From assembly GCF_000014745.1 (NCBI RefSeq), contig NC_008347.1, forward strand, positions 2,062,001-2,126,000: a DNA stretch of 64,000 bases. Reading direction: 5' to 3'. The DNA is from Maricaulis maris MCS10. Its GTDB lineage: Bacteria; Pseudomonadota; Alphaproteobacteria; Caulobacterales; Maricaulaceae. Below, piece after piece: positions 1-64,000 of the stretch. Positions within the stretch are counted from its first letter, which is position 1. Each line of letters opens with the position of its first letter. The notes beneath the pieces were generated by a model that made no database searches, was not told the DNA's origin, and saw only the letters and a program-made list of their open reading frames with translations. The translations under genes were made by a program, and so were the position numbers.

Positions 1-1
1 G

Positions 2-205
2 GTCGTGGTGATCGAGCACAATCTCGACGTCATCAAGACCGCCGACTGGCTGATCGATCTGGGTCCCGAGGGCGGTGATGGCGGCGGCGAAGTGGTCGCG
101 GTCGGCACACCGGAAGACGTCGCCAAGGTTGAGCGCAGCTGGACCGGCCGCTACCTGGCGCCGATGCTGGAACGGGCGAAGGAGTTGCGGAAGAAGGCGG
201 GTTAG
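2..205 (+). CDS. uvrA: UvrABC system protein A, C-terminal end (partial)
   Basis: The reading frame is open from the first bases of the window to a TAG at 203-205 and encodes the last 68 or so residues of UvrA, the ATPase that recognises damaged DNA in nucleotide excision repair. The stretch [20 protein letters not shown] is the highly conserved end of the second ABC ATPase domain (H-loop region), followed by the usual GGDGGG and GTPEDVA segment. The 5' part, including any SOS operator, lies outside the window. Its stop overlaps the stop of the convergent CPBP gene by four bases, leaving no room for a separate terminator. Confidence 0.95.
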
Positions 206-1143
206 TCGGCAGCCGCTGCCGGCGCCGCATCCACCTCAACCCCATAATCCGCCGCCTTGCCCTTGAACGCCCAATACAGCGTTCCGGCCAGCAGGACGAC
301 AGTCGTCACGGCGCTGGCTTCCGGGCCGAACACGCCGCCGGTCAGCCACCAGGCGGCGTCGGGGGCGTCGGCGAGATCGATCAGGATCGGGCTGACCGGG
401 CTGTCATGGCCGCTGACCGGCAGGCCGAAGCCCGAGGCCAGGAGCCAGTTCCACGCTGCATGCCAGCCGCACACGCCCCAAAGCGAGCCTTCCTTGATCG
501 CGTAGAGCGACAGCATCACGCCGACCAGGAGGATGTTGGCGAGACCGAAGGCCAGCTCAGCCGACATCTTTATATTGGCGCCGTGCAGAAGCGAGAAAAT
601 CGCCGAATTGACCACCACACCCCAGGCAATGCCATGGCGCGAGGTGATGACGCCCATCAACCAGCCGCGCATGAAAATCTCTTCCGTCGATCCCTGCACG
701 ATGAAGCCGAGCAGAACCCAGGCTGCGGGGATCAGGACCACCAGGGCGACCGATCCACCAGCCTCAACCTGATAGCCGCCCAGCAGCCAGATACCGCCGA
801 CGACAACCGCGAGAAAGCCCAGTCCGAGACCGTAGCCGCGCAGGAAACGTCCGAGGAAATTTGCGTTGAGGCCGATCGCAGCGAGCGAGCGACGCTCGAA
901 CAGGATGACCCAGAGAAAGACCAGGATGGCGCCCGGCGCAAATGTGCCGATCAGCGTGTAGGTGAGGCCCTGCCAAGTGTAATCCGAGGTTCCGTCCATC
1001 GAGACATAGCCGAGAAAAACCCCGGCAATCGCACCGATGATCGCCCCGACGAAAATCAGCGCAATTGCCATCGGTATGGCCGCTGCTGTCCAGGTCCGCC
1101 GGGCCCGCAACCCGCGTTTCGAATAGATTTCCCGTCCGGCCAT
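202..1143 (-). CDS. CPBP family intramembrane glutamic endopeptidase
   Basis: A 313-residue polytopic membrane protein with about eight hydrophobic segments. It carries the three CPBP (CAAX protease / bacteriocin-processing, Abi) motifs: EEIFMRG around residue 155, a SLLHG histidine motif about 30 residues later, and WHAAWNW further on. These supply the catalytic glutamate and histidine ligands of Rce1-type intramembrane proteases. The substrate is unknown. It converges on uvrA with a four-base stop overlap and stands apart from the next minus-strand gene by about 120 bp, so it is probably its own transcript. The family assignment is firm; any role in peptide processing or stress is inference. 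Confidence 0.88.
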
Positions 1144-1266
1144 GCCTGTCCCCCGATGCCCGAAGCTGCGATGCCCGCAAGCAACGTTATTCGACCGGAG
1201 GTTAGGCAGAAGGCGACCGGGCTTGCAAGTCAGCGGGGCCGCCGTCTACCGCCACGCCGGAACGGG

Positions 1267-2322
1267 TCACCCCTCGCTGGGAGAGGCACCCATCGGATGG
1301 TCGGCGGCCAGTTTCGGTGCATCACCCTGCTCACCCTCACCGCCACTGCGGGCGCGGACGGCGTTATAGGCGCCGATCGAGTGCCAGACGGCTTCCAGCA
1401 TGACCTGGATGGCGTAGAGCAGGACGAAGCCAACGATCAGGCCGATCACCGTTCCGGGCTGGCTGAGACTGGCCTGAAGGCTGGCCAGGAAGGCGTCAGG
1501 ATCGACATGACTGCCCTGGTCGGCAAGCTCGACCAGATCGATGATCGCCGGGAAGAAGGCCGCGAACAGGGCCAGCTGGACGACAAAGCCGATCGTGCCG
1601 CCAATCACCATCATGATGACATAGGCGACGATATAGCTGACCAGCATGTGCCAGAACACGCCCTTGCTGGCATCCCAGCTCTCGAAAAAGCGCAGGCGGC
1701 CATCGAGCACGGTCAGTGCCGGAGCCGAAGCCAGTCGGACGCCCAGGACCACCAGGCCGACGAGGACGGCCAGTATGGCCAGCCCGGCGAGCAATACGCC
1801 ACCAAAACCGACGGCAGCCGAGTCGCCGCCGCTATGGGCGATCATCATCGCGCCGAAGCCGAAGAAACCAATCACGGTGGCCACGCCGAAATAGGCGACG
1901 GCAGCGACAACCAGATACATCAGATTGACGCCGATCAGCCGCATCTCGTCGCCACCCAGGCGGATGGGGACAACCGGCTTGACCTCACCCTTGGTGAGAA
2001 ACCGCAACCACGCCGCCTGAAACATGACCGCGAACAGGATGGACGCCGGAATGATCAGGAAACCATAGGTGAGAAAGGGCATGAGGATGTCGAAGACCAA
2101 TCGCATGGCTTCAGCGTCACTCAGCCGCCCGCCGGCATCGGCGTCGATGAGCTCGAACAGGTTCATGTAGGCCGGGCCCATCATCATCACGCCCAGTGCC
2201 AGCAAGGCGGTTGCGCAGATTGCCTGGAAGGCGAACAACCACAGGGCTCCGCCCGGTTTTTCGCCAAAGCGGATGAAGAACCAGAAGATTCCCTTGCCGA
2301 TATCGAATTCCTGCCTGGCCAT
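1267..2322 (-). CDS. polytopic inner-membrane protein, unknown function
   Basis: About 351 residues with roughly six membrane segments and no recognised enzyme motif. I chose ATG at 2322 rather than an in-frame GTG at 2337 because the GTG lies inside the apparent ribosome binding site (GGAGGGG). The region around RLGGDEMRLIGVNLMYLVV resembles RLSADEWRLFVVAMLN in the next upstream gene (2409-3299), and both proteins end with a pair of long hydrophobic stretches, so the two look like divergent paralogues in one operon. The C-terminal tail is short, charged and glycine/proline-rich. It could be a glycerophosphoryl-diester-type membrane domain or DUF975-like protein, but I cannot name the family. 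Confidence 0.7.
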   Translation of the reverse strand: MARQEFDIGKGIFWFFIRFGEKPGGALWLFAFQAICATALLALGVMMMGPAYMNLFELIDADAGGRLSDAEAMRLVFDILMPFLTYGFLIIPASILFAVMFQAAWLRFLTKGEVKPVVPIRLGGDEMRLIGVNLMYLVVAAVAYFGVATVIGFFGFGAMMIAHSGGDSAAVGFGGVLLAGLAILAVLVGLVVLGVRLASAPALTVLDGRLRFFESWDASKGVFWHMLVSYIVAYVIMMVIGGTIGFVVQLALFAAFFPAIIDLVELADQGSHVDPDAFLASLQASLSQPGTVIGLIVGFVLLYAIQVMLEAVWHSIGAYNAVRARSGGEGEQGDAPKLAADHPMGASPSEG

Positions 2323-2408
2323 GATTTGCCCCTCCACTGCACCACGAGGATATTATCATGACGCAAGCGGGAGAAATCGCCAGCGGGAACGGGTCGCCCT
2401 TCGTCCCG

Positions 2409-3299
2409 CTACTCGGAAGCCGGCGCCCGCAGCGTGTGGAAATGCGCGTAGAGCCCGGCCACGACCGGCAGGTTGAAGATGGCAAACAGGCCCGTCAGAC
2501 GCAGATATTCCGGAATGCGGACAAAGCCGCCTTCGGTCAGCAAGTCCTCGCCCAGCACCACCGGCACCATCAGGGGCCGCTCGCCGAGGATGGCGCAGAC
2601 CGCCTCATAAAGACCGATCTCGACGATCACCAGCGGCGCCAGGGCCGCCACGATCGACGCCAGGATCCGCCAGGCCTGCCCTTCGCTCAAAGACCAGACC
2701 GAGAGGACGCGCACCGAGCGCTGGGCGAAGCTCGCTGGAAATGACAGGCAAAGCCGCGCCACCAGCCAACCGACCAGGAGCAGGGCCAGCACATTGACCG
2801 CGCCAACGGCAACCCAGTCGGCCGTGGTGAGATATTGCATCGCCATCGGCAGATCGATGCCGGCCTCGCGGGCGTCGATACCGGCCCGTTCGACCGCGCC
2901 GGCCGCGACTGTGCCAAACACCACGATCGCGAACATGGCCGCCAGCAGCGCCACGATCAGCACCAGCGCCGCATTCAGCATGGCGACCACGAATAACCGC
3001 CATTCATCGGCCGACAGCCGCAGGCCGAAACGCCCGTCATATTCACCGCGCACGGCGAGTCTGAAAGCCATCGCCGAAAAGGCCAGGCTGCCCACCGTCA
3101 GCGCGATCAGCGCGACGGCATCCAGGGTCAGCCAGAAGCCGGTCAATTCGGCCGACTGGGCCATCTGGCCCAGCCACAGCTTGATGGCATAGGCGAGCGT
3201 GAAGGGCAGACCGGCGAGCACGAAGCGCTGCCAGTTGGCCAACAACAGGCGATAGGCCGCAGACAGGCTGGGCAGGATGGCAATGGGCTGGCTCGACAT
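2409..3299 (-). CDS. polytopic inner-membrane protein, paralogue of the downstream gene
   Basis: About 296 residues from ATG at 3299 (MSSQPIAILPS). The open frame extends upstream to 3371, but that extension is not hydrophobic and looks non-coding. There are about six membrane segments and no catalytic motif. The stretch RLSADEWRLFVVAMLN matches in position and pattern the RLGGDEMRLIGVNLM segment of the 1267-2322 product, which suggests gene duplication. The two genes are about 85 bp apart on the same strand. Function is unknown. Confidence 0.68.
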   Translation of the reverse strand: MSSQPIAILPSLSAAYRLLLANWQRFVLAGLPFTLAYAIKLWLGQMAQSAELTGFWLTLDAVALIALTVGSLAFSAMAFRLAVRGEYDGRFGLRLSADEWRLFVVAMLNAALVLIVALLAAMFAIVVFGTVAAGAVERAGIDAREAGIDLPMAMQYLTTADWVAVGAVNVLALLLVGWLVARLCLSFPASFAQRSVRVLSVWSLSEGQAWRILASIVAALAPLVIVEIGLYEAVCAILGERPLMVPVVLGEDLLTEGGFVRIPEYLRLTGLFAIFNLPVVAGLYAHFHTLRAPASE

Positions 3300-3383
3300 G
3301 ACGGCTCCGATCGGTTCGCGATCAGAGATACCGCCCTGCCCGACAGGATCAAGCGCGACGCGCGGTCGCAAAGGGAACGCCCC

Positions 3384-4772
3384 CTATCCACGCAGCCGGA
3401 AATGGAAAAAAGTCACAAGACCGTCGCGTGTCTCTGCCGGCATCAGCGGATCGACCGGCGCGTATGTCCAACTGTCGACCGCCTCCAGCGTCACCTCGCC
3501 AAACACACCCGCGGGCACTTCATAGATCAGCTCGGGCGCATTGACCCGCCCCATCTCGTCGACGGAGAAACGGACGACGGTAATACCTTCCTCCCCACTC
3601 CGTGCAGCAGGGTACGGATACGCCGGCTCCCGCCGCACAAGCGGGACCGGCCGAAACCCGGTCTCGTCCGGATCAACATAGCGACCACGATCGAACTCGA
3701 AACGAACCGCCCCTCTCTGCAGGCCTTCACGATCCGGCTCGAACCAGAAGCCCTCCAGCGCTTCCGTGACGACCGGTATGATGGCCTCATCAAGCGTGTT
3801 TTCCACGACCACAATATCCGTCGCAGCACCGGTCCGGTCGACCGAATACTCCAGCGTGATCGCGCCGCTCAGGTATTGCTGCGACCATTCCGAATCAGGG
3901 ATTGGCACGTGGCGACGGAGCCACCGGACCTCCCCGGTCAGCGCGTCTACCTGGTCATAGTCCGGGTCCGGATGGTCGGAGGTCTGGATGCGGGAAATCA
4001 TCTCCCAGCGTTCATCCTCATCAACATAAGCGATGCACATGCCCTGCAGAGCTTCGGCGACAAGGTGATTGGTCTCCAGATCCAGCGCCGAATAGGCCGC
4101 CGAGGCCTGCCGCATCTGCACGCTACACCCGACCCAGTCACGCCGGAAAGTCTCTCCGACCCCGCTCATGAACGCCAGGTTGGCATAGTTGAGGCTCCCG
4201 GCTCCATCACGCTCGCGAACCAGAGGCAATCCCGCAACCGCCATGCTGGCCGCGTCGCGCGTCCGCCGCGCCAGAATGCCGGTCTGCGCGGCCAGCAGGT
4301 AATGATCCGCCCGCATTGAATCGGAAACGCTAGCGGCGTCACTATCCGCCAGGTGACGGTCGGCACGCTCGGCACACCGGTATGCGTCCGAGTAATCGCC
4401 TGCCAGATAGGCAGAGCTGGCGGCATTGTACCAGAGCCGGAAACGGTCGCGTGCCGGGTCACCGAGCCGCTCGGCGATTTCGGCGGCTTCGCGCCGTGCT
4501 TCATATGCCGCCGCATGATCCCCCTGCGCCTCGGCCATATCCCCGTAATTCGCCGCCAGGACGCCAATGAGCGCTCGATCAATTCGCGCATCCTGCGCCG
4601 CCCGCCAAGCGAGTTCAGCCGCCTCAGACGCGGCCTCATGGTCATTCGACGCCAAGGCCGATTCATAGGCCAGATAGGCGTCACCGACCGCTTGCGGCAA
4701 TGCCTCATCCTGAGCCAACGCCGTGGTCGCCGAGGCCACGAAGGTCAGCGACGCAATCCAAACCTGTTTCAT
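3384..4772 (-). CDS. secreted TPR-like protein with two TonB C-terminal-type domains
   Basis: About 462 residues from ATG at 4772; the first 21 form a signal peptide ending ALAQ. The body is alanine-rich and helical (TPR/SEL1-like, residues 25-260). The C-terminal third has two TonB_C-like folds: a degenerate one beginning near SGAITLEYSVDRTG and a canonical one around EPAYPYPAA, then VVRFSVDEMGRV, then VPAGVFGEVTLEAVDSWTY. Unlike true TonB there is no N-terminal anchor helix kept in the membrane and no proline-rich span, so it should be free in the periplasm. It is the last gene of a three-paralogue series (7195 to 3384). The N-terminus DEALPQAVGDAYLAYESAL is shared with the next gene upstream. 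The partner is unknown. Confidence 0.8.
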   Translation of the reverse strand: MKQVWIASLTFVASATTALAQDEALPQAVGDAYLAYESALASNDHEAASEAAELAWRAAQDARIDRALIGVLAANYGDMAEAQGDHAAAYEARREAAEIAERLGDPARDRFRLWYNAASSAYLAGDYSDAYRCAERADRHLADSDAASVSDSMRADHYLLAAQTGILARRTRDAASMAVAGLPLVRERDGAGSLNYANLAFMSGVGETFRRDWVGCSVQMRQASAAYSALDLETNHLVAEALQGMCIAYVDEDERWEMISRIQTSDHPDPDYDQVDALTGEVRWLRRHVPIPDSEWSQQYLSGAITLEYSVDRTGAATDIVVVENTLDEAIIPVVTEALEGFWFEPDREGLQRGAVRFEFDRGRYVDPDETGFRPVPLVRREPAYPYPAARSGEEGITVVRFSVDEMGRVNAPELIYEVPAGVFGEVTLEAVDSWTYAPVDPLMPAETRDGLVTFFHFRLRG

Positions 4773-4827
4773 CGCTTCCTCCACTTACGGCCCCAATGGC
4801 AAACCACACACAATCAGAGCGGTCGCG

Positions 4828-6003
4828 TCAGCGCTGCATGCGAAAGTCGAATCGGGTTTCCACACCCTCCCTGAGGACCGGCTCGCCATCGCGCGTGGCC
4901 GGCTCATAGCGCCAGTCCTCAACCGCACTGACCGAAGTCGCATCAAAAATGGCCGGCGGGAAGGATCCGATAATGCGGATATTCCGGGTCCGGCCGGTCG
5001 CGGTCACGTCGAAGCTGACATAGACCACACCATCGAGATTCGAGTAGGCGGCATCGCGCGGATAGTTGGGCATGCGTCGGCTGATCGGTTCGGCGTCGCA
5101 GCAGGCCTCCGGCTCGGATTCATCGTTCGGATCGGACCCGATATCCGGCTCGTCAGTCGCTGGCAGGGCGGGGTGGAAGGGATTAGCCGCCAATCGGGCC
5201 TCAAGCCGGTCGAGGGCTTCACGGGTCCCGACTTCATCATGCTCGAACAGGTTCAGGCGGGCCGATGTATACGCCGCTCGCAGGGTCGCCGTGTCGACAT
5301 GGTCGGGCGCGACCTCAGCCAGCACATCCCTGGCCACATGCAGCGAATAGGTCGCGTCCTCAAATTCACGGTCCAGAGTCTGCGCGATTCCGGCATAGAA
5401 CAGGGCCAGGGCATAGCTCTGACTGGGCGCATCCAGACTGGCCTCGAAGGCTGCGACAGATTGCACCGCGGCATCGCCGGCATCATCGAGCCGGCCCCGG
5501 CCAATAGCCAATGCGGCCCGGGTCAGGAAGGCATCGCCAGCGAATTCAGTCGCAGCACCAAGGTCATCGCCGAGCTCTTCCAACGCGTTGGCAGCATTGC
5601 GTGAACAGGAATAGGCGTCATTTCTATCCTGATTATGCAGGGCTACCAGTGCCGCATTGTGCCATCGCCAGGCACGCTCGACCGGATCGACATCGGCACG
5701 GTCGGACAAGCGCCCCGCTATCCGCCAGGCCTCTTGCGCCGACTCGTAATCAGCGTTCAAGGACGCGGCAAAACCGTAATTCTCGGCCAGCGTCGCCAAG
5801 GTGGCGCGATCAATATCGGCCTCATCACCGGCTTCGTACGCCCGACGCCCCGCGTCGAGCAGGGCCATGGCATCACCCACTTCCAGGGCGGCCTGATAGT
5901 CGAGATAGGCCGACGCAACGTCTTGCGGCAATGCCTCGTCCTGAGCCAACGCCGTGGTGGCCGAGGCCAGGAGCGTCAGGGACGCAATCAAAACCTGTTT
6001 CAT
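4828..6003 (-). CDS. secreted TPR-like protein with a TonB C-terminal-type domain
   Basis: About 391 residues from ATG at 6003 (MKQVLIASLT, nearly the same signal peptide as the next gene down). A longer open frame to 6135 is rejected because it adds a non-hydrophobic, low-quality leader. The helical repeat body (residues 25-290) is followed by an acidic linker with two adjacent cysteines (EACCDAEP) and one canonical TonB_C domain: RRMPNYPRDAAYSN, then VYVSFDVTATGRTRNI, then FPPAIFDATSVSAVEDWRYEP. It lies 16 bp behind the 6020-7195 gene and 55 bp before 3384-4772, consistent with one operon. The twin cysteines just before the TonB_C domain could form a disulfide; that is inference. Confidence 0.8.
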   Translation of the reverse strand: MKQVLIASLTLLASATTALAQDEALPQDVASAYLDYQAALEVGDAMALLDAGRRAYEAGDEADIDRATLATLAENYGFAASLNADYESAQEAWRIAGRLSDRADVDPVERAWRWHNAALVALHNQDRNDAYSCSRNAANALEELGDDLGAATEFAGDAFLTRAALAIGRGRLDDAGDAAVQSVAAFEASLDAPSQSYALALFYAGIAQTLDREFEDATYSLHVARDVLAEVAPDHVDTATLRAAYTSARLNLFEHDEVGTREALDRLEARLAANPFHPALPATDEPDIGSDPNDESEPEACCDAEPISRRMPNYPRDAAYSNLDGVVYVSFDVTATGRTRNIRIIGSFPPAIFDATSVSAVEDWRYEPATRDGEPVLREGVETRFDFRMQR

Positions 6004-6019
6004 CGCAAATGCCTCTTTA

Positions 6020-7195
6020 TCAATCCTGGTTTTCAACGGGGGGGATCGGCACTGGCCTGATCGACTGCAGCAACCGAAAGGACAACTGCGTTGCCGCCCC
6101 GCGGCGACCATCGACCGCCCCTGTAAAGGCGACACGAAACAAGCCAGTCATCGTGACAGGCACGCCTTCGCAGTCCGTATGGAATTCTGTCCGGGAGAGG
6201 TTTCGGTCAATCGCCCGCACGAGCCGACTGTCACGCCGCGGCGATGTTTGCGGATCCGGGCCAAGCTCGACAAACTCGCCATCCTGAACACTGAATTCGA
6301 CCCGGGCGACGCCGCCCAGCTGGCCGCGTTCAACCGAGCGCAAGGGGACCCGGACTTCCTCCCATGGTCCGACGGGCACAGGCCTGCTGGCGAGGTCAGC
6401 GCACAATACGGATTGCGTTTCCGGCGCCATCGATGACAGCGCATCGGGCAGGCCCTGCCCGTCCGTCACAAGTATATCGGCCAGCCCGGCGACCAGTGCC
6501 GCCAAAGCCCGCATTCCGTCCGCTGTGGATCGATCGATCGCCTGCACAGCCTGATCCGTGAGTTCCAGGGCCGTGCTGCGATTTTCGCGAAGCATCGCGT
6601 CTCGTCGCAGGATCAGCGTGAGGTTCGCCAGTCGCACCGGATCTGTAAGGTTGGAGAGCGCCGTCGAGCGTTCCATCTCCAACTCCATGCGCAGCCCGTC
6701 CGACAGCGGCTCGGAGAATATGTTCGGATATACACTGCTGAACAGGCGTTCGCGTTCCCGGTCACTCAGGATCGGGCCGGCGGCCAACACCTCGATCAAC
6801 GGGTCTTGCAGAACCAGGAATGCGACAGTGTTTTCAGCCTGATGAGCTGCGGAAAGGCCCTGAAGATATACATCACGGGCCAATTCCGGCTCGCCCGCGA
6901 GCCTGGCCAGCTCGGCGGCGGACTCGACAATTTCCACCAGCCCGAGTCCACGTCCGCGTGCCGGTGCCATCGCCAAAGCGTTGAGGCCAAGCGTCAGCTG
7001 AATTTCGGGATCAATCGCGGCCGCCTGTGCTTCGGCATATGCCGCTTCTGCCGCCAAACTCGCCGCCGGGAAATCGGCCTGTTCAAGAGCCGCCTCATAG
7101 CGCAGATAGGCGTCCGAAACCGCAGCGGGCAATTCTTGCGCGTCGGCCAAGGCAGTCATCGACAACGCGACCAACAAACTGACCAAACGCTTCAT
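6020..7195 (-). CDS. secreted paralogue of the two TonB_C/TPR proteins, C-terminal domain degenerate
   Basis: 391 residues with a signal peptide ([20 protein letters not shown]). The mature start [19 protein letters not shown] aligns with the start of the two downstream products, so this is the first member of a tandem triplication. The C-terminal 110 residues are predicted beta-rich ([18 protein letters not shown], then [16 protein letters not shown]) and may be a decayed TonB_C fold, but the YP...A and WRYEP signatures are missing. It faces trmFO across a 109-bp divergent spacer, which probably holds the promoter for the trio. Function is unknown. Confidence 0.72.
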
Positions 7196-7304
7196 AGCAC
7201 AACTCCCCGTTGATCGGTTTTATCGTCCGCCAGCCACGACCGGTCAAGCTGAACAGCCCCATCCCTGCCCTACGCCGCTTGACTCCCCCGCCCCCCGGTT
7301 CGAT

Positions 7305-8705
7305 ATGCCGCGCATGACAGATCAAGCGATGAAACCCATTCACGTCATCGGCGGCGGCATGGCCGGCTCCGAAGCGACCTGGCAGCTCGTCTCCCAAGGC
7401 GTTCCCGTCATCCTGCACGAGATGCGCGGCGTGAAGGGTACCGATGCCCACCACACGGACGGGCTGGCCGAGCTGGTGTGCTCGAACTCCTTCCGTTCGG
7501 ATGATCACCGCACCAATGCGGTCGGGCTGCTGCACGAGGAGATGCGCCGTCTCGACTCGATCATCCTGCGTCAGGGCGATGCGGCCCGCCTGCCCGCCGG
7601 CGGGGCGCTGGCGGTTGATCGCGATGTGTTTTCGCAGGCGGTCACCAAGGAGCTCTCCGAGCACCCGCTGGTCACCATCAGTCGCGAGGAAATCCCGGCC
7701 CTGCCGCCGGAAGACTGGGACAGCGTCATCATCGCCACCGGCCCGCTGACCTCGGAAAGCCTGTCCGAGGCCATCCTGAAAGAGACCGGTGAAGGCGAGC
7801 TGGCCTTCTTCGATGCCATCGCCCCGGTCGTCTATCGCGACAGCGTCAACACCGAAAAGGCCTGGTTCCAGTCGCGCTATGACAAGGGCGACACGGACGC
7901 CGAGCGCAAGGCCTATCTCAACTGCCCGATGGACCGGGACCAGTATGAGGCCTTCATCGATGCGCTGATCGCGGCTGAAAAGACCGAGTTCAAGGAATGG
8001 GAGGCCAACACCCCCTATTTCGATGGCTGCCTGCCCATTGAAGTGATGGCCGAGCGCGGCCGCGAGACCCTGCGTCACGGCCCGATGAAGCCGGTCGGCC
8101 TGACCAATCCGCACAATCCGACCGTGAAGCCCTGGGCCATCGTCCAGCTGCGCCAGGACAATGCGCTGGGCACGTTGTTCAATCTCGTCGGCTTCCAGAC
8201 CAAGATGAAATACGGCGCCCAGGGCGAGGTGCTGCGCATGATCCCGGGCCTGGAGGAGGCGCGCTTTGCCCGTCTTGGCGGCATTCACCGCAACACCTTC
8301 CTCAACTCACCCAAACTCCTCGACGCGCAATTGCGCCTGAAGAGCCAGCCGCGCCTGCGTTTCGCCGGCCAGCTGATCGGTGTCGAAGGTTATGTCGAGA
8401 GCGCGGCGATGGGCCTTCTGGCCGGTCGCTACGCCGCTGCAGAGCGGTTGGGCGCCAGCCTGACCCCGCCACCGGCCACCACAGCGCTGGGCGCGCTGAT
8501 CGGCCATGTCACCGGCGGACACCTGATCTCCGGCAAGGGGTCCTTCCAGCCGATGAATGTCAATTTCGGCCTGTTCCCGCCGATCGAGCAGCCCACCGTC
8601 GATGCCGACGGCAATCGCATCAAGGGCAAGGCCAAGACCCCGGCCCGCAAGGCTGCGATGTCAGCACGCGCGCTGAGCGATCTGGCGGACTGGCAGGCCG
8701 GCTGA
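7305..8705 (+). CDS. trmFO: methylenetetrahydrofolate--tRNA-(uracil-5-)-methyltransferase TrmFO
   Basis: A FAD- and folate-dependent enzyme that makes ribothymidine-54 in the tRNA T-loop. The N-terminal dinucleotide-binding motif [11 protein letters not shown] (near residue 14) and [11 protein letters not shown] with HEEMRRLDS are characteristic of TrmFO/Gid. The second signature, [19 protein letters not shown], and a GGHLISG-type end also fit. The length of about 460 residues is normal. The start is uncertain: ATG at 7305, 7314 or 7329 all precede [10 protein letters not shown] closely and none has a strong Shine-Dalgarno sequence. The C-terminus has the usual lysine/arginine-rich tail ([18 protein letters not shown]). 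It is monocistronic and converges on an SDR gene six bases downstream. Confidence 0.96.
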
Positions 8706-8711
8706 GCCTGC

Positions 8712-9407
8712 CTACCAGGGCAGGTCCTGGCCGGACACGTGGTAGAAACGGCCGCTCATCACCGGATTGCCATAGGCACGGGCGATGAGGTCGAGCTGAC
8801 CCGACACCGATTCCTGTACGGTGAGCTGGCCATTGGGGCCGCCCATGTCGGTTTTCACCCAGCCGGGGTGAAGCGTCAGCACGACAATGCCGCGATCCTT
8901 GAGATCAATGCTCAGCGATTTGCCGATGGCATTGAGGGCTGCCTTCGAAGCGCGATAGCCATAGCCACCGCCGCTGCCATTGTCGCGGATCGAGCCCATG
9001 CGGGATGATTGCAGGGCGATCACTTTCATTTCCGACGCGGCAACCTGATCAACAAAGGCCTCGACCAGCGCCAGCGGCGCGATGGAATTGACCTTGAACT
9101 CTTCCAGCATGGCGGCACCGGCGGCGCTGCCGAACTGGCGGGTCTCGGGTGCCATCTTGCCGGCATTGGCGAACAACAGGTCGACCGGACCGGTCACCGC
9201 TTTCGCGAGCGCCGCAGCGCTGTCCGGATCGGCCGCGTCATAGGCGTGCAGGTCCAGCTTGCCGTCACCGACGGGCAATGCGGCCAGCTCGGCAGCATCT
9301 CCGGGTGAGCGCACCGCAGCGCTGACATGCCAGCCACGCTCGAGCAATTGCCGGGCATGCTCCAGCCCCAGTCCGCGATTGGCTCCGGTGATCAGCGCGT
9401 GGTGCAT
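8712..9407 (-). CDS. short-chain dehydrogenase/reductase (SDR)
   Basis: 231 residues, the classic SDR length. It has TGANRGLG for cofactor binding at residues 7-14, an NAG motif near residue 80, and a catalytic triad of serine (SSRMGSI) with YRASK near residue 150. An HPGWVKTDMGG segment follows. The pattern resembles the C-factor/sniffer-like SDR subgroup, which often lacks a defined substrate. The gene lies between convergent trmFO and the squalene-synthase-like gene 67 bp upstream on the same strand. Substrate unknown. Confidence 0.9.
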   Translation of the reverse strand: MHHALITGANRGLGLEHARQLLERGWHVSAAVRSPGDAAELAALPVGDGKLDLHAYDAADPDSAAALAKAVTGPVDLLFANAGKMAPETRQFGSAAGAAMLEEFKVNSIAPLALVEAFVDQVAASEMKVIALQSSRMGSIRDNGSGGGYGYRASKAALNAIGKSLSIDLKDRGIVVLTLHPGWVKTDMGGPNGQLTVQESVSGQLDLIARAYGNPVMSGRFYHVSGQDLPW

Positions 9408-9474
9408 GGGTCGTCTCCTTGGTTGCGCCCATGTTGAACGCGAGCGGGTGCGGGACGCAAGACCCTGCCGCTGT

Positions 9475-10296
9475 CTATCGACCGGTCAAAGCCAGCCAGG
9501 TCAGTCGCAGGCGGCGGCCGAGCGGGTTGAGGTCCGGTGCGATCTGGTACGGACCGGCCGGCAATCGGTCGAGATAGGTTGCAGCCAGACGGCAATAGCC
9601 AATCGCCGGCACAGCCTCGGCCGGCAAGGGCCCGGAGGACATAACGGTCTCGCAGGCAGCCCGGGCGGCCTCGATGACCGGTTGGCGTGCCGCTGCGATC
9701 TTCTCGCTTCCCAGACCCTGGGCCAGCATTGCGGGGGTGGCATCCTGGCGCGCCAACTCGTCGGCGCCCACCGGAGCCCGACCGATCCGGGCGCGCTGCG
9801 GGAAGGCCCGAAGCAGCCCGGTCAGCCCCCAGGCGCGCCCGGCCGCACGCATCAGCCCGGGCGAGACGCTGTCCGAGGCTCCCACCAGCCGCAAGGACAG
9901 GCGCACCAACACCCCCGCGGTGGCATCCACATGCGCCAGCACATCATCCAGGTCAGCAAAGGGGCGTGCCGAGATATCGTCAAAGCGGGCATCGATCAGC
10001 GGCATCAAATCAGACGGGCCGATCCGATCCCCCAGACGGGCCAGCCCTTCGGTCACCTCATGACGACGCACCTTGGGCGGGCTGGCGCCCAGATCGGTCA
10101 CGGCATCACGCCACCAGATCAGCTTAATTTCACCGATCAGGCTTTCCGACGGCGAAAGGGCGACACGGGCCAGCTCGTGTTCAAGTCCGTAAAGTGCCAG
10201 CAACGCCGCTCGCTGGTCAGGTTGCGCAAACATGGCGCACAGATACCGATCCGGGTCCGCATTGCGCAGCAGGCTGTCGATTTCTGACCCCATCAT
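9475..10296 (-). CDS. squalene/phytoene synthase-like protein, NDUFAF6-type
   Basis: 273 residues with the all-alpha prenyl-synthase fold pattern. The segments ALLALYGLEHELARV and IGEIKLIWWRDAV are typical of the bacterial branch related to mitochondrial NDUFAF6 (a complex I assembly factor). The two aspartate-rich DxxxD motifs needed for prenyl diphosphate chemistry are absent: the first site reads LEHELARV, and the second (AWGLTGLLRAFPQRARIG) has no NxxRDxxED. It is therefore probably not a catalytic phytoene synthase. An assembly or chaperone role is inference from the family. M2 is an alternative start. Confidence 0.78.
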   Translation of the reverse strand: MMGSEIDSLLRNADPDRYLCAMFAQPDQRAALLALYGLEHELARVALSPSESLIGEIKLIWWRDAVTDLGASPPKVRRHEVTEGLARLGDRIGPSDLMPLIDARFDDISARPFADLDDVLAHVDATAGVLVRLSLRLVGASDSVSPGLMRAAGRAWGLTGLLRAFPQRARIGRAPVGADELARQDATPAMLAQGLGSEKIAAARQPVIEAARAACETVMSSGPLPAEAVPAIGYCRLAATYLDRLPAGPYQIAPDLNPLGRRLRLTWLALTGR

Positions 10297-10401
10297 GCGT
10301 CTCCCCGGTGGACATGGCCGCCAACCACACCATATGTGCGGGCATGAAAACGGCCCGCCGGGCCTTCATCCATCCCGACCACGTCACTGTAAGAGGTTTC
10401 C

Positions 10402-11007
10402 ATGGCTTTCACCCTGCCCGATCTGCCCTACGCCAAGGATGCGCTGGCCCCCCATATCTCCTCCCAGACGCTCGATTTCCACCACGGGAAGCATCACAAC
10501 GCCTATGTCGGCAAGCTGAACGGTCTGGTCGAGGGCACCGATCTGGCCGCCCTGTCCCTGGAAGACGTGATCAAGAAGACCGCCGGTAACAGCGCCAAGG
10601 CGGGTATTTTCAACAATGCCGCCCAGATCTGGAACCACACCTTCTACTGGCAGTCCATGCGCCCCAATGGTGGTGGAGCCCCGTCTGGCGACCTCGCCGC
10701 GATGATCGACCGTGACTTCGGATCGCTGGACGCCTTCAAGACAGCTTTTGCCGATGCCGGCGCAACGCAGTTCGGCTCCGGCTGGGCCTGGCTGGTTCTG
10801 GCCGGTGGCAAGCTGGAAGTCCGCAAGACGCTGAACGCCGAGACACCGCTCACCGAGGATGGCGTCACGCCGTTGCTGACCATGGATGTCTGGGAGCACG
10901 CCTACTATCTCGACTTCCAGAACCGTCGCCCGGACTACATCACGACCTTCCTCGACAAGCTCGTGAACTGGGAATTTGCGGCTGAAAACCTCGCCGCAGC
11001 CCAATAA
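10402..11007 (+). CDS. sodB: superoxide dismutase, Fe type
   Basis: 201 residues, a full-length Fe/Mn superoxide dismutase that converts superoxide to oxygen and hydrogen peroxide in the cytoplasm. Metal ligands are visible: H27 in [13 protein letters not shown], the histidine of IWNHTFYW, and D and H of [16 protein letters not shown]. The iron-type markers [10 protein letters not shown] and FGSGWAWL favour Fe over Mn. There is no signal peptide. A single-gene unit is likely: 105 bp separate it from the divergent gene upstream and 75 bp from the serine hydrolase downstream. Confidence 0.97.
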
Positions 11008-11082
11008 GGCTCTCGTCAGAGCGCCGCTCGCGTCCTAACCTTCCCCTCGGTCGATAAACACATATCCCGAAGGGAAGGTTAG

Positions 11083-12360
11083 ATGGCGTTCAAACAAGCC
11101 ATGGCAGCGCTCGCGCTGGTCTCGACGGCCATGCTGGCCGTCACTGCGCCGCTCCAGGCGCAAGACATCCAGACTGTCGAAAACCCCGCGGCGCTGGGCT
11201 TTGATCCGGCTGCACTTTCTGCACTCGATGCTCGCCTGGACGCGTTGGCGACAGAAGGTGCGCGCCCCGGCTATGCGGCAATCATCGCCCGCGGTGACCG
11301 TATCGCCTACACATCCGAGGCTGGCGAAGCCGACCTTACCAATCACATACCTTTCACCGTCGACACCCCGGTCCGCATCGCCTCGATGACCAAGCCGGTC
11401 ACGGCCATGGCCATCATGATGCTGGTCGAGCGCGGCGAGATATCCCTGGACGATCCGGTCAGCGACTACATTCCGGCCTTCGCCGATGTCCGTGTCGCCG
11501 TCTCGCCGATGGCCAATGAGGCCGGCGAAATCGAGACCCGCGCCCCCGATGCCGTGATGACCATCGAGCACCTGCTCACCCATACGGCAGGGCTTGGCTA
11601 TATCTTCGAGGCCGAGAGCGATCTCGGTCAGCTCTATCTGGAGAATTCGCTCTATTCCGGCGAGGGTGACCTTGCCGCCCGCATCGACCGCCTTGCCGCC
11701 CTGCCGCTCTACAATGATCCCGGCGATGTCTGGCAGTATTCCTACGGGCTGGACGTGGCCGGACGGGTCATCGAGGTGGTCAGCGGCATGCCGCTCAACA
11801 CCTTCCTGGAAAGCGAGATCTTCACGCCGCTGGGCATGAACTCGACCGGTTTCTTTTTCAGCGATGTCGATTTCGATGAAGCCGGGCTGGCGCCGCTCTA
11901 TGTGCATGATGAGAACGGCAGCATGGTCTATTACGAGTTCGGCAGTCCGGACTGGCCGTCCGGCGGCGGCGGACTGGTCTCGACGGCGTCGGACTATATC
12001 CGCTTTGCGATGTTGCTCGCCAATGGCGGCGCGCTGGGCGATGTCCAGCTGATCACGCCGGAGACCTTTGCCATCCTCGCCAGGCCGCACGTCACGGCCG
12101 ACCAGACCGGCGACTGGGGTGGTCGCAGCTTCGCACTGGGCATGGATGTCGTCCTGCCACCGGTTGAAGACCAGCAGCCGGCCGGTGTGCCGGGCGATCT
12201 CAGCTGGGGCGGATTTTTCGACACCGATTTCTTCGTCAGCCCGGCGACGGGTACGGCAGCGGTGATCATGACCCAGATCCAGCCGTCCCAATACCGGCCC
12301 GAGCCGCGCACGCTGCGGATTTTCCGGCCGATGGTGTATGCCAGTTTCGCCTTCGACTGA
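11083..12360 (+). CDS. secreted serine hydrolase, class C beta-lactamase / penicillin-binding fold
   Basis: 425 residues with a signal peptide (about residues 1-26, ending PLQAQ). The SxxK motif is in IASMTKPVTAMA (near residue 104) and the YxN-equivalent in WQYSYGLDVAGRVIEV. The third motif region (SWGGFFDTDFFVSP) does not contain a clear KTG. GGGGLVSTASDYIRFAMLL is typical of esterase EstB/AmpC-like family proteins. It probably acts in the periplasm as an esterase, D-aminopeptidase-like enzyme or transacylase; resistance should not be assumed. A good GGAAGG-type ribosome binding site precedes the ATG. Confidence 0.88.
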   Translation: MAFKQAMAALALVSTAMLAVTAPLQAQDIQTVENPAALGFDPAALSALDARLDALATEGARPGYAAIIARGDRIAYTSEAGEADLTNHIPFTVDTPVRIASMTKPVTAMAIMMLVERGEISLDDPVSDYIPAFADVRVAVSPMANEAGEIETRAPDAVMTIEHLLTHTAGLGYIFEAESDLGQLYLENSLYSGEGDLAARIDRLAALPLYNDPGDVWQYSYGLDVAGRVIEVVSGMPLNTFLESEIFTPLGMNSTGFFFSDVDFDEAGLAPLYVHDENGSMVYYEFGSPDWPSGGGGLVSTASDYIRFAMLLANGGALGDVQLITPETFAILARPHVTADQTGDWGGRSFALGMDVVLPPVEDQQPAGVPGDLSWGGFFDTDFFVSPATGTAAVIMTQIQPSQYRPEPRTLRIFRPMVYASFAFD

Positions 12361-12361
12361 C

Positions 12362-12382
12362 GCCTGAAAATATTTTTCAGGC
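12362..12382. terminator. perfect AT-centred hairpin after the serine hydrolase
   Basis: Nine-base inverted arms (GCCTGAAAA / TTTTCAGGC) around a TAT loop, beginning two bases after the stop of the 11083-12360 gene. The run of T in the 3' arm could serve as a terminator for the plus-strand transcript, though no T tract follows the stem. Confidence 0.5.
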
Positions 12383-12487
12383 ACGGGCGACGGAAAGGCG
12401 CTGCCAGGTGCGTTACAGACAGGCAACGGGCCGCAACCCCTCCCTACCTCGCGGGCTCGGATGCTCACGTACCCCCCGAACGTGAAC

Positions 12488-12512
12488 AGGGCCCGCCGGT
12501 TATCGGCGGGCC
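12488..12512. terminator. GC-rich hairpin between convergent genes
   Basis: Arms GGGCCCGCCG and CGGCGGGCCC around a short GTTAT-like loop form a very stable stem between the ends of the serine hydrolase (+) and the PuuD-like gene (-). It lacks a long T tract but is well placed as a bidirectional transcription barrier. Confidence 0.55.
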
Positions 12513-12546
12513 CTGAACGTTTCAGGTCAACATTGGCGGCCTTGTG

Positions 12547-13155
12547 CTAGCCAAAGACCGTCTGCGCCATGGCCATCGCGATCAGCATCGGGAAGGACAA
12601 GAGCGTGTTGGTGCGCGAGAACAGCATCGCCGTGCGGGCTGCTTTCGGCTTGGCGTCGGCCTCGGCCTCGACCATGCCCAGCGCGATTTTCTGGTTGGGC
12701 CAGATCACGAACCAGACATTGGCCGCCATGATGATCGCCAGCCACATGCCGATACCGATGAAGGAATACTGCGGCGAGTAAACATCAGCCGCCAAGCCAA
12801 GGCTCAGTACTTCCATCGAGTAACCCCGCAGCCCGGCAACCGTCAGGCCCGTCAGGACCGTGAAGGCCGCACCCCATCGGAACCAGAACAGGGCAGCCGG
12901 CGCGATTACCTTGCCGATGGCCGGTTTCTGGTCATCCGGAATATTGGGCATGTTCGGAATCTGCACGAAGTTGAAGTACCAGAGCAGTCCGATCCACATG
13001 ATGCCGGAGACCACATGGGTCCAGCGGGCAAATGCCTGCCAGAAAGCACCGTCAAGCGCGATTCCGCCGGTTGCCACATAGGCGCACAGATAAATCGCGC
13101 TGAGTACGAAAGACACGATCACAGTCGTGCGTAGATTGCTGAGAATTGCAGCCAT
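12547..13155 (-). CDS. PuuD-like (urate hydroxylase membrane-domain family) membrane protein
   Basis: 202 residues with four to five membrane helices. The segment RWTHVVSGIMWIGLLWYFNFVQIP and the later VWFVIWPNQKIALG are typical of the membrane domain annotated as urate hydroxylase PuuD. Full PuuD has a C-terminal cytochrome c domain; none is present here (no CxxCH), so the protein is only the membrane part. No purine catabolism genes are nearby. The histidine in the first helix could bind haem, by analogy only. It is monocistronic, ending at the hairpin at 12488-12512. Confidence 0.7.
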   Translation of the reverse strand: MAAILSNLRTTVIVSFVLSAIYLCAYVATGGIALDGAFWQAFARWTHVVSGIMWIGLLWYFNFVQIPNMPNIPDDQKPAIGKVIAPAALFWFRWGAAFTVLTGLTVAGLRGYSMEVLSLGLAADVYSPQYSFIGIGMWLAIIMAANVWFVIWPNQKIALGMVEAEADAKPKAARTAMLFSRTNTLLSFPMLIAMAMAQTVFG

Positions 13156-13227
13156 TATAATCCCTCCCCAATGTCAGAATCAGTCTGTCATCGGGGAGAA
13201 ATTACGGCTTATTCGCGTCTCAGGATA

Positions 13228-13255
13228 GTCCGGCCGGGTTTGCACCCGGCCGGAC
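13228..13255 (-). terminator. strong hairpin behind secF
   Basis: Perfect 12-base arms (GTCCGGCCGGGT / ACCCGGCCGGAC) with a TTGC loop, starting five bases beyond the secF stop. The position fits the end of the yajC-secD-secF transcript. Only a weak T-rich stretch follows on the minus strand. Confidence 0.65.
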
Positions 13256-13259
13256 CTGA

Positions 13260-14204
13260 TCAGCTGTCATTGCTTTCGCGCTGGACATTGGTGAACAAGA
13301 GGATCGGCGCGGCGACGAAGATCGACGAGAAGGTACCGATCATCACGCCCCAGATCATCGCGAAGGCGAAGCCCTTCAGGGCCGTGCCACCGATCAGGTA
13401 GAGCGAGATCAGCGCCACCAGCGTCGTCACGGAGGTCAGGATGGTCCGTGACAGCGTGTCATTGATCGACAGGTCGAGGACTTCCTGAAGCGGCTTGCGC
13501 TTGTACTTGCGCAGGTTTTCGCGGATCCGGTCATAGACCACCACGGTGTCGTTCATCGAGTAGCCGACAATGGTCAGGATGGCCGCGACCGTGGCCAGGT
13601 CAAACGTCATCTGGGTCAGCGAGAACATGCCGATCGTGGCGATGACGTCATGGGTCAGGGCGACAATGGCGCCAACCGAATACTGCCACTCGAAGCGGAA
13701 CCAGATGTAGACCAGCATCAGGAAGAGCGCGATACCAATGGCAGTAAATCCGGTCACGATCAGCTCGCCCGAGACGGCGCCGCCGATCACTGTCGTGCCG
13801 CGCATCTGGATATCCGGGAAGGTCGTCGTCAGTGCCGCTTCCAGCGCCTGTCGAGCCGTGTTCTGCGCCGCTTCACCTTCCAGCCCCTCGCCCGCCTGCA
13901 GCGGCAGGGAGATGAGATAGGTGGTGCGGTCATCGCCGACCGAGCCGGCGCCCTGGACGCGCGCCTCCCCGAGATCGAGGCCGTTCGCGGTTGACCGCAG
14001 ATCCTCGATCGAGGTGGTGTTCAGCGCCGTGACTTCGGTCTGGATACCACCGCGAAAATCAATGCCGAAATTGATGCCGACGGTGGCGAACTCGAACATC
14101 GAGAACAGGATGAACAGGCCGGATACCGCGAGGGCGATCCAGCGAGCGCGGATGAAGGGGATCTTGCCGGAGGTCGGCAGGTATTTGACGAGTGCGAGGG
14201 TCAT
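13260..14204 (-). CDS. secF: protein translocase subunit SecF
   Basis: 314 residues, six membrane helices. SecF pairs with SecD to use the proton gradient to help pull exported proteins through SecYEG. Diagnostic motifs are GIDFRGGIQ after the first helix (near residue 48) and GYSMNDTVVVYDRIREN in helix 4-5. The large periplasmic loop (residues 55-140) has the expected length. It begins 15 bp after the secD stop, in the standard yajC-secD-secF order. Confidence 0.97.
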   Translation of the reverse strand: MTLALVKYLPTSGKIPFIRARWIALAVSGLFILFSMFEFATVGINFGIDFRGGIQTEVTALNTTSIEDLRSTANGLDLGEARVQGAGSVGDDRTTYLISLPLQAGEGLEGEAAQNTARQALEAALTTTFPDIQMRGTTVIGGAVSGELIVTGFTAIGIALFLMLVYIWFRFEWQYSVGAIVALTHDVIATIGMFSLTQMTFDLATVAAILTIVGYSMNDTVVVYDRIRENLRKYKRKPLQEVLDLSINDTLSRTILTSVTTLVALISLYLIGGTALKGFAFAMIWGVMIGTFSSIFVAAPILLFTNVQRESNDS

Positions 14205-14219
14205 GTTCGTTTCCTCCCC

Positions 14220-15875
14220 TTAAAGCGGCAGCTTTTTGGGCTTGAACGCCCGCAACCAGAGAACCGCCAGGAGGCGGGAGACGACGAAGGCCGTAAAGAC
14301 CGAGGTGATGATGCCGATACCCAGCGTCACCGCGAAACCCCGCACCGGACCGGCACCGAGCATGTAGAGCACGGCAGCAGCGATGAAGGTGGTGATATTG
14401 GCGTCGAGAATGGCCGCCAAGGCTCGCTCGTAGCCAGCCTGTAGAGCCTGCACCGGGGTGCGATTGTTCAACACCTCCTCGCGGATCCGCTCATAGATCA
14501 GCACATTGGCGTCCACCGCCATGCCGATCGTCAGGATGATACCGGCAATACCCGGCAGGGTCAGCGTCATGCCAAGCCCCGACAGGCCGCCCAGGATGAG
14601 GACGACATTGACCAGAAGCGCCATGGTCGAGAACAGGCCGAACACGCCATACATGGCAACCATGAAGACGATGACCAGGGCGAAACCGATCATGATGGCC
14701 AGCTTGCCGCTTTCCACCTGGTCCTGACCCAGCGTACCGGTAACGACCCGTTGCTCGACCGGCGTCAGCGAGGCCGGCAGGGCACCGGCATTGAGCAGGA
14801 TCACGAGCTGGTTGGCCGTCTCATAGGTGTAGCTGCCGCCGATCACCCCGGACCCTGACAGGATCGGTTCGTTGATCGTCGGTGCGGTGATGATTTCATT
14901 GTCGAGCACAATGGCAAAACGACGGCCACGATTGGCCCGGGTCAGCTCGCCGAAAATCAGGGCGCCCTGCGTGTCGAGCCGGAAGCCGACCACGGGTCCC
15001 ACATAGCTCGGATGGGTTGTGACATTGGAACTGTTGAGGTTCTCACCGGTCAGGCGCTGGCGTGTCTCGACGGCCAGCCATTGGGTGCCGCCGGTATCGG
15101 CCATCGGATAGACCGTCACGCCCGGCGGTGTACGTGCCTGGCCATTGGGGCCCGGATCGACATTCTCGTCGACCATGTGGAAGCTCATCGCCGCCTGTGT
15201 TCCGACCAGGTCGATGATCTCCTGCGGATCATCGGCACCCGGCACCTGCACCAGGACCCGGCGGTCGCCGGAGCGGGCGATGGTCGGGTCGGTGGTGCCC
15301 AGCCCGTCGAGACGGCGACGGATCACCGTGATCGACTGTTCCAGTGTGCGGTTGCGGATGGATTCATACTGCTGCGAGGTCACCGAGATCCGGATCGCCG
15401 ACGGGTCAGACGGGTCCGCACCGATATCATACATGTTGGACAGACCGACCTGACCGATCCCGGTGGTGACCGGCGCATTGAGCTCACGGATCCGCTCCAG
15501 CGCAGTATCGCGCTCTTCCGGGCGGACCAGCAGAACGACGACTTCATCCCCGATTACAGCGACCGAGCGGGCCAGAACCGGCGGCGCATCGCGCAGCGTG
15601 GTGCGGATGTCGGAGGCCAGCGTTTCCAGCTGGGCGTCGCGCACCTCGTCCATGTCGACCTCAAAGACGATGTGCGAACCGCCCTGCAGGTCGAGGCCCA
15701 GATTGATCGTCCCGGCCGGGATGAAACGCCAGATGCCCTTGGGCGTCGCCGTACCATCCACCTCATTGATCGTGAACCGGTCTTCTTCCGGCACGAAATT
15801 GGGAATGGTGTACATCACGCCGAGCAGCGTGATGAGGAATATGGAAAGCAGTTTCCAACGCCCGAAATGCAGCAT
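14220..15875 (-). CDS. secD: protein translocase subunit SecD
   Basis: 551 residues. The N-terminal helix is followed by LGLDLQGGSHIVFEVD (D1 motif), a large periplasmic P1 region, and five C-terminal helices with GMAVDANVLIYERIREE. It works with SecF and YajC in Sec-dependent export at the inner membrane. Length and motifs are normal. Translation starts 60 bp after yajC; the spacer contains a short tandem repeat. Confidence 0.97.
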   Translation of the reverse strand: MLHFGRWKLLSIFLITLLGVMYTIPNFVPEEDRFTINEVDGTATPKGIWRFIPAGTINLGLDLQGGSHIVFEVDMDEVRDAQLETLASDIRTTLRDAPPVLARSVAVIGDEVVVLLVRPEERDTALERIRELNAPVTTGIGQVGLSNMYDIGADPSDPSAIRISVTSQQYESIRNRTLEQSITVIRRRLDGLGTTDPTIARSGDRRVLVQVPGADDPQEIIDLVGTQAAMSFHMVDENVDPGPNGQARTPPGVTVYPMADTGGTQWLAVETRQRLTGENLNSSNVTTHPSYVGPVVGFRLDTQGALIFGELTRANRGRRFAIVLDNEIITAPTINEPILSGSGVIGGSYTYETANQLVILLNAGALPASLTPVEQRVVTGTLGQDQVESGKLAIMIGFALVIVFMVAMYGVFGLFSTMALLVNVVLILGGLSGLGMTLTLPGIAGIILTIGMAVDANVLIYERIREEVLNNRTPVQALQAGYERALAAILDANITTFIAAAVLYMLGAGPVRGFAVTLGIGIITSVFTAFVVSRLLAVLWLRAFKPKKLPL

Positions 15876-15893
15876 GTCAGCGCGGCCTCTTGG

Positions 15894-15921
15894 TCAGGGA
15901 CGATCAGGGACGATCAGGGAT
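15894..15921. repeat. short 10-bp tandem repeat between yajC and secD
   Basis: The unit CGATCAGGGA occurs as two perfect copies preceded by a partial third (GTCAGGGA) and followed by TGAC. It sits 20-45 bp upstream of the secD start and could be a slippage-prone spacer. No function is apparent. Confidence 0.6.
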
Positions 15922-15935
15922 GACGGGCAATCGGC

Positions 15936-16277
15936 TCAGCCGATTTCCTTGTCGTCCTTCTTGGCGTCTTTCTTGGTATCCGACTTGGCGTCATTGGCCG
16001 GCTTGGGCGCGGTGCGGCCCTTCACATCGGCAATGGTCGAGCGGACGATACGGACTTTCACGCCTTCACCGATGTCGAGGGTGACTTCCTCGTCGGAGAC
16101 CTTGGCGATCTTGCCGATCATGCCGCCCTGGGTGATGACTTCGTCACCGCGCTTGAGGCCGCCAATCAGTTCCTTGTGCTCTTTCATCCGCTTTTGTTGC
16201 GGACGGATGAGCAGGAAATAGAAGACCAGGCCCATGAGGACGAGCATCGGGATCGGGGATTGAAGAAATTCTTGCAT
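15936..16277 (-). CDS. yajC: preprotein translocase accessory protein YajC
   Basis: 113 residues from ATG at 16277 (MQEFLQSPIPMLVLMGL). The longer frame to 16319 is less likely because it puts a basic leader before the conserved start. One membrane helix is followed by LIRPQQKRMKEHKELI and then LKRGDEVITQGGMIGKIAKV, the YajC signature. The C-terminus is a long lysine/aspartate-rich tail (KSDTKKDAKKDDKEIG). It is the first gene of yajC-secD-secF; SecDF-YajC is a membrane subcomplex of the Sec translocon. Confidence 0.95.
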   Translation of the reverse strand: MQEFLQSPIPMLVLMGLVFYFLLIRPQQKRMKEHKELIGGLKRGDEVITQGGMIGKIAKVSDEEVTLDIGEGVKVRIVRSTIADVKGRTAPKPANDAKSDTKKDAKKDDKEIG

Positions 16278-16446
16278 GAAGAAGCGCGCTCCGCGGCTGC
16301 TGGGTGCGTAACGCAACATGATTGCGTCGGCGCCCGGAAATTCGAATGCGCGGGACTATATCGGCACGGGCCTTGGTTGCAACAAGGGTCGGCTGTTGGA
16401 TCAGGCTGCATCTGTGTGCGCAAAGGCACACCCGGCCCATCCGCGG

Positions 16447-17382
16447 TCAGCGCAGATAGGACATCGGGTCGACCGGGTTCACACCGGAGCGGATCTCGAA
16501 ATGGACCTGCGGGCGGTCCACCGTACCGGTCGCACCGGCCTGGGCGATGACCTGGCCGCGGCTGACCTGGTCGCCTTCGCGCACCAGAAGCCGGGAATTA
16601 TGGGCATAGGCCGTTACAAAGCCGCCGGAATGGCGGACCAGTACCAGCTGGCCATAGCCGGCCAGCTCGCTGCCGGCATAGACAACCTGGCCAGGCGCCG
16701 ACGCGCGCACATCGGCACCGGCGGCCGCTTCGATATTGATACCGTCATTGCGCTCGCCATTGGGACGACGACCGAAACTGGCCAGGACCGAACCGCGAAC
16801 CGGCCAGTCAAAGCTGGGCGCTCCGGCCTCGGCCGGCGGCGGCGTATAGCGGTCCCTGTTCGACGATGTCGTTGGTGCGCGCGAAGACCCACCCGACGAT
16901 GTACTGGCGACCCGGGCGCCATTGGGCAGGCGAATTTGTTGCCCGACCTCGATCTCGAACGGTGCGCCGATGCCATTATGATTGGCAAGCTGCTGGAAAG
17001 GCACGCCATATCGCAGGCCTATCCGGTACAGATTCTCGCCACGCTGGACCACATGAACCGGCGGCCGCGGCATCGAAATGGTCTGCCCGACGCGCAGCGT
17101 ATAGGGCGCATTGAGACCATTGGTGCTGGCCAGGTCCGACATGCCGACGCCGCAACGCTCGGCAATCTCGGACAGGGTGTCATTGGTCCGCACGGTATAG
17201 CCGGAGCCACAATTCATCGTGCCGCGTTGGGGTGAACGCGAGGACGACGAAGACGAAGATGTGTTGGATCCATTGCCGAAACTGCGATAGTCGACCCGGG
17301 CCGGCTCACGCGGATTGGTCGCACAGGCCGCAAGGCTCGCACTCACCACCGCAACGAGGCAGATCAGGGACGTGACACGCAT
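16447..17382 (-). CDS. nlpD: NlpD-like lipoprotein: two LysM domains plus a degenerate LytM (M23) domain
   Basis: About 311 residues from ATG at 17382, with a lipobox ending LAAC (lipidated C20) and a serine-rich linker. Two LysM domains follow (YTVRTNDTLSEIAERCGV... and HVVQRGENLYRIGLRYGV...), then a LytM domain. The usual zinc ligands HxGxD are replaced (RNDGINIEA) and only one histidine of the HxH motif remains (QVHFEIR), so it should be non-catalytic. Such proteins (NlpD, EnvC) activate cell-wall amidases during division. The surE-pcm-nlpD order matches E. coli, supporting the symbol. A CtrA-like box (17434-17448) lies just upstream. Confidence 0.85.
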   Translation of the reverse strand: MRVTSLICLVAVVSASLAACATNPREPARVDYRSFGNGSNTSSSSSSSRSPQRGTMNCGSGYTVRTNDTLSEIAERCGVGMSDLASTNGLNAPYTLRVGQTISMPRPPVHVVQRGENLYRIGLRYGVPFQQLANHNGIGAPFEIEVGQQIRLPNGARVASTSSGGSSRAPTTSSNRDRYTPPPAEAGAPSFDWPVRGSVLASFGRRPNGERNDGINIEAAAGADVRASAPGQVVYAGSELAGYGQLVLVRHSGGFVTAYAHNSRLLVREGDQVSRGQVIAQAGATGTVDRPQVHFEIRSGVNPVDPMSYLR

Positions 17383-17433
17383 TTCAGGCTCGACCTCCGA
17401 CAGGATTTCCGCGGCCATCAAGCCAGAGAAGGC

Positions 17434-17448
17434 TTAACCGGCGGTTAT
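17434..17448. promoter_or_regulatory. possible CtrA box upstream of the NlpD-like gene
   Basis: TTAA-CCGGCGG-TTAT, one base off the TTAA-N7-TTAA consensus, about 52 bp upstream of the nlpD-like start. Control of a division-associated LytM factor by CtrA would fit a Caulobacter-type cell cycle. One mismatch means it could occur by chance. Confidence 0.35.
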
Positions 17449-17510
17449 CCACACGACGCCCTGCCCGTTCCTGATGCAGAATTAATGTGAACCTTGGCGA
17501 TCCCGCCGGA

Positions 17511-17897
17511 TCAGCGTGAGCTGTCCGCCAATTGCGCAAGGCACCAGGCGCGGGCATCGGCCGCGCTTTCGGATGTCGTGAAGCAGGCCCCCCATTCATC
17601 CAGAAGGCCCTGGATCATTGCCTGGCGCTCCGCATTGTCATGTCCGACCGGTGGCACATAGGCAAAGGGGCACTCCCCGATTTCGGCGAGGAAATCTTCC
17701 CAAATCTCGCGGGAAAAGCTTTGCCGGGTCGGCAATTCGGCGGCGGAGGCATCAATGACCACGCCACGCGCCTGCCCCGACCGGACCTGCGCCGCGACCC
17801 GTCTGGTAAATACGGCATGATCCGTTCGCGTCGGCAGACCGGTCAAAGTCAGAAAGACCAACCGGTCTGTCTCAAGGTGTTCGTACTTGACGCCCAT
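17511..17897 (-). CDS. small STAS/SpoIIAA-like cytosolic protein, unknown function
   Basis: 128 residues with no signal peptide or membrane segment. Its start (EHLETDRLVFLTLTGLPT) followed by ARGVVIDASAAELPT and a helical stretch looks like the SpoIIAA/STAS-like fold seen in many small alphaproteobacterial proteins (beta strand, then a loop that can be phosphorylated in true anti-anti-sigma factors). I do not see a named family. It sits between pcm (47 bp upstream) and the nlpD-like gene (128 bp downstream) on the same strand, an unusual insertion into the pcm-nlpD pair. Confidence 0.6.
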   Translation of the reverse strand: MGVKYEHLETDRLVFLTLTGLPTRTDHAVFTRRVAAQVRSGQARGVVIDASAAELPTRQSFSREIWEDFLAEIGECPFAYVPPVGHDNAERQAMIQGLLDEWGACFTTSESAADARAWCLAQLADSSR

Positions 17898-17944
17898 CGC
17901 CGCACTCTAGCACATTTCGCCGAGATCACCGCTTACAATGCGCG

Positions 17945-18595
17945 TTACAAAGCGCGCGCCTCGCCCTTTACCAGCGGCACGAACCGCACATCCATCAGAT
18001 CGGTTTCGGTGATGTCATCGCCATGCCGGGCATAACGCACGAGGACCTGTCGGTTTTCCCGGTCGACCGGGGCCACGGCAATGCCACCATCCTTGAGCTG
18101 TTCGAGAATGACGTCGGGACGTGTTGGCGCGGAGGCTGTCAGGATGATGCGGTCAAATGGTGCCTGTTCGGGCCAGCCCTGGGTGCCATCCCCGATCCGG
18201 GTGACGATATTGGTCAATCGCATCGCTTCGAAGCGAGCCTCGGCCTCACGTGACAGGGTGCGATACCGCTCGACCGAATAGACCCGCCGCGCCAGGCGCG
18301 CCAGGACGGCGGCCTGATAGCCCGAGCCGGTACCGATCTCGAGCACCTTGCAGCGATCATCCAGTTTCAGCGCCTGGGTCATCAGGGCCACGATCAGCGG
18401 CTGCGAGATGGTCTGGCCGCAATCGATCGGCAGGGCCCGGTCATCATAGGCCTGGTCGCCAAAACGCTGCGGCACGAACAGATGGCGTGGCGTGCGTTCC
18501 AGCGCGCCCATGACCTTGGCATCGGTCACACCACCGCCACGCAGGCTCATCACGAGCTGGATCATGCGGGGATCTGGCAATTGCATGCGCGGCAA
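17945..18595 (-). CDS. pcm: protein-L-isoaspartate O-methyltransferase
   Basis: 216 residues. The enzyme methylates isoaspartyl residues of aged proteins using S-adenosylmethionine, starting their repair. Visible motifs are PRHLFVP, DDRALPIDCGQTISQP (substrate loop), VLEIGTGSGYQAAVLA (SAM motif I), and the ILTASAPTRPDVILEQL region (post-motif II) with the usual spacing. It starts 21 bp after surE, in the conserved surE-pcm pair. Confidence 0.95.
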   Translation of the reverse strand: MPRMQLPDPRMIQLVMSLRGGGVTDAKVMGALERTPRHLFVPQRFGDQAYDDRALPIDCGQTISQPLIVALMTQALKLDDRCKVLEIGTGSGYQAAVLARLARRVYSVERYRTLSREAEARFEAMRLTNIVTRIGDGTQGWPEQAPFDRIILTASAPTRPDVILEQLKDGGIAVAPVDRENRQVLVRYARHGDDITETDLMDVRFVPLVKGEARAL

Positions 18596-18616
18596 CCCTC
18601 CGGGCGTGGCCTTGAA

Positions 18617-19411
18617 TCAGGACTTGGGCGGCACGCCGCCAAGCATGCGCTTCAGATTGCCCAGCGTCTCGCCATGGGTGAGGTCCATGTGCAGCGGCGT
18701 GACCGAAATCTTGCCGTCATAGATCGCGCGCAGATCGACCCCGTCCGGCGGATTGGACAACAGGCCCTTGAAGGCCAGCCAGTAATAATCCATCCCGCGC
18801 GGATCGACCCGGTGTTCAGCATGCAGGATATGCTGGTCACGGCGACCCTGGCGGGTGACCTCGACCTCTTCGACATCGCCTGGCTTGCGGTCCGGGAAGT
18901 TGATGTTGATGAGCACATCGTCCGGCCATTTCAGATCGAACAGGCGACGCAGGATCGGCGCGCCATACATCTCTGCCGTTTCCCACTGGATCGGGTCGTC
19001 CTTGCCAAAGCCATAGGCCTGCGACAGCGCCACCGACGGAATGCCCAGCTGCATGCCCTGCATGGCGCCGGCCACCGTGCCGGAAAAAGTCACATCCTCG
19101 GCAATGTTCTGGCCGCGATTGACGCCGGACAGGACGAGGTCGGGCTGCTTGCCCGGGATCAGGTCCTGGATGCCCATCAGCACACAATCGGTCGGCGTGC
19201 CCGACACCGACATGCGGCGCTCGTCAAAACGGCGCACCCGCAACGGATCATGCAGCGACAGCGACCGCCCGGCCCCGGACTGCTCCTCGGCCGGCGCCAC
19301 GATCCAGACATCGTCGGACAACTGGCGCGCGATCTTCTCGAGCACTTTGAGCCCATGGGCTCGAATGCCGTCATCATTGGTCAGGAGGATGCGGGGGTTT
19401 TCAGGGATCAT
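18617..19411 (-). CDS. surE: 5'/3'-nucleotidase SurE
   Basis: 264 residues from ATG at 19411 ([20 protein letters not shown]). The frame is open to 19510, but the conserved N-terminal ILLTNDDG motif must lie near the start, so the longer form is rejected. NDD binds the catalytic metal; [19 protein letters not shown] is the second signature. SurE dephosphorylates nucleoside monophosphates in the cytoplasm. It leads the surE-pcm unit. In related genomes serS normally lies just upstream; here the giant RTX gene intervenes. Confidence 0.96.
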
Positions 19412-19573
19412 GATCAACCGGTCGATTGCTGGCTTTTGCTTCGGCCTGCTTTCTAAACCAATTCTGCCCGCCCGCCAGTCCCCGAACGCGGTCCGGTCCG
19501 GCCCGGGCATGCATCAGGCGGCCCTTGGGCAGGACCGCCTGAGCATTCGACAGACATGTTGATACAACGGCGC

Positions 19574-22500
19574 CTACCAGCCTTCGGGCACTTCTGGCAG
19601 GGGCATGGTCAAAGCCGCATCATCTTGAGGCAGGCCGAACGCATCCAGACCGGGCAAGTCGAATGCATCTGCCTGACCAAGCGCGGGCTGCACGCTGTCG
19701 ACTTCCATTGCAGTGTCATCGGCTTCCGTGAGGCTGGCGAACTGCACCGCCCCCCGGAAATTGGTGACGTCGAACACCCGTTCAAAGGCGAAATCCGCCA
19801 CATCTGCCGCTGTGATGACGGTCAGCGCGTCTTCGTGTGACAGGGTGACCAGTCCGTCGGTCGACCCGGCGTCCCCATCCGTCAGCGTGTCGGCGACCGG
19901 GACCTTGGCGACATCGATCACCTCGCCCTTCGAGAAGACCCGAGCCTCCATGGCCGCGCCCTCGTCGCGGCCTTCGACCTCAATTACGGCAATTGCCGCC
20001 GTACGCGGGCCGCTGACCTCGACAGAGAAGCTATCGAGCGTCGACGTGCCGGTCTGGTTGTCGGTGAAATTGAGGCCGTCAAAGGTGAAGCTGACCTGGC
20101 GCGGACCGTCGACGGTTTCGATCGTGCCTGTCCAGCTGATCATGGCGTCGCTGATTGTGTCGGCAAAGTTCAGCCACACCCCGTCTTCATACAATGTGCC
20201 CGAATAGCCGGAAATCTCGAATCCGGCCGGATCAATCACGCTGGCCACGCCATCGACATAAGCGGTGGCAGCAATGACATAATCGGCATTGTTGCCATTG
20301 AAATGGAAAACGACGCCATTGGCCGGAACGGCGAAGGGCTCGGCCGAATTGCCGCTGCCGCGAGCCTCCTGGACGGTCTGGCCACTGTCCAGATCAACCA
20401 CGAACCAACGCCCGGCATTGCCGATCGTCGGAATACTGTCCGCCCCGCCCGTGATGACCGTGTCGGCATGGCCAATACCATAACTCACCGTCAGTGTTTC
20501 CAACTCACCGGCATCAAGATCACCGAACTGGGCGGGATCGATAACCATCTCACCGGTCAGCGCATCAACGGAAAAATCGACCGTGCGACCGGACGCCGTC
20601 GTGACGACGACACCGGTAACCGCCATGTCATCACCTTCCGGATCGCTGGCATTGGCGAACAGATCGACCAGCAATGGCGCTGCGTCTTCGTGCGTCGCCA
20701 CAGCAATGTCCGCGCTCACCATCGGCAGATCATTCTGCCCCGTGATGGTGATGGTGACCGGGGCAGTCACGCTGTCATGCCCGTCGGAGATTTCGACCTC
20801 ATAGGTCAGCGTGACGTTCTCACCCGTCGACAGGTAGGCGAAGAGTGTGGAGTCCGACGCGAAAGACCAGTCGACCGACGCGTCCGGGCGGGAGCCGTCA
20901 AAACTCAGCAGGCCCAGGACATCGGCTTCAGTCAGCCCACCGACATCGCCGGCAAGGCTGACGCTGAGCGTGGCCCCCGTGTGCTCGTCGCTGGCATCCG
21001 GATCCCAGATCCCGATCACGCCACTCGCTTCAAGCTGCCCAGCGTTGCCAGTGTCGGCAGTCGCGTCCAGCGAGGAGTTCCACGGCTCGAAATAGGGCGC
21101 ATCATTCTGCCCGATGATCGTGAAATTGAATTCGCGCGGCAGCACCCCGCCATCACTGTCTTCGAGGTTGAAGCTGATGGTCAGCGTTTCGGTTTCGCCC
21201 TCGGCCAGGTCTTCATACTGGCCATAGGGGAAGGAGACCGTACCGGCCTCATAGTCCACATTGGCCACGACAACGCGGTCGGGATTGTCGGTATGGGCCG
21301 TGACATCGGTGACGACCACCGTGTCGCTGTCGACGTCCTGGACGCTGGCGAGAAGATTGACCCACAGCGGTTCGCTTTCACCGAACGAGATCGTGAAGTC
21401 GACAAAGCTGGGCAGGTCATTCGACCCTTCAATCGTGATCGAGACCGTCGTCTGGCCACCCTCACGGCCATCGGTCACCTCGACATCATAGGTCAGGGTG
21501 ACGCTCTCGCCTTCCTGCAGGTAGTCGAACAGGCTGCTGTCGGCATTGAAGGTCCAGCCCAGCGCGCCGCCAGAGGCATAGTCGTCCAGGCGCAGCAGGC
21601 CATAAAGGTCATAGATGTTGAAGTCGCCGACCGTGCCCGTCTGGGTGACATTGTTGATAGAGCCGTAGTGCTGATCGCTGGCATCAACATCGTCGAATAC
21701 GATCGAGCCACCGGTCGTCAGGACCGGCGCGTCATTCTCGTCGACCGTGCCTTCGAGTGTGGAGTTCCACGGCTCGATATAAGGAGCGTCGTTCGACCCG
21801 ATCACCGTGAAGTGCATTTCAGCCGGCACGACTCCGCCATCGCCGTCATCAATCGTGTAGCTGATGGTCAGGATCTCGCTCTCGCCCTCGGCGAGGTCCT
21901 CATACTGGCCATAAGGGAAACGCACCGTCCCTTCTGCCAGATTGACATCAAGTGCGACGACCCGGTCCGGATTGTCGGTATAGGCAACCACATCCGAAAT
22001 TGTCACCGCATCGCTGTCGACGTCCTGGACGCCAGACAGAAGGTTGACCCACAGCGACGTGCTTTCATCGATCTGATGGCCGAAGTCGATGAAGGTCGGC
22101 AGATCATTCGTACCTTCGATGGTGATCGACACGGTTGTCTGGCCATCTTCGCGGCCATCGCTGACTGCGACGTCATAGGTCAGGGTGATGCTCTCACCCT
22201 CCTGCAGATAGTCGAACAGGCCGCTATCGGCATTGAAGGTCCAGCCCAGCGCGCCGCCCGAGGCATAGTCGTCCAGGCGCAGCAGGCCAAAAAGGTCGTA
22301 TATGTTGAAGTCACCGACCGTGCCCGTCTGGGTGACATTGTTGATGTAGCCGTAGTGCTGATCGCTGGCATCAACATCATCGAACACAATAGTGCCTCCG
22401 GTCGTCAGGACCGGCGCGTCATTCTCGTCGACCGTGCCTTCGAGTGTGGAGTTCCACGGCTCGATATAGGGCGCATCATTCTGCCCGATCACGGTGAAGT

Positions 22501-25459
22501 TAAGCTCACACGGGACGACGCCGCCATCACCATCATCAACGTTAAAGCGGATGGTCAGGGTCTCTGTCTCGCCCGCGGCCAGGTCTTCATACTGGCCATA
22601 GGGGAAGGTCACCGTGCCATCGGCATAATTGACGTTCGCCACGACCACCCGGTCGGGATTATTCGTCATGGCGACAACATCAGTGACTGTCAGCGTGTCA
22701 CTGTCGACATCCTGGACACTGGCCAGAAGATTGACCCACAGCGGCTCGCTCTCGCCCAGGGAGAATGAGTAGCCGTTGAAGACCGGAAGATCATTCGTAC
22801 CTTCGATGGTGATCGACACGGTTGTCTGGCCACCCTCGCGGCCGTCGCTGACCTCGACATCATAGGTCAGGGTGACGCTCTCACCCTCTTGCAGATAATC
22901 GAACAATCCGCTGTCGGCGTTGAAGGTCCAGCCCAGCGCGCCGCCAGAGGCATAGTCGTCCAGACGCAGGAGGCCGTACAGACTACCCGGATTGAGATTT
23001 CCTGCCTCACCCGACAGAGACACATTGTTGATATAGCCATAGTGCTGGTCACTGGCGTCAACATCGTCGTACACGATCGAACCGGCCGAGAACAGGCTTA
23101 CTGCATCATTCTCATCGACCGTTCCCTCAAGCGAGGAGTTCCATGGTTCGATGTAAGGCGCATCATTCTGCCCGATCACCGTAAAGCTCAGCTCGCGAGC
23201 CACCACACCGCCATCGCCGTCATCCAGGTTGAAGCTGATGGTCAGGATTTCGGTTTCGCCTTCGGCCAGATCTTCATACTGGCCATAGGGGAAGGTCACC
23301 GTACCGTCGACATAGTTGACGTTGGCTGTGACCACTCGGTCCGGATTGTTGGTCGAGGCGACCACATCGGTGACGATCACCGTGTCACTGTCGACGTCCT
23401 GGACGCCGGACAGAAGATTGACCCACAGCGGCTCGCTCTCGCCCAGTGACAGGGTGAAGTCGACGAAGGTCGGCAGGTCGTTCGTGCCTTCAACCACGAA
23501 GGTCGCGGTATTGGTGGTCAGGCCACCATTATTGTCGCCGACCACATAGGTGATGGTCACCGTCTCGGTCTCACCGGCCTGAAGATCGGTGAACTGGTTA
23601 AGGTCGAGCCGCACCGCGTCGTAATTGTTCGGGTCGAGGCCCCAGCTGATCGTCCGGTCCGGATTGGACGAGGCGACTGATTGGATCTCCTCGATGCCGA
23701 TCACGTCATTGGTATCGATATCGCTCGCCGTCGACATCAGATCGACCGAGATAAAGCCGCCATCTTCACTCTGGGTGCCCATGTCGATCGGCACCACGTT
23801 CGGGGCGTCATTCTCGCCAACGATGGTAAAGCTCAGCTCGCGAGCCACCACGCCGCCATCGCCGTCATCCAGGTTGAAGCTGATGGTCAGGATTTCGGTT
23901 TCGCCTTCGGCCAGATCTTCGTACTGGCCATAGGGGAAGGTCACCGTACCGTCGACATAGTTGACGTTGGCTGTGACCACTCGGTCCGGATTGTTGGTCG
24001 AGGCGACCACATCGGTGACGATCACCGTGTCACTGTCGACGTCCTGGACGCCGGACAGAAGATTGACCCACAGCGGCTCGCTCTCGCCCAGTGACAGGGT
24101 GAAGTCGACGAAGGTCGGCAGGTCGTTCGTGCCTTCAACCACGAAGGTCGCGGTATTGGTGGTCAGGCCACCATTATTGTCGCCGACCACATAGGTGATG
24201 GTCACCGTCTCGGTCTCACCGGCCTGAAGATCGGTGAACTGGTTAAGGTCGAGCCGCACCGCGTCGTAATTGTTCGGGTCGAGGCCCCAGCTGATCGTCC
24301 GGTCCGGATTGGACGAGGCGACCGACTGGATCTCCTCGATGCCGATCACGTCGCCATTGGCTGTGGCCAACAGATCGACGGAGATGAAGCCGTCATCCTC
24401 ATTCTGCGCGCCCAGATCGATCGCCGTGATCAGGGGCTCGTCATCGATACCGGTGATCGTGACCGCTATTATTCCGGTCGTCGTGTCCGTGCCGTCCGTG
24501 GCGGTGTAGGTCAGCGTGACCTCGACGCTCTCGCCTTCGGTCAGATGGTCATAGGTAGCGCCCGGCATGAGCGAAACCTCGCCGCTGGCGGCATCAAAGC
24601 TGACCGTCCCGGCGAAATCCCCGGCATCGACCGACAGGAGCGAAATCGCGTCGCCATCAAAGTCAAACGCGCCGTCGAGAACATTGACGATGACCGCAAT
24701 GTCGTTCTCGCTGATCGTGGCCGCCTGGTCTTCGACCATCGGGCCGTTATTGCGCCCGTCCAGATAGACCGTCCCATCGTCGAACTGGATGGCCTCGACA
24801 CCCTCCAGCGTGTCGCGGCCGTCCGCGCCCCGGACTTCCGCCTGATTGCTGTCACCCGTGACCTGTGCATCGCGAACGCTGCCACCATAGACGAGCGTGT
24901 CATGCCCCTGACCACCAATAATGGTGTCCCGACCCGCACCGCCGGACAGGATGTCGTCACCATCGCCGCCGAGCAGTGTGTCTCTGCCGGCACCGCCGGA
25001 CAGGAAGTCGTCACCCGCATCACCGGAGACGCGGTCATTGCCGGCACCACCATCAATGACATCATTGCCGTCGCCGCCGTTCAAGGTGTCCCCGCCGCGG
25101 CCACCGCTGATCTGGTCGTCACCGCTGCCACCGAGGACAAAATCTCTGCCGCGCCCGCCGGAAATCACATCATTTCCGCTGCCGCCGGACAGGAAGTCAT
25201 TGCCCGCATCGCCGCTGATATCGTCATCGCCGGCCCCGCCAAGGACGAAATCATGGCCGCCACCGCCCGAGATGACATCATCGCCGCCCAGTCCGAGGAT
25301 CAGATCATTGCCGCCGCGCCCGTCAATGATGTCGTCGCGACCGGTACCGAACAGGAGGTCACCGCGCCCGGAGCCATCAATGTCGATGCCCGGATTGGCC
25401 GGCGCCGCGGCGTTGGCTGCCGACTGTCGTGCCTGGTTGTTTGATTTTTTCGTCGCCAT
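19574..25459 (-). CDS. giant modular repeat protein: N-terminal RTX nonapeptides plus alternating VCBS/cadherin-like domains
   Basis: About 1961 residues; ATG at 25459 and 25465 are both possible. Order: a basic low-complexity leader (MATKKSNNQARQSAANAA), 18 consecutive GGxGxDxUx calcium-binding nonapeptides (residues about 31-192), a linker domain, then Ig-like modules marked by NDAP or NDLP joints, running C-B-C-B-A-B-A-B-A-B-A-B-like. A unique acidic C-terminal region ends LPEVPEGW. There is no Sec signal peptide; RTX proteins normally use type I secretion, but no transporter genes are in the window. RTX is usually C-terminal, so the inverted layout is odd. Likely a surface or secreted adhesin/matrix protein (inference). 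Repeats are almost identical at DNA level, implying recent duplication. It is acidic and poor in cysteine. It is inserted between surE and serS. Confidence 0.88.
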   Translation of the reverse strand: MATKKSNNQARQSAANAAAPANPGIDIDGSGRGDLLFGTGRDDIIDGRGGNDLILGLGGDDVISGGGGHDFVLGGAGDDDISGDAGNDFLSGGSGNDVISGGRGRDFVLGGSGDDQISGGRGGDTLNGGDGNDVIDGGAGNDRVSGDAGDDFLSGGAGRDTLLGGDGDDILSGGAGRDTIIGGQGHDTLVYGGSVRDAQVTGDSNQAEVRGADGRDTLEGVEAIQFDDGTVYLDGRNNGPMVEDQAATISENDIAVIVNVLDGAFDFDGDAISLLSVDAGDFAGTVSFDAASGEVSLMPGATYDHLTEGESVEVTLTYTATDGTDTTTGIIAVTITGIDDEPLITAIDLGAQNEDDGFISVDLLATANGDVIGIEEIQSVASSNPDRTISWGLDPNNYDAVRLDLNQFTDLQAGETETVTITYVVGDNNGGLTTNTATFVVEGTNDLPTFVDFTLSLGESEPLWVNLLSGVQDVDSDTVIVTDVVASTNNPDRVVTANVNYVDGTVTFPYGQYEDLAEGETEILTISFNLDDGDGGVVARELSFTIVGENDAPNVVPIDMGTQSEDGGFISVDLMSTASDIDTNDVIGIEEIQSVASSNPDRTISWGLDPNNYDAVRLDLNQFTDLQAGETETVTITYVVGDNNGGLTTNTATFVVEGTNDLPTFVDFTLSLGESEPLWVNLLSGVQDVDSDTVIVTDVVASTNNPDRVVTANVNYVDGTVTFPYGQYEDLAEGETEILTISFNLDDGDGGVVARELSFTVIGQNDAPYIEPWNSSLEGTVDENDAVSLFSAGSIVYDDVDASDQHYGYINNVSLSGEAGNLNPGSLYGLLRLDDYASGGALGWTFNADSGLFDYLQEGESVTLTYDVEVSDGREGGQTTVSITIEGTNDLPVFNGYSFSLGESEPLWVNLLASVQDVDSDTLTVTDVVAMTNNPDRVVVANVNYADGTVTFPYGQYEDLAAGETETLTIRFNVDDGDGGVVPCELNFTVIGQNDAPYIEPWNSTLEGTVDENDAPVLTTGGTIVFDDVDASDQHYGYINNVTQTGTVGDFNIYDLFGLLRLDDYASGGALGWTFNADSGLFDYLQEGESITLTYDVAVSDGREDGQTTVSITIEGTNDLPTFIDFGHQIDESTSLWVNLLSGVQDVDSDAVTISDVVAYTDNPDRVVALDVNLAEGTVRFPYGQYEDLAEGESEILTISYTIDDGDGGVVPAEMHFTVIGSNDAPYIEPWNSTLEGTVDENDAPVLTTGGSIVFDDVDASDQHYGSINNVTQTGTVGDFNIYDLYGLLRLDDYASGGALGWTFNADSSLFDYLQEGESVTLTYDVEVTDGREGGQTTVSITIEGSNDLPSFVDFTISFGESEPLWVNLLASVQDVDSDTVVVTDVTAHTDNPDRVVVANVDYEAGTVSFPYGQYEDLAEGETETLTISFNLEDSDGGVLPREFNFTIIGQNDAPYFEPWNSSLDATADTGNAGQLEASGVIGIWDPDASDEHTGATLSVSLAGDVGGLTEADVLGLLSFDGSRPDASVDWSFASDSTLFAYLSTGENVTLTYEVEISDGHDSVTAPVTITITGQNDLPMVSADIAVATHEDAAPLLVDLFANASDPEGDDMAVTGVVVTTASGRTVDFSVDALTGEMVIDPAQFGDLDAGELETLTVSYGIGHADTVITGGADSIPTIGNAGRWFVVDLDSGQTVQEARGSGNSAEPFAVPANGVVFHFNGNNADYVIAATAYVDGVASVIDPAGFEISGYSGTLYEDGVWLNFADTISDAMISWTGTIETVDGPRQVSFTFDGLNFTDNQTGTSTLDSFSVEVSGPRTAAIAVIEVEGRDEGAAMEARVFSKGEVIDVAKVPVADTLTDGDAGSTDGLVTLSHEDALTVITAADVADFAFERVFDVTNFRGAVQFASLTEADDTAMEVDSVQPALGQADAFDLPGLDAFGLPQDDAALTMPLPEVPEGW
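21100..23170. repeat. three copies of a 687-bp (229-residue) A-B module pair
   Basis: Markers such as the sequence encoding DVDASDQHYG recur at about 21662, 22349 and 23036, exactly 687 bp apart. Each unit encodes an A module (NDAPYIEPWNS...) and a B module (NDLP...LWVNLL...). Copies at 21.5-21.8 kb and 22.2-22.5 kb are the most alike; a fourth A copy at about 21.0 kb is diverged. Confidence 0.8.
23181..23707. repeat. near-identical direct repeat, copy 1 (645-bp offset)
   Basis: A stretch of about 527 bp within the giant gene that recurs at 23826-24352 with a constant 645-bp offset and only scattered single-base differences that I could see. It encodes parts of the C and B modules (residues about 587-762). 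Confidence 0.85.
23826..24352. repeat. near-identical direct repeat, copy 2 (645-bp offset)
   Basis: Second copy of the 527-bp repeat (residues about 372-547). Both ends of the similarity are sharp: it begins at GTAAAGCTCAGCTCGCGAG and ends at GCCGATCACGTC, after which the copies diverge. Confidence 0.85.
24890..25375 (-). repeat. RTX calcium-binding repeat tract (18 nonapeptides)
   Basis: Eighteen tandem nine-residue units of the GGxGxDxUx type, for example GGAGNDRVS, GDAGDDFLS and GGDGDDILS, with no interruption. The count was made by hand from the translation; each unit corresponds to 27 bp. This should fold as a calcium-loaded parallel beta-roll. Confidence 0.9.
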
Positions 25460-25492
25460 GATCATCCGTCGCCTGGGCGACGCCCCCGATTG

Positions 25493-25507
25493 TTAACGAT
25501 GCGCTAA
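25493..25507 (-). promoter_or_regulatory. possible CtrA box upstream of the giant RTX gene
   Basis: On the minus strand the site reads TTAG-CGCATCG-TTAAC, one mismatch from TTAA-N7-TTAAC, ending about 28-34 bp before the two candidate start codons. If it lies at the -35 position the transcript would be nearly leaderless; if the promoter is further upstream it would act as a repressor site. Confidence 0.4.
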
Positions 25508-25642
25508 CGCAAAATTATCGGCGAACGGTCGGGGAAAGGGGCAGCGACAACAATCGCCCATATGGGTGGTTCGGGGTCCAAAGCTCGGCCGAAGGGCTGC
25601 GAGAGATTGAGATACCTGATTATAATCAATTTATTACGAGAA

Positions 25643-25664
25643 TGTCCGAAATAAAATTCGGACA
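25643..25664. other. 8-bp inverted repeat (hairpin) in the RTX leader region
   Basis: Arms TGTCCGAA and TTCGGACA with an ATAAAA loop, about 180 bp upstream of the RTX start. It could be an operator or an RNA hairpin; nothing further supports a specific role. Confidence 0.35.
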
Positions 25665-25738
25665 AAGTCCGTCGAAGCGACGCCGACGACCCTCCTGTCG
25701 GGAGAGCTGCGCGAACCACCAGATTGCAAGGCGGGAAA

Positions 25739-25763
25739 TTGGAGTGGCGCATCGCCACTCCAA
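25739..25763 (-). terminator. serS terminator hairpin
   Basis: Perfect 11-base arms (TTGGAGTGGCG / CGCCACTCCAA) with a three-base loop, nine bases beyond the serS stop. A short AATTT follows on the minus strand. Confidence 0.65.
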
Positions 25764-25771
25764 GGTCAGGC

Positions 25772-27049
25772 TCAGCCTTCGATACGCTCAACACCGCCCA
25801 TATAGGGACGCAGCGCGGCGGGGATGGTGATCGACCCGTCCTCATTCTGGTGGTTTTCCAGCACGGCAACGAGGGCGCGGCCGACGGCGACGCCTGAACC
25901 GTTGAGCGTGTGCAGGAAGGCGGGACGTTTTTCGCCCTCCTTGCGGAAACGGGCATCCATCCGGCGGGCCTGGAAATCGCCGCAGGTCGAGCAGGACGAG
26001 ATCTCGCGATAGCAATCCTGGCTGGGCATCCAGACTTCCAGGTCATAGGTGCGGCGGGCGGCAAAACCCATATCACCGGTGCACAGCTTCATGACGCGGT
26101 AGGGCAATTCCAGCAACTGCAGCACCTTTTCGGCGCAACCGGTCATGCGCTCCAGCTCGGCATCGCTCTCGTCCGGCGTGACGATGGAGACCATTTCCAC
26201 CTTCTGGAACTGGTGCAGGCGGATCATGCCGCGCGTGTCGCGACCGGCCGAGCCGGCTTCCGAACGGAAGCACGGTGTATAGGCCGTCATGCGCATCGGC
26301 AGGTCGGCCTCGGCGTGGATGGTCTCGCGGGCCAGATTGGTCAGCGGGACTTCAGCCGTGGGGATCAGCCAGTGATCATCCGTGGTGCGGAACAGGTCTT
26401 CGGCGAATTTCGGCAATTGGCCGGTTCCGAACACCGCCTCATCGCGCACCATGTAGGGCGGACTGACCTCTTCATAGCCGTGCTCGGTGGTGTGCAGATC
26501 CAGCATGAATTGCGCCAGCGCGCGCTCCAGACGAGCCAGCCCGCCACGCAGGGCGACAAAGCGCGAGCCCGAAATCTCGGCCGCTTTCTTGAAGTCCATC
26601 TGACCGAGGCTTTCACCCAGATCAACATGATCGCGCGGCGTGAACGCCATCGTCCGCGGCTCGCCCCAGCGGCGCTCTTCGACATTGTCGGCCTCGTCAG
26701 CCCCTTGCGGCACATCCGCATGCGGCAGGTTCGGCAGCGCTGCGAGGTGCTGGTTCAGAACCTCGTCGAAATGACGCGCCTGCTGACCGGACTCCTCGAG
26801 CACAGCCTTCAGGCGGTCGACTTCGCTGCGCAGGCGGTTGAACTCGGCCTCGTCGCCGCTGGCCTTGGCCTTGCCGATCTGTTTGGACAGCGCATTGCGC
26901 TCGGTCTCGGCATCCTGCTGCTTGCCCAGCGCTTCGCGGCGGGAGGCATCAAGCTCGATCAGGGTCGCGGATTGGGCCGGCAGTCCACGCATGGCGAGGC
27001 CAGCGTCGAATGCGTCGGGATTGTCGCGGATGAGCTTGATGTCATGCAT
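25772..27049 (-). CDS. serS: seryl-tRNA synthetase
   Basis: 425 residues from ATG at 27049 ([19 protein letters not shown]), the conserved start; the longer frame to 27286 runs into tatC and is rejected. The N-terminal coiled-coil arm (residues about 30-100) binds the long variable arm of tRNA-Ser. Class II motif 2 is visible at [16 protein letters not shown] and motif 3 at [18 protein letters not shown]. It charges tRNA-Ser and, where present, tRNA-Sec with serine. It lies 70 bp behind tatC in the long minus-strand series. Confidence 0.97.
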
Positions 27050-27119
27050 GGGTCTGATCCGGTTGCAATGAAATAACGAGGCCGGGCTATAGCCCTGCCC
27101 GCGCGCGCCGTAAACCGGA

Positions 27120-27935
27120 TCAGTCCTCTTGCGTGTCGTCCGCCCGGTCGTCGGAGGACTGCATGAGATGCATGCCGCCGATCGAGATGAAGTAGAGCAG
27201 CAGCAGCGCGCCGCCGAGCATGATCTGGGAAATCGGATCCGGCGGCGTGGCAAAGGCCGCAAACAGGGCAATCCCGACCACCGCAAAACGCCAGCCCTTC
27301 AGCAGGGTCTTCGCCTTGAGGATGCCGGCCTTGGCCAGCAGCATCAGGAAAACCGGCATCTGGAAGGAGATTCCGAAGACCAGCATCAGCGTGGTGATGA
27401 GGTTCATATAGTCGGAGACATTGAGCAGAAGCTCGATGCGCGTGCCGACCAGCTCGGCGGATTGCTCCTGCCCCAGCGAGAAACGCATCACCATGGGCAG
27501 GACCAGGAAGTAGACAAAGCTGACCCCCACCCCGAAGAGAACTGGCGACATGGCCAGGAAGGGGGCAAAGGCGCCGCGCTCATTCTTGTACAGGCCCGGT
27601 GCGACGAAGCCGTAAATCTGCCAGGCGATGACCGGGAAGATGATGATCACCGAGCCGACCAGGGAGAGTTTCAGCCGGACAAAGAAGAATTCCAGCGGGG
27701 CGAAGAAATTGGCCGTCAGGTCCAATTCCTCGACCGGGACACCGCGCACGATGGAGGCCGCATCCCGGTAAGGCAGCAGCAGCCACTGGTAGAGCGTCTC
27801 GGAAAAGATGAAGCAGCCGATGAAGCCGACCAGCAAAAATCCCATGATCACAACCAGGCGCGAGCGCAGCTCGATCAGGTGCTCGATCAGCGGCGCCCGG
27901 CTCGCCTCGACTTCATCATGCTCGATTTCAGCCAT
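27120..27935 (-). CDS. tatC: Sec-independent (Tat) translocase subunit TatC
   Basis: 271 residues, six membrane helices. TatC binds the twin-arginine signal with TatB. The N-terminal signature is [15 protein letters not shown], with [14 protein letters not shown] and [11 protein letters not shown] in later loops. An acidic C-terminal tail ([12 protein letters not shown]) is slightly longer than usual. It starts five bases after the tatB stop, completing tatA-tatB-tatC. Confidence 0.96.
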
Positions 27936-27940
27936 CCGGC

Positions 27941-28450
27941 TCAGCGTCCCTTGATTTCGTCGACCGGCTTGGCAGGCGTGGTTTCGACCGGCGCCGCCCG
28001 CTCTGTCTCATCCGCACTGGCAGCGGCGTCGGCTCGCGCGTCAGCTTCCGGCGTCGTGCTTTGCGGTCCTTCGCTGTCGAGGGCGGCCAGTTTCGCCGCC
28101 TTGGCGGCCTTGTCAGCGTCGGTTTCCGCCTGGTTCTGCTCGACATGTTTCAGCTTCAGGGCGCGAATGTCGTCGTCCTGCGTGCCGCGGGCCGCCTTGT
28201 CCAACTCACCATGGATCTGGTTTATCGGATTGGCCTGTTTGAGCGCGTCGATTTCACGACGCAGCTCGGACAGTTCGGTCTCACGGCCGATTTCCTCGAA
28301 ACTGTTCTGGAAATCCTTCGCCATGGCGCGGGCCTGGGCCATCATCTGGCCGACCTTGCGCATCATGACAGGCAATTGCTGCGGACCGACCACGACCAGT
28401 GCGAGGACCAGGACCACCAGCAATTCCGGCATGCCGATGCCGGGGCTCAT
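27941..28450 (-). CDS. tatB: Tat translocase subunit TatB
   Basis: 169 residues. One N-terminal membrane helix (GMPELLVVLVLALVVVGPQQLP) is followed by an amphipathic helix (MMRKVGQMMAQARAMAKDFQ) and a long acidic, alanine-rich tail. The glutamate after the short periplasmic part and the GPQQLP hinge distinguish TatB from TatA. It lies three bases behind tatA. Confidence 0.94.
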   Translation of the reverse strand: MSPGIGMPELLVVLVLALVVVGPQQLPVMMRKVGQMMAQARAMAKDFQNSFEEIGRETELSELRREIDALKQANPINQIHGELDKAARGTQDDDIRALKLKHVEQNQAETDADKAAKAAKLAALDSEGPQSTTPEADARADAAASADETERAAPVETTPAKPVDEIKGR

Positions 28451-28453
28451 CGC

Positions 28454-28678
28454 CTAGCTCCCGGTCTTTTCGTCTTCGCGGGTCTCGGTGTTGAGCGCGC
28501 CGGTCGGCGTGTCGGATTCCGAAGTTTCGCTCTCGCCTTCATCATCCTTCAGCCCCTTGCGGAAGCTGGTAATGCCCTTGGCGAAATCGCCCATGACCGA
28601 CGCGATCTTTCCGCGACCGCCAAACAGCAGCACCGCGAGAAGGACTACGAGAAGAATTTGCCACATGCCGGGAGCCAT
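28454..28678 (-). CDS. tatA: Tat translocase subunit TatA
   Basis: 74 residues. The short hydrophobic helix ([16 protein letters not shown]) is followed by [23 protein letters not shown], the TatA amphipathic helix with the FG hinge and the conserved phenylalanine-lysine pattern, then a short acidic tail. TatA oligomers form the transport pore. It is preceded by a GGAGGGG-type ribosome binding site and by about 100 bp after scpB that show no gene. Confidence 0.95.
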
Positions 28679-28779
28679 TTGCCCCTCCGTCTGAACCTTG
28701 CCAATTGGGTCTACTGCGTTTGCCGGGCCTCGTCCAACCCGTCAATCAGACAGCAGGACGATTGATCGCACGCGAACGG

Positions 28780-29589
28780 CTAGGTCGCTCCGTCCGGATC
28801 ATCATCCCCATCCATGAAGTCGACATGGAAGGCATGGGCCTCCTCGTCACTGAGCGGGTCTTCCAGCAGGTCCGGTTCGACACTGCGCGACGGGTCCGGC
28901 ACCGAAAAATCGGGCGGCAGGCGCGCATCGAGCAGGCCGGCGGCCTTCAGGTCGGACATGCCGGGCAGATCGCCGATCGATTGCAGGGAGAAATACTCCA
29001 TGAATCCCTGGGTCGTGCCGTAGGTGACCGGGCGTCCCGGCGTGCGACGACGCCCGCGCGGCCGCACCCAGCGCAGCTCGAACAAAAGGTCGAGCGTGCC
29101 GCGCGACACGGCGACACCGCGGATTTCCTCGATCTCGGCACGCGTCACCGGCTGGTGATAGGCGATGATCGACAGGGTCTCCAGCGCCGCTTGCGACAGC
29201 TTTCGCGGCTCCTGCTTGACCTCGACCAGCACGTCGGCGAGATCCGGCGCGGTCTCGAACCGCCAGCGGCCGCCCACTTCGGACAGGTGCACGCCGCGTT
29301 CGGCATATTCATCACGCAACTTGCCCAGCAGGTCCTGGATGTTCGCTTCCAGTGGCAGGCGTCCGATAAGGGTTTCCTCGTCCAGCGGCTCGGCAGCCGC
29401 AAACAGCAAAGCCTCGAGGATGCGCAGATTGCGACGTTCGGTATTGACGGCGAGATGGACGCCCAGGGCTTCGGACGCTTCCGCATCGGCGGCGACATTG
29501 GGGCCCTGATGGGCGGCACGTTCGCGCAGGGCCGAGATCGCGCTGGTGATCGCGTCGGCCGGTTCGTCCGTTGTCGTTTCGTCAGTCAT
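28780..29589 (-). CDS. scpB: segregation and condensation protein B
   Basis: 269 residues from ATG at 29589 (MTDETTTDEPADAI); the longer frame to 29787 overlaps scpA completely and is rejected. ScpB dimers join ScpA and SMC in the condensin that organises and segregates the chromosome. The winged-helix region ILEALLFAAAEPLDEETL and KLSQAALETLSIIAYHQPVTRAEIEEIRGVAV are diagnostic. The C-terminus is acidic and extended (LPPDFSVPDPSRS...), longer than in Firmicutes. It overlaps the scpA end by eight bases. Confidence 0.94.
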   Translation of the reverse strand: MTDETTTDEPADAITSAISALRERAAHQGPNVAADAEASEALGVHLAVNTERRNLRILEALLFAAAEPLDEETLIGRLPLEANIQDLLGKLRDEYAERGVHLSEVGGRWRFETAPDLADVLVEVKQEPRKLSQAALETLSIIAYHQPVTRAEIEEIRGVAVSRGTLDLLFELRWVRPRGRRRTPGRPVTYGTTQGFMEYFSLQSIGDLPGMSDLKAAGLLDARLPPDFSVPDPSRSVEPDLLEDPLSDEEAHAFHVDFMDGDDDPDGAT

Positions 29590-30397
29590 CTGTCGCGCCC
29601 TCTTCCCCCGAAAGCGACCGCACATACAGCGGCGCATAGGCTTCCTGCTGGCGCAATCGTGCATGGCCCTCCTTGGTGATTTCAAGTGCGGCCAGCATCG
29701 AACTGGCCCGCACCGAACGCATCGGAGGAGGGTTGGCGCCCAGCTCCCCGGCTCCGGGAAGCAGGCTGTCCAGGTCCCGCCAGTCACTGAGTTGCGGCAT
29801 CAGTGTTTCAAGACGGTCCCTTGCAGTTTCCAGGCCATAAACCTTCGGCGTCGGGGGCCGGTAAACAGACTTGGCCTGCTTGACCCGGCGGCTGGAATAG
29901 GCCGACAGAAGATCGTGCAAATCGGCCTCATAGACCACCGACCGCGTCGCCCGAACGCCCTCCGGCATGCCGCGGACATGGATGTTGGTGGCCAGCAAGG
30001 GCCGCGCGAACAATGCATCGGCCGCCGCGCGCATGGCTTCCAGCCGGCGCAGTCGGAAAGCCAGCGCTGCCGCGAGCACTTCAGCGGGCTGGTCATCGTC
30101 TTCCTTGGGCGGCTTGGGCAGGAGGAGTTTCGATTTGAGAAAGGCCAGCCAGGCCGCCATCACAAGATAGTCGGCCGCCAGGTCGAGGCGCTTTTTCCGC
30201 GCCGCCTCCATGAACAGCAGATACTGGTCGGCCAGGTCGAGGATGGAGATCTTCGCAAGATCGATCTTGCGCTTGCGCGCCAGGGCGAGGAGCAGGTGAA
30301 GCGGTCCCCCGAATCCATCAAGGTCGACGACGAGCGCGTCGGTCTCGGCGTTCTCGGCGGCTTCAAACCGCACGTCTTCCTCGAAGTCCTCGCTCAC
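29582..30397 (-). CDS. scpA: segregation and condensation protein A (kleisin)
   Basis: 271 residues. The kleisin subunit bridges SMC heads. The N-terminal FGGPLHLLLALARKRKIDLAKISILDLADQYL is the conserved ScpA signature; AADYLVMAAWLAFLKSKLLLP follows, and a C-terminal winged-helix region (SMLAALEITKEGHARLRQ) closes it. The eight-base overlap with scpB suggests translational coupling. An acidic leader precedes the conserved part. Confidence 0.94.
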   Translation of the reverse strand: MSEDFEEDVRFEAAENAETDALVVDLDGFGGPLHLLLALARKRKIDLAKISILDLADQYLLFMEAARKKRLDLAADYLVMAAWLAFLKSKLLLPKPPKEDDDQPAEVLAAALAFRLRRLEAMRAAADALFARPLLATNIHVRGMPEGVRATRSVVYEADLHDLLSAYSSRRVKQAKSVYRPPTPKVYGLETARDRLETLMPQLSDWRDLDSLLPGAGELGANPPPMRSVRASSMLAALEITKEGHARLRQQEAYAPLYVRSLSGEEGATDD

Positions 30398-30492
30398 CTC
30401 AATTCCTCGCTCAGGACACGACCTCGCTCAGCTTGCGACCTCGCTCAGGCTTTCTCCCCTTGGATCAACCTGGCGTGGACAGCGCGCCAGGA

Positions 30493-31509
30493 TCAGGCGG
30501 GAAGCCTGTCCAGACAGTCATTGAGCCGCGATTCGGCATCGTCCGGGTCAAAATCCTCGATCACGTCGCGAATCCGCTCGGCCGCTTCGGCCCGTTCCAG
30601 CGCCCGGCCGGTCAGGGCTGTCGTTCCTTCGGCGACCCCGATCATCTCGGACATCTGGCCATTACAGTGCAAAAGCATGTCGCAGCCGGCCTTCAGGGAC
30701 AGCTCGCCGCGCTCGCGGAATGTGCCGGTCAGAGCCTTCATCGACAGATCGTCTGTCATAAGCAGCCCATCAAACCCGATCTCGCCACGCACCACCTTGT
30801 CGACCATGTCTGCGGACTGGGTGGCAGGGAGGTCGCGGTCGATGTCGGAATAGACAATATGGGCCGTCATCGCCATCGGCGCATCATTTAGACCCTTGAA
30901 GGGTGCAAAATCCGTCTCAGACAACAGGCCATGCTCTTCCGGCACGACGGGCAGTTCGAGATGGCTGTCGGCCCGGGCCCGGCCATGTCCGGGGATATGC
31001 TTGATGATCGGCGCGACACCGCCTGCCATCAATCCATCCATGGCGGCGCGGCCCAGATGGATGACCGGTTCGGGCGTGGTGCCGAAAGCGCGGTCACCAA
31101 TAATGTCGTCTGCCCCTTCGATCCGCAGATCGGCGACCGGGGCACAGTCGACATCGACACCGATGGTGCGCAGCTCGTGAGCCAGCAGGCGGTGATTGAT
31201 GCGGGTCGCCTCGATCGCCAGCTCCTCATCGACTTGCCAGAGGTCGGCAAAGCGCTGGGCCGCAGGCGCGGCACGCCAGGTCGGAGGCCGCAGCCGGGCG
31301 ACACGCCCGCCTTCCTGGTCGATCAGGATGGGCGCGTCGCGACCGACACAGTCGCGCAGCTCCAGTGTCAGACGGGAGACCTGGTTGATGCCCTCGATAT
31401 TGCGGGCGAACAGGATGAAGCCCCACGGATCAATGTCGCGGAAAAAGGCTTTCTCGTCCGGGCTCAGCTTGGTGCCGGCCAGACCGTAGATCACGGATGC
31501 GATGGTCAT
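30493..31509 (-). CDS. nagZ: beta-N-acetylhexosaminidase NagZ
   Basis: 338 residues, a cytoplasmic family 3 glycosidase that removes N-acetylglucosamine from recycled muropeptides. The catalytic-loop motif KHIPGHGRARADSH is present, with FDGLLMTDDLSMKAL carrying the nucleophile aspartate and EGINQVSRLTLELR at the front. No signal peptide. Its ATG overlaps the TGA of the preceding SPOR gene (ATGA), so it is probably coupled to it. Confidence 0.94.
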   Translation of the reverse strand: MTIASVIYGLAGTKLSPDEKAFFRDIDPWGFILFARNIEGINQVSRLTLELRDCVGRDAPILIDQEGGRVARLRPPTWRAAPAAQRFADLWQVDEELAIEATRINHRLLAHELRTIGVDVDCAPVADLRIEGADDIIGDRAFGTTPEPVIHLGRAAMDGLMAGGVAPIIKHIPGHGRARADSHLELPVVPEEHGLLSETDFAPFKGLNDAPMAMTAHIVYSDIDRDLPATQSADMVDKVVRGEIGFDGLLMTDDLSMKALTGTFRERGELSLKAGCDMLLHCNGQMSEMIGVAEGTTALTGRALERAEAAERIRDVIEDFDPDDAESRLNDCLDRLPA

Positions 31510-32339
31510 CGGCGAGCCACCAGGCAGTCCTGGCCGCGGGACTGAAGCGTGGAGCAGAAGCTCACAGCATCACCCCGGTCGCCGAAAGCCGCGATGCGCA
31601 GCCGATGATAGGTGCCCCGTCCTTCAATCTCGACCGACGCCACGTCCGGCGCCATGCCCGACGAGATGTCGGAGAAACGGGTGCGGAAGGCGACCCACGC
31701 CGCCTCGGCGTCGGCTTCGGTACGGAAAGAGGCGATCTGGACCACCCAGCTTCCGGTCAAGTCCACCCCGGTGACCTGGCCTGATGGCGCAGCAGGTTCC
31801 GGAGCGGCCACGACCGGTTCGGGTGCAGGGTCCGGCTCACGGACCGGGCGCTGCGGTGCCTGGCGCGGCGTGGCATCGGGCAGTGTGTCAGTTTCGATCG
31901 GTGTATCCTGCGGCTGCGTGTTGGCCGCCGCATCGGCATCGACCTGTTCCACTCGCAGGGTCGGCCGGCCGCTGTCTTCCAGCGGCTCTTCCGGAGCCGG
32001 GCGCAGTGATACCGTGTCATCGGCCGCACCATCGCCGGTCAGCCGGTCATAGACTTCCAGTTCGGTATCCGGCGTCTCCGCGCCACCCGGATCGACCGGA
32101 CGCTCGCGATAAGGCTCCTCATTGGGGACAAGCCGCGGCGCGCCATCACGACCGCTGTCACGCAGGCCCTGATTATAGGCACTCCACACCACGCCGAGGA
32201 ACAGCACGAAGGCCGCCAGCGCCGTGGTCAGCAGCAACAACCCCCGACGGGCGTCCTCGTCGCGGGCGTCAAAAGTGGCGAACTCGTCAGCAGGCGGCGC
32301 GTAGGCCCCGATCCGGCTTTCCTCGTCTTGGTCTGTCAT
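31506..32339 (-). CDS. SPOR-domain inner-membrane protein
   Basis: 277 residues: a cytoplasmic acidic start, one membrane helix (LLLLTTALAAFVLFLGVVWSA, around residue 35-55), a long proline/glutamate-rich periplasmic linker, and a C-terminal SPOR domain (SWVVQIASFRTEADAEAAW ... YHRLRIAAFGDRGDA ... CLVARR). SPOR domains bind denuded peptidoglycan at the division site. The gene is always near nagZ-scpAB in this type of cluster, consistent with a cell-wall/division role. Two cysteines in the SPOR domain may form a disulfide. Confidence 0.88.
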   Translation of the reverse strand: MTDQDEESRIGAYAPPADEFATFDARDEDARRGLLLLTTALAAFVLFLGVVWSAYNQGLRDSGRDGAPRLVPNEEPYRERPVDPGGAETPDTELEVYDRLTGDGAADDTVSLRPAPEEPLEDSGRPTLRVEQVDADAAANTQPQDTPIETDTLPDATPRQAPQRPVREPDPAPEPVVAAPEPAAPSGQVTGVDLTGSWVVQIASFRTEADAEAAWVAFRTRFSDISSGMAPDVASVEIEGRGTYHRLRIAAFGDRGDAVSFCSTLQSRGQDCLVARR

Positions 32340-32436
32340 GGATCCCGGTTCTCACCCTTGCCCGGCGGTCACGCGAATCGCGACGCGCCTCAACACGATA
32401 ACATTGCGGTCGATAAGGCTTTACCGCCGCGACACT

Positions 32437-33627
32437 CTAGAAATACCCCTGCACGGTGAAAAGCCGTCTGTGCTCTTCCACTGCAAAGCGATCCGTCATG
32501 CCGGCGATATAGTCGCAAACCGCGCGCGCTGTCTGCGCGGTACCGGCACCTGTCATGCCTGCCTGCACATCGCTGGGCAAGACACCCGGATCGGCCAGAT
32601 ACAGGTCAAACAGTTCGCCGGTCACCCGGCGCGCCTGGCTCATCATCCGGTTGACCTTGTAGTGCCGATACATGTGGGCAAAGAGATGGCGGCGCAGCGC
32701 GGCGAGATGCAGCACCATTTCCTCGGAAAAAGCCACCACCGGGTGATCCAGCTCACGCAGGGCCTGGGCGCTGTCGGGACGGGCCCGATCAAGCCGTTTG
32801 CCGGATTCTGCGAGGACATCCGCCACCATGACGCCGATCAGTTCGCGCACCGCTTCATGGATAATGATGGTTTGCGGCTTGTCCGGCCACCGCTCCCGGA
32901 CCCGGCGGAATATATCGCCGACCAGCGGCAGCTCGAGCAGAGGCTCGATTTCCAGCAGGCCGGAACTCAACCCGTCATCAATGTCGTGATTATTGTAGGC
33001 GATATCATCTGCCAGCGCCGCGATCTGGGCCTCGAGGCCGGCATGGGTTTCGAATTCGAGGTCTCGCCAGCCCTCATAGTCAGTGAAAGCCCAGGGCAGA
33101 TCGGCTTCCGTCTGCCCCGGCCCGAGCAAGGGGCCATTATGCTTGACGACACCTTCCAGGGTTTCCCAGGTCAGGTTGAGGCCATCGAACTCGGGATAGC
33201 GCACTTCCAGCTTGGTGATCGCGCGCAGGGTCTGGGCGTTGTGATCAAAGCCGCCGAAATCCTTCATCTTCAGGGCCAGCTCACGCTCGCCCTCATGCCC
33301 GAACGGCGGATGCCCCAGATCATGGGCGAGAGCGAGCGCCTCGGCCAGGTCCTCATCGCCGCGCAAGGCCCGCGCCAGCGTGCGGGCGATCTGTGACACT
33401 TCCAGGGAATGGGTCAGACGGGTGCGATAGAGATCGCCCTCATGGGCCACAAATACCTGGGTCTTTCCCTTCAGCCGGCGAAAGGCCGCCGAGTGTATGA
33501 CTCGGTCACGATCGCGCTGGAATGCATTGCGCATGGCGCTGTCAGCCTGCGGAAAACGGCGCCCGCGTGATTGGGCTGGATGGCAGGCATAGGGGGCACG
33601 GGTACGCTCGGTCGCGGCAATGGTCAT
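32437..33627 (-). CDS. dgt: deoxyguanosinetriphosphate triphosphohydrolase-like protein
   Basis: 396 residues from ATG at 33627 (MTIAATERTRAPYA); the open frame to 33732 is rejected because it overlaps the erpA start region. The HD-domain signature is present: RLTHSLEVSQIARTLAR with LALAHDLGHPPFGHEGE, which binds the metal. The product removes triphosphate from dNTPs in the cytoplasm. The C-terminus (HMYRHYKVNRMMSQARRV) matches the type-2 Dgt subfamily. It is divergent from erpA with a 95-bp promoter spacer. Confidence 0.93.
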   Translation of the reverse strand: MTIAATERTRAPYACHPAQSRGRRFPQADSAMRNAFQRDRDRVIHSAAFRRLKGKTQVFVAHEGDLYRTRLTHSLEVSQIARTLARALRGDEDLAEALALAHDLGHPPFGHEGERELALKMKDFGGFDHNAQTLRAITKLEVRYPEFDGLNLTWETLEGVVKHNGPLLGPGQTEADLPWAFTDYEGWRDLEFETHAGLEAQIAALADDIAYNNHDIDDGLSSGLLEIEPLLELPLVGDIFRRVRERWPDKPQTIIIHEAVRELIGVMVADVLAESGKRLDRARPDSAQALRELDHPVVAFSEEMVLHLAALRRHLFAHMYRHYKVNRMMSQARRVTGELFDLYLADPGVLPSDVQAGMTGAGTAQTARAVCDYIAGMTDRFAVEEHRRLFTVQGYF

Positions 33628-33722
33628 GTCAGCAGGGCCTTTTATCCGCGCGGGGGGAGGTCCATATAAGACCAAGACGACACAATCCAAAGGCCGTACG
33701 GCCGACAGCATCAGGCAGACCC

Positions 33723-34052
33723 ATGTCCGCAAACGTCACACTCTCGGCCTCGGCCGCAAAACAGATCAAGACCATCATCGCCGCCCAGGCGGCGGCCGGC
33801 CTGTTGCGCATCGGTGTGGTCGGCGGTGGCTGCTCCGGGTTTTCCTACACCTTTGATCTGGACGACGCGGTCAATGGCGATGACATGATCATCGAACGCG
33901 ATGGCGCCAAAGTGGTCATCGACGAGGCCTCCCTGCCCTTTCTGGACGGGTCCGAGATCGATTATGTCGACGAGCTGATCGGCGCCAGCTTCAAGATCCA
34001 CAATCCAAACGCCACCGCCGCCTGCGGTTGCGGCACGAGTTTTTCGGTCTAG
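33723..34052 (+). CDS. erpA: iron-sulfur cluster insertion protein ErpA (A-type carrier)
   Basis: 109 residues from ATG at 33723 (MSANVTLSASAAKQIK). The A-type scaffold cysteines are C37 (GGGCSGFSY) and C101/C103 (AACGCGTSFSV). It carries Fe-S clusters to target proteins in the cytoplasm. The longer frame to 33522 lacks support. Divergent from dgt, as in many alphaproteobacteria. Confidence 0.93.
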   Translation: MSANVTLSASAAKQIKTIIAAQAAAGLLRIGVVGGGCSGFSYTFDLDDAVNGDDMIIERDGAKVVIDEASLPFLDGSEIDYVDELIGASFKIHNPNATAACGCGTSFSV

Positions 34053-34110
34053 ACCTCGCCCCCTGCCACAAGCTGCCCTATCCTTGCGCCGGCAACCGGG
34101 AGGAAAACAG

Positions 34111-34458
34111 ATGGCTTATGTTCAGGGGTATGTCGCGGCGGTACCGGATGAAAATCGGGACGCCTTCATCGAAAGCAGCGTCGTCATGTGCGCGATGATG
34201 AAGGAATTTGGCGCTTTGCAAGCGGTCGATTGCTGGGGCGCCGATGTTCCGGAAGGCGAGCTGACCTCCTTCCCCAAGGCCGTGCAGAAAAAGGACGGCG
34301 AGACGGTCACCTTTTCCTGGGCGGTCTGGCCGGACAAGGCGACGGCCGATGCTGCGATGGAAAAGATGATGGCCGATCCGCGGATGAAGGCCGATGAGAT
34401 GCCCTTCGACGGCAAGCGACTGATCTTTGGCGGCTTTGAATCACTGGGCGAGATCTGA
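34111..34458 (+). CDS. DUF1428 family protein
   Basis: 115 residues from ATG at 34111 with a strong ribosome binding site (GGGAGGAAAAC). The start MAYVQGYVAAVPDENRDAF and the core VTFSWAVWPDKATADAA with DEMPFDGKRLIFGGF are typical of DUF1428, a small ferredoxin-fold (dimeric alpha-beta barrel) family of unknown function, once described as YbaA-like. The gene lies six bases before the nitroreductase gene, so both may be cotranscribed. Confidence 0.85.
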   Translation: MAYVQGYVAAVPDENRDAFIESSVVMCAMMKEFGALQAVDCWGADVPEGELTSFPKAVQKKDGETVTFSWAVWPDKATADAAMEKMMADPRMKADEMPFDGKRLIFGGFESLGEI

Positions 34459-34464
34459 CCCTTC

Positions 34465-35142
34465 ATGACCACACGTTTTTCGGACATTGCCCGGCGCCGC
34501 ATCTCGACGCGCGCCTTTCTCGACACGCCGGTCGGCAAGGACGAGATCCGCGACATTCTTGATACCGCGCGCTGGGCGGCGTCCGGCGGCAATCTGCAGC
34601 CGTGGACGGTCCATGTCGTGACCGGCGAAGCGCGACAAAGGGTCATCGACACGGTCCGCATGCGCCTCGAAGTCGACCCGTTCGGTGATGAGAATGATTT
34701 CGGCGCCTATCCCAAATCACTCTGGGACCCCTTCCGCACCCGACGCCATGCGCTGGGCGAGCAGATGTATGAGACGATGGGAATCGGGCGCGACAACAAG
34801 CCGGCCCGGCTCAATCACCTGTTGAAGAATTTCGAGTTCTTCGGCGCCCCGGTCGGCCTCTTCTTCAGCCTCGACGCCCGCATGAACCCCAATCAATGGG
34901 GCCATCTGGGCATGTTCATCATGTGCGTCATGCTGGCGGCCGAGGAAAAGGGGCTGGCGACCTGCGCCCAGGAAGCCTGGATGACACGCTGGAAAACCGT
35001 CGGCGCCGCCATCGGCCTGTCACCGGAGGAGCGAATCTGGTGCGGCATGGCGCTCGGTCATGCCGACCCGGACGCGGCGGTGAACTCGCTGCGCTCGGAG
35101 CGGGCGGAGGTGGATGAGTTCACCCGCTTCCTCGAACACTGA
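34465..35142 (+). CDS. nitroreductase family protein
   Basis: 225 residues with the FMN-binding layout of the nitroreductase family: RRRISTRAFLDTPV at residues 10-23, RWAASGGNLQPWTVHV, and a C-terminal IWCGMALGHAD. The sequence between is typical of NfsA/NfnB relatives that reduce nitro or quinone groups with NAD(P)H. Substrate unknown. It converges on the M1-like protease three bases later with no space for a terminator. Confidence 0.9.
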   Translation: MTTRFSDIARRRISTRAFLDTPVGKDEIRDILDTARWAASGGNLQPWTVHVVTGEARQRVIDTVRMRLEVDPFGDENDFGAYPKSLWDPFRTRRHALGEQMYETMGIGRDNKPARLNHLLKNFEFFGAPVGLFFSLDARMNPNQWGHLGMFIMCVMLAAEEKGLATCAQEAWMTRWKTVGAAIGLSPEERIWCGMALGHADPDAAVNSLRSERAEVDEFTRFLEH

Positions 35143-35145
35143 GCC

Positions 35146-36411
35146 CTATTCCGCGAGTATCGCCTCGAATTCGGCCCGGCCCTCTGCGCCGGCTTCAGCT
35201 TCGAACAGATCAAGCATTTGCGACGTGGTCCTGACACGCTCGCGCATGAAGGCCTGCATGAAGCGGGCAAAGGTCTCGCGACCGACCAGCGCTTCGGCGC
35301 GGGCCAGCGCCAGCGGTCCCTTTCGGTAAGCGACCAGATAGGGCGGCCTCTCAGTCATCTGCGGCGTCCAGACTGGCGGCAACGGGTTCGCGGCTCCGTC
35401 GACCTGACGCTGATAGCTCGCCATGCGTGCTTCAAACGCGGCCTCGCCGAGCGCTTCGCGCATGCCCATGTTCGCGACATAGTCGGCGAAACTTTCATTG
35501 AGCCAGTTCTCGACGGTCATCGCATTGCCGTGGCTCCAATAGTGGCCCAGCTCGTGGCAGATGAACTGGGTCAGCGCCGGAGATTCGCTGTCGGCAATGT
35601 CGGTGAGCGCGATCAGGGTGCCGCGAGAATACCCGCCCTCATGGCGCGAGGTCACGACGATGGAGGCATCCGGCAAGGGCCCGGCATCGGCCGCCAGCTC
35701 GTTGAGATAGCCGGTACAATGTTCCAACGCTCCGACCACGGCGTCGATATTGGTGCCGGCCGGATTGCGGGTGTCGTAAATGGCATAGCCCGGCGCGGCA
35801 TGACGCTGATAATCAGCCATCAATGTGAAGGCGAGATCGAGCGTGGGCGTTTCCTGGACGACCTGGAATCCACCCGGTACACGCTCGATCGACTGCATGG
35901 CGACCCCCGCCCACTCGCCGGGCAACCACACATCCAGTTCCGCTGTCATCAGGGCATCAAAGCCCGCATCAAACGGCAGCCAGAAACTGTCGACCGTGAA
36001 TTCGACCTTGCTTGTATCCAGCGTATTGATGGCCGTTTCAGGGGGCTCGGGAAACAGTGCTCCGGCATACCTCACCTGGACCTCGCGCCCCTGCCCCTCG
36101 GCTTCAGGATTGAGGATCACCGTGTAGGCCCGCATGGATCCGTTGAAACCATCAACCAATTGGCTTGAAACAGATCGGACCCTCTCACCACTGATTTCCG
36201 CCTCGCCGAACGCCGCATTCAGGAACAGGGTCAATTCGGATCGTTCGCCATCATTGACCGTCAACGTCCAGTCGGCGTCCAACATGCCGGTTTCCGGGCT
36301 GAGCCGAAGGTCCCCGTCATAGTGGTAGCTGGCCTCTTGGGCCGATGCGGCCGAAGTCAGACCGATAATGATGGCGGCGCTGGCCGTCCGAATAGCGTGT
36401 TTGACTGGCAT
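35146..36411 (-). CDS. secreted M1-like (gluzincin) metallopeptidase
   Basis: About 421 residues from ATG at 36411 (MPVKHAIRTASAA...); a signal peptide ends near AASAQEA. The zinc site is visible: HELGH (H286, H290) and the third ligand glutamate in NWLNESFADY (E306). The N-terminal half (beta-rich, GDLRLSPETGMLDADWTLTV) matches the M1 saddle domain. The spacing between HExxH and the third ligand is 15 residues where M1 aminopeptidases have 18, so it is an atypical member. It should act in the periplasm or outside the cell; the substrate is unknown. Confidence 0.78.
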   Translation of the reverse strand: MPVKHAIRTASAAIIIGLTSAASAQEASYHYDGDLRLSPETGMLDADWTLTVNDGERSELTLFLNAAFGEAEISGERVRSVSSQLVDGFNGSMRAYTVILNPEAEGQGREVQVRYAGALFPEPPETAINTLDTSKVEFTVDSFWLPFDAGFDALMTAELDVWLPGEWAGVAMQSIERVPGGFQVVQETPTLDLAFTLMADYQRHAAPGYAIYDTRNPAGTNIDAVVGALEHCTGYLNELAADAGPLPDASIVVTSRHEGGYSRGTLIALTDIADSESPALTQFICHELGHYWSHGNAMTVENWLNESFADYVANMGMREALGEAAFEARMASYQRQVDGAANPLPPVWTPQMTERPPYLVAYRKGPLALARAEALVGRETFARFMQAFMRERVRTTSQMLDLFEAEAGAEGRAEFEAILAE

Positions 36412-36479
36412 GATGCTCCCCGGCTTGTTGTCAGCCAAGGGATGCGGCAACCGGCCGGATCAGATGCAAACGGGATCGG

Positions 36480-37034
36480 CTACCAGACGCCGTCCGGCAC
36501 CATCTCGTCAGCGTCCTGCCGCGAAATCCGCTGGAATTCGATCTGCATGACAATCTCCCCGTCCTCGCTGGTGACGACGGAATACCCGTCAGGCCCGGTG
36601 ATCTCCATTACCGTCGAAAACACGCGTTCCTCACCGCCCTGCCCACGATGGGTCTCGTCGGGAAAGAGCATGCGGTTGCCGACCGGCGTCATGGTACCGT
36701 CGGAGACCCCGCCGATGGAATTATAGTAGCGATAGGTGATCACCTCCGCTTCCGCATCCCAGTGGTAAAGCGTCTCGCCGCGATAGACCGCTGCACCCTG
36801 TGGTACGGCATGCACATCGCGCAGATACTGGCCGCCATAGACCGGCTCATAACAATGCACGTCGAAGGTCTCGGACCCGGGAAACACGCCGGTCCAGCAA
36901 GACCCGGCGAGAAAGGCGAGCGGCATCAACTCCTCGCGCAGGACAGGCGCGTCATCCGCACCGGCGTCCTGCGCCTGACCGGTCGAGACCAGCAGCATCA
37001 CACCCAATCCCGCGCTCAAAACCTGTCTGTGCAT
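36480..37034 (-). CDS. secreted protein of unknown function
   Basis: About 184 residues from ATG at 37034 (MHRQVLSAGLGVMLLVSTGQAQ), a clear signal peptide. The mature protein starts LAFLAGSCWTGVFPG and is beta-rich with the pattern of small lipocalin/nitrobindin-like barrels (LAGSxW...ETLYHWDAEAEVITYRYYN). Two cysteines (SCW and HCY) may pair. No named family is recognised. It is 68 bp upstream of the M1-like gene on the same strand and divergent from xthA. Confidence 0.6.
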   Translation of the reverse strand: MHRQVLSAGLGVMLLVSTGQAQDAGADDAPVLREELMPLAFLAGSCWTGVFPGSETFDVHCYEPVYGGQYLRDVHAVPQGAAVYRGETLYHWDAEAEVITYRYYNSIGGVSDGTMTPVGNRMLFPDETHRGQGGEERVFSTVMEITGPDGYSVVTSEDGEIVMQIEFQRISRQDADEMVPDGVW

Positions 37035-37116
37035 CTGCCGCGCTCCTGCGTCTTTTCTCATCGCCGAAACGGGTTAGGCTGAACGCTCATTCGCCAACAA
37101 AGACCCGTGATCCATC

Positions 37117-37905
37117 ATGACCCTGACCGTTGCTTCCTGGAACGTCAATTCCGTCAAGGCCCGCCTGCCCAATGTGCTCGACTGGCTGAGCGAGGCCAAG
37201 CCGGATGTCGCCTGCCTGCAGGAGATCAAGACGGTGGATGAGGGCTTCCCGCGGATGGAGATCGAGGATCTGGGCTATAATATCGAGACCCATGGCCAGA
37301 AGTCCTACAATGGCGTCGCCATCCTCTCCAAACACCCGATCGAGGAGCTCCGCTGCGGCCTGCCGGGCGATGAGAGTGACGAGCAGGCCCGCTATATCGA
37401 GGCGGTAATCGCGGCGGAAGGCGGGCCGGTGCGCGTGGCGTCGATCTACCTGCCCAATGGCAATCCGGCACCGGGCCCGAAATACGACTACAAGCTGGCC
37501 TGGATGGAGCGCCTGCGTCGGCACGCCCAAAACCTGCTGACCTTCGAGGAACCGCTCATCCTCGCCGGCGACTATAATTGCATCCCGCGCGACAGTGATT
37601 GCTGGGACATCGCCGAATGGGAAAGCGACGCCCTCGCCTTGCCGCAAACCCGCGCCGCCTTCCGGGCGCTGAAATGGCTCGGCCTGACCGAGGCCTTCGA
37701 ACAGCTCGACGGGCGCGGTCACCAATACACATTCTATGACTATCAGGCCGGTCGCTGGAACAAGGGGCATGGTATCCGCATCGACCACTTGCTGTGCTCG
37801 CCGCAGGCTGCCGATCACCTTGAGGGCATCGAGATCCACACCAAGACGCGCGGCAAGGAAAAGGCCTCCGACCACATTCCGATCGTCGGCAGTTTTTCGC
37901 TTTAG
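37117..37905 (+). CDS. xthA: exodeoxyribonuclease III
   Basis: 262 residues. The enzyme cuts at abasic sites and trims 3' ends in base excision repair. Endonuclease/exonuclease/phosphatase motifs are complete: ASWNVNSVKARL, PDVACLQEIKT (catalytic glutamate), LAGDYNCIP, and RIDHLLCS with DHIPIVG at the end. Length and start are normal. It lies 82 bp from the divergent secreted protein gene. Confidence 0.95.
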   Translation: MTLTVASWNVNSVKARLPNVLDWLSEAKPDVACLQEIKTVDEGFPRMEIEDLGYNIETHGQKSYNGVAILSKHPIEELRCGLPGDESDEQARYIEAVIAAEGGPVRVASIYLPNGNPAPGPKYDYKLAWMERLRRHAQNLLTFEEPLILAGDYNCIPRDSDCWDIAEWESDALALPQTRAAFRALKWLGLTEAFEQLDGRGHQYTFYDYQAGRWNKGHGIRIDHLLCSPQAADHLEGIEIHTKTRGKEKASDHIPIVGSFSL

Positions 37906-38056
37906 GGTCGGAACAGCCCCTTTGACAGGCATTGCGGCCCTTCAACCGACTGTCCGCGCCAGCGATCACAAACTCGCGTTATTCGCGATTTACTCTCCAA
38001 ACGGGCGAGTCTCTCGTGTAAGGTTGTCGCGAGGGACCAAGCTGTACGGATAGAGC

Positions 38057-38335
38057 ATGCGCATTTTACTGATTTCGACCTTCACCCTGGCCCTCTATGG
38101 CGGTGCAGCAGACGGCCAGCAGCCGGCGCCGCAACCGGCCGCCGAACGGTCTGAGCAATCCCAGTCTCGTACCGAAACGGGTCAACGACGCGGCCATGCC
38201 CGCGCCGCCCAGCAAATGGCCCGGGCCCGTCACAACTCCGCGCAATCGGACGAAGGCGCGCCGGCTCCGGCCGGTTTGCCGGTATCGGAGACGATCGTAA
38301 ACCAGACCGCCCCTGACCCTGATCCGGATCGGTAG
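38057..38335 (+). CDS. small exported proline/glutamine-rich protein, first gene of a DUF2145 module
   Basis: 92 residues: signal peptide (MRILLISTFTLALYGGAADG) and a low-complexity mature part rich in Q, A, R and P. It ends LPVSETIVNQTAPDPDPDR. Its stop is one base from the ATG of the DUF2145-like gene, so the two are almost certainly cotranslated. The final motif resembles the end of the second small protein (VTDAVIIADDAPQVPFNPD). Function unknown; it has no homologue I can name. Confidence 0.6.
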   Translation: MRILLISTFTLALYGGAADGQQPAPQPAAERSEQSQSRTETGQRRGHARAAQQMARARHNSAQSDEGAPAPAGLPVSETIVNQTAPDPDPDR

Positions 38336-38336
38336 C

Positions 38337-39128
38337 ATGCGCTACCTGATCGCGTGTTGCCTGTTCATCGTCTCCGCCGCCACCCCGGCGTGGGCGGACA
38401 GCGATGCGAGACCGATCGATCACTTCACGCTGCGCGAAGCGGCCGACTTCTCCAAACAGGTCGAACGGGAACTGGCACAGCGCGGCGCCTATATCGCCCT
38501 TGTCTTCCGCTCCGGCCGCCCCCGTGATGCCCTGCCGGACGGCGTTCGCTATACCCATGGCGCCTTCTGGGTCTACGGGCCCGTCACCGAGGCTGACGGC
38601 TCGCAGGGTCACGGCTATGCCGTCTATAATCTCTATCACGGACAGGACGACCCGACGACGTCCTACCTGGCGCAGGACTGGCCGCTGGATTTCATGCGTG
38701 GCGATGTTGTCGGCGAAGTCGGTGTCATCATTCCCAGCGAAGAGATGCAGATCCGGCTGCTCGATGTGATCGCCTCCGACCAGTATGACGCCCTGCACCA
38801 ACCCGAGTATTCGCTGCTCTCGAACCCGGCCGACCTGCGCTTCCAGAACTGCACCGAATTCCTGCTGGACGTGGTCGCGGCTGGTGCCTGGCTGACCGAT
38901 GACCGGGCTCGCATCAAGATCAATCTTGACGCCTATTTCCCGCCCACCCGGGTCGAGCTGGGCTGGTGGGAGCGGCTGACGGCCGGCTGGTTCGACCCGC
39001 GCATTCGCCTCGACGACCAGGGCAATGGGCCAGTGAACATCGCCAGCTTCTCGTCGATCAGCGACTTCATGCTGACATTCGACCTGGCCGATGAGAGTTT
39101 TGAAATCCAGGCGGACCCCTCGGATTGA
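38337..39128 (+). CDS. exported DUF2145-like protein (copy 1)
   Basis: 263 residues with a signal peptide (MRYLIACCLFIVSAATPAWA). The conserved pattern of this family is visible: RYTHGAFWVYG (H74), a YAVYNLYH segment, LAQDWPLDF, ALHQPEYSLLSNP and FQNCTEFLLDVV (C172). I assign it to DUF2145 (COG4727) from this layout. The His ... Asn-Cys order resembles the permuted papain-like fold (LRAT, YiiX, NlpC/P60 relatives), where an early histidine and a late cysteine form the active site. That would predict a periplasmic hydrolase or acyltransferase; this is inference. A paralogue is at 39605-40432. Confidence 0.72.
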   Translation: MRYLIACCLFIVSAATPAWADSDARPIDHFTLREAADFSKQVERELAQRGAYIALVFRSGRPRDALPDGVRYTHGAFWVYGPVTEADGSQGHGYAVYNLYHGQDDPTTSYLAQDWPLDFMRGDVVGEVGVIIPSEEMQIRLLDVIASDQYDALHQPEYSLLSNPADLRFQNCTEFLLDVVAAGAWLTDDRARIKINLDAYFPPTRVELGWWERLTAGWFDPRIRLDDQGNGPVNIASFSSISDFMLTFDLADESFEIQADPSD

Positions 39129-39254
39129 ATGAGAAAACGGGCGCGCATCGGGCCAGGCTGGAAACGTGAATCTAATTTACGAACATTGTTCATTTACAAT
39201 TCACGGCTGATCTGGGAGAGTGATGTCGGGCTGGCACCCGAATGGAGACGCACC

Positions 39255-39608
39255 ATGCGCACCCTGATGATCGCATCTTCCCTGCTGCTTGCAGTGACCC
39301 CGATGAGTTTGGCTGACAGCGGCAATCCGACGGCCCGAGCATCCGGCGAAAGTGCCGGCGCATCTGTCGAGGCGACAGCGACACTGGCGTCGGCCGGCGT
39401 CACCGTGACCGGCGCCGCCGTGGTCGGCGTGACGGGATCGACCGCCGGCGTCCTGACCGGCAATCCGGAACTGGTCGAAAACAGTCTCGACTTCGCCGCA
39501 GAGATGGCCGCGGCGCCGTTTGGTAGCGGACCGCTTGAGGTTACCGATGCCGTCATCATTGCCGATGACGCCCCGCAGGTCCCCTTCAACCCGGACGAGA
39601 CGCCATGA
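39255..39608 (+). CDS. small exported protein, first gene of the second DUF2145 module
   Basis: 117 residues from ATG at 39255 (MRTLMIASSLLLAVTPMSLA), a clear signal peptide. A longer frame from 39129 has no support. The mature part is alanine/glycine/threonine-rich (GASVEATATLASAGVTVTGAAV) with no cysteine. The end EVTDAVIIADDAPQVPFNPD resembles the end of the 38057-38335 product. The ATG of the next gene overlaps its TGA (ATGA). It has the same position relative to a DUF2145-like gene as the first small gene, so the pair looks duplicated. Confidence 0.62.
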   Translation: MRTLMIASSLLLAVTPMSLADSGNPTARASGESAGASVEATATLASAGVTVTGAAVVGVTGSTAGVLTGNPELVENSLDFAAEMAAAPFGSGPLEVTDAVIIADDAPQVPFNPDETP

Positions 39609-40432
39609 GGCACACTCTCACTGCCCTCTCGGTCCTGGTCCTGACCGGCTTTATCGCCCTGCCCGGCGCCGAAGCCGGGTCGGGCGCGCTTCCGATCTCG
39701 CCCTTCGCCATCGAGGACTCGGCCGATTTCTCGAAACAGATTGAACGCGATCTGGCGGCGCGCGGCGCCCGTGTGGCCCTGGTCTTCCGCACCGGCCGAT
39801 ATCGCGAGGATCTGCCCGAAGGAGTGCGTTATACCCATGGCGCATTCTGGGTCTGGTCCGAGATCGAGCTGGCGGACGGAACCCGCACACACGGCTATGC
39901 CGTCCACAATCTCTACCACCATGCCGACGAGACACGGCTCTCCTATCTCGCCCAGGACTGGCCTCTCAATTTCACCCGGGGCGATGTGGTCGGCGAGGTC
40001 GGAGTGATCCTGCCCTCCCCGGAAATGCAAAGACGGTTGTGGATGATGCTGGCCAGCGAGACCGACGAGGCCTTGCACCAGCCGGACTATTCCCTGCTCT
40101 CCAACCCGCACGACCCACGCTACCAGAATTGCAATGAATACCTGCTCGATGTGGTCGCCGCAGCCGCTTGGGAGACCACGGATCGCGAGCAGATCAAGGC
40201 CAATCTCACCGCCTGGTTCGAACCGGCCCCGATCCGTACCGGCCTGTTCGAGCGATTGCTGGGCCCGTCCGTTGATGACCGTATCCGGCTGGAAGACCAG
40301 CGCGGCACGATCCGCACCACGACCTTTTCGGCTCTCGCCCGTTTCATGAGCGAGCATCAGCTGTCCAGCGAGGCCTATGAAATCCGCGCGGCCTTTCTGG
40401 ACACGCCACGCGACCCCCTTCCCGCCGGCTGA
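39605..40432 (+). CDS. exported DUF2145-like protein (copy 2)
   Basis: 275 residues with a signal peptide (residues 1-25, ending PGAEAGS). It is clearly paralogous to 38337-39128: RYTHGAFWVWS (H78), YAVHNLYHHADE, SYLAQDWPLNF, ALHQPDYSLLSNP, YQNCNEYLLDVV (C176) and a shared C-terminal DDRIRLEDQ...FSALARFMSEH. The putative His and Cys are kept in both copies, which argues for a real active site. It is translationally coupled to the small gene before it and converges on selD. Confidence 0.72.
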   Translation: MRHTLTALSVLVLTGFIALPGAEAGSGALPISPFAIEDSADFSKQIERDLAARGARVALVFRTGRYREDLPEGVRYTHGAFWVWSEIELADGTRTHGYAVHNLYHHADETRLSYLAQDWPLNFTRGDVVGEVGVILPSPEMQRRLWMMLASETDEALHQPDYSLLSNPHDPRYQNCNEYLLDVVAAAAWETTDREQIKANLTAWFEPAPIRTGLFERLLGPSVDDRIRLEDQRGTIRTTTFSALARFMSEHQLSSEAYEIRAAFLDTPRDPLPAG

Positions 40433-40465
40433 TCCAGCCAGTCCCGGCCGCGGGTGGTTTGGCGG

Positions 40466-40482
40466 CGGGCGCCTCGCGCCCG
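40466..40482. terminator. possible bidirectional hairpin between DUF2145 copy 2 and selD
   Basis: Six-base arms (CGGGCG / CGCCCG) with a CCTCG loop, extended imperfectly on both sides, in the 65-bp gap between convergent genes. No T tract. Confidence 0.3.
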
Positions 40483-40497
40483 TCGCCGGCCCTTGCC

Positions 40498-41544
40498 TCA
40501 GATGACTTGGATGCCCTCACCGGCCTCAATGCGGCCAACCACGGCGGCATCGACATGTCCGGCCTGTCTGAAATGCTCCAGCACGGCCTCGGCGCTTTCC
40601 GGCGTGCAGCTGACCAGGAGGCCGCCGGAAGTCTGCGGGTCGCACCACAAGACCTCATCCATCGCCGACCAGTCGGCTGGCCTCTCCACGCCGCCGCCAA
40701 CTGCCGCCCAATTCCGCCCCGACGCGCCCGTCTTGACGCCGTCTGCCGCCAGCGCCCGCGCCTCTTCAAACACCGGCACCGCCGCGCGTTCGATCACGGC
40801 GCGGACACCCGCGCCCTCACACATTTCCGACAAGTGCCCGAGCAGGCCAAAGCCGGTGACGTCAGTCGCAGCATTTACCCCGCCGAGCGCGGCGAGGCCG
40901 GCGCCCGGCGTATTGAGCCGTGTGGTCGAGGCGACCATCTGCGCATAACCCTCGTCTGACAGACGATCCTGTTTCAGCGCCGCCGAAAAGACCCCGATCC
41001 CGATCGGTTTGCCAAGGATGAGGACATCGCCCGGTTTCGCACCGGCATTGCTGAGCAGACGATCCGGGTGAACCGTCCCCAGCGCCACCAGCCCGTAGAT
41101 CGGCTCGGCCGCATCAATGGAGTGTCCGCCCGCGATCGGTGCCCCCGCCGCCTCGGCAACCGAGCGACCGCCGGCAAGGATGGCGCGGATCATCTCCGGC
41201 GGCAGCTTGCCGACCGGCATGCCGACCAGCGCCAGACAGAAGATCGGGGTTGCCCCCATGGCATAGACATCGGACAGGGCGTTGGTGGCGGCGATCTTTC
41301 CGAAGACTTCCGGATCGTCGACGATCGGCGTGAAGAAGTCGGTCGTTGCCACCAGCGCCGTCTCGTCATTGATCCGCCAGACCGCCGCGTCATCGCGGGT
41401 CGAGGCGTCGATGATCAGCTCCTTGGGCAGCGGGAACCCCGACGGGCCGCCGAGAATGTCGCTGAGGACCGCCGGGTCCAGCTTGCAGCCACAGCCACCG
41501 CCATGGGCCAGCGAACTCAACCGGATCGGTCGTGTGTCATCCAT
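40498..41544 (-). CDS. selD: selenide, water dikinase (selenophosphate synthetase)
   Basis: 348 residues from ATG at 41544 (MDDTRPIRLSSLAHGGGCGC); another ATG lies one codon earlier. The catalytic site is cysteine (C18 in GGGCGCKLDP), not selenocysteine. It makes selenophosphate from selenide and ATP. The STRDDAAVWRINDETALVATTDFFTP segment and the C-terminal WCDPQTSGGLLVS are typical. It is divergent from mnmH with about 36 bp between the starts, the usual pairing for 2-selenouridine tRNA modification. No selA, selB or selC gene is in the window. Confidence 0.95.
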   Translation of the reverse strand: MDDTRPIRLSSLAHGGGCGCKLDPAVLSDILGGPSGFPLPKELIIDASTRDDAAVWRINDETALVATTDFFTPIVDDPEVFGKIAATNALSDVYAMGATPIFCLALVGMPVGKLPPEMIRAILAGGRSVAEAAGAPIAGGHSIDAAEPIYGLVALGTVHPDRLLSNAGAKPGDVLILGKPIGIGVFSAALKQDRLSDEGYAQMVASTTRLNTPGAGLAALGGVNAATDVTGFGLLGHLSEMCEGAGVRAVIERAAVPVFEEARALAADGVKTGASGRNWAAVGGGVERPADWSAMDEVLWCDPQTSGGLLVSCTPESAEAVLEHFRQAGHVDAAVVGRIEAGEGIQVI

Positions 41545-41580
41545 CATCCCGTACCTTGTGTTTTTGGCTAGTCTGCCCCG

Positions 41581-42663
41581 ATGACCGGGATCGACACGCC
41601 GATGCAACGCATTGCCACCACTGATGACCTATCCGCGCGCGGATTGGAACGCTTTGATGCCATCATCGATGTGCGATCACCGTCGGAATATGCCGAGGAC
41701 CATCTGCCCGGCGCCATCAACCTGCCCGTCCTCGATGATGAGGAGCGGGCCCGGGTCGGCACCCATTACACCCAGGTCTCGATCTTCGAGGCGCGCCGGA
41801 TGGGTGCGGCCATCGCTGCCCGCAATATCTCGCGGCACATCGCCGCCGCCCTGGCCGACAAGGACAAGACGTTCAAACCGCTGGTCTATTGCTGGCGCGG
41901 CGGGATGCGATCGCAATCCATGGCGACCATTCTCGCGGCGGTCGGCTGGAAAACAACGCTGGTTGATGGCGGCTACAGGACCTGGCGCCGTCAGGTGGTG
42001 GCCGAGCTGGACGCCGATGCGCCGCTGCCGGTCATCCTCATTGACGGCCAGACCGGGACCGCCAAGACCCGGCTCCTGCATGTTCTCGCGGCCCGCGGCG
42101 AACAGGTCATCGACCTGGAAGGCCTGGCCTGTCATCGCGGCTCGATCTTCGGTGACTTCTCCGACAACCCGCAACCAGGCCAGAAGGCCTTCGAGACGGC
42201 GCTGTGGACGAAAATCCGGGAACTGGACCCAAGCCGTCCGGTCTATGTCGAGGCGGAGAGCCGATCGGTCGGCCGGTTGCGCGTGCCACCGCGTGTTTGG
42301 AATGCCATGCAGGCGGCGCCGCGGCTGGAGATCCGGGCACCGGTCGCCGAACGCGCCCGCTATCTGATGACCGCCTATCCCGACCTGCCCGATGATCCCG
42401 ACAAGCTCCTCGCCGCGATTGACGGCTTGCGGCGCTTCCATGCCCGCAGCGTGATCGAGGAGTGGCAAGCGCTGGCCGGACGGGGCGATTGGCAAGCCCT
42501 GGCCGCGGCGCTGGTGACCGCCCATTATGACCCCGCCTATGATCGCGCCCGCAAGCGCGATGACGCGGAGCTCTCGCGGACCATCCTGGAAACGGGCAGT
42601 CTGGATGATCGCGCACTTGCGGGGCTGGCTGAACGGGTCATTGCCGCCACGCCCGCTGCCTGA
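41581..42663 (+). CDS. mnmH: tRNA 2-selenouridine synthase
   Basis: 360 residues. The N-terminal rhodanese domain (residues about 20-130) has its catalytic cysteine in VYCWRGGMRSQS, and the C-terminal P-loop domain has DGQTGTAKTRLLHVLA (Walker A). VYVEAESRSVGRLRVPP is another family signature. MnmH (also called SelU/YbbB) replaces sulfur by selenium at the wobble uridine of some tRNAs using selenophosphate from SelD. It starts at the shared divergent promoter with selD. Confidence 0.95.
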   Translation: MTGIDTPMQRIATTDDLSARGLERFDAIIDVRSPSEYAEDHLPGAINLPVLDDEERARVGTHYTQVSIFEARRMGAAIAARNISRHIAAALADKDKTFKPLVYCWRGGMRSQSMATILAAVGWKTTLVDGGYRTWRRQVVAELDADAPLPVILIDGQTGTAKTRLLHVLAARGEQVIDLEGLACHRGSIFGDFSDNPQPGQKAFETALWTKIRELDPSRPVYVEAESRSVGRLRVPPRVWNAMQAAPRLEIRAPVAERARYLMTAYPDLPDDPDKLLAAIDGLRRFHARSVIEEWQALAGRGDWQALAAALVTAHYDPAYDRARKRDDAELSRTILETGSLDDRALAGLAERVIAATPAA

Positions 42664-42666
42664 CAG

Positions 42667-43638
42667 TTATTCGCCCTGCCGGGCTTCATGCTCGTTCAGC
42701 TGCGCCGGCGCCACCAGCAAGTCGATCAGCCCGGTGATATGGTCGAGCTCGTCGACAATCTGGGTGAAGCGCCCCGGCTCGGTCAGCGGCCTGAACATGG
42801 AGCCGATCTCGAAGAGATTGCCGGTTTCCGCCGCGATCAACAGCTCGCCCTCACCGCTATCCTCATCGAAGGCGGCACGGACATTCTTGCCCTTCAGGCT
42901 GGTTTCCAGCGCCAGCAGGCGCTCCATGAAGGACGGGGTCAGCATGTAGCGGGCCAGCACCTGGTCATTGCCATAGACCTCGAAGGCCTTCTCGAATGTC
43001 GGGTCAACCAGGCCGATCCGCTCCAGCTTGTTGCCGCCAAAGGAGCGCCCGAAGGCCTGTATGCCGTTGAACAGGCCCTGGTCGCGCGTAATCAGGGTGA
43101 TGCCCTCGACCTTGCGCGGGAAGTTGATGCGGATGATGACGCCGTGAAACACGGTGACGTAATAGGTCCGCTTGTTCGAGCGGCGGCGCTGTTCCAGATG
43201 GGCTTCATAAAGCTCGAACTCGCAGCCATCCCGCGCGCCGGCGAAATGATCCTCGAACTTGCGCCGGTCCGAGGAGGGCAAAAGACCGAATTCGCGCAGA
43301 CGATCGAAGCGGGCCGGATTGGACGGTTTGGCCGAATAGGTCAGCCCCAGCGCTTCGGCGATGGTGGTATTCAGCTCCGCCTTGACCCGTTTCGACATGG
43401 CATGCAGCGCGCGGCTGCCGATCATGTAGCCAAGGAAAGGCCCGATGATGAGCGCCATGACGATCGGCACCCCATCGAATGCCTTCCAGGCGAGCACGCC
43501 GGCCAACGCCAGGGACAAAGCCACGCCGCCCGCCGTCCAGTACCAGCGCAGCCGGACGAAGCGTTTCCGATCAGCTTCCAGCCCGGCCAGCCAGGGTTCG
43601 AGCTTTTCGGTCCAGAGCGACTGGAAGCGATCGTCCAT
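42667..43638 (-). CDS. DUF3137 family membrane protein
   Basis: 323 residues with two adjacent hydrophobic segments (residues about 28-75). The cytoplasmic part with HFAGARDGCEFELYEAHLEQ, YYVTVFHGVIIRINFP, and MERLLALETSLKGKNVRAAF matches DUF3137, a widespread family of unknown function. The ATG overlaps the valS stop as TAATG, implying coupling to valS. It converges on mnmH with three bases between the stops. Confidence 0.82.
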   Translation of the reverse strand: MDDRFQSLWTEKLEPWLAGLEADRKRFVRLRWYWTAGGVALSLALAGVLAWKAFDGVPIVMALIIGPFLGYMIGSRALHAMSKRVKAELNTTIAEALGLTYSAKPSNPARFDRLREFGLLPSSDRRKFEDHFAGARDGCEFELYEAHLEQRRRSNKRTYYVTVFHGVIIRINFPRKVEGITLITRDQGLFNGIQAFGRSFGGNKLERIGLVDPTFEKAFEVYGNDQVLARYMLTPSFMERLLALETSLKGKNVRAAFDEDSGEGELLIAAETGNLFEIGSMFRPLTEPGRFTQIVDELDHITGLIDLLVAPAQLNEHEARQGE

Positions 43639-46307
43639 TACATCGCCTCGAGCCGGGCCAGGGCTTCGGCCATCTTGGCTTTCTGGCCGGCATAGTCGGT
43701 GAGCTTTTCGCGTTGTTCGGCGACGACGCTCTCCGGCGCATTGGCGACGAAGCGCTCATTGCCGAGCTTCTTTTCAAGGCGGCCGATTTCACCGTCGAGC
43801 TTGGCGACCTCCTTGGCGAGGCGGTCCTTTTCGGCGCCGAAATCGATGACGCCTTCCAGCGGCAAGGCCAGGGTGGTCGTGCCGAGAACGGTCTGGGCCG
43901 AGGCCGGCGGAACCGCGTCGGCGAGCGAGACCTCGGACAGGCGGGCCATGCGCTGGATCAGCGCGTCGTGGCGCTGCAGGCGGGCCGCCACCTCGGCGTC
44001 AGCCCCGACAGCGACCAGCGACAGTTTCGCGCCAGCGGGGATGTTCATCTCGGCGCGCAGGCGGCGGATATCGGTGACCAGATTGATCAACCAGTCCATC
44101 TCCGCCGTCGCCTCGGCATCCTGCAGCCCGTCGAGCTGTGGCCATTCGGCGACGATCAGCTGGGTGTCGCGTGTGCCGGTCTCTGCCCACAGCGCTTCGG
44201 TGACGAAGGGCATGAAGGGGTGGAGCATTTTCAGCGCCTGATCGAGCACATAGGCGGTGGTCGCCCGCGTCTCGGCCTTGGCGGCCTCGTCCTCGCCATT
44301 GAAGAGCGGTTTGGCGAATTCCAGATGCCAGTCACAGAAGACGTTCCAGACGAAGCGATAAGCCGCAGCCGCAGCGTCGTTGAAGCGGTAGCCATCCAGC
44401 CCGGCATTGATCGCCTCGACCGCCTGGGCGGCCTCCGAGATGATCCATTTATTGACGGTCTGGGTGACAGATTTGGGGTCATACCCGTCTGGCACGACGC
44501 ACTCATTCATTTCGGCAAAGCGGGCGGCATTCCACAGCTTGGTGCCGAAATTGCGGTAACCCTCGACGCGTTCCTTGGACATGCGGATATCGCGGCCCTG
44601 CCCGGCCTGGGCGGCCAGGGTGAAGCGCACGGCATCGGCACCGTATTCGTCGATCAGCTCCAGCGGGTCGATCACATTGCCCTTGGACTTGGACATTTTC
44701 TGCCCGTTCTCGTCGCGGACGAGGGCGTGGATATAGACATCCTTGAAGGGCGCGACCTTCATGAAATGAAGGCCCTGCATCATCATCCGGGCAACCCAGA
44801 AGAAGATGATGTCGAAGGCGGTGATCAGGACCGAGGTCGGGTAATAGCGCTCGACCATCTCCGGCGTGTCATCCGGCCAGCCCAGCGTCGAGAACGGCCA
44901 GAGCGCGGAGGAAAACCAGGTGTCGAGGACGTCTTCGTCCTGCGTCAGCGCGACGTCTTTTCCAAGTTTAGCGCGCGCCTGTTCGGCGGCTGCCTCTTCA
45001 CTCTCGGCCACAAAGACATTGCCGTCCTCGTCATACCAGGCCGGAACCCGGTGCCCCCACCAGAGCTGGCGTGAGATGCACCAGGGCTGGATATTGCGCA
45101 TCCATTCAAAATAGGTCTTTTCCCAGGTCTTGGGATGGAAGGTGGTGCGGCCATCCTCGACGGCGGCGATGGCATCCTTGGCCAGCTCGCCGGCATTCAC
45201 ATACCACTGATCGGTCAGCCAGGGCTCGATGACGACGCCGGACCGGTCGCCATAGGGCTGCTGGATCACCTTGTCCTCGACCTCGCGGAGAAGGCCCAGC
45301 TCTTCCATCTTGGCGACCAGTTTCTTGCGCGCCTCGAAGCGGTCCATGCCGCGCCATTCGGCGGGAATGCGATCAAGACCGCCGGTGCCGTCATCTTCGC
45401 TCAGGAGGCGGGCCTGACGGTCGAGAATATTGACCTTGGGCAGGTCGTTCCGCTTGCCGACCTCGAAATCGTTGAAGTCGTGCGCCGGGGTGATTTTCAC
45501 ACAGCCTGTGCCCTGCTCGGGATCGGCATGCTCGTCGGCGACAATCGGGATTTCCACGTCGGCGATCGGCAGTTTGATCATCTTGCCGATCAGGTGCTGA
45601 TAGCGCTCATCGTCCGGATGGACGGCAACCGCGCTGTCACCGAGCACGGTTTCCGGGCGCGTGGTGGCAACCACCAGCTCGCCGGAGCCATCGGCCAGCG
45701 GATAGGCGAAATGCCAGAAATGGCCTTGTGTCTCCCGGTTCTCGACTTCGAGATCGGAGATCGCGGTCTGGAAGTGCGGATCCCAGTTCACCAGGCGCTT
45801 GTCGCGATAGATCAGGCCCTGCTGGTGCAGCTCGACGAAGACTTTCAGGACGGCCTTGGACAGGCCCTCATCGAGGGTGAAGCGTTCGCGCGACCAGTCG
45901 CAGGTGGCGCCGAGGCGGCGCAGCTGCTGCATGATGGCGCCGCCGCTTTCCTCTTTCCATTCCCAGACCCGCTTGATGAAGGCCTCGCGACCCATATCGG
46001 CGCGCGAAATATTGCCTTCCTGGGCCAGTTGGCGCTCGACCACCATCTGGGTGGCGATACCGGCATGGTCGGTACCCGGCTGCCAGAGAACCGAACAACC
46101 CAGCATGCGCTTGTAGCGGACCAGAACGTCCTGGAGCGTATTGTTCAGCGCGTGACCGATATGCAGGCGCCCTGTGACGTTGGGCGGCGGAATGACGATC
46201 GAGAAAGCCTCGGCATTATCGTCATCTTTTGGCTGGAAAGCCCCGCTGTCTTCCCAGGCCTGATAGATCCGGGTTTCGGCGTCGTTCGGGTTGAAGGTCT
46301 TTTCCAT
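43638..46307 (-). CDS. valS: valyl-tRNA synthetase
   Basis: 889 residues from ATG at 46307 ([16 protein letters not shown]); an ATG four codons earlier is less likely. Class I motifs are complete: [13 protein letters not shown] (HIGH) and [14 protein letters not shown] (KMSKS). The editing domain lies between, and a C-terminal coiled coil ([20 protein letters not shown]) is present, as expected for ValRS. It charges tRNA-Val. Its stop overlaps the DUF3137 start. Confidence 0.97.
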
Positions 46308-46426
46308 GATCGTCCGCATGAGCTTGGGCGCGCACGAGCGCGCGTTTGCCCCTTTATGGGCATCTGATGGGAATTGTCAGCCCGCAAACTGCGGATTGAA
46401 GGGCGCGAAGCCGGGCCCCGACACCG

Positions 46427-48988
46427 CTATTCGCTCCTCTGGCCCAGCTCTTCCTTCACCTTCTCGGCAAGCTGGGTCAGCGTGAAGGGCTTGGGCAGGA
46501 AGGACACGTCCTGTTCCTGGGACAGGGTCTCGGAGAATTGCTCGGCGGCATAGCCGGAGATGAAGACGACACGGGTGTCGCCCAGCATGTCGCGCGCCTT
46601 CTTCAGCAGGCCCGGACCGTCGAGGCCCGGCATGACGACGTCGGAGATCATCAGGTCGAACCCCTCCTCGTCATCCTCGAGGATTTCATACGCCTCTTCG
46701 CCGTCGCACGCCTCGACCACGTCATAGCCACGCTTGACCAAAGTCTTGGCGGCGATCTGGCGGACGGCGTCCTCGTCTTCGACCAGCAGGATGCGACCGC
46801 GACCTGACAGGTCGGCCGGGGCTTTCTCGACCGTCTTGGCGACCTCGGCCTGCTCGAGTTCGCTGGTTTCCTCCTCGGTCGGCTCGTGGCCGGGCAGGTA
46901 GATGGTGAAGGTCGTGCCCTTGCCGACCTCACTATCGGCAAACAGGAAACCGCCGGACTGCTTGACGATGCCATAGACGGTGGCGAGACCCAGACCGGTG
47001 CCCTTGCCAGCTTCCTTGGTGGTGAAGAAGGGCTCGAAAATCTTCTCCATCGTCTCCTTGTCCATGCCGTGACCCTCATCGGTCACCGCAATGGCCAGCC
47101 AGTCACCCTCGCGTGGATTGGGAGCCCCGGCACTGCGCACGGCATCCGCATCGATCCGGGAAGTTTTCACGATCAGCGAGCCACCGCCATTGTCGCGCAT
47201 GGCGTCGCGGGCATTGGCAGCGAGATTGATGATGGCGGTTTCCAGCTGGCCCTTGTCGGCCTTGATCAGCGGCAGGTCGCGACCATGCTTGATGTCCAGC
47301 CTGACCGTCTCCTCGACGATCTGGCGCAGCAGGACCGAGACATCGGACAGGAGGTCGCCGATTTCCAGCGTCTCCATGCGGAAAGTCTGCTTGCGCGAGA
47401 AGGCGAGCAGCTTGCGCACGAGACCCGCCGCCCGGGCGACAGTCTGGTTGATCGATTGCAGCTCGGAATAGTCCGGATCGCCAACCGGGTGACGGTTGAG
47501 GAGCTCGTCGCAATTGAGCCGGACCGCAGTCAGCAGATTGTTGAAGTCGTGGGCGACGCCGCCGGCCAGCTGGCCAACCGCCTGCATCTTGTTGGCCTGG
47601 CTGAACTGGCGTTCCAGCTCCTTCCAGGCGGTCACATCGATGACATAGGCGACCCGCTTGCCGCCGCGCGCCGGTGCGAAGGCCAGATGCACATACACAC
47701 CCTTGTCGTCGCGATTGAGACGGGCTTCGGCCGGATCGCTGCTGCCCGCCATCGCCGCCGCGAAGGCGTCGGTCGGAGAGCGGCCGTCTTCCCAGTTGAA
47801 CAGGTCGCAGAACTTGATGCCGGGCAGCGCCTTGCCGCCTGACAGCTGGACCAGGGCCGGATTGACGTCCTCGATCATCGCGGTTTCCGGGTCGGCGCCA
47901 TCGAGCCGCACCACGCCAAAGGGCGCATTGCCGAACATGTCATCCAGCGTGCGACCGGTCGGGCGGGCTTCCGCGCTGGCCCCATCCGCCATGGCCTGGG
48001 AAACACCCGGAGGGGCACCGGTAACGGACAGGCCATACATCACGGCCCGGCCAGCGGCCGGTTCACCGGGAGCCCATTCCACCGCAATGGCGACCGGGCT
48101 CTCAATGCCGTCGCGGGCCTTCAACCGGGCATCGATGCGAGCAACGCCCTCACCGCCACGGGTCTGCAACACGCGCCGGGCGCCATCGCCAGTCAGCATG
48201 TCTTTCAGAGGCGGCAGGGCAACGCCCTCGCCCAAGCCCAACCAGTCGCGCAGGGTCGCATTGGCCATCGGGACATCACCATTGGGCCGCAGGGAGAACA
48301 GCGCCACCGGGGAATGCTGGGACCAGTCGGACAGGACACCGGCCCCGTCACCGTCGCGGTCTCCCGCCGGGGCCAGACGCCACAGGACCAGCCCGTTCGA
48401 TTGCGGTGCCGCTTCCAGATGGAAACGCCGGACTCCATGTTCGCCCAGGTCGAGCGGCGGCAGGAGTTCACGGGCCGCTTCGCCCTGCGCGGCCGAGCGG
48501 GCCAGGCGATAGACCGTACCATCACCGCCGCCGGATCCGGCCCACAGGCGATCAACGGTCGGCAGGCCGAAACTCTGACCAAAACCGCCAGCCTGGCGGG
48601 CCAGCTCACGATAGGCTGCATTGGCCCAGCGGGCTGCGCCGCGCTGGTCCGAGATCAGGACCGGGTCGGGGAAACCGTCCATGGCCGCATAGCCCAGCTC
48701 AGACGTGCTCGGCGCGGTATTGCGGGCGACCTGGCGGCGCATGGTCTGACCAGCCGCTTCACCGGCCGCAATCGCGAACAGGATCAACACTGCGATGACC
48801 GCGAGTCCGAACAGATAGACCAGGCCATGCCCGCTATCCTGCCCCGCCCCGATCAGCGCCACGGCGGCAGCGGCGACGGCGATCCCGCCGCAGACCCAGA
48901 AGGCCACCCGACCCGCCGGTTTCGACCAAAAGCGCTTGCGCCCGGTTTCGGCGTCAGCTTGCGGGGTGGTTGGGGACGTGTCGGCCAT
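46427..48988 (-). CDS. cckA: CckA-type hybrid sensor histidine kinase
   Basis: 853 residues. Order: short cytoplasmic leader, two membrane helices (residues about 27-75), PAS-like sensor regions, a HisKA domain with the phosphorylated histidine in [12 protein letters not shown] (H480), a HATPase domain ([32 protein letters not shown]), and a receiver domain (residues 732-853) with D783 in MISDVVMP and K833. In Caulobacter CckA passes phosphate through ChpT to CtrA and controls the cell cycle. The location behind flhB (39 bp) is the same as in Caulobacter. The symbol rests on this order and the architecture. Confidence 0.9.
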
Positions 48989-49027
48989 GCGGCTCTCCGG
49001 CGCGAATCAGGACTGCTTGCAGGAAGT

Positions 49028-50119
49028 CTACTCGCTCGGACGGTATCGCGCGCGCCGTCCCTGCGAGAGTGACAGGACGTAGCCGACGACTTTCGCCACG
49101 GCCTGGAAGTGCTCGGTCGGGATCTCTTCGTCCAGATCAGCGGTGGCGTGCAGGGCGCGCGCCAGCGGCGGGTCCTCGACAATGGGCACGCTGTGTTCTT
49201 CGGCCAGTTCACGGATGCGCAGTGCGACCTCGTCCACGCCCTTGGCGACACAGACCGGCGCCGGGGTCTCGCCCTGCACATAATGGAGCGCGATGGCGTA
49301 GTGGGTGGGGTTGGTGACGACGACGGTCGCATCGGGCACCTTGGTCATCATGCGCCGCTGGGAGCGTTCCTGACGTAGCTGGCGAAGCTTGGCGCGGACC
49401 AGCGGGTCGCCTTCCGACTGCTTCATCTCGTCCTTGATCTCGCGCCGCGACATCCGGTTGCGCTTCATGAAGCTCTGGCGCTGGAAGATGTAGTCCAGGC
49501 CGGCGATTACGGCATAGACCGTCAACGCCGCCAGCAGCAATTCGATCGCTCCCTGGCGCACCAGTGACAGCAGGGAGCCGATATCGAGCGCCGGCAGGCC
49601 GGCCAGGATTTCGCGTTTGGGGTAGATGACCAGGAAGGCCGCGACAGCGACCAGCGCCATCTTGCCGACCCCCTTGAGGAAGTTGGCCAGGCCCTGGGGA
49701 CCGAAATTGCGCTTGAAGCCCTCGATCGGATTGAGCTTGCTCAGCTTGGGCTGGATCTTCTCGGTGGTGAACAACATGCCCTGCTGGACGTAGTGGCCGG
49801 CGAACCCGGCCACGGCGAGCAGGCCGATCGGCAGACCGACTATCGCCACCACCTGCCAAGCGACAGCCTGCATCAGCCCCATCATGGCGCCGGGATTGAT
49901 GGCGAAATCGTGCGGCTGCTCGAAGAAGACCTCCAGATTGCCGGCCAGCGCCCGCGACATCATCGGGAAGATGAAACTCAGCAGGGCCAGGCCGGCCGCC
50001 AGCACGAACCAGCCGGGAATCTCCTGCGACTTCGCAACATCGCCCTTCTTGCGCGCGTCATCGAGCCGCCGCTGGGTCGGTTCCTCGGTTTTCTGGCTAT
50101 CGTCTTCGCCTTCAGCCAT
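49028..50119 (-). CDS. flhB: flagellar export apparatus protein FlhB
   Basis: 363 residues with four membrane helices in the first 220 residues. The self-cleavage site NPTH is at residues 270-273 (VVVTNPTHYAIALHY), which switches export from hook to filament substrates. The leader DDSQKTEEPTQRRLDDARKKG is diagnostic. It lies 15 bp behind fliR. Confidence 0.97.
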   Translation of the reverse strand: MAEGEDDSQKTEEPTQRRLDDARKKGDVAKSQEIPGWFVLAAGLALLSFIFPMMSRALAGNLEVFFEQPHDFAINPGAMMGLMQAVAWQVVAIVGLPIGLLAVAGFAGHYVQQGMLFTTEKIQPKLSKLNPIEGFKRNFGPQGLANFLKGVGKMALVAVAAFLVIYPKREILAGLPALDIGSLLSLVRQGAIELLLAALTVYAVIAGLDYIFQRQSFMKRNRMSRREIKDEMKQSEGDPLVRAKLRQLRQERSQRRMMTKVPDATVVVTNPTHYAIALHYVQGETPAPVCVAKGVDEVALRIRELAEEHSVPIVEDPPLARALHATADLDEEIPTEHFQAVAKVVGYVLSLSQGRRARYRPSE

Positions 50120-50134
50120 GCACCTTCAGCCTTC

Positions 50135-50887
50135 TCAGTTCATGTCCATGGCGAAGCGCTGCATGCGCTCCAGCCAGACCGCACTCATCGCGCCGAGCGC
50201 AATGGCGAGGATGAACAGGCCGATCATGATATTCGAAGGCATGGCGATAAAGAAGATCTGCGCCTGCGGCATCAAGCGGGACAGCACGCCGAGCGCCAGG
50301 TAGAAGAGCAGGCCATACATGATCAGCGGCGAGGCCAGCTGCACCCCGATCCGGAAGGCGTCGATAAAGGCGCTCAAGGCCCAGTCGGCGGCATCGGTCA
50401 AGGACGGCATGCTGCCCGGATCAAACACCTGGTATGAATTGGCCGCCATCTGCAGCAGCATGTGGTGGGTGTTGGTCGCCAGCAGAAGCATCAGGAAGGT
50501 CAGGTTGAGGAAGGTCGAGATCAGGGCCCCTTGCGCGCCCTGGGACGGGTCGAATGACTGGGCCATGGCAAGGCCCGACTGCATGCCGATCACCTGACCG
50601 GCGACCGCTGCTGTGGACATGAAGATACGGGCGACCGCACCGATCATCAGCCCGATGATCAGCTCGCTCATCACGATGCCCGCCATTGCCAGCGGCTGCT
50701 CCGGCATGACCGGCAGTGACGGGGCGATGATCGGGCCCAGGATCAGACAGAAAAGGAGGGCGAAGGCGAGCCGGAACCGGACCGGAATCGAGGGTTCGCC
50801 AAAACCGGGCAGCAACATCAAGATCGCCCCGAGCCGCGCAAACACCAGCCCGGCCGCGTAAACCAGCGCGGGGAGTTCGGGGATCAT
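50135..50887 (-). CDS. fliR: flagellar export apparatus protein FliR
   Basis: 250 residues, six hydrophobic segments. FliR forms the export gate with FliP and FliQ. The start (PALVYAAGLVFARLGAILMLLPGFGEP), the QVIGMQSGLAMAQSFDPSQG motif, and a C-terminal amphipathic region are typical. Its ATG overlaps the fliQ stop (ATGA). Confidence 0.95.
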   Translation of the reverse strand: MIPELPALVYAAGLVFARLGAILMLLPGFGEPSIPVRFRLAFALLFCLILGPIIAPSLPVMPEQPLAMAGIVMSELIIGLMIGAVARIFMSTAAVAGQVIGMQSGLAMAQSFDPSQGAQGALISTFLNLTFLMLLLATNTHHMLLQMAANSYQVFDPGSMPSLTDAADWALSAFIDAFRIGVQLASPLIMYGLLFYLALGVLSRLMPQAQIFFIAMPSNIMIGLFILAIALGAMSAVWLERMQRFAMDMN

Positions 50888-51147
50888 GGATTGGCGATCC
50901 GGTCGAATATCATCGCCATGAAGCCGGCCATCAAGCCGCCCATCAGGGGCAGGAACAACAACAAGGCAACGAAGATGGCGATGATCTTCGGGACGAATAC
51001 CAACGTCATTTCCTGCACTTGCGTCAAAGCCTGGAACAAGGCGATCGTGACGCCCACGGCCAAGCCGACCAGCATGATCGGCGCTGCCATGGCAAGCATG
51101 AGCCAGATGGCTTCCCTTGCAAAATCGAGAACTTCAGGTCCGGTCAC
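50884..51147 (-). CDS. fliQ: flagellar export apparatus protein FliQ
   Basis: 87 residues with two membrane helices. The central QALTQVQEMTLVFVPKI is the FliQ signature. It is the first gene of fliQ-fliR-flhB-cckA; a CtrA-like box (51219-51233) lies 72 bp upstream. Confidence 0.95.
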   Translation of the reverse strand: MTGPEVLDFAREAIWLMLAMAAPIMLVGLAVGVTIALFQALTQVQEMTLVFVPKIIAIFVALLLFLPLMGGLMAGFMAMIFDRIANP

Positions 51148-51218
51148 GGGTCTCGCCTCAGCACGAGCGGGGAGAATCGGTCTTACGGTTAATTATGTTT
51201 ACGCATGCTTCAGCAGCG

Positions 51219-51233
51219 TTAAGAAATGGTCAA
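51219..51233 (-). promoter_or_regulatory. possible CtrA box upstream of fliQ
   Basis: On the minus strand TTGA-CCATTTC-TTAAC, one mismatch from TTAA-N7-TTAAC, between divergent fliQ and the first DUF885 gene. CtrA control of fliQ is known in Caulobacter, which supports the call, but the site could also belong to the plus-strand gene. Confidence 0.45.
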
Positions 51234-51259
51234 TTCTGGTAAACGGGGAACATCCAGCC

Positions 51260-53149
51260 ATGCGCCTTCATCTTCTGCTCGCCAGCACGAGCGCCCTTGT
51301 CCTGGCAGGCGCTTGCACGCCGGCCGACGAGACCGAAACCGCCGCCACAACCGCGAATCCGCCGGTTGCCGAGACAACGTCCGAACCGTCCGCCGCAAGC
51401 GAGCAGACCGAAACGGAACGCCTTTACGCCTGGTTCCAGCAGGAATTCGAAACGGAAATGGCCTATTCGCCGATCGGTCAGACCTATCTGGGCATGATCG
51501 ACGATCTCGACGCCTATGGCCGCTGGGATGACCCGAGCGAGCAAGCCTACCGGGATGGCCTGGAGCGCGCCGCGGCACGTCAGCGCTACATGCACGAGAA
51601 TTTCGACTATGACGCGCTGACACCAGAAGCCCAGGTCACCTGGCGCTTTGCCGAATTCATCACCGAGAACAATGCCCAGCAATCGGAATTCTGGGATCAC
51701 GGCTACGTCTACTCGTCCTTCTTCGGCCCTCACACCGGCCTCGCCTCCACCATGATCGGCTATCATCGGATCGAGTCTGTCGAGCACGCCGAAGCCTATG
51801 TCAGCCGCCTTCAGGGCATGGGCGATGTCCTCAACACCGCCACCCAGCAGGCCGACGACCGGGCGCAACAGGGCGTCCTGGCACCCGCATTCGCCTATCC
51901 GATCATCATCGGCGCCGCGCAGCGTTTCGTCACCGGCGCACCGTTTGACGACAGTGGAGAGGATTCCCCGCTCTGGGCTGACTTCCAGGCCAAGATCGGT
52001 GAGCTCGAGATCGAAGATGAAGCGCGCCAGGACCTGCTGGACCGCGCTCAGGCTGCGCTCCTGACGAGCGTCGGCCCGGCCTATGATCACCTGATCGCGA
52101 CGATGGGCACTCATGCCGACATGGCCGGCGACGCCATCAATGGCGCCTGGGCCCTGCCGGAGGGCGAGGCTTATTACCGCAGCCAGTTGATGAACTACAC
52201 GACCCGGGCGGACATGACGGCCGACCAGATCCACCAGACGGGTCTGGACGAGGTCGAGCGCATCCATGGCGAGATGCGGGCGATCATGGAAACGGTCGGT
52301 TTTGAAGGCACACTGTTGGAGTTCTTCGAGCACCTGCGCACCAGCGACGAGTTCTACTACGAAGACACTGAGGAAGGCCGGCAGCGCTATCTGACCGAGT
52401 CGGCGGCGATGATCGACCAGATCAGCGAAGTCGCTCCGCAATATTTCGGTCAGCTTCCGCGGGCGGAACTCGAGGTTCGTGCGGTTGAGGAATACCGCAT
52501 CACGACGGCGACCGGCGCATTCTACGAGCCTGGCTCCCTCGATGGCACGCGACCGGGCGCCTATTACGTCAATCTCGCCAACATGCGTGACAATCCGACC
52601 TATCTGATGGAATCCCTCGCCTATCACGAGGGTGCACCGGGTCACCATTTCCAGTCATCGCTGGCCCAGGAGCTCGAGAACGCACCGATGTTCCAGCGCC
52701 TGCAATGGTATTCAGCCTATGGTGAAGGCTGGGCGCTGTATGCCGAAAATCTCGGCAAGGACATGGGCTTCTTCACCGACCCCTACCAGGACTTCGGCCG
52801 CCTCTCCTATGAGGTCTTCCGCGCCGCCCGCCTGGTCGTCGATACCGGCATCCATCACCTTCAGTGGAGCGAGCAGGAGGCGGCCGATTACATGCTCGCC
52901 ACCACGCCGATGCCGGAAGGCGATATCGTCAATGAGGTCCGTCGCTACATGGTGTGGCCCGGTCAGGCCGTGTCCTACAAGGTCGGCATGCTGACCATTC
53001 TCGACCTGCGCCAGCGTGCCATGGACCAGCTGGGCGATGATTTCAGCTATGGCGAATTCCATGACATCGTGCTGACCAATGGTTCGATCCCGCTGACCTT
53101 GCTGGAAGAGCTGGTCGATGACTGGATCGCCCGCAAGCTGGCCGAATAG
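51260..53149 (+). CDS. DUF885 family lipoprotein, copy 1 (predicted metallopeptidase)
   Basis: 629 residues from ATG at 51260 (MRLHLLLASTSALVLAGAC), a lipobox ending AGAC with lipidated C19. The long open frame upstream to 50891 is non-coding. The family signature YHEGAPGHHFQ holds H456, E457, H462 and H463; GEGWALYAE supplies a further glutamate, as in zinc peptidases. About 85 residues after the lipid anchor begin the conserved helical body. It is the first of three tandem paralogues of similar length. Likely periplasmic or outer-membrane; substrate unknown. Confidence 0.85.
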   Translation: MRLHLLLASTSALVLAGACTPADETETAATTANPPVAETTSEPSAASEQTETERLYAWFQQEFETEMAYSPIGQTYLGMIDDLDAYGRWDDPSEQAYRDGLERAAARQRYMHENFDYDALTPEAQVTWRFAEFITENNAQQSEFWDHGYVYSSFFGPHTGLASTMIGYHRIESVEHAEAYVSRLQGMGDVLNTATQQADDRAQQGVLAPAFAYPIIIGAAQRFVTGAPFDDSGEDSPLWADFQAKIGELEIEDEARQDLLDRAQAALLTSVGPAYDHLIATMGTHADMAGDAINGAWALPEGEAYYRSQLMNYTTRADMTADQIHQTGLDEVERIHGEMRAIMETVGFEGTLLEFFEHLRTSDEFYYEDTEEGRQRYLTESAAMIDQISEVAPQYFGQLPRAELEVRAVEEYRITTATGAFYEPGSLDGTRPGAYYVNLANMRDNPTYLMESLAYHEGAPGHHFQSSLAQELENAPMFQRLQWYSAYGEGWALYAENLGKDMGFFTDPYQDFGRLSYEVFRAARLVVDTGIHHLQWSEQEAADYMLATTPMPEGDIVNEVRRYMVWPGQAVSYKVGMLTILDLRQRAMDQLGDDFSYGEFHDIVLTNGSIPLTLLEELVDDWIARKLAE

Positions 53150-53197
53150 TCCGGTCCGCCAATCGGGCCAGACCGCGACCATCGTTTGACAGTCCGA

Positions 53198-53225
53198 CCG
53201 GGCGGCAGGTTATTCTGCCGCCCGG
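53198..53225 (+). terminator. 11-bp hairpin between DUF885 copies 1 and 2
   Basis: Perfect arms CCGGGCGGCAG / CTGCCGCCCGG with a GTTATT loop, 49 bp behind the first stop. There is no T tract, so it may be an RNA-stability or partial terminator element. A TTGACA sits just before it (53186-53191). Confidence 0.45.
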
Positions 53226-53282
53226 ATCGTTTGAGCGGCCCGCCCTGTTCCGGGAGAGACAGGGCCTGCCGGGGGAGAACTC

Positions 53283-55169
53283 ATGACACGCCTTCAAAAC
53301 TGGCTCGCTGCCGCCTCGATTCTGGCCATCGCCGCTGCCTGCTCGCCGCCAACCGCCGCGCCGGCCACCGATACAAGTCCGGTCGTCGAAACCGAGGCCG
53401 CGCCAACACCGGTCGAGCAGACAGAAAGCCAGCGCCTCTACGCGTGGTATTCGGAACTCTTCGAGGCCGATCTCGCGCGCTCACCGCAGCAACAGACGGG
53501 TCTGGGCCGCATCGACGACCTGGATGCCTATGGGCGCTGGGACGATGTCAGTGACGCTGCTGCCGAGGCCGCCCAGCAGCGCCGCATCGACCGCCTCGCC
53601 TACATGCGCGAAAACTTCGACTTCGACGCGCTCGATCGCGATGCCAGCGTGTCCTGGCGAGTGTTCGAATACCTGCAGGAAACCGGCATCCGCCAGTTCG
53701 AGTTCCGTGACCAGACCTATGTCTTCACGCAGATGTTCGGACCGCACACCGGTCTGCCCTCAACGCTGATCGGCCAGCACCGGGTCGAGAATGCCGATCA
53801 CGCCGAGGCTTATATCTCGCGGCTCAACGGTATCGGGCCTGTCCTCGACACGCTGATCGCCCGCGCCGATGCCCGTGCCGAAGCCGGCGTCATCCCGCCG
53901 CGCTTCGCCTTTGAATATCTGATCGGCAATACCGGCGCGGTGGTCACCGGTGCCCCGTTTGATGACAGCGAGGCGGTCTCTCCCCTGCTCGCCGACTTCA
54001 CGGCCAAGGTCGAGGCTCTCGACATTGACGATGACGCCAAGGCAGACCTGATCGCGCGCGGAACCACGGCGCTGACGGACGTCGTGGGGCCCGCCTACGG
54101 CCGGTTGATCGCGATGTTCGAACGCCACGAGGCGATGACCGACGAGCGCGACGGCGCCTGGAAACTGCCGCGCGGTGAGGCCTATTACCAAAGCCAGCTG
54201 GCCGCCTTCACCACCCTGCCGGACCTGTCGCCGCAGGAAGTGCACGATACCGGTCTCGCCGAGATCGAGCGCATCCATGGCGAGATGCGCGGCATCATGG
54301 AGCAGGTCGGATTCGAAGGCAGCCTCCAGGACTTCTTCGAATTCATGCGCACGGACGAGCAATTCTACTACCCGTCCACCCCGGAAGGCCGGGCGCGCTA
54401 CATCGCCGAGGTCTCGGACGTGTTCGACCGCGTACGTGGCATCATCCCCGATTATTTCGACACCGTCCCGCAAGGCGAGATGATAGTGCGCGAAGTCGAG
54501 GCCTATCGCGCCGCCGGCTCCCCGACCGCCTTCTACAATACCGGTTCGCTCGATGGGGCCCGCCCGGGCATCTACTATGCCAACACGCTGAACATGCGAA
54601 ACCTGCCCGTCTATCAGATGGAGACTCTGGCCTACCACGAAGGCATTCCCGGTCATCACTTCCAGCTGACGCTGGCGCAGGAGCAGGAAGGCACGCCGAT
54701 GTTCCAGCGCTTCCTCTACCTGTCGGCCTTTGGCGAGGGTTGGGCGCTGTACGCCGAAAGCCTCGGCAAGGACATGGGCATGTTCGACGATCCCTACCAG
54801 GATTTCGGCCGCCTCGCCTATGAGCTGTGGCGGGCCGGGCGCCTGGTCGTCGATACCGGCATTCACTCGCTGCAATGGTCACGCGAGGATGCGATCGACT
54901 ATCTGCGAGCCAATACCTCCTTCACCGAGGAGGAAATCACCCGCGAAGTCGAGCGCTATATCGTCTGGCCGGGTCAGGCGACCTCCTACAAGACCGGGCA
55001 GATGCGGATCCGGCAATTGCGCGACTTCGCGCAGGCCGAGTTGGGCGATGCCTTCGACTATGGCGAGTTCCACGATGTGGTGCTCACCAATGGCTCGCTG
55101 CCCTTGGCGGTGCTGACCGCCCTGGTCAATGATTATGTCGACGAAAAGCGGACCGAAGCGTCCGAATAA
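53283..55169 (+). CDS. DUF885 family lipoprotein, copy 2 (predicted metallopeptidase)
   Basis: 628 residues with a lipobox ending AAAC (MTRLQNWLAAASILAIAAAC). The zinc-like motif is YHEGIPGHHFQ (H452) and GEGWALYAE follows. The N-terminal PVEQTESQRLYAWYSELFEADLARSPQQQTG and the rest align closely with copy 1. Copy 3 starts 21 bp downstream with an AAGGGG ribosome site, so copies 2 and 3 form an operon. Confidence 0.85.
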   Translation: MTRLQNWLAAASILAIAAACSPPTAAPATDTSPVVETEAAPTPVEQTESQRLYAWYSELFEADLARSPQQQTGLGRIDDLDAYGRWDDVSDAAAEAAQQRRIDRLAYMRENFDFDALDRDASVSWRVFEYLQETGIRQFEFRDQTYVFTQMFGPHTGLPSTLIGQHRVENADHAEAYISRLNGIGPVLDTLIARADARAEAGVIPPRFAFEYLIGNTGAVVTGAPFDDSEAVSPLLADFTAKVEALDIDDDAKADLIARGTTALTDVVGPAYGRLIAMFERHEAMTDERDGAWKLPRGEAYYQSQLAAFTTLPDLSPQEVHDTGLAEIERIHGEMRGIMEQVGFEGSLQDFFEFMRTDEQFYYPSTPEGRARYIAEVSDVFDRVRGIIPDYFDTVPQGEMIVREVEAYRAAGSPTAFYNTGSLDGARPGIYYANTLNMRNLPVYQMETLAYHEGIPGHHFQLTLAQEQEGTPMFQRFLYLSAFGEGWALYAESLGKDMGMFDDPYQDFGRLAYELWRAGRLVVDTGIHSLQWSREDAIDYLRANTSFTEEEITREVERYIVWPGQATSYKTGQMRIRQLRDFAQAELGDAFDYGEFHDVVLTNGSLPLAVLTALVNDYVDEKRTEASE

Positions 55170-55190
55170 TGCACCTGAAGGGGTAAGATA

Positions 55191-57068
55191 ATGCGTATTT
55201 CACACTGGACTGCTGGCGTTTCGGCGCTCGCTCTCCTCACTGCCTGCAATGCCGCCGAGGACACCGCTCTTGAGTCCGATGCGATGCCGGCCGAAACCGC
55301 CGCAACCGAGACCATGGCTGACGCCGAAACAGCCAGCATGGAGGAGACGGAATCCGATCGCCTCAATGCCTGGTTCCAGGACGTGTTCGACCGCAATGTC
55401 GCGCGCTCACCGATGACCCAGACCTATCTGGGCATGAAGACCAATTACGACCAGTGGTCGGATGCGTCTCCCGAGTATGCCCAGGAAGGCTTTGAGCTCG
55501 GTCAGGCTGATCTGGCGCACATGCAGGCCACGTTCGATTTCGATGCCCTCGACGACAGCGCCCAGCTGTCCTGGCGCCTGTTCGAATACAATGCCGAGCG
55601 CGCCCAGGAAGCCCAGCGCTGGAATGATCACGGCTACACCTTCACACCGCGTTCGGGCCCGCACATGAATGCGGCCTCCTTCCTGATCAACAATCACCGC
55701 GTCGATACGGCCGAGGACGCGCAGGCCTATATCGGCCGCCTGCGCAATCTGCCGACCTATCTGGACCAGAACATCGCCAATTCGCGCCGCTCGGCCGAGC
55801 TTGGCGTCCTGACCCCGCAATGGACCTACGAGCCGATGATCGCCACGGCCCGCAATATCATTTCGGGCGCACCGTTTGATGATGGCGAAGCCAGCCCGCT
55901 CCTCGCCGATTTCACCGGCAAGGTCGAGGCGCTGGACATTGATGATGCCGACAAGGCCCGCCTGATCAGTGAAGCCGAAGCCGCCCTTACCGAAGCCGTG
56001 GCCCCGGCTTATGGCCGCGTCATCGCCCTGTTCGAGGAGCAGGCGGAAGTCGCGACCGAGGATGATGGCGTGTGGAAACACCCCGATGGCGGGGAGTTCT
56101 ACAACTTCCTGCTCAACGGTTACACGACGATGGATTTGTCGGCCGAGGAGATCCACCAGCTGGGCGTCTCCGAAGTCGCGCGCATTCATGATGAAATGCG
56201 CGGCATCATGGAGCAGGTCGGCTATGAGGGGTCGCTGCAGGACTTCTTTGAATTCATGCGCACCGACGAGCAGTTCTACTACCCCAATACCGACGAAGGC
56301 CGGGCCGAGTACCTGGCCGAGGCGACCTCGCTCATCGACACGATGACCGAGACCCTGCCGCAAATGTTCAACACCTTCCCTCGCGCCGAGCTCGAGGTCC
56401 GCCGGGTTGAGATCTTCCGCCAGGACGCCGCCGGCAAGGCCTTCTACCAGCGCCCCGCCCCGAACGGCTCCCGTCCGGGCGTCTACTATGCCAACCTGCG
56501 CGACATGTCGCTGATGCCGACCTACCAGATGGAAGCGCTGGCCTATCATGAGGGCAGCCCGGGTCATCACATGCAGCTGGCGATCATGCAGGAGCTGGAA
56601 GGCATCCCCGCCTTCCGTCGCTTCGGCGGCTACACCGCTTACACCGAAGGTTGGGGTCTCTACACCGAATTCCTGCCCAAGGAATTCGGCTTCTATTCCG
56701 ACCCCTATTCCGACTTCGGCCGTCTGGCGATGGAGCTGTGGCGGGCCTGCCGTCTCGTGGTCGATACCGGCCTGCACTATCACCAGTGGACGCGCCAGGA
56801 AGCGATCGACTATCTCAGCGAAAACACGCCGAACCCGCTCGGCGACAGTATCGCCGCGATCGACCGCTATATCGTTTATCCGGGCCAGGCGACGGCCTAC
56901 AAGATCGGCATGCTGGAAATCCTGCGCCTGCGCGGTATCGCCGAGGAAGCGCTAGGAGAGGCCTATGACATCCGCGACTTCCACGATGTCGTGCTGACCC
57001 AGGGCGCCATGCCGCTCTCGGTGCTGGAAGAGCGGGTCAATGCGTGGGTGGCGAGCGAACAACCGTAA
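55191..57068 (+). CDS. DUF885 family lipoprotein, copy 3 (predicted metallopeptidase)
   Basis: 625 residues, lipobox ending LTAC (MRISHWTAGVSALALLTAC). The motif is YHEGSPGHHMQ (H453) with TEGWGLYTEF replacing GEGWALYAE. It differs more from copies 1 and 2 than they do from each other in this core, but the overall length and layout are the same. All three probably act on peptides in the periplasm; the family is uncharacterised and the zinc role is inference. Confidence 0.85.
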   Translation: MRISHWTAGVSALALLTACNAAEDTALESDAMPAETAATETMADAETASMEETESDRLNAWFQDVFDRNVARSPMTQTYLGMKTNYDQWSDASPEYAQEGFELGQADLAHMQATFDFDALDDSAQLSWRLFEYNAERAQEAQRWNDHGYTFTPRSGPHMNAASFLINNHRVDTAEDAQAYIGRLRNLPTYLDQNIANSRRSAELGVLTPQWTYEPMIATARNIISGAPFDDGEASPLLADFTGKVEALDIDDADKARLISEAEAALTEAVAPAYGRVIALFEEQAEVATEDDGVWKHPDGGEFYNFLLNGYTTMDLSAEEIHQLGVSEVARIHDEMRGIMEQVGYEGSLQDFFEFMRTDEQFYYPNTDEGRAEYLAEATSLIDTMTETLPQMFNTFPRAELEVRRVEIFRQDAAGKAFYQRPAPNGSRPGVYYANLRDMSLMPTYQMEALAYHEGSPGHHMQLAIMQELEGIPAFRRFGGYTAYTEGWGLYTEFLPKEFGFYSDPYSDFGRLAMELWRACRLVVDTGLHYHQWTRQEAIDYLSENTPNPLGDSIAAIDRYIVYPGQATAYKIGMLEILRLRGIAEEALGEAYDIRDFHDVVLTQGAMPLSVLEERVNAWVASEQP

Positions 57069-57103
57069 CGCAAACCCTTCGATCCAACATGGCCCAGACA
57101 TGA

Positions 57104-57131
57104 AAAAGCCCCGGCTCTGGCCGGGGCTTTT
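57104..57131. terminator. rho-independent terminator between DUF885 copy 3 and fliE
   Basis: Perfect 11-base arms (AAAAGCCCCGG / CCGGGGCTTTT) with a CTCTGG loop. A-tract and T-tract on either side make it bidirectional, ending the plus-strand DUF885 operon and the minus-strand flgB-flgC-fliE operon. Confidence 0.85.
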
Positions 57132-57154
57132 GCATTGGTGGATGATCACATGGA

Positions 57155-57475
57155 TCAGATCGGCATGCGCAGGATTTCCTGATAGGCCTTCACGACCTCA
57201 TCGCGAACCGCAACGACGGTCTCCAGCGAGATCTCGGCAGCCGACACGGCGGTCACCACATCGATCAGCTCGGCTTCGCCGGCGGCGCCCGCAGCCGTCA
57301 TCCGTTCGGAATGGGCGAGCGTCTGGCTGGTGTCGGCAATGGCATTGCCCAGCAGCGAGCCGAAATCGAGACCGCCACTGGCGGCTGCGCTGTCCTGGCT
57401 CGAGCCGAGCGAGGATTGCTGGGCAGAGCGGATAGCAGCCTGGTAGGCCTGTACGGCAGAGAGATCAGCGGCCAT
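57155..57475 (-). CDS. fliE: flagellar hook-basal body protein FliE
   Basis: 106 residues. FliE links the MS ring to the rod. The C-terminal pattern ISLETVVAVRDEVVKAYQEILRMPI is diagnostic. It is the last gene of flgB-flgC-fliE, 44 bp behind flgC. Confidence 0.93.
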   Translation of the reverse strand: MAADLSAVQAYQAAIRSAQQSSLGSSQDSAAASGGLDFGSLLGNAIADTSQTLAHSERMTAAGAAGEAELIDVVTAVSAAEISLETVVAVRDEVVKAYQEILRMPI

Positions 57476-57519
57476 GGACGTCGTCCTTCATCCTGTTTCT
57501 AGGGCTCGCGTCGACTATT

Positions 57520-57933
57520 CTAGCGACGCAGCAGATCCAGCGCCCGCTCCTGCATGCGACGGGCATTCTCGATCATGTTGAGATTGGCTTCGTAGGACCG
57601 CATGGCCTCGCGCATGTCCATCATCTCCACCAGCGTCTGCACGTTGGAGTACTGGACATAGCCTTCGGCATTGGCAGCCGGGTGGCCGGGGTCATATTCG
57701 AGCGTGAACTCGCTCTGGTCGTGCGCGACATCGGTCATGCGCACGGCGTTCAGCCCGGTGGCGCGATCAAGCTCGGCTTCAAACACCGGGACCTGACGCC
57801 GATAAGGATCACCGCCGGCCTCGCGTGCTGTGGAGTCGGCATTGGCAATGTTTTCCGAGATGATCCGCATCCGTGCGGCCTGGGCCCGCATGCCGAACGC
57901 GGAGATCTGCATTGTATCTGAAGCATTACCCAT
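57520..57933 (-). CDS. flgC: flagellar basal-body rod protein FlgC
   Basis: 137 residues with the rod signature SENIANADSTAREAGGDPYRRQ and the C-terminal EMMDMREAMRSYEANLNMIE coiled region. FlgC is a proximal rod subunit. Ten bases behind flgB. Confidence 0.95.
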   Translation of the reverse strand: MGNASDTMQISAFGMRAQAARMRIISENIANADSTAREAGGDPYRRQVPVFEAELDRATGLNAVRMTDVAHDQSEFTLEYDPGHPAANAEGYVQYSNVQTLVEMMDMREAMRSYEANLNMIENARRMQERALDLLRR

Positions 57934-57943
57934 CGATCACTCC

Positions 57944-58396
57944 CTATCGGCCCGGCGCACGGATCGCCGTGCGCAGCAGGCCAATGCTTTTCTGGTAGAG
58001 GGTCAGCGCGCTTTCATAGCGCATCCGGTTTTCCTGGGCCCGTACCATCTGTTCCTCGATGACGACAGAATTGCCGTTCACCGTTGTCTCCGAGTCGGGG
58101 CGCTCGCTCGTCTCCCAGTTCGATGACGATCCGCCACCCGTGCTGGAAGCCGGAATATGCCCGGCAGCGGTTGTCGTCAGATTCAGCGCACCCCGATTGC
58201 TGCCACCGGCACCGCCCGCATTGCCACCCATCTGGGCACGCAGCGCAGCGTGAAACTCGGACTCGTCAATGTCCCGCGGTGTGTAGCCCGGCGTGTTCGC
58301 ATTGGCGATGTTCTCCGCGATCACCTGCTGGCGATCGGAGTGGAAACTCATCGATTGTCGAAGCAGTGCCAGGACCGGCACGTCGTCGGGCCGCAT
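57944..58396 (-). CDS. flgB: flagellar basal-body rod protein FlgB
   Basis: 150 residues. The rod motif is AENIANANTPGYTPRDI; the centre is glycine/asparagine/serine-rich and variable, and the C-terminus (ENRMRYESALTLYQKSIGLLRTAI) is the usual helix. It is the first gene of flgB-flgC-fliE, 47 bp from the palindromic CtrA box. Confidence 0.93.
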   Translation of the reverse strand: MRPDDVPVLALLRQSMSFHSDRQQVIAENIANANTPGYTPRDIDESEFHAALRAQMGGNAGGAGGSNRGALNLTTTAAGHIPASSTGGGSSSNWETSERPDSETTVNGNSVVIEEQMVRAQENRMRYESALTLYQKSIGLLRTAIRAPGR

Positions 58397-58442
58397 GCGC
58401 GAATCCCCTTTCTCAGTTATGAACGAAGGTGGTCCCGCACGG

Positions 58443-58457
58443 TTAACGCCGACTTAA
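58443..58457. promoter_or_regulatory. perfect CtrA box between flgB and the fliO-like gene
   Basis: TTAA-CGCCGAC-TTAA, flanked by GG and CC so that it reads GGTTAA...TTAACC on both strands. It matches the full TTAA-N7-TTAAC consensus in either direction and is centred in the 107-bp divergent spacer (47 bp to flgB, 47 bp to the fliO-like gene). It could coordinate both flagellar operons. Confidence 0.8.
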
Positions 58458-58503
58458 CCGCAGCACCCCAGACAGTGGTTATTGTTTATGAGGCCAAAGC
58501 TCG

Positions 58504-58836
58504 ATGTCCGATATCGTCAACTGGACCAGCTACTTGTTTGCCATCTCCATCCTTGTCGCCCTGCTGGGCGGATTGGGACTGTTCGGCTATGCCGTCCAGA
58601 AGGGCTGGCTGCTGCAGCAAATGACGGGATTGCGCCAGCTGGGCGGAACCGACCGCCGCCTCAAGCTCCGCGAAACCCTTGTCATCGATCCGCGCCGTCG
58701 GGTGGTGATCCTGCAGGCCGATGGCGAAGAACATGTGGTCCTGCTGGGTGCAGAGCGGGAGACCATACTGTCGACCGGCGCGGCCAAACCGGTCAGCGCG
58801 GCGGCCTTGCGAGACACGCTGGAGGGTTCGGCATGA
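58504..58836 (+). CDS. FliO-like flagellar biosynthesis protein
   Basis: 110 residues: one N-terminal membrane helix (SYLFAISILVALLGGLGLFGYAV) and a cytoplasmic domain (LRETLVIDPRRRVVILQADGEEHVVLLG) with the layout of FliO, which helps FliP assemble. Sequence conservation of FliO is weak, so the call depends mostly on its overlap with fliP (ATGA) and position. Confidence 0.72.
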   Translation: MSDIVNWTSYLFAISILVALLGGLGLFGYAVQKGWLLQQMTGLRQLGGTDRRLKLRETLVIDPRRRVVILQADGEEHVVLLGAERETILSTGAAKPVSAAALRDTLEGSA

Positions 58837-59588
58837 GTGCCCGCAAAGGCTTCTGGTTCTGTTTTTCGCTGTTTCTGCTGGGCGTAATCACCCTGATCGG
58901 CTTCCAGGCCGATGCGCAGACCGTGACCATCGATGCCGGCCAGGAGGGCGCACTGACCGAGCGAGTCCTGCAGCTGATGGCGCTGTTGACCGTGCTGTCG
59001 TTGGCGCCGTCCATCATCATCATGACCACCAGCTTCGTACGCATCATCGTGGTGCTGTCGCTGCTGCGAACCGGGCTGGGCCTGCAGCAGAGCCCGCCGA
59101 ACGCGGTCCTGGTCTCGCTGGCCATCTTCATGACCGGCTTCATCATGGCGCCGGTCTTCACCCAGTCCTATGACGAGGGCATCCAGCCCCTGCTGAACGA
59201 AGAGATCGAGCTGACCGAGGCCTTCGACCTTTCGACCGCGCCACTCAAGACCTTCATGCTCAGCCATGTCCGCGAGGACGATCTCGCCCTGTTTATCGAC
59301 ATGTCCCAGGAGGCCGTTCCGGAATCGCCGGAAGCGACCTCGTTCTGGATCGTCGCTCCGGCCTTCATGATCTCGGAATTGCGCCGCGCCTTCGAGATCG
59401 GCTTCCTGCTGTTCATCCCCTTCCTGATCATCGATCTCGTCGTCGCCTCGATCCTGATGTCGATGGGCATGATGATGCTGCCCCCGATCGTCATCTCGCT
59501 ACCGTTCAAGCTGATCTTCTTCGTTCTGGTCGATGGCTGGCGACTGGTAGTGGGATCATTGGTGCAGAGTTTCGGGACATTGAGTTGA
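58833..59588 (+). CDS. fliP: flagellar export apparatus protein FliP
   Basis: 251 residues: signal peptide (FCFSLFLLGVITLIGFQADA), then MALLTVLSLAPSIIIMTTSFVRIIVVLSLLR and the C-terminal MGMMMLPPIVISLPFKLIFFVLVDGW. FliP builds the export gate. Its ATG overlaps the stop of the fliO-like gene; the longer frame to 58482 is a shadow. Confidence 0.96.
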   Translation: MSARKGFWFCFSLFLLGVITLIGFQADAQTVTIDAGQEGALTERVLQLMALLTVLSLAPSIIIMTTSFVRIIVVLSLLRTGLGLQQSPPNAVLVSLAIFMTGFIMAPVFTQSYDEGIQPLLNEEIELTEAFDLSTAPLKTFMLSHVREDDLALFIDMSQEAVPESPEATSFWIVAPAFMISELRRAFEIGFLLFIPFLIIDLVVASILMSMGMMMLPPIVISLPFKLIFFVLVDGWRLVVGSLVQSFGTLS

Positions 59589-59679
59589 CGGGGAACTCGG
59601 TTCCCACCGCGCAGTGCCCCATGCCTGACGGTACGAGCCCCCATGATTGAAGCAGTTTATCCCCTCTGCGCGCCACTTT

Positions 59680-59699
59680 CCTTCTCCCCTGGGAGAAGG
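59680..59699. repeat. 9-bp stem hairpin of a dispersed repeat type
   Basis: Arms CCTTCTCCC / GGGAGAAGG around CT, followed by a purine-rich GGCCGGAGGCCGG track. It may terminate fliP transcription as well. Confidence 0.55.
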
Positions 59700-59761
59700 T
59701 GGCCGGAGGCCGGATGAGGGGAGAAACTCCTGCGGACAGCGGGACTTCCCCATCACCCTGA

Positions 59762-59781
59762 CCCTCTCCCCAGTGAGAGGG
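59762..59781. repeat. 7-bp stem hairpin, companion of the 59680 hairpin
   Basis: Arms CCCTCTC / GAGAGGG with a CCCAGT loop, 63 bp after the first hairpin. Confidence 0.5.
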
Positions 59782-60037
59782 AACGCATCACCCAGCATAA
59801 AATCCGCAAAACTTATCCTCCCCCCTTATCCGCCATGGGACACTGCCCTTGGTTTTCGGGACGGGAGGCACGAGCTCAGTCACTTGTGCCCGGAAGCGAG
59901 CGGAGCCTGTCCGCGCCTTGGATGTGACAATCCAAAGCTCCGGCAGGGCGTGCGACCAGGTCGCGGGGCACTAAACGACCGACCCCATCTACCTGCCGCA
60001 TTGGAATCGGGGGCGAGAGCGTCCGGGAAATCTCCGA

Positions 60038-60112
60038 GAACGGGATGTCGAGGACATCACGGACACCGCATACCACCAACAGGACACCCCGGTGTCCGCC
60101 GACATCCCGTTC
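60038..60112. repeat. nested inverted repeats with competing arms
   Basis: Outer arms GAACGGGATGTC (60038-60049) and GACATCCCGTTC (60101-60112) pair perfectly. Inside, GGTGTCCG (60091-60098) can pair either with CGGACACC (60060-60067) or, over seven bases, with GGACACC (60082-60088). The two inner structures exclude each other. Located behind the TPR gene on the minus strand and 450 bp behind fliP. Confidence 0.6.
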
Positions 60113-60185
60113 CCTCCCACACTTCGGCGCAAGAGCGTGCGGAGACGAGAAACCGTGCGCATGTCTGGAGAAGGAGGAGCGTCAG

Positions 60186-63100
60186 CTAGCTCGGCCCACC
60201 ACCATTCACAAAGCGCGCCCGGAAGGGCTCCATGAAGGCGTCCAGCGTATCGATGCTGGCGATGCGGGACGCCATGTCGGAGAAGCGGACATTGCCGGGG
60301 GTTGCGTCATCATCGGTCAGGAGGCTGAACGCGGCGGCCTGGTCGGTCTGGGCCATGGCTTCGCCATAACGTTGCCCAAGGCGGACCGCGCTCGCCGTGT
60401 CCCGCGACAGGCTATAGGCGATGGCAGCACGCAGGAGGTCGTCTTCCTCGGTTGGCACCAGCGGTGCAGGGTCCGAATGACGATTGCCCAGAATACCTTC
60501 CAGCCGGCGACCGGCATTGCGCCAGTCGCGCTGGGTCCAGGCAACATCGGCGCGCAGGCGGCTGGCGGCCTCGGACTGGTCCGAGGCGATCAATTCCAGC
60601 GCCTGATCCGACCGCCCCAACTCGGACAGGGCGCGGGCCTCCAGCAGGTAGCGCTCATCGACCAGCACTTCTGGCAGACCGGCGATGCGTGAACGGCGGA
60701 TGGTGTTGAGGGCGTCTTCATAGCGACGGTCCATCAGGTAGACGATGGCCAGATCGGTCGCCACGCGGGCGCGTGCGAGTGGCTCTCGCAGGCGATAATC
60801 GACCTGATGCTGCAACAGCTCAGCGGCCGGGTCGAGCAGATCAAAGGCAATCAACCGGTCGGCCAGGCGACGGATCATGCGATCGCCATCGGCACCGATC
60901 GGGGCCAGGTGTTGATACTGGTAGAAGATGGCGACCGCCTCGACCGGGTCCATGCGGTCCGCCTCGCCATCGAGGAAGAGGCGGCGGAAGATCGACACCA
61001 TGTCCTCGCCGATACGGCGTCCAGCTTCGGATTCGGGGAAACGCGCCTGGGCCGTGGCCATGGTCTCCAGCCCGCCGGCGAAATCACCGGCCTGGACATA
61101 GAGTTCGCCAAGGGTGCGGACCGTTTCCAGCTCGATCGTGTCACCACGCCAGCGGAAGCGGAGATTCTCCAGATTCTCGATGGCAACGGTGCGACTGATC
61201 ACACCCTCGTCAAGCTGTAGCCGGTAAAGGTCGAAAAGGGCTCGGGCCTCGGACTCGGGATGGCCGGATTCCGACAATTCCTCGAAACGGCGGATCGCCT
61301 CGGTCCGGTTGCCGCTGGCCTCGGCGACACGGGCCGCGACATAACGCGCATCCAGGCGCGTCCGCCAGTCCGGATCTCCGGCCTCGACGGCGTAGAGATA
61401 GTCCTGTGCGGCGGCGGTGTCGCCCAGCTCCAGTGCGGCGCGGGCATGAGCGGCATTGAAGCGCGCCTGCCATTCCGGCGGGTAGTGATAGACGGTCGCC
61501 TCGCCGGTATTGAACCGGCGGCGAGCATCCTGCCAGCGCTCTTCACTGACCGCGACCATGGCTCGCCAGAGATCGGCAGCGGGGTCCTGGGCCAGGGAGG
61601 CATGCGACAGGTAGGCAGAGGCATCCTCGGGACGGTGCAACATATAGCTGGCGACGGCCTGCAGCGACCGCACGTGAGGATCATCGACCAGTTGCGGTTC
61701 GGCAGCTACGGCCAGTTCGGCCATGCCGAGCGCTTCAGGCGCCAGATCACGGGCCAGAAGGAATCGCGCCAGCGCGATCTGGCCATCCGTGCCATCTTCC
61801 AGCGCTGTGCGACGCAGGCGCGCATTCCATTCATCCAGATACGGGCCCGTTCCACGCCAGGCATCGAAATACATCAAGGCCGGCGATGAAATATTGGCCA
61901 GAACCGAGCTTTCGGCATCAACCCGGCCTGCCGTGGCGGCTGGCGTCAGGTTCAGCCCGCTGGGACGGCTGATCGCGGCACCGCTACCGATCAGGGTAAT
62001 CTCGATATCTTCAGCGATAGCCTGGACTGCTCCGCCCTGGGCACTGGGCAGCAGGGCCCCGCCGACAAATTCACTTCGAGCGGCCAGTCCCTGGATCGGA
62101 CCGAGCGCCGTGATCACGCCGATCATGTCACCGACCACCGGATCATCGATCCAGCGGATCGCGTGGGCGCTGGACATGTCCATCAGGATGCGACCGGGCC
62201 GACCGCGACGGGCATCCCGGCGCACATTGATCGGACGCGGCGGCGCGTCGATCCGCTCTGAAAGGACAACGGTCCAGCGATTGCCATCCAGACGGGCTTC
62301 GGCCTGCGAAGTGGCCGGCACGATCAGTCGCGCGGCACTATAGGTCTCGCCATTGACCCCGGCGAAATTACGGATGTGGCGACGGCTGGCGCCGTCGAGT
62401 TCGCGCAGGTCGAGCTCGGCGGCGGCATCAAACACCACCCAGACCGCTTCGCCGCGCCGGAAGACTGCCATGCCGAGCGGCGCCTGCCAGTTGAAGTCGA
62501 TCCTCAGATCGCCATTGAAATCAGAGACCTCGGCCTGCACAACGCCGTCAGCGGGGACCGGGTTGCCACCGGACGGCTGGGCTGACAGCTCCGCTGGACG
62601 ATTGTCAGCAGGAGCGGCGGCGGGTGGCGGGGCTTCGGCAACGACCGGCACCGGCTCCGCGGCAGACTGCGTGGCGGGGCGTTGCGGACGCGGAACAGCA
62701 ACCGGTTCAGCCTCAGCCTGTCTTTCATCATCGCTGGCGATCTCGTCCGTCTCGATTTGAGCACCGGCAGCGGCCTCGATCTGCGCCAACAGGGTCTCGG
62801 CGTCCGCGAAGGCCGGGTCCGGCAGATCGATCGCGACACGCCCCCCCTCACCCCAGGCACGGACCTGGACACCGGGTTCGACATCCAGCGTCAGCACGAA
62901 CTCGTCGCCGTCGCGGGTCGCACTCAATCCATTGAGAAAGCGCGGCGGCGATCCCGCCAGACGGCTCAGATCGATGTCGGCGGGTTCCGCGAAGCGCACT
63001 TCCGCCACATCGCCTGACTGGCTGACCGAGACCTCGACTTCACGCGGCCACAACAATTCGATCCGTGTGTATTCCGTCGCCTGGCCGACGCGGTATTGGA

Positions 63101-63608
63101 CCGGCAGGGCCTCGGCGGGCGGTGGCGGTGGCGGCGGCAGGGCGGCCTGCTCGGCAGCCAGTCGCGCGGCCTCGATCTCGCGAGCCTCGCGCGGCGAGAC
63201 AATGTCGGCAGGACGGCTGCCACCCACAGGCACAAAATCAATCGCGACCTGGTCATAGCTGGCGGAGGTATAGGCATCGACCGTCTGGTTGAGGGCGATG
63301 CGCAAGGTCGATCCGTCGGGGTCCAGACGGGCCCGGGCGGCCAGGCCTTCAAGCGACCCGACCAGGGACGCAACATCGGCATCAAGCGGTTCGCTCAATC
63401 GGGCAATCAGGACGGTGTGTTCGACGCTGACATCGGCGGTCGGCAGACGGTCGGCGACACTATCGTCATAGTCGATCAGCAGGCGCAGGGAATTATTGCC
63501 GCGCTCGACACTGAGCGTGGCTGGCGACTGGGCCAGGGCTGTTGAGGCCAGCAACAGCGGCAGGACGCATCCGGCAAGGCCGGCCGTATATCTAGTCGGC
63601 CTCGGCAA
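60186..63608 (-). CDS. large secreted tetratricopeptide-repeat protein
   Basis: 1140 residues from a TTG at 63608 (reads MPRPTRYTAGLAGCVLPLLL), with GGAGG nine bases upstream, then a signal peptide ending STALAQ. Order: two to three beta-rich AMIN-like domains (LRLLIDYDDSV, IRIELLWPREVEVSV, LRIDFNWQAPLGMAVF), proline- and acidic-rich linkers (residues about 150-165 and 290-345), then a helical TPR half (from about residue 600). It overlaps the end of the MotE-like gene by 17 bases and probably depends on it for translation. It lies next to flagellar genes, so a role in motility or the periplasmic motor is likely but unproved. Confidence 0.75.
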   Translation of the reverse strand: MPRPTRYTAGLAGCVLPLLLASTALAQSPATLSVERGNNSLRLLIDYDDSVADRLPTADVSVEHTVLIARLSEPLDADVASLVGSLEGLAARARLDPDGSTLRIALNQTVDAYTSASYDQVAIDFVPVGGSRPADIVSPREAREIEAARLAAEQAALPPPPPPPAEALPVQYRVGQATEYTRIELLWPREVEVSVSQSGDVAEVRFAEPADIDLSRLAGSPPRFLNGLSATRDGDEFVLTLDVEPGVQVRAWGEGGRVAIDLPDPAFADAETLLAQIEAAAGAQIETDEIASDDERQAEAEPVAVPRPQRPATQSAAEPVPVVAEAPPPAAAPADNRPAELSAQPSGGNPVPADGVVQAEVSDFNGDLRIDFNWQAPLGMAVFRRGEAVWVVFDAAAELDLRELDGASRRHIRNFAGVNGETYSAARLIVPATSQAEARLDGNRWTVVLSERIDAPPRPINVRRDARRGRPGRILMDMSSAHAIRWIDDPVVGDMIGVITALGPIQGLAARSEFVGGALLPSAQGGAVQAIAEDIEITLIGSGAAISRPSGLNLTPAATAGRVDAESSVLANISSPALMYFDAWRGTGPYLDEWNARLRRTALEDGTDGQIALARFLLARDLAPEALGMAELAVAAEPQLVDDPHVRSLQAVASYMLHRPEDASAYLSHASLAQDPAADLWRAMVAVSEERWQDARRRFNTGEATVYHYPPEWQARFNAAHARAALELGDTAAAQDYLYAVEAGDPDWRTRLDARYVAARVAEASGNRTEAIRRFEELSESGHPESEARALFDLYRLQLDEGVISRTVAIENLENLRFRWRGDTIELETVRTLGELYVQAGDFAGGLETMATAQARFPESEAGRRIGEDMVSIFRRLFLDGEADRMDPVEAVAIFYQYQHLAPIGADGDRMIRRLADRLIAFDLLDPAAELLQHQVDYRLREPLARARVATDLAIVYLMDRRYEDALNTIRRSRIAGLPEVLVDERYLLEARALSELGRSDQALELIASDQSEAASRLRADVAWTQRDWRNAGRRLEGILGNRHSDPAPLVPTEEDDLLRAAIAYSLSRDTASAVRLGQRYGEAMAQTDQAAAFSLLTDDDATPGNVRFSDMASRIASIDTLDAFMEPFRARFVNGGGPS

Positions 63609-64000
63609 TCCGCGCCTCCAGCTCGGCCACGGTGTCCGGCAGGTCCGACCGGCGCGCCATGCGCTCGGTCAGGGCGGCCGCCGCGCCGGTATTCATCTCG
63701 GCGAGGATCGCGCCAAAAACACGTTGCGACATGCGCGAGGCAATCTGCAGCTGTGTGTCCATGTCGAGGGTCGCGATGCGCTCGGACGAGTCACGCGGGT
63801 CCATGGCGGAGTACCAGGCGACAATCACGTCCATGTCTTCGTTCTCGCGGTCCGACAGCTCGCCCGACAGGCTTTCAATCTGGGTCCGCAGGGCGTTGAG
63901 CTCGGTGATCTTGGTGTCCACCCGCTGCTCCATCGCCAGCATCAGCGCTTCGCGGGTCTCCAGCTCCCGTTCACGACTGTCGAGCTCGGAAGAGCGTTCG
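63592..64000 (-). CDS. MotE-like protein, C-terminal part (5' end cut by the window)
   Basis: The frame is open from the stop at 63592 to the window edge, so the start is outside. Visible: a charged coiled coil (RERELETREALMLAMEQRVDTKITELNALRTQIESLSGELSDRE, given here only as a region) followed by WYSAMDPRDSSERIATLD and RVFGAILAEMNTGAAAALTERMA, the MgtE_N/MotE pattern. MotE is a periplasmic chaperone for motor proteins in rhizobia. It overlaps the TPR gene start. Confidence 0.75.
   Translation of the reverse strand, partial: ERSSELDSRERELETREALMLAMEQRVDTKITELNALRTQIESLSGELSDRENEDMDVIVAWYSAMDPRDSSERIATLDMDTQLQIASRMSQRVFGAILAEMNTGAAAALTERMARRSDLPDTVAELEARIAEAD

Follow-up and report, generated by a model that had tools for sequence, protein, structure and literature searches.

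A recurrent small exported partner of DUF2145 proteins suggests a two-part envelope module

Genes for small exported proteins recur directly upstream of DUF2145 genes, and this pairing suggests a two-part envelope system that has so far gone undescribed. In the window (the whole stretch of DNA that was analysed, 64,000 nucleotides long) two such pairs, each a small exported protein gene coupled to a DUF2145 gene, lie in tandem at positions 38057-40432, just as an earlier note on this DNA had described them; its finding is real and more general than was thought. The new parts are the recurrent, unannotated partner and the split of the family into cysteine and serine forms with separate partner classes; the papain-like assignment of DUF2145 is already in print (in the available part of PMC10318531). 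The features of the two pairs are as follows.

38057..38335, + strand: small1, 92 aa, exported; charged middle, hydrophobic core absent; stop codon TAG
38276..38299, + strand: small1 tail motif LPVSETIV, residues 74-81; where the tail profile matches best, though not significantly for small1 alone
38337..39128, + strand: DUF2145 protein 1 (W1), 263 aa; signal peptide by eye; PF09916 E 7.9e-54
38556..38558, + strand: W1 His74 codon; His invariant, 60/60 aligned
38850..38852, + strand: W1 Cys172 codon; putative nucleophile
39255..39608, + strand: small2, 117 aa, exported; widespread type A (Ala/Gly/Val-rich core, then tail)
39531..39575, + strand: small2 tail motif PLEVTDAVIIADDAP, residues 93-107
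39605..40432, + strand: DUF2145 protein 2 (W2), 275 aa; signal peptide by eye; PF09916 E 8.4e-58
39836..39838, + strand: W2 His78 codon; model residue 54, first of strand 54-64
40130..40132, + strand: W2 Cys176 codon; model residue 152, first of helix 152-165

In the first pair a single base (C at 38336) separates the TAG stop of small1 from the start of the DUF2145 gene, while small2 and W2 are coupled by an ATGA overlap, so that both couplings are as previously read. The strings picked out earlier are likewise present: RYTHGAFWV (H74/H78) and QNC (C172/C176) in both large proteins, and VSETIVNQTAP and VTDAVIIADDAP in the small ones. The open frame of small2 has an earlier ATG at 39129, and its signal peptide begins at the ATG at 39255. 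The pairing was kept after duplication. W1 and W2, the only DUF2145 genes found in a search of the genome, are 57% identical over the whole proteins, and small1 and small2 are 30% identical. The closest named relatives are Maricaulis. In six ortholog comparisons the small genes have dN/dS values of 0.17-0.43 (DUF2145 across these six: 0.12-0.33), so that, judged from sequence, the small ORFs behave as real genes. The gene directly upstream of the first pair (window 37117-37905) resembles exonuclease III by eye.

Both large proteins match PF09916 far above its curated cut-off of 25 bits (182.7 bits for W1 and 195.7 for W2, over profile positions 1-200 and 2-200 of 200), which turns the earlier description of them as DUF2145-like into membership of the family. 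The family, which we take to be COG4727, is present in 23 of 61 close genomes and in 39 of 398 genomes of the window's phylum, roughly a tenth (own genome included in both counts), and none was found in 14 control genomes. Three plasmid records matched (Caballeronia, Comamonas and Mitsuaria), and phage records, searched for signs of a mobile origin, gave no match. A mobile origin was rejected, and so was a defence system, with no PADLOC match below E 0.07. No function of DUF2145 is described in the literature searched, and the recurrent partner gene gives a handle on this family.

A model of W2 built by AlphaFold2 with 60 sequences (pLDDT 94.4, pTM 0.91) places H54 at the opening of strand 54-64 and C152 at the opening of helix 152-165. 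As modelled, this succession of His strand and Cys helix matches the permuted papain-like enzymes of the NlpC/P60 type; across the 60 aligned rows the Cys/Ser position follows the invariant His, so the family departs from the canonical NlpC/P60 order, in which Cys comes before His. The available part of PMC3142127 treats G6R, YiiX and LRAT together as permuted enzymes, for which it names the Cys/His pair, a third residue that is polar, and a Tyr, with Tyr115 and Cys128 in YiiX. In DUF2145, a Tyr lies 14 residues before the Cys position (model Y138 and C152) in 60/60 rows, and the candidate third residue is model N78 (W2 N102) in strand 70-81, which is Asn in 46/60 rows and K, L or E in the 14 rows of a Ser branch.

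Foldseek against the PDB gave no match at E 0.001 or better among the 458 listed, and a viral model library gave one among 803, the top match, a protein named OPG091 (E 1.4e-4, TM 0.44) whose superposition is poor (rmsd 9.1). We take OPG091, a poxvirus-type permuted papain-like protein, to be the G6R family. Ranks 2 and 3 in the viral library are nameless, and lower ranks include a YaeF/YiiX C92 protein (rank 4, E 0.013), Orf virus OPG091 (rank 5, E 0.017) and an entry described as similar to vaccinia G6R (rank 29, E 0.42). The same top viral match came from a second model, built on a relative's enzyme read through together with its partner (E 4.6e-4, rmsd 25.3, TM 0.31). By sequence, the search for solved-structure relatives of the enzyme yielded none that was convincing (best E 0.18), and the 60 DUF2145 members showed no link above chance to any other Pfam family; DUF4796_C, matched by one of the 60 at E 0.2, is at chance level and was discarded. 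On the evidence of the model, a permuted papain fold of DUF2145 is probable. The papain-fold idea of the earlier note thus survives in the His-then-Cys order of a confident model, and the fold search it had suggested as a check gave nothing from the PDB at that threshold and a single viral match of poor rmsd.

The 60-row alignment leaves R58, G60, H74, L99, Y158, Q170 and D227 (W1 numbering) invariant. Written as His, third residue, Tyr and nucleophile, the putative site reads H-N-Y-C in 42/60 rows; the Ser branch (14/60) has H-K-Y-S in 8 rows, H-L-Y-S in 5 and H-E-Y-S in 1, and 4/60 rows deviate inside the Cys branch (H-N-Y-S in 3, H-N-Y-A in 1). In the named set, window included, the nucleophile is Cys in 85 of 88 rows. 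A quick tree of 121 rows, with its long branches flagged, has a deep split of 14 Ser rows from 107 others and needs 4 nucleophile changes, of either direction, three of which fall in the Cys branch (within the window's genus and in one relative). Against the simplest version of the cysteine-enzyme description stand a whole Ser branch and the four deviating rows with Ser or Ala. The available part of PMC10318531 presents DUF2145 as a papain-like family with a conserved serine replacing the cysteine, to which account the Cys branch adds. The small-gene/DUF2145 pair is still kept in Ser-type loci, and the Cys/Ser split makes the family a natural example of how a probable papain fold can exchange its nucleophile. 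At one contig end (L081 86-995) lies a DUF2145 gene with Ala at the nucleophile position and, by eye, a lipobox.

The partner gene recurs well beyond the window. One or other of two small-protein families is present in 35 of the 398 genomes, and DUF2145 accompanies it in 32 of these, each time with a copy directly downstream; the earlier prediction that a small exported gene would be found beside DUF2145 elsewhere is thereby borne out in 32 of the 39 DUF2145 genomes. The type A profile, made from 29 small proteins with their signal peptides removed, matches 25 of the 398 genomes, and in 22 of the 25 there is a DUF2145 gene with the small gene just upstream on the same strand (23 pairs, the domain match starting 154-371 nt after the small match ends). 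This association (Fisher p ~1e-22, kinship ignored) speaks for specificity rather than discovery, because some of the genomes supplied rows of the profile. The Ser-branch profile, built from eight small proteins, matches 10 of the 398 genomes, all 10 with DUF2145 just downstream on the same strand (coordinates by eye). The small1 type, found beside W1, escapes both profiles.

Some matches and genes fall outside this pattern. Of 28 type A matches, 24 stand before a DUF2145 gene (one as a tandem second copy) and 4 have none within ~1.5 kb (G111, G147:C373, G300 and G427); those in G300 and G427 (E ~2e-4) are weak and look like chance. At the other two loci, L162 (G111:C190) and L166 (G147:C373), a type A gene stands with no DUF2145 gene for ~1.5 kb on either side, L162 lying near frames that resemble, by eye, isopropylmalate synthase and transposase. 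Conversely, 7 of the 39 DUF2145 genomes have no partner by profile (G148, G152, G163, G304, G353, G426 and G440), the DUF2145 matches being only partial in G304 and G426, and a further copy lacks a profile partner in five genomes (G147, G280, G301, G345 and G436).

In the named set (86 DUF2145 genes, 84 readable), a loose filter, which also fires on 163 of 458 control genes, picked a hydrophobically starting small ORF upstream of 81 of the 84, and the stop of the picked ORF falls within -30 to +14 nt of the DUF2145 start in 74 of the 81; these 81 include one pick outside the family (first copy in L138) and one frame-broken gene (L077). A stricter rule retained 63 of 84 DUF2145 genes vs 35 of 458 controls, an uneven comparison, with ATG required on the control side only. 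Profile matches at the training loci (105/119 ORFs) are circular and were left unused; among the 12 training-locus misses, L121, L045 and L048 are owed to the stretch searched, the small gene being present there. Several loci show arrangements of their own: a type A gene frame-broken in its assembly beside an open DUF2145 gene (L006/L077), two tandem type A genes before one DUF2145 gene (L176/L178, G088:C10), a DUF2145 - small - DUF2145 array at L138 4868-6976 on a contig titled Nitrosomonadales bacterium, and an unrelated 76-aa lipoprotein-like gene upstream in L053, L054 and L055 (Ser branch, one genome family). Crude frame clustering, which recognised DUF2145 itself in 66 of 78 loci, found no third conserved neighbour across lineages; an exonuclease III-like gene (by eye) recurs in 13 of the 78 named loci and adjoins DUF2145 in L042/L043.

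Neither small1 and small2 nor six small proteins of relatives reached the cut-off of any Pfam or NCBIfam family, a sequence search for solved-structure relatives of type A found none, and hhalign detected no relation between type A and the Ser-branch small class (probability 0.4%). A match of one Ser-branch small protein to the STM0539 family (E 0.095, 12.4 bits vs a cut-off of 50) was set aside. In type A proteins an export signal is accompanied by Ser/His/Ala repeats, a stretch of hydrophobic residues around AVP, a helix and, as tail, PLxVSDE...PxP. The small1 type is without the hydrophobic segment and keeps the tail; among the loci read, it is confined to the window's genus beside W1-clade genes. 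By-eye matching placed all 11 small1-type proteins with W1-clade genes (11/12 rows, the 12th at a contig end) and a type A partner with W2-clade genes in 10/10 rows, one of these partners being frame-broken in its assembly.

The PLxVSDE-type C-terminal tail is thus common to two diverged small proteins of the window's genus. Scored with a tail profile made from those type A rows (58 of 85) that matched a motif pattern, the 11 distinct small1-type proteins together exceed all 500 shuffled sets (mean 4.5 vs a maximum of 0.8; 1.65 vs 0.58 with the HMMER bias correction on). The tail of the window's small1 alone is not significant, its score being reached by 63 of 500 shuffles (499 of 500 with bias correction). 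The similarity of tails noted earlier therefore holds for the 11 proteins jointly and cannot be claimed for small1 by itself. Since the duplication the small protein has changed elsewhere but retained its tail, a pattern of sequence conservation that points to the tail as a contact with the enzyme.

Putative lipid anchors are seen on either member of the pair. A lipobox is seen by eye in 8 of 85 type A partners (9 by regex), all eight in Rhodobacterales contigs, and in this group the partner tail is reduced to a PPxLD-like end. Five Cys-branch genes have, by eye, no upstream small gene: L041 (= L131), L042, L043, L068 and the first copy in L138, L042 and L043 being sisters in the tree. One of the five enzymes has its own lipobox, 2 carry a hydrophobic stretch at the N terminus that shows no cleavage motif and 2 an ordinary signal peptide, which may hint at a relation between absence of the partner and an anchor on the enzyme itself. 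An anchor and a partner can occur together, five partnered enzymes (L101, L104, L106, L107 and L122) having their own lipobox. A Fisher value of 0.001 for this relation was given no weight, coming as it does from hand-made counts that omit the first copy in L138 and ignore kinship.

We propose, with about even confidence, that the small protein serves an envelope enzyme of papain fold as a dedicated docking partner, either placing or regulating it. Each pair would form a two-part envelope module, in which the large protein would be an exported enzyme of permuted papain fold with Cys176, His78 and, as likely third residue, Asn102 (W2 numbering). The C-terminal helix and PLxVSDE/PxP tail of the partner would dock on the enzyme, and its variable N-terminal half would place it in the envelope, by a hydrophobic Ala/Gly/Val segment in most cases, a lipid anchor in some and a charged stretch in small1. 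For docking speak the block means of the L020 read-through model, pLDDT 73 for the helix and 80 for ANEPLTISDE, against 59 for VLSAVPPPAL and <50 for most of the rest of the small protein, values obtained with the enzyme always included, such that a lone helix could score equally. The partner might then act as adaptor, anchor or activator. The substrate, the weakest step of the proposal, is possibly lipid-linked, by analogy with permuted NlpC/P60 enzymes. The two paralogous pairs, with diverged partners that share a tail, make a direct swap test of docking possible.

Second in our ranking comes the possibility that the small protein is a dedicated substrate, which DUF2145 would cleave, acylate or modify in some other way, likeliest near the tail. 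We consider this unlikely, though some observations favour it: the small gene adjoins the enzyme gene in those 32 of 39 genomes, the conserved tail could serve as a recognition motif and is less well kept in one Ser row (L112), and some partners are lipoprotein-like, lipoproteins or lipid-linked peptides being the substrates suggested for YiiX in the available part of PMC3142127. However, the pair and the tail persist with a Ser nucleophile (L015 and L073), and the Ser-branch small protein has no detectable relation to type A. It is improbable that DUF2145 is a non-enzyme which uses a papain scaffold chiefly for binding, with the partner as its cargo. The Ser of a whole branch, the Ser or Ala of four Cys-branch rows and the K, L or E that replaces Asn in the Ser branch would fit such a role, and PMC10318531, in its available part, finds the site rather positively charged and calls catalysis speculative; the putative site nevertheless keeps its His, Tyr and Gln in 60/60 rows, and Cys goes with Asn in 42/60.

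The least probable reading casts the small protein as an inhibitor, or as a regulator of propeptide kind, with a tail that would occupy the cleft of the active site. For it speak the lead position of the small gene in a tightly coupled pair and an extended tail of fair confidence in the L020 read-through model; against it, the enzyme is not known to have an activity that the tail could inhibit.

With somewhat less than an even chance, DUF2145 and its small exported protein would make up a widespread, so far undescribed two-component system of the envelope. An adaptor associated with membrane or lipid would deliver a papain-fold enzyme through a conserved C-terminal tail, and the enzyme would come in two deep forms, Cys and Ser, each with its own adaptor class.

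Among known systems, DUF2145 resembles the permuted papain-like enzymes (YiiX/C92 and LRAT) in its modelled His strand before the Cys helix, the Tyr shortly before the Cys, a polar candidate for the third residue and export. It differs from them in that its likely third residue is Asn and a partner gene adjoins, and the families are not joined by sequence: C92 and LRAT (PF04970) are absent among the Pfam families matched by the 60 DUF2145 members at E up to 5, and hhalign against 20 rows of Peptidase_C92 (PF05708) gave a non-significant probability of 0.3% (20 of 21 C92 rows and 12 of 13 DUF3750 rows were used in these comparisons, with L194, L202 and L200 left out). DUF3750 (PF12570), named beside DUF2145 as a Ser-type papain-like family in the available part of PMC10318531, shares a His strand and a later NSN motif, and its best hhalign stretch pairs the nucleophile motifs of both families, without reaching significance (E 0.017, probability 2.7%). 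For the module as a whole, the available part of PMC6050968 describes LbcA-CtpA of Pseudomonas aeruginosa, in which a lipoprotein binding partner is needed for the activity of an envelope peptidase. The protein families differ, and the complex and activity of LbcA-CtpA were shown by experiment; the proposed DUF2145 module may work in the manner of this lipoprotein and its peptidase.
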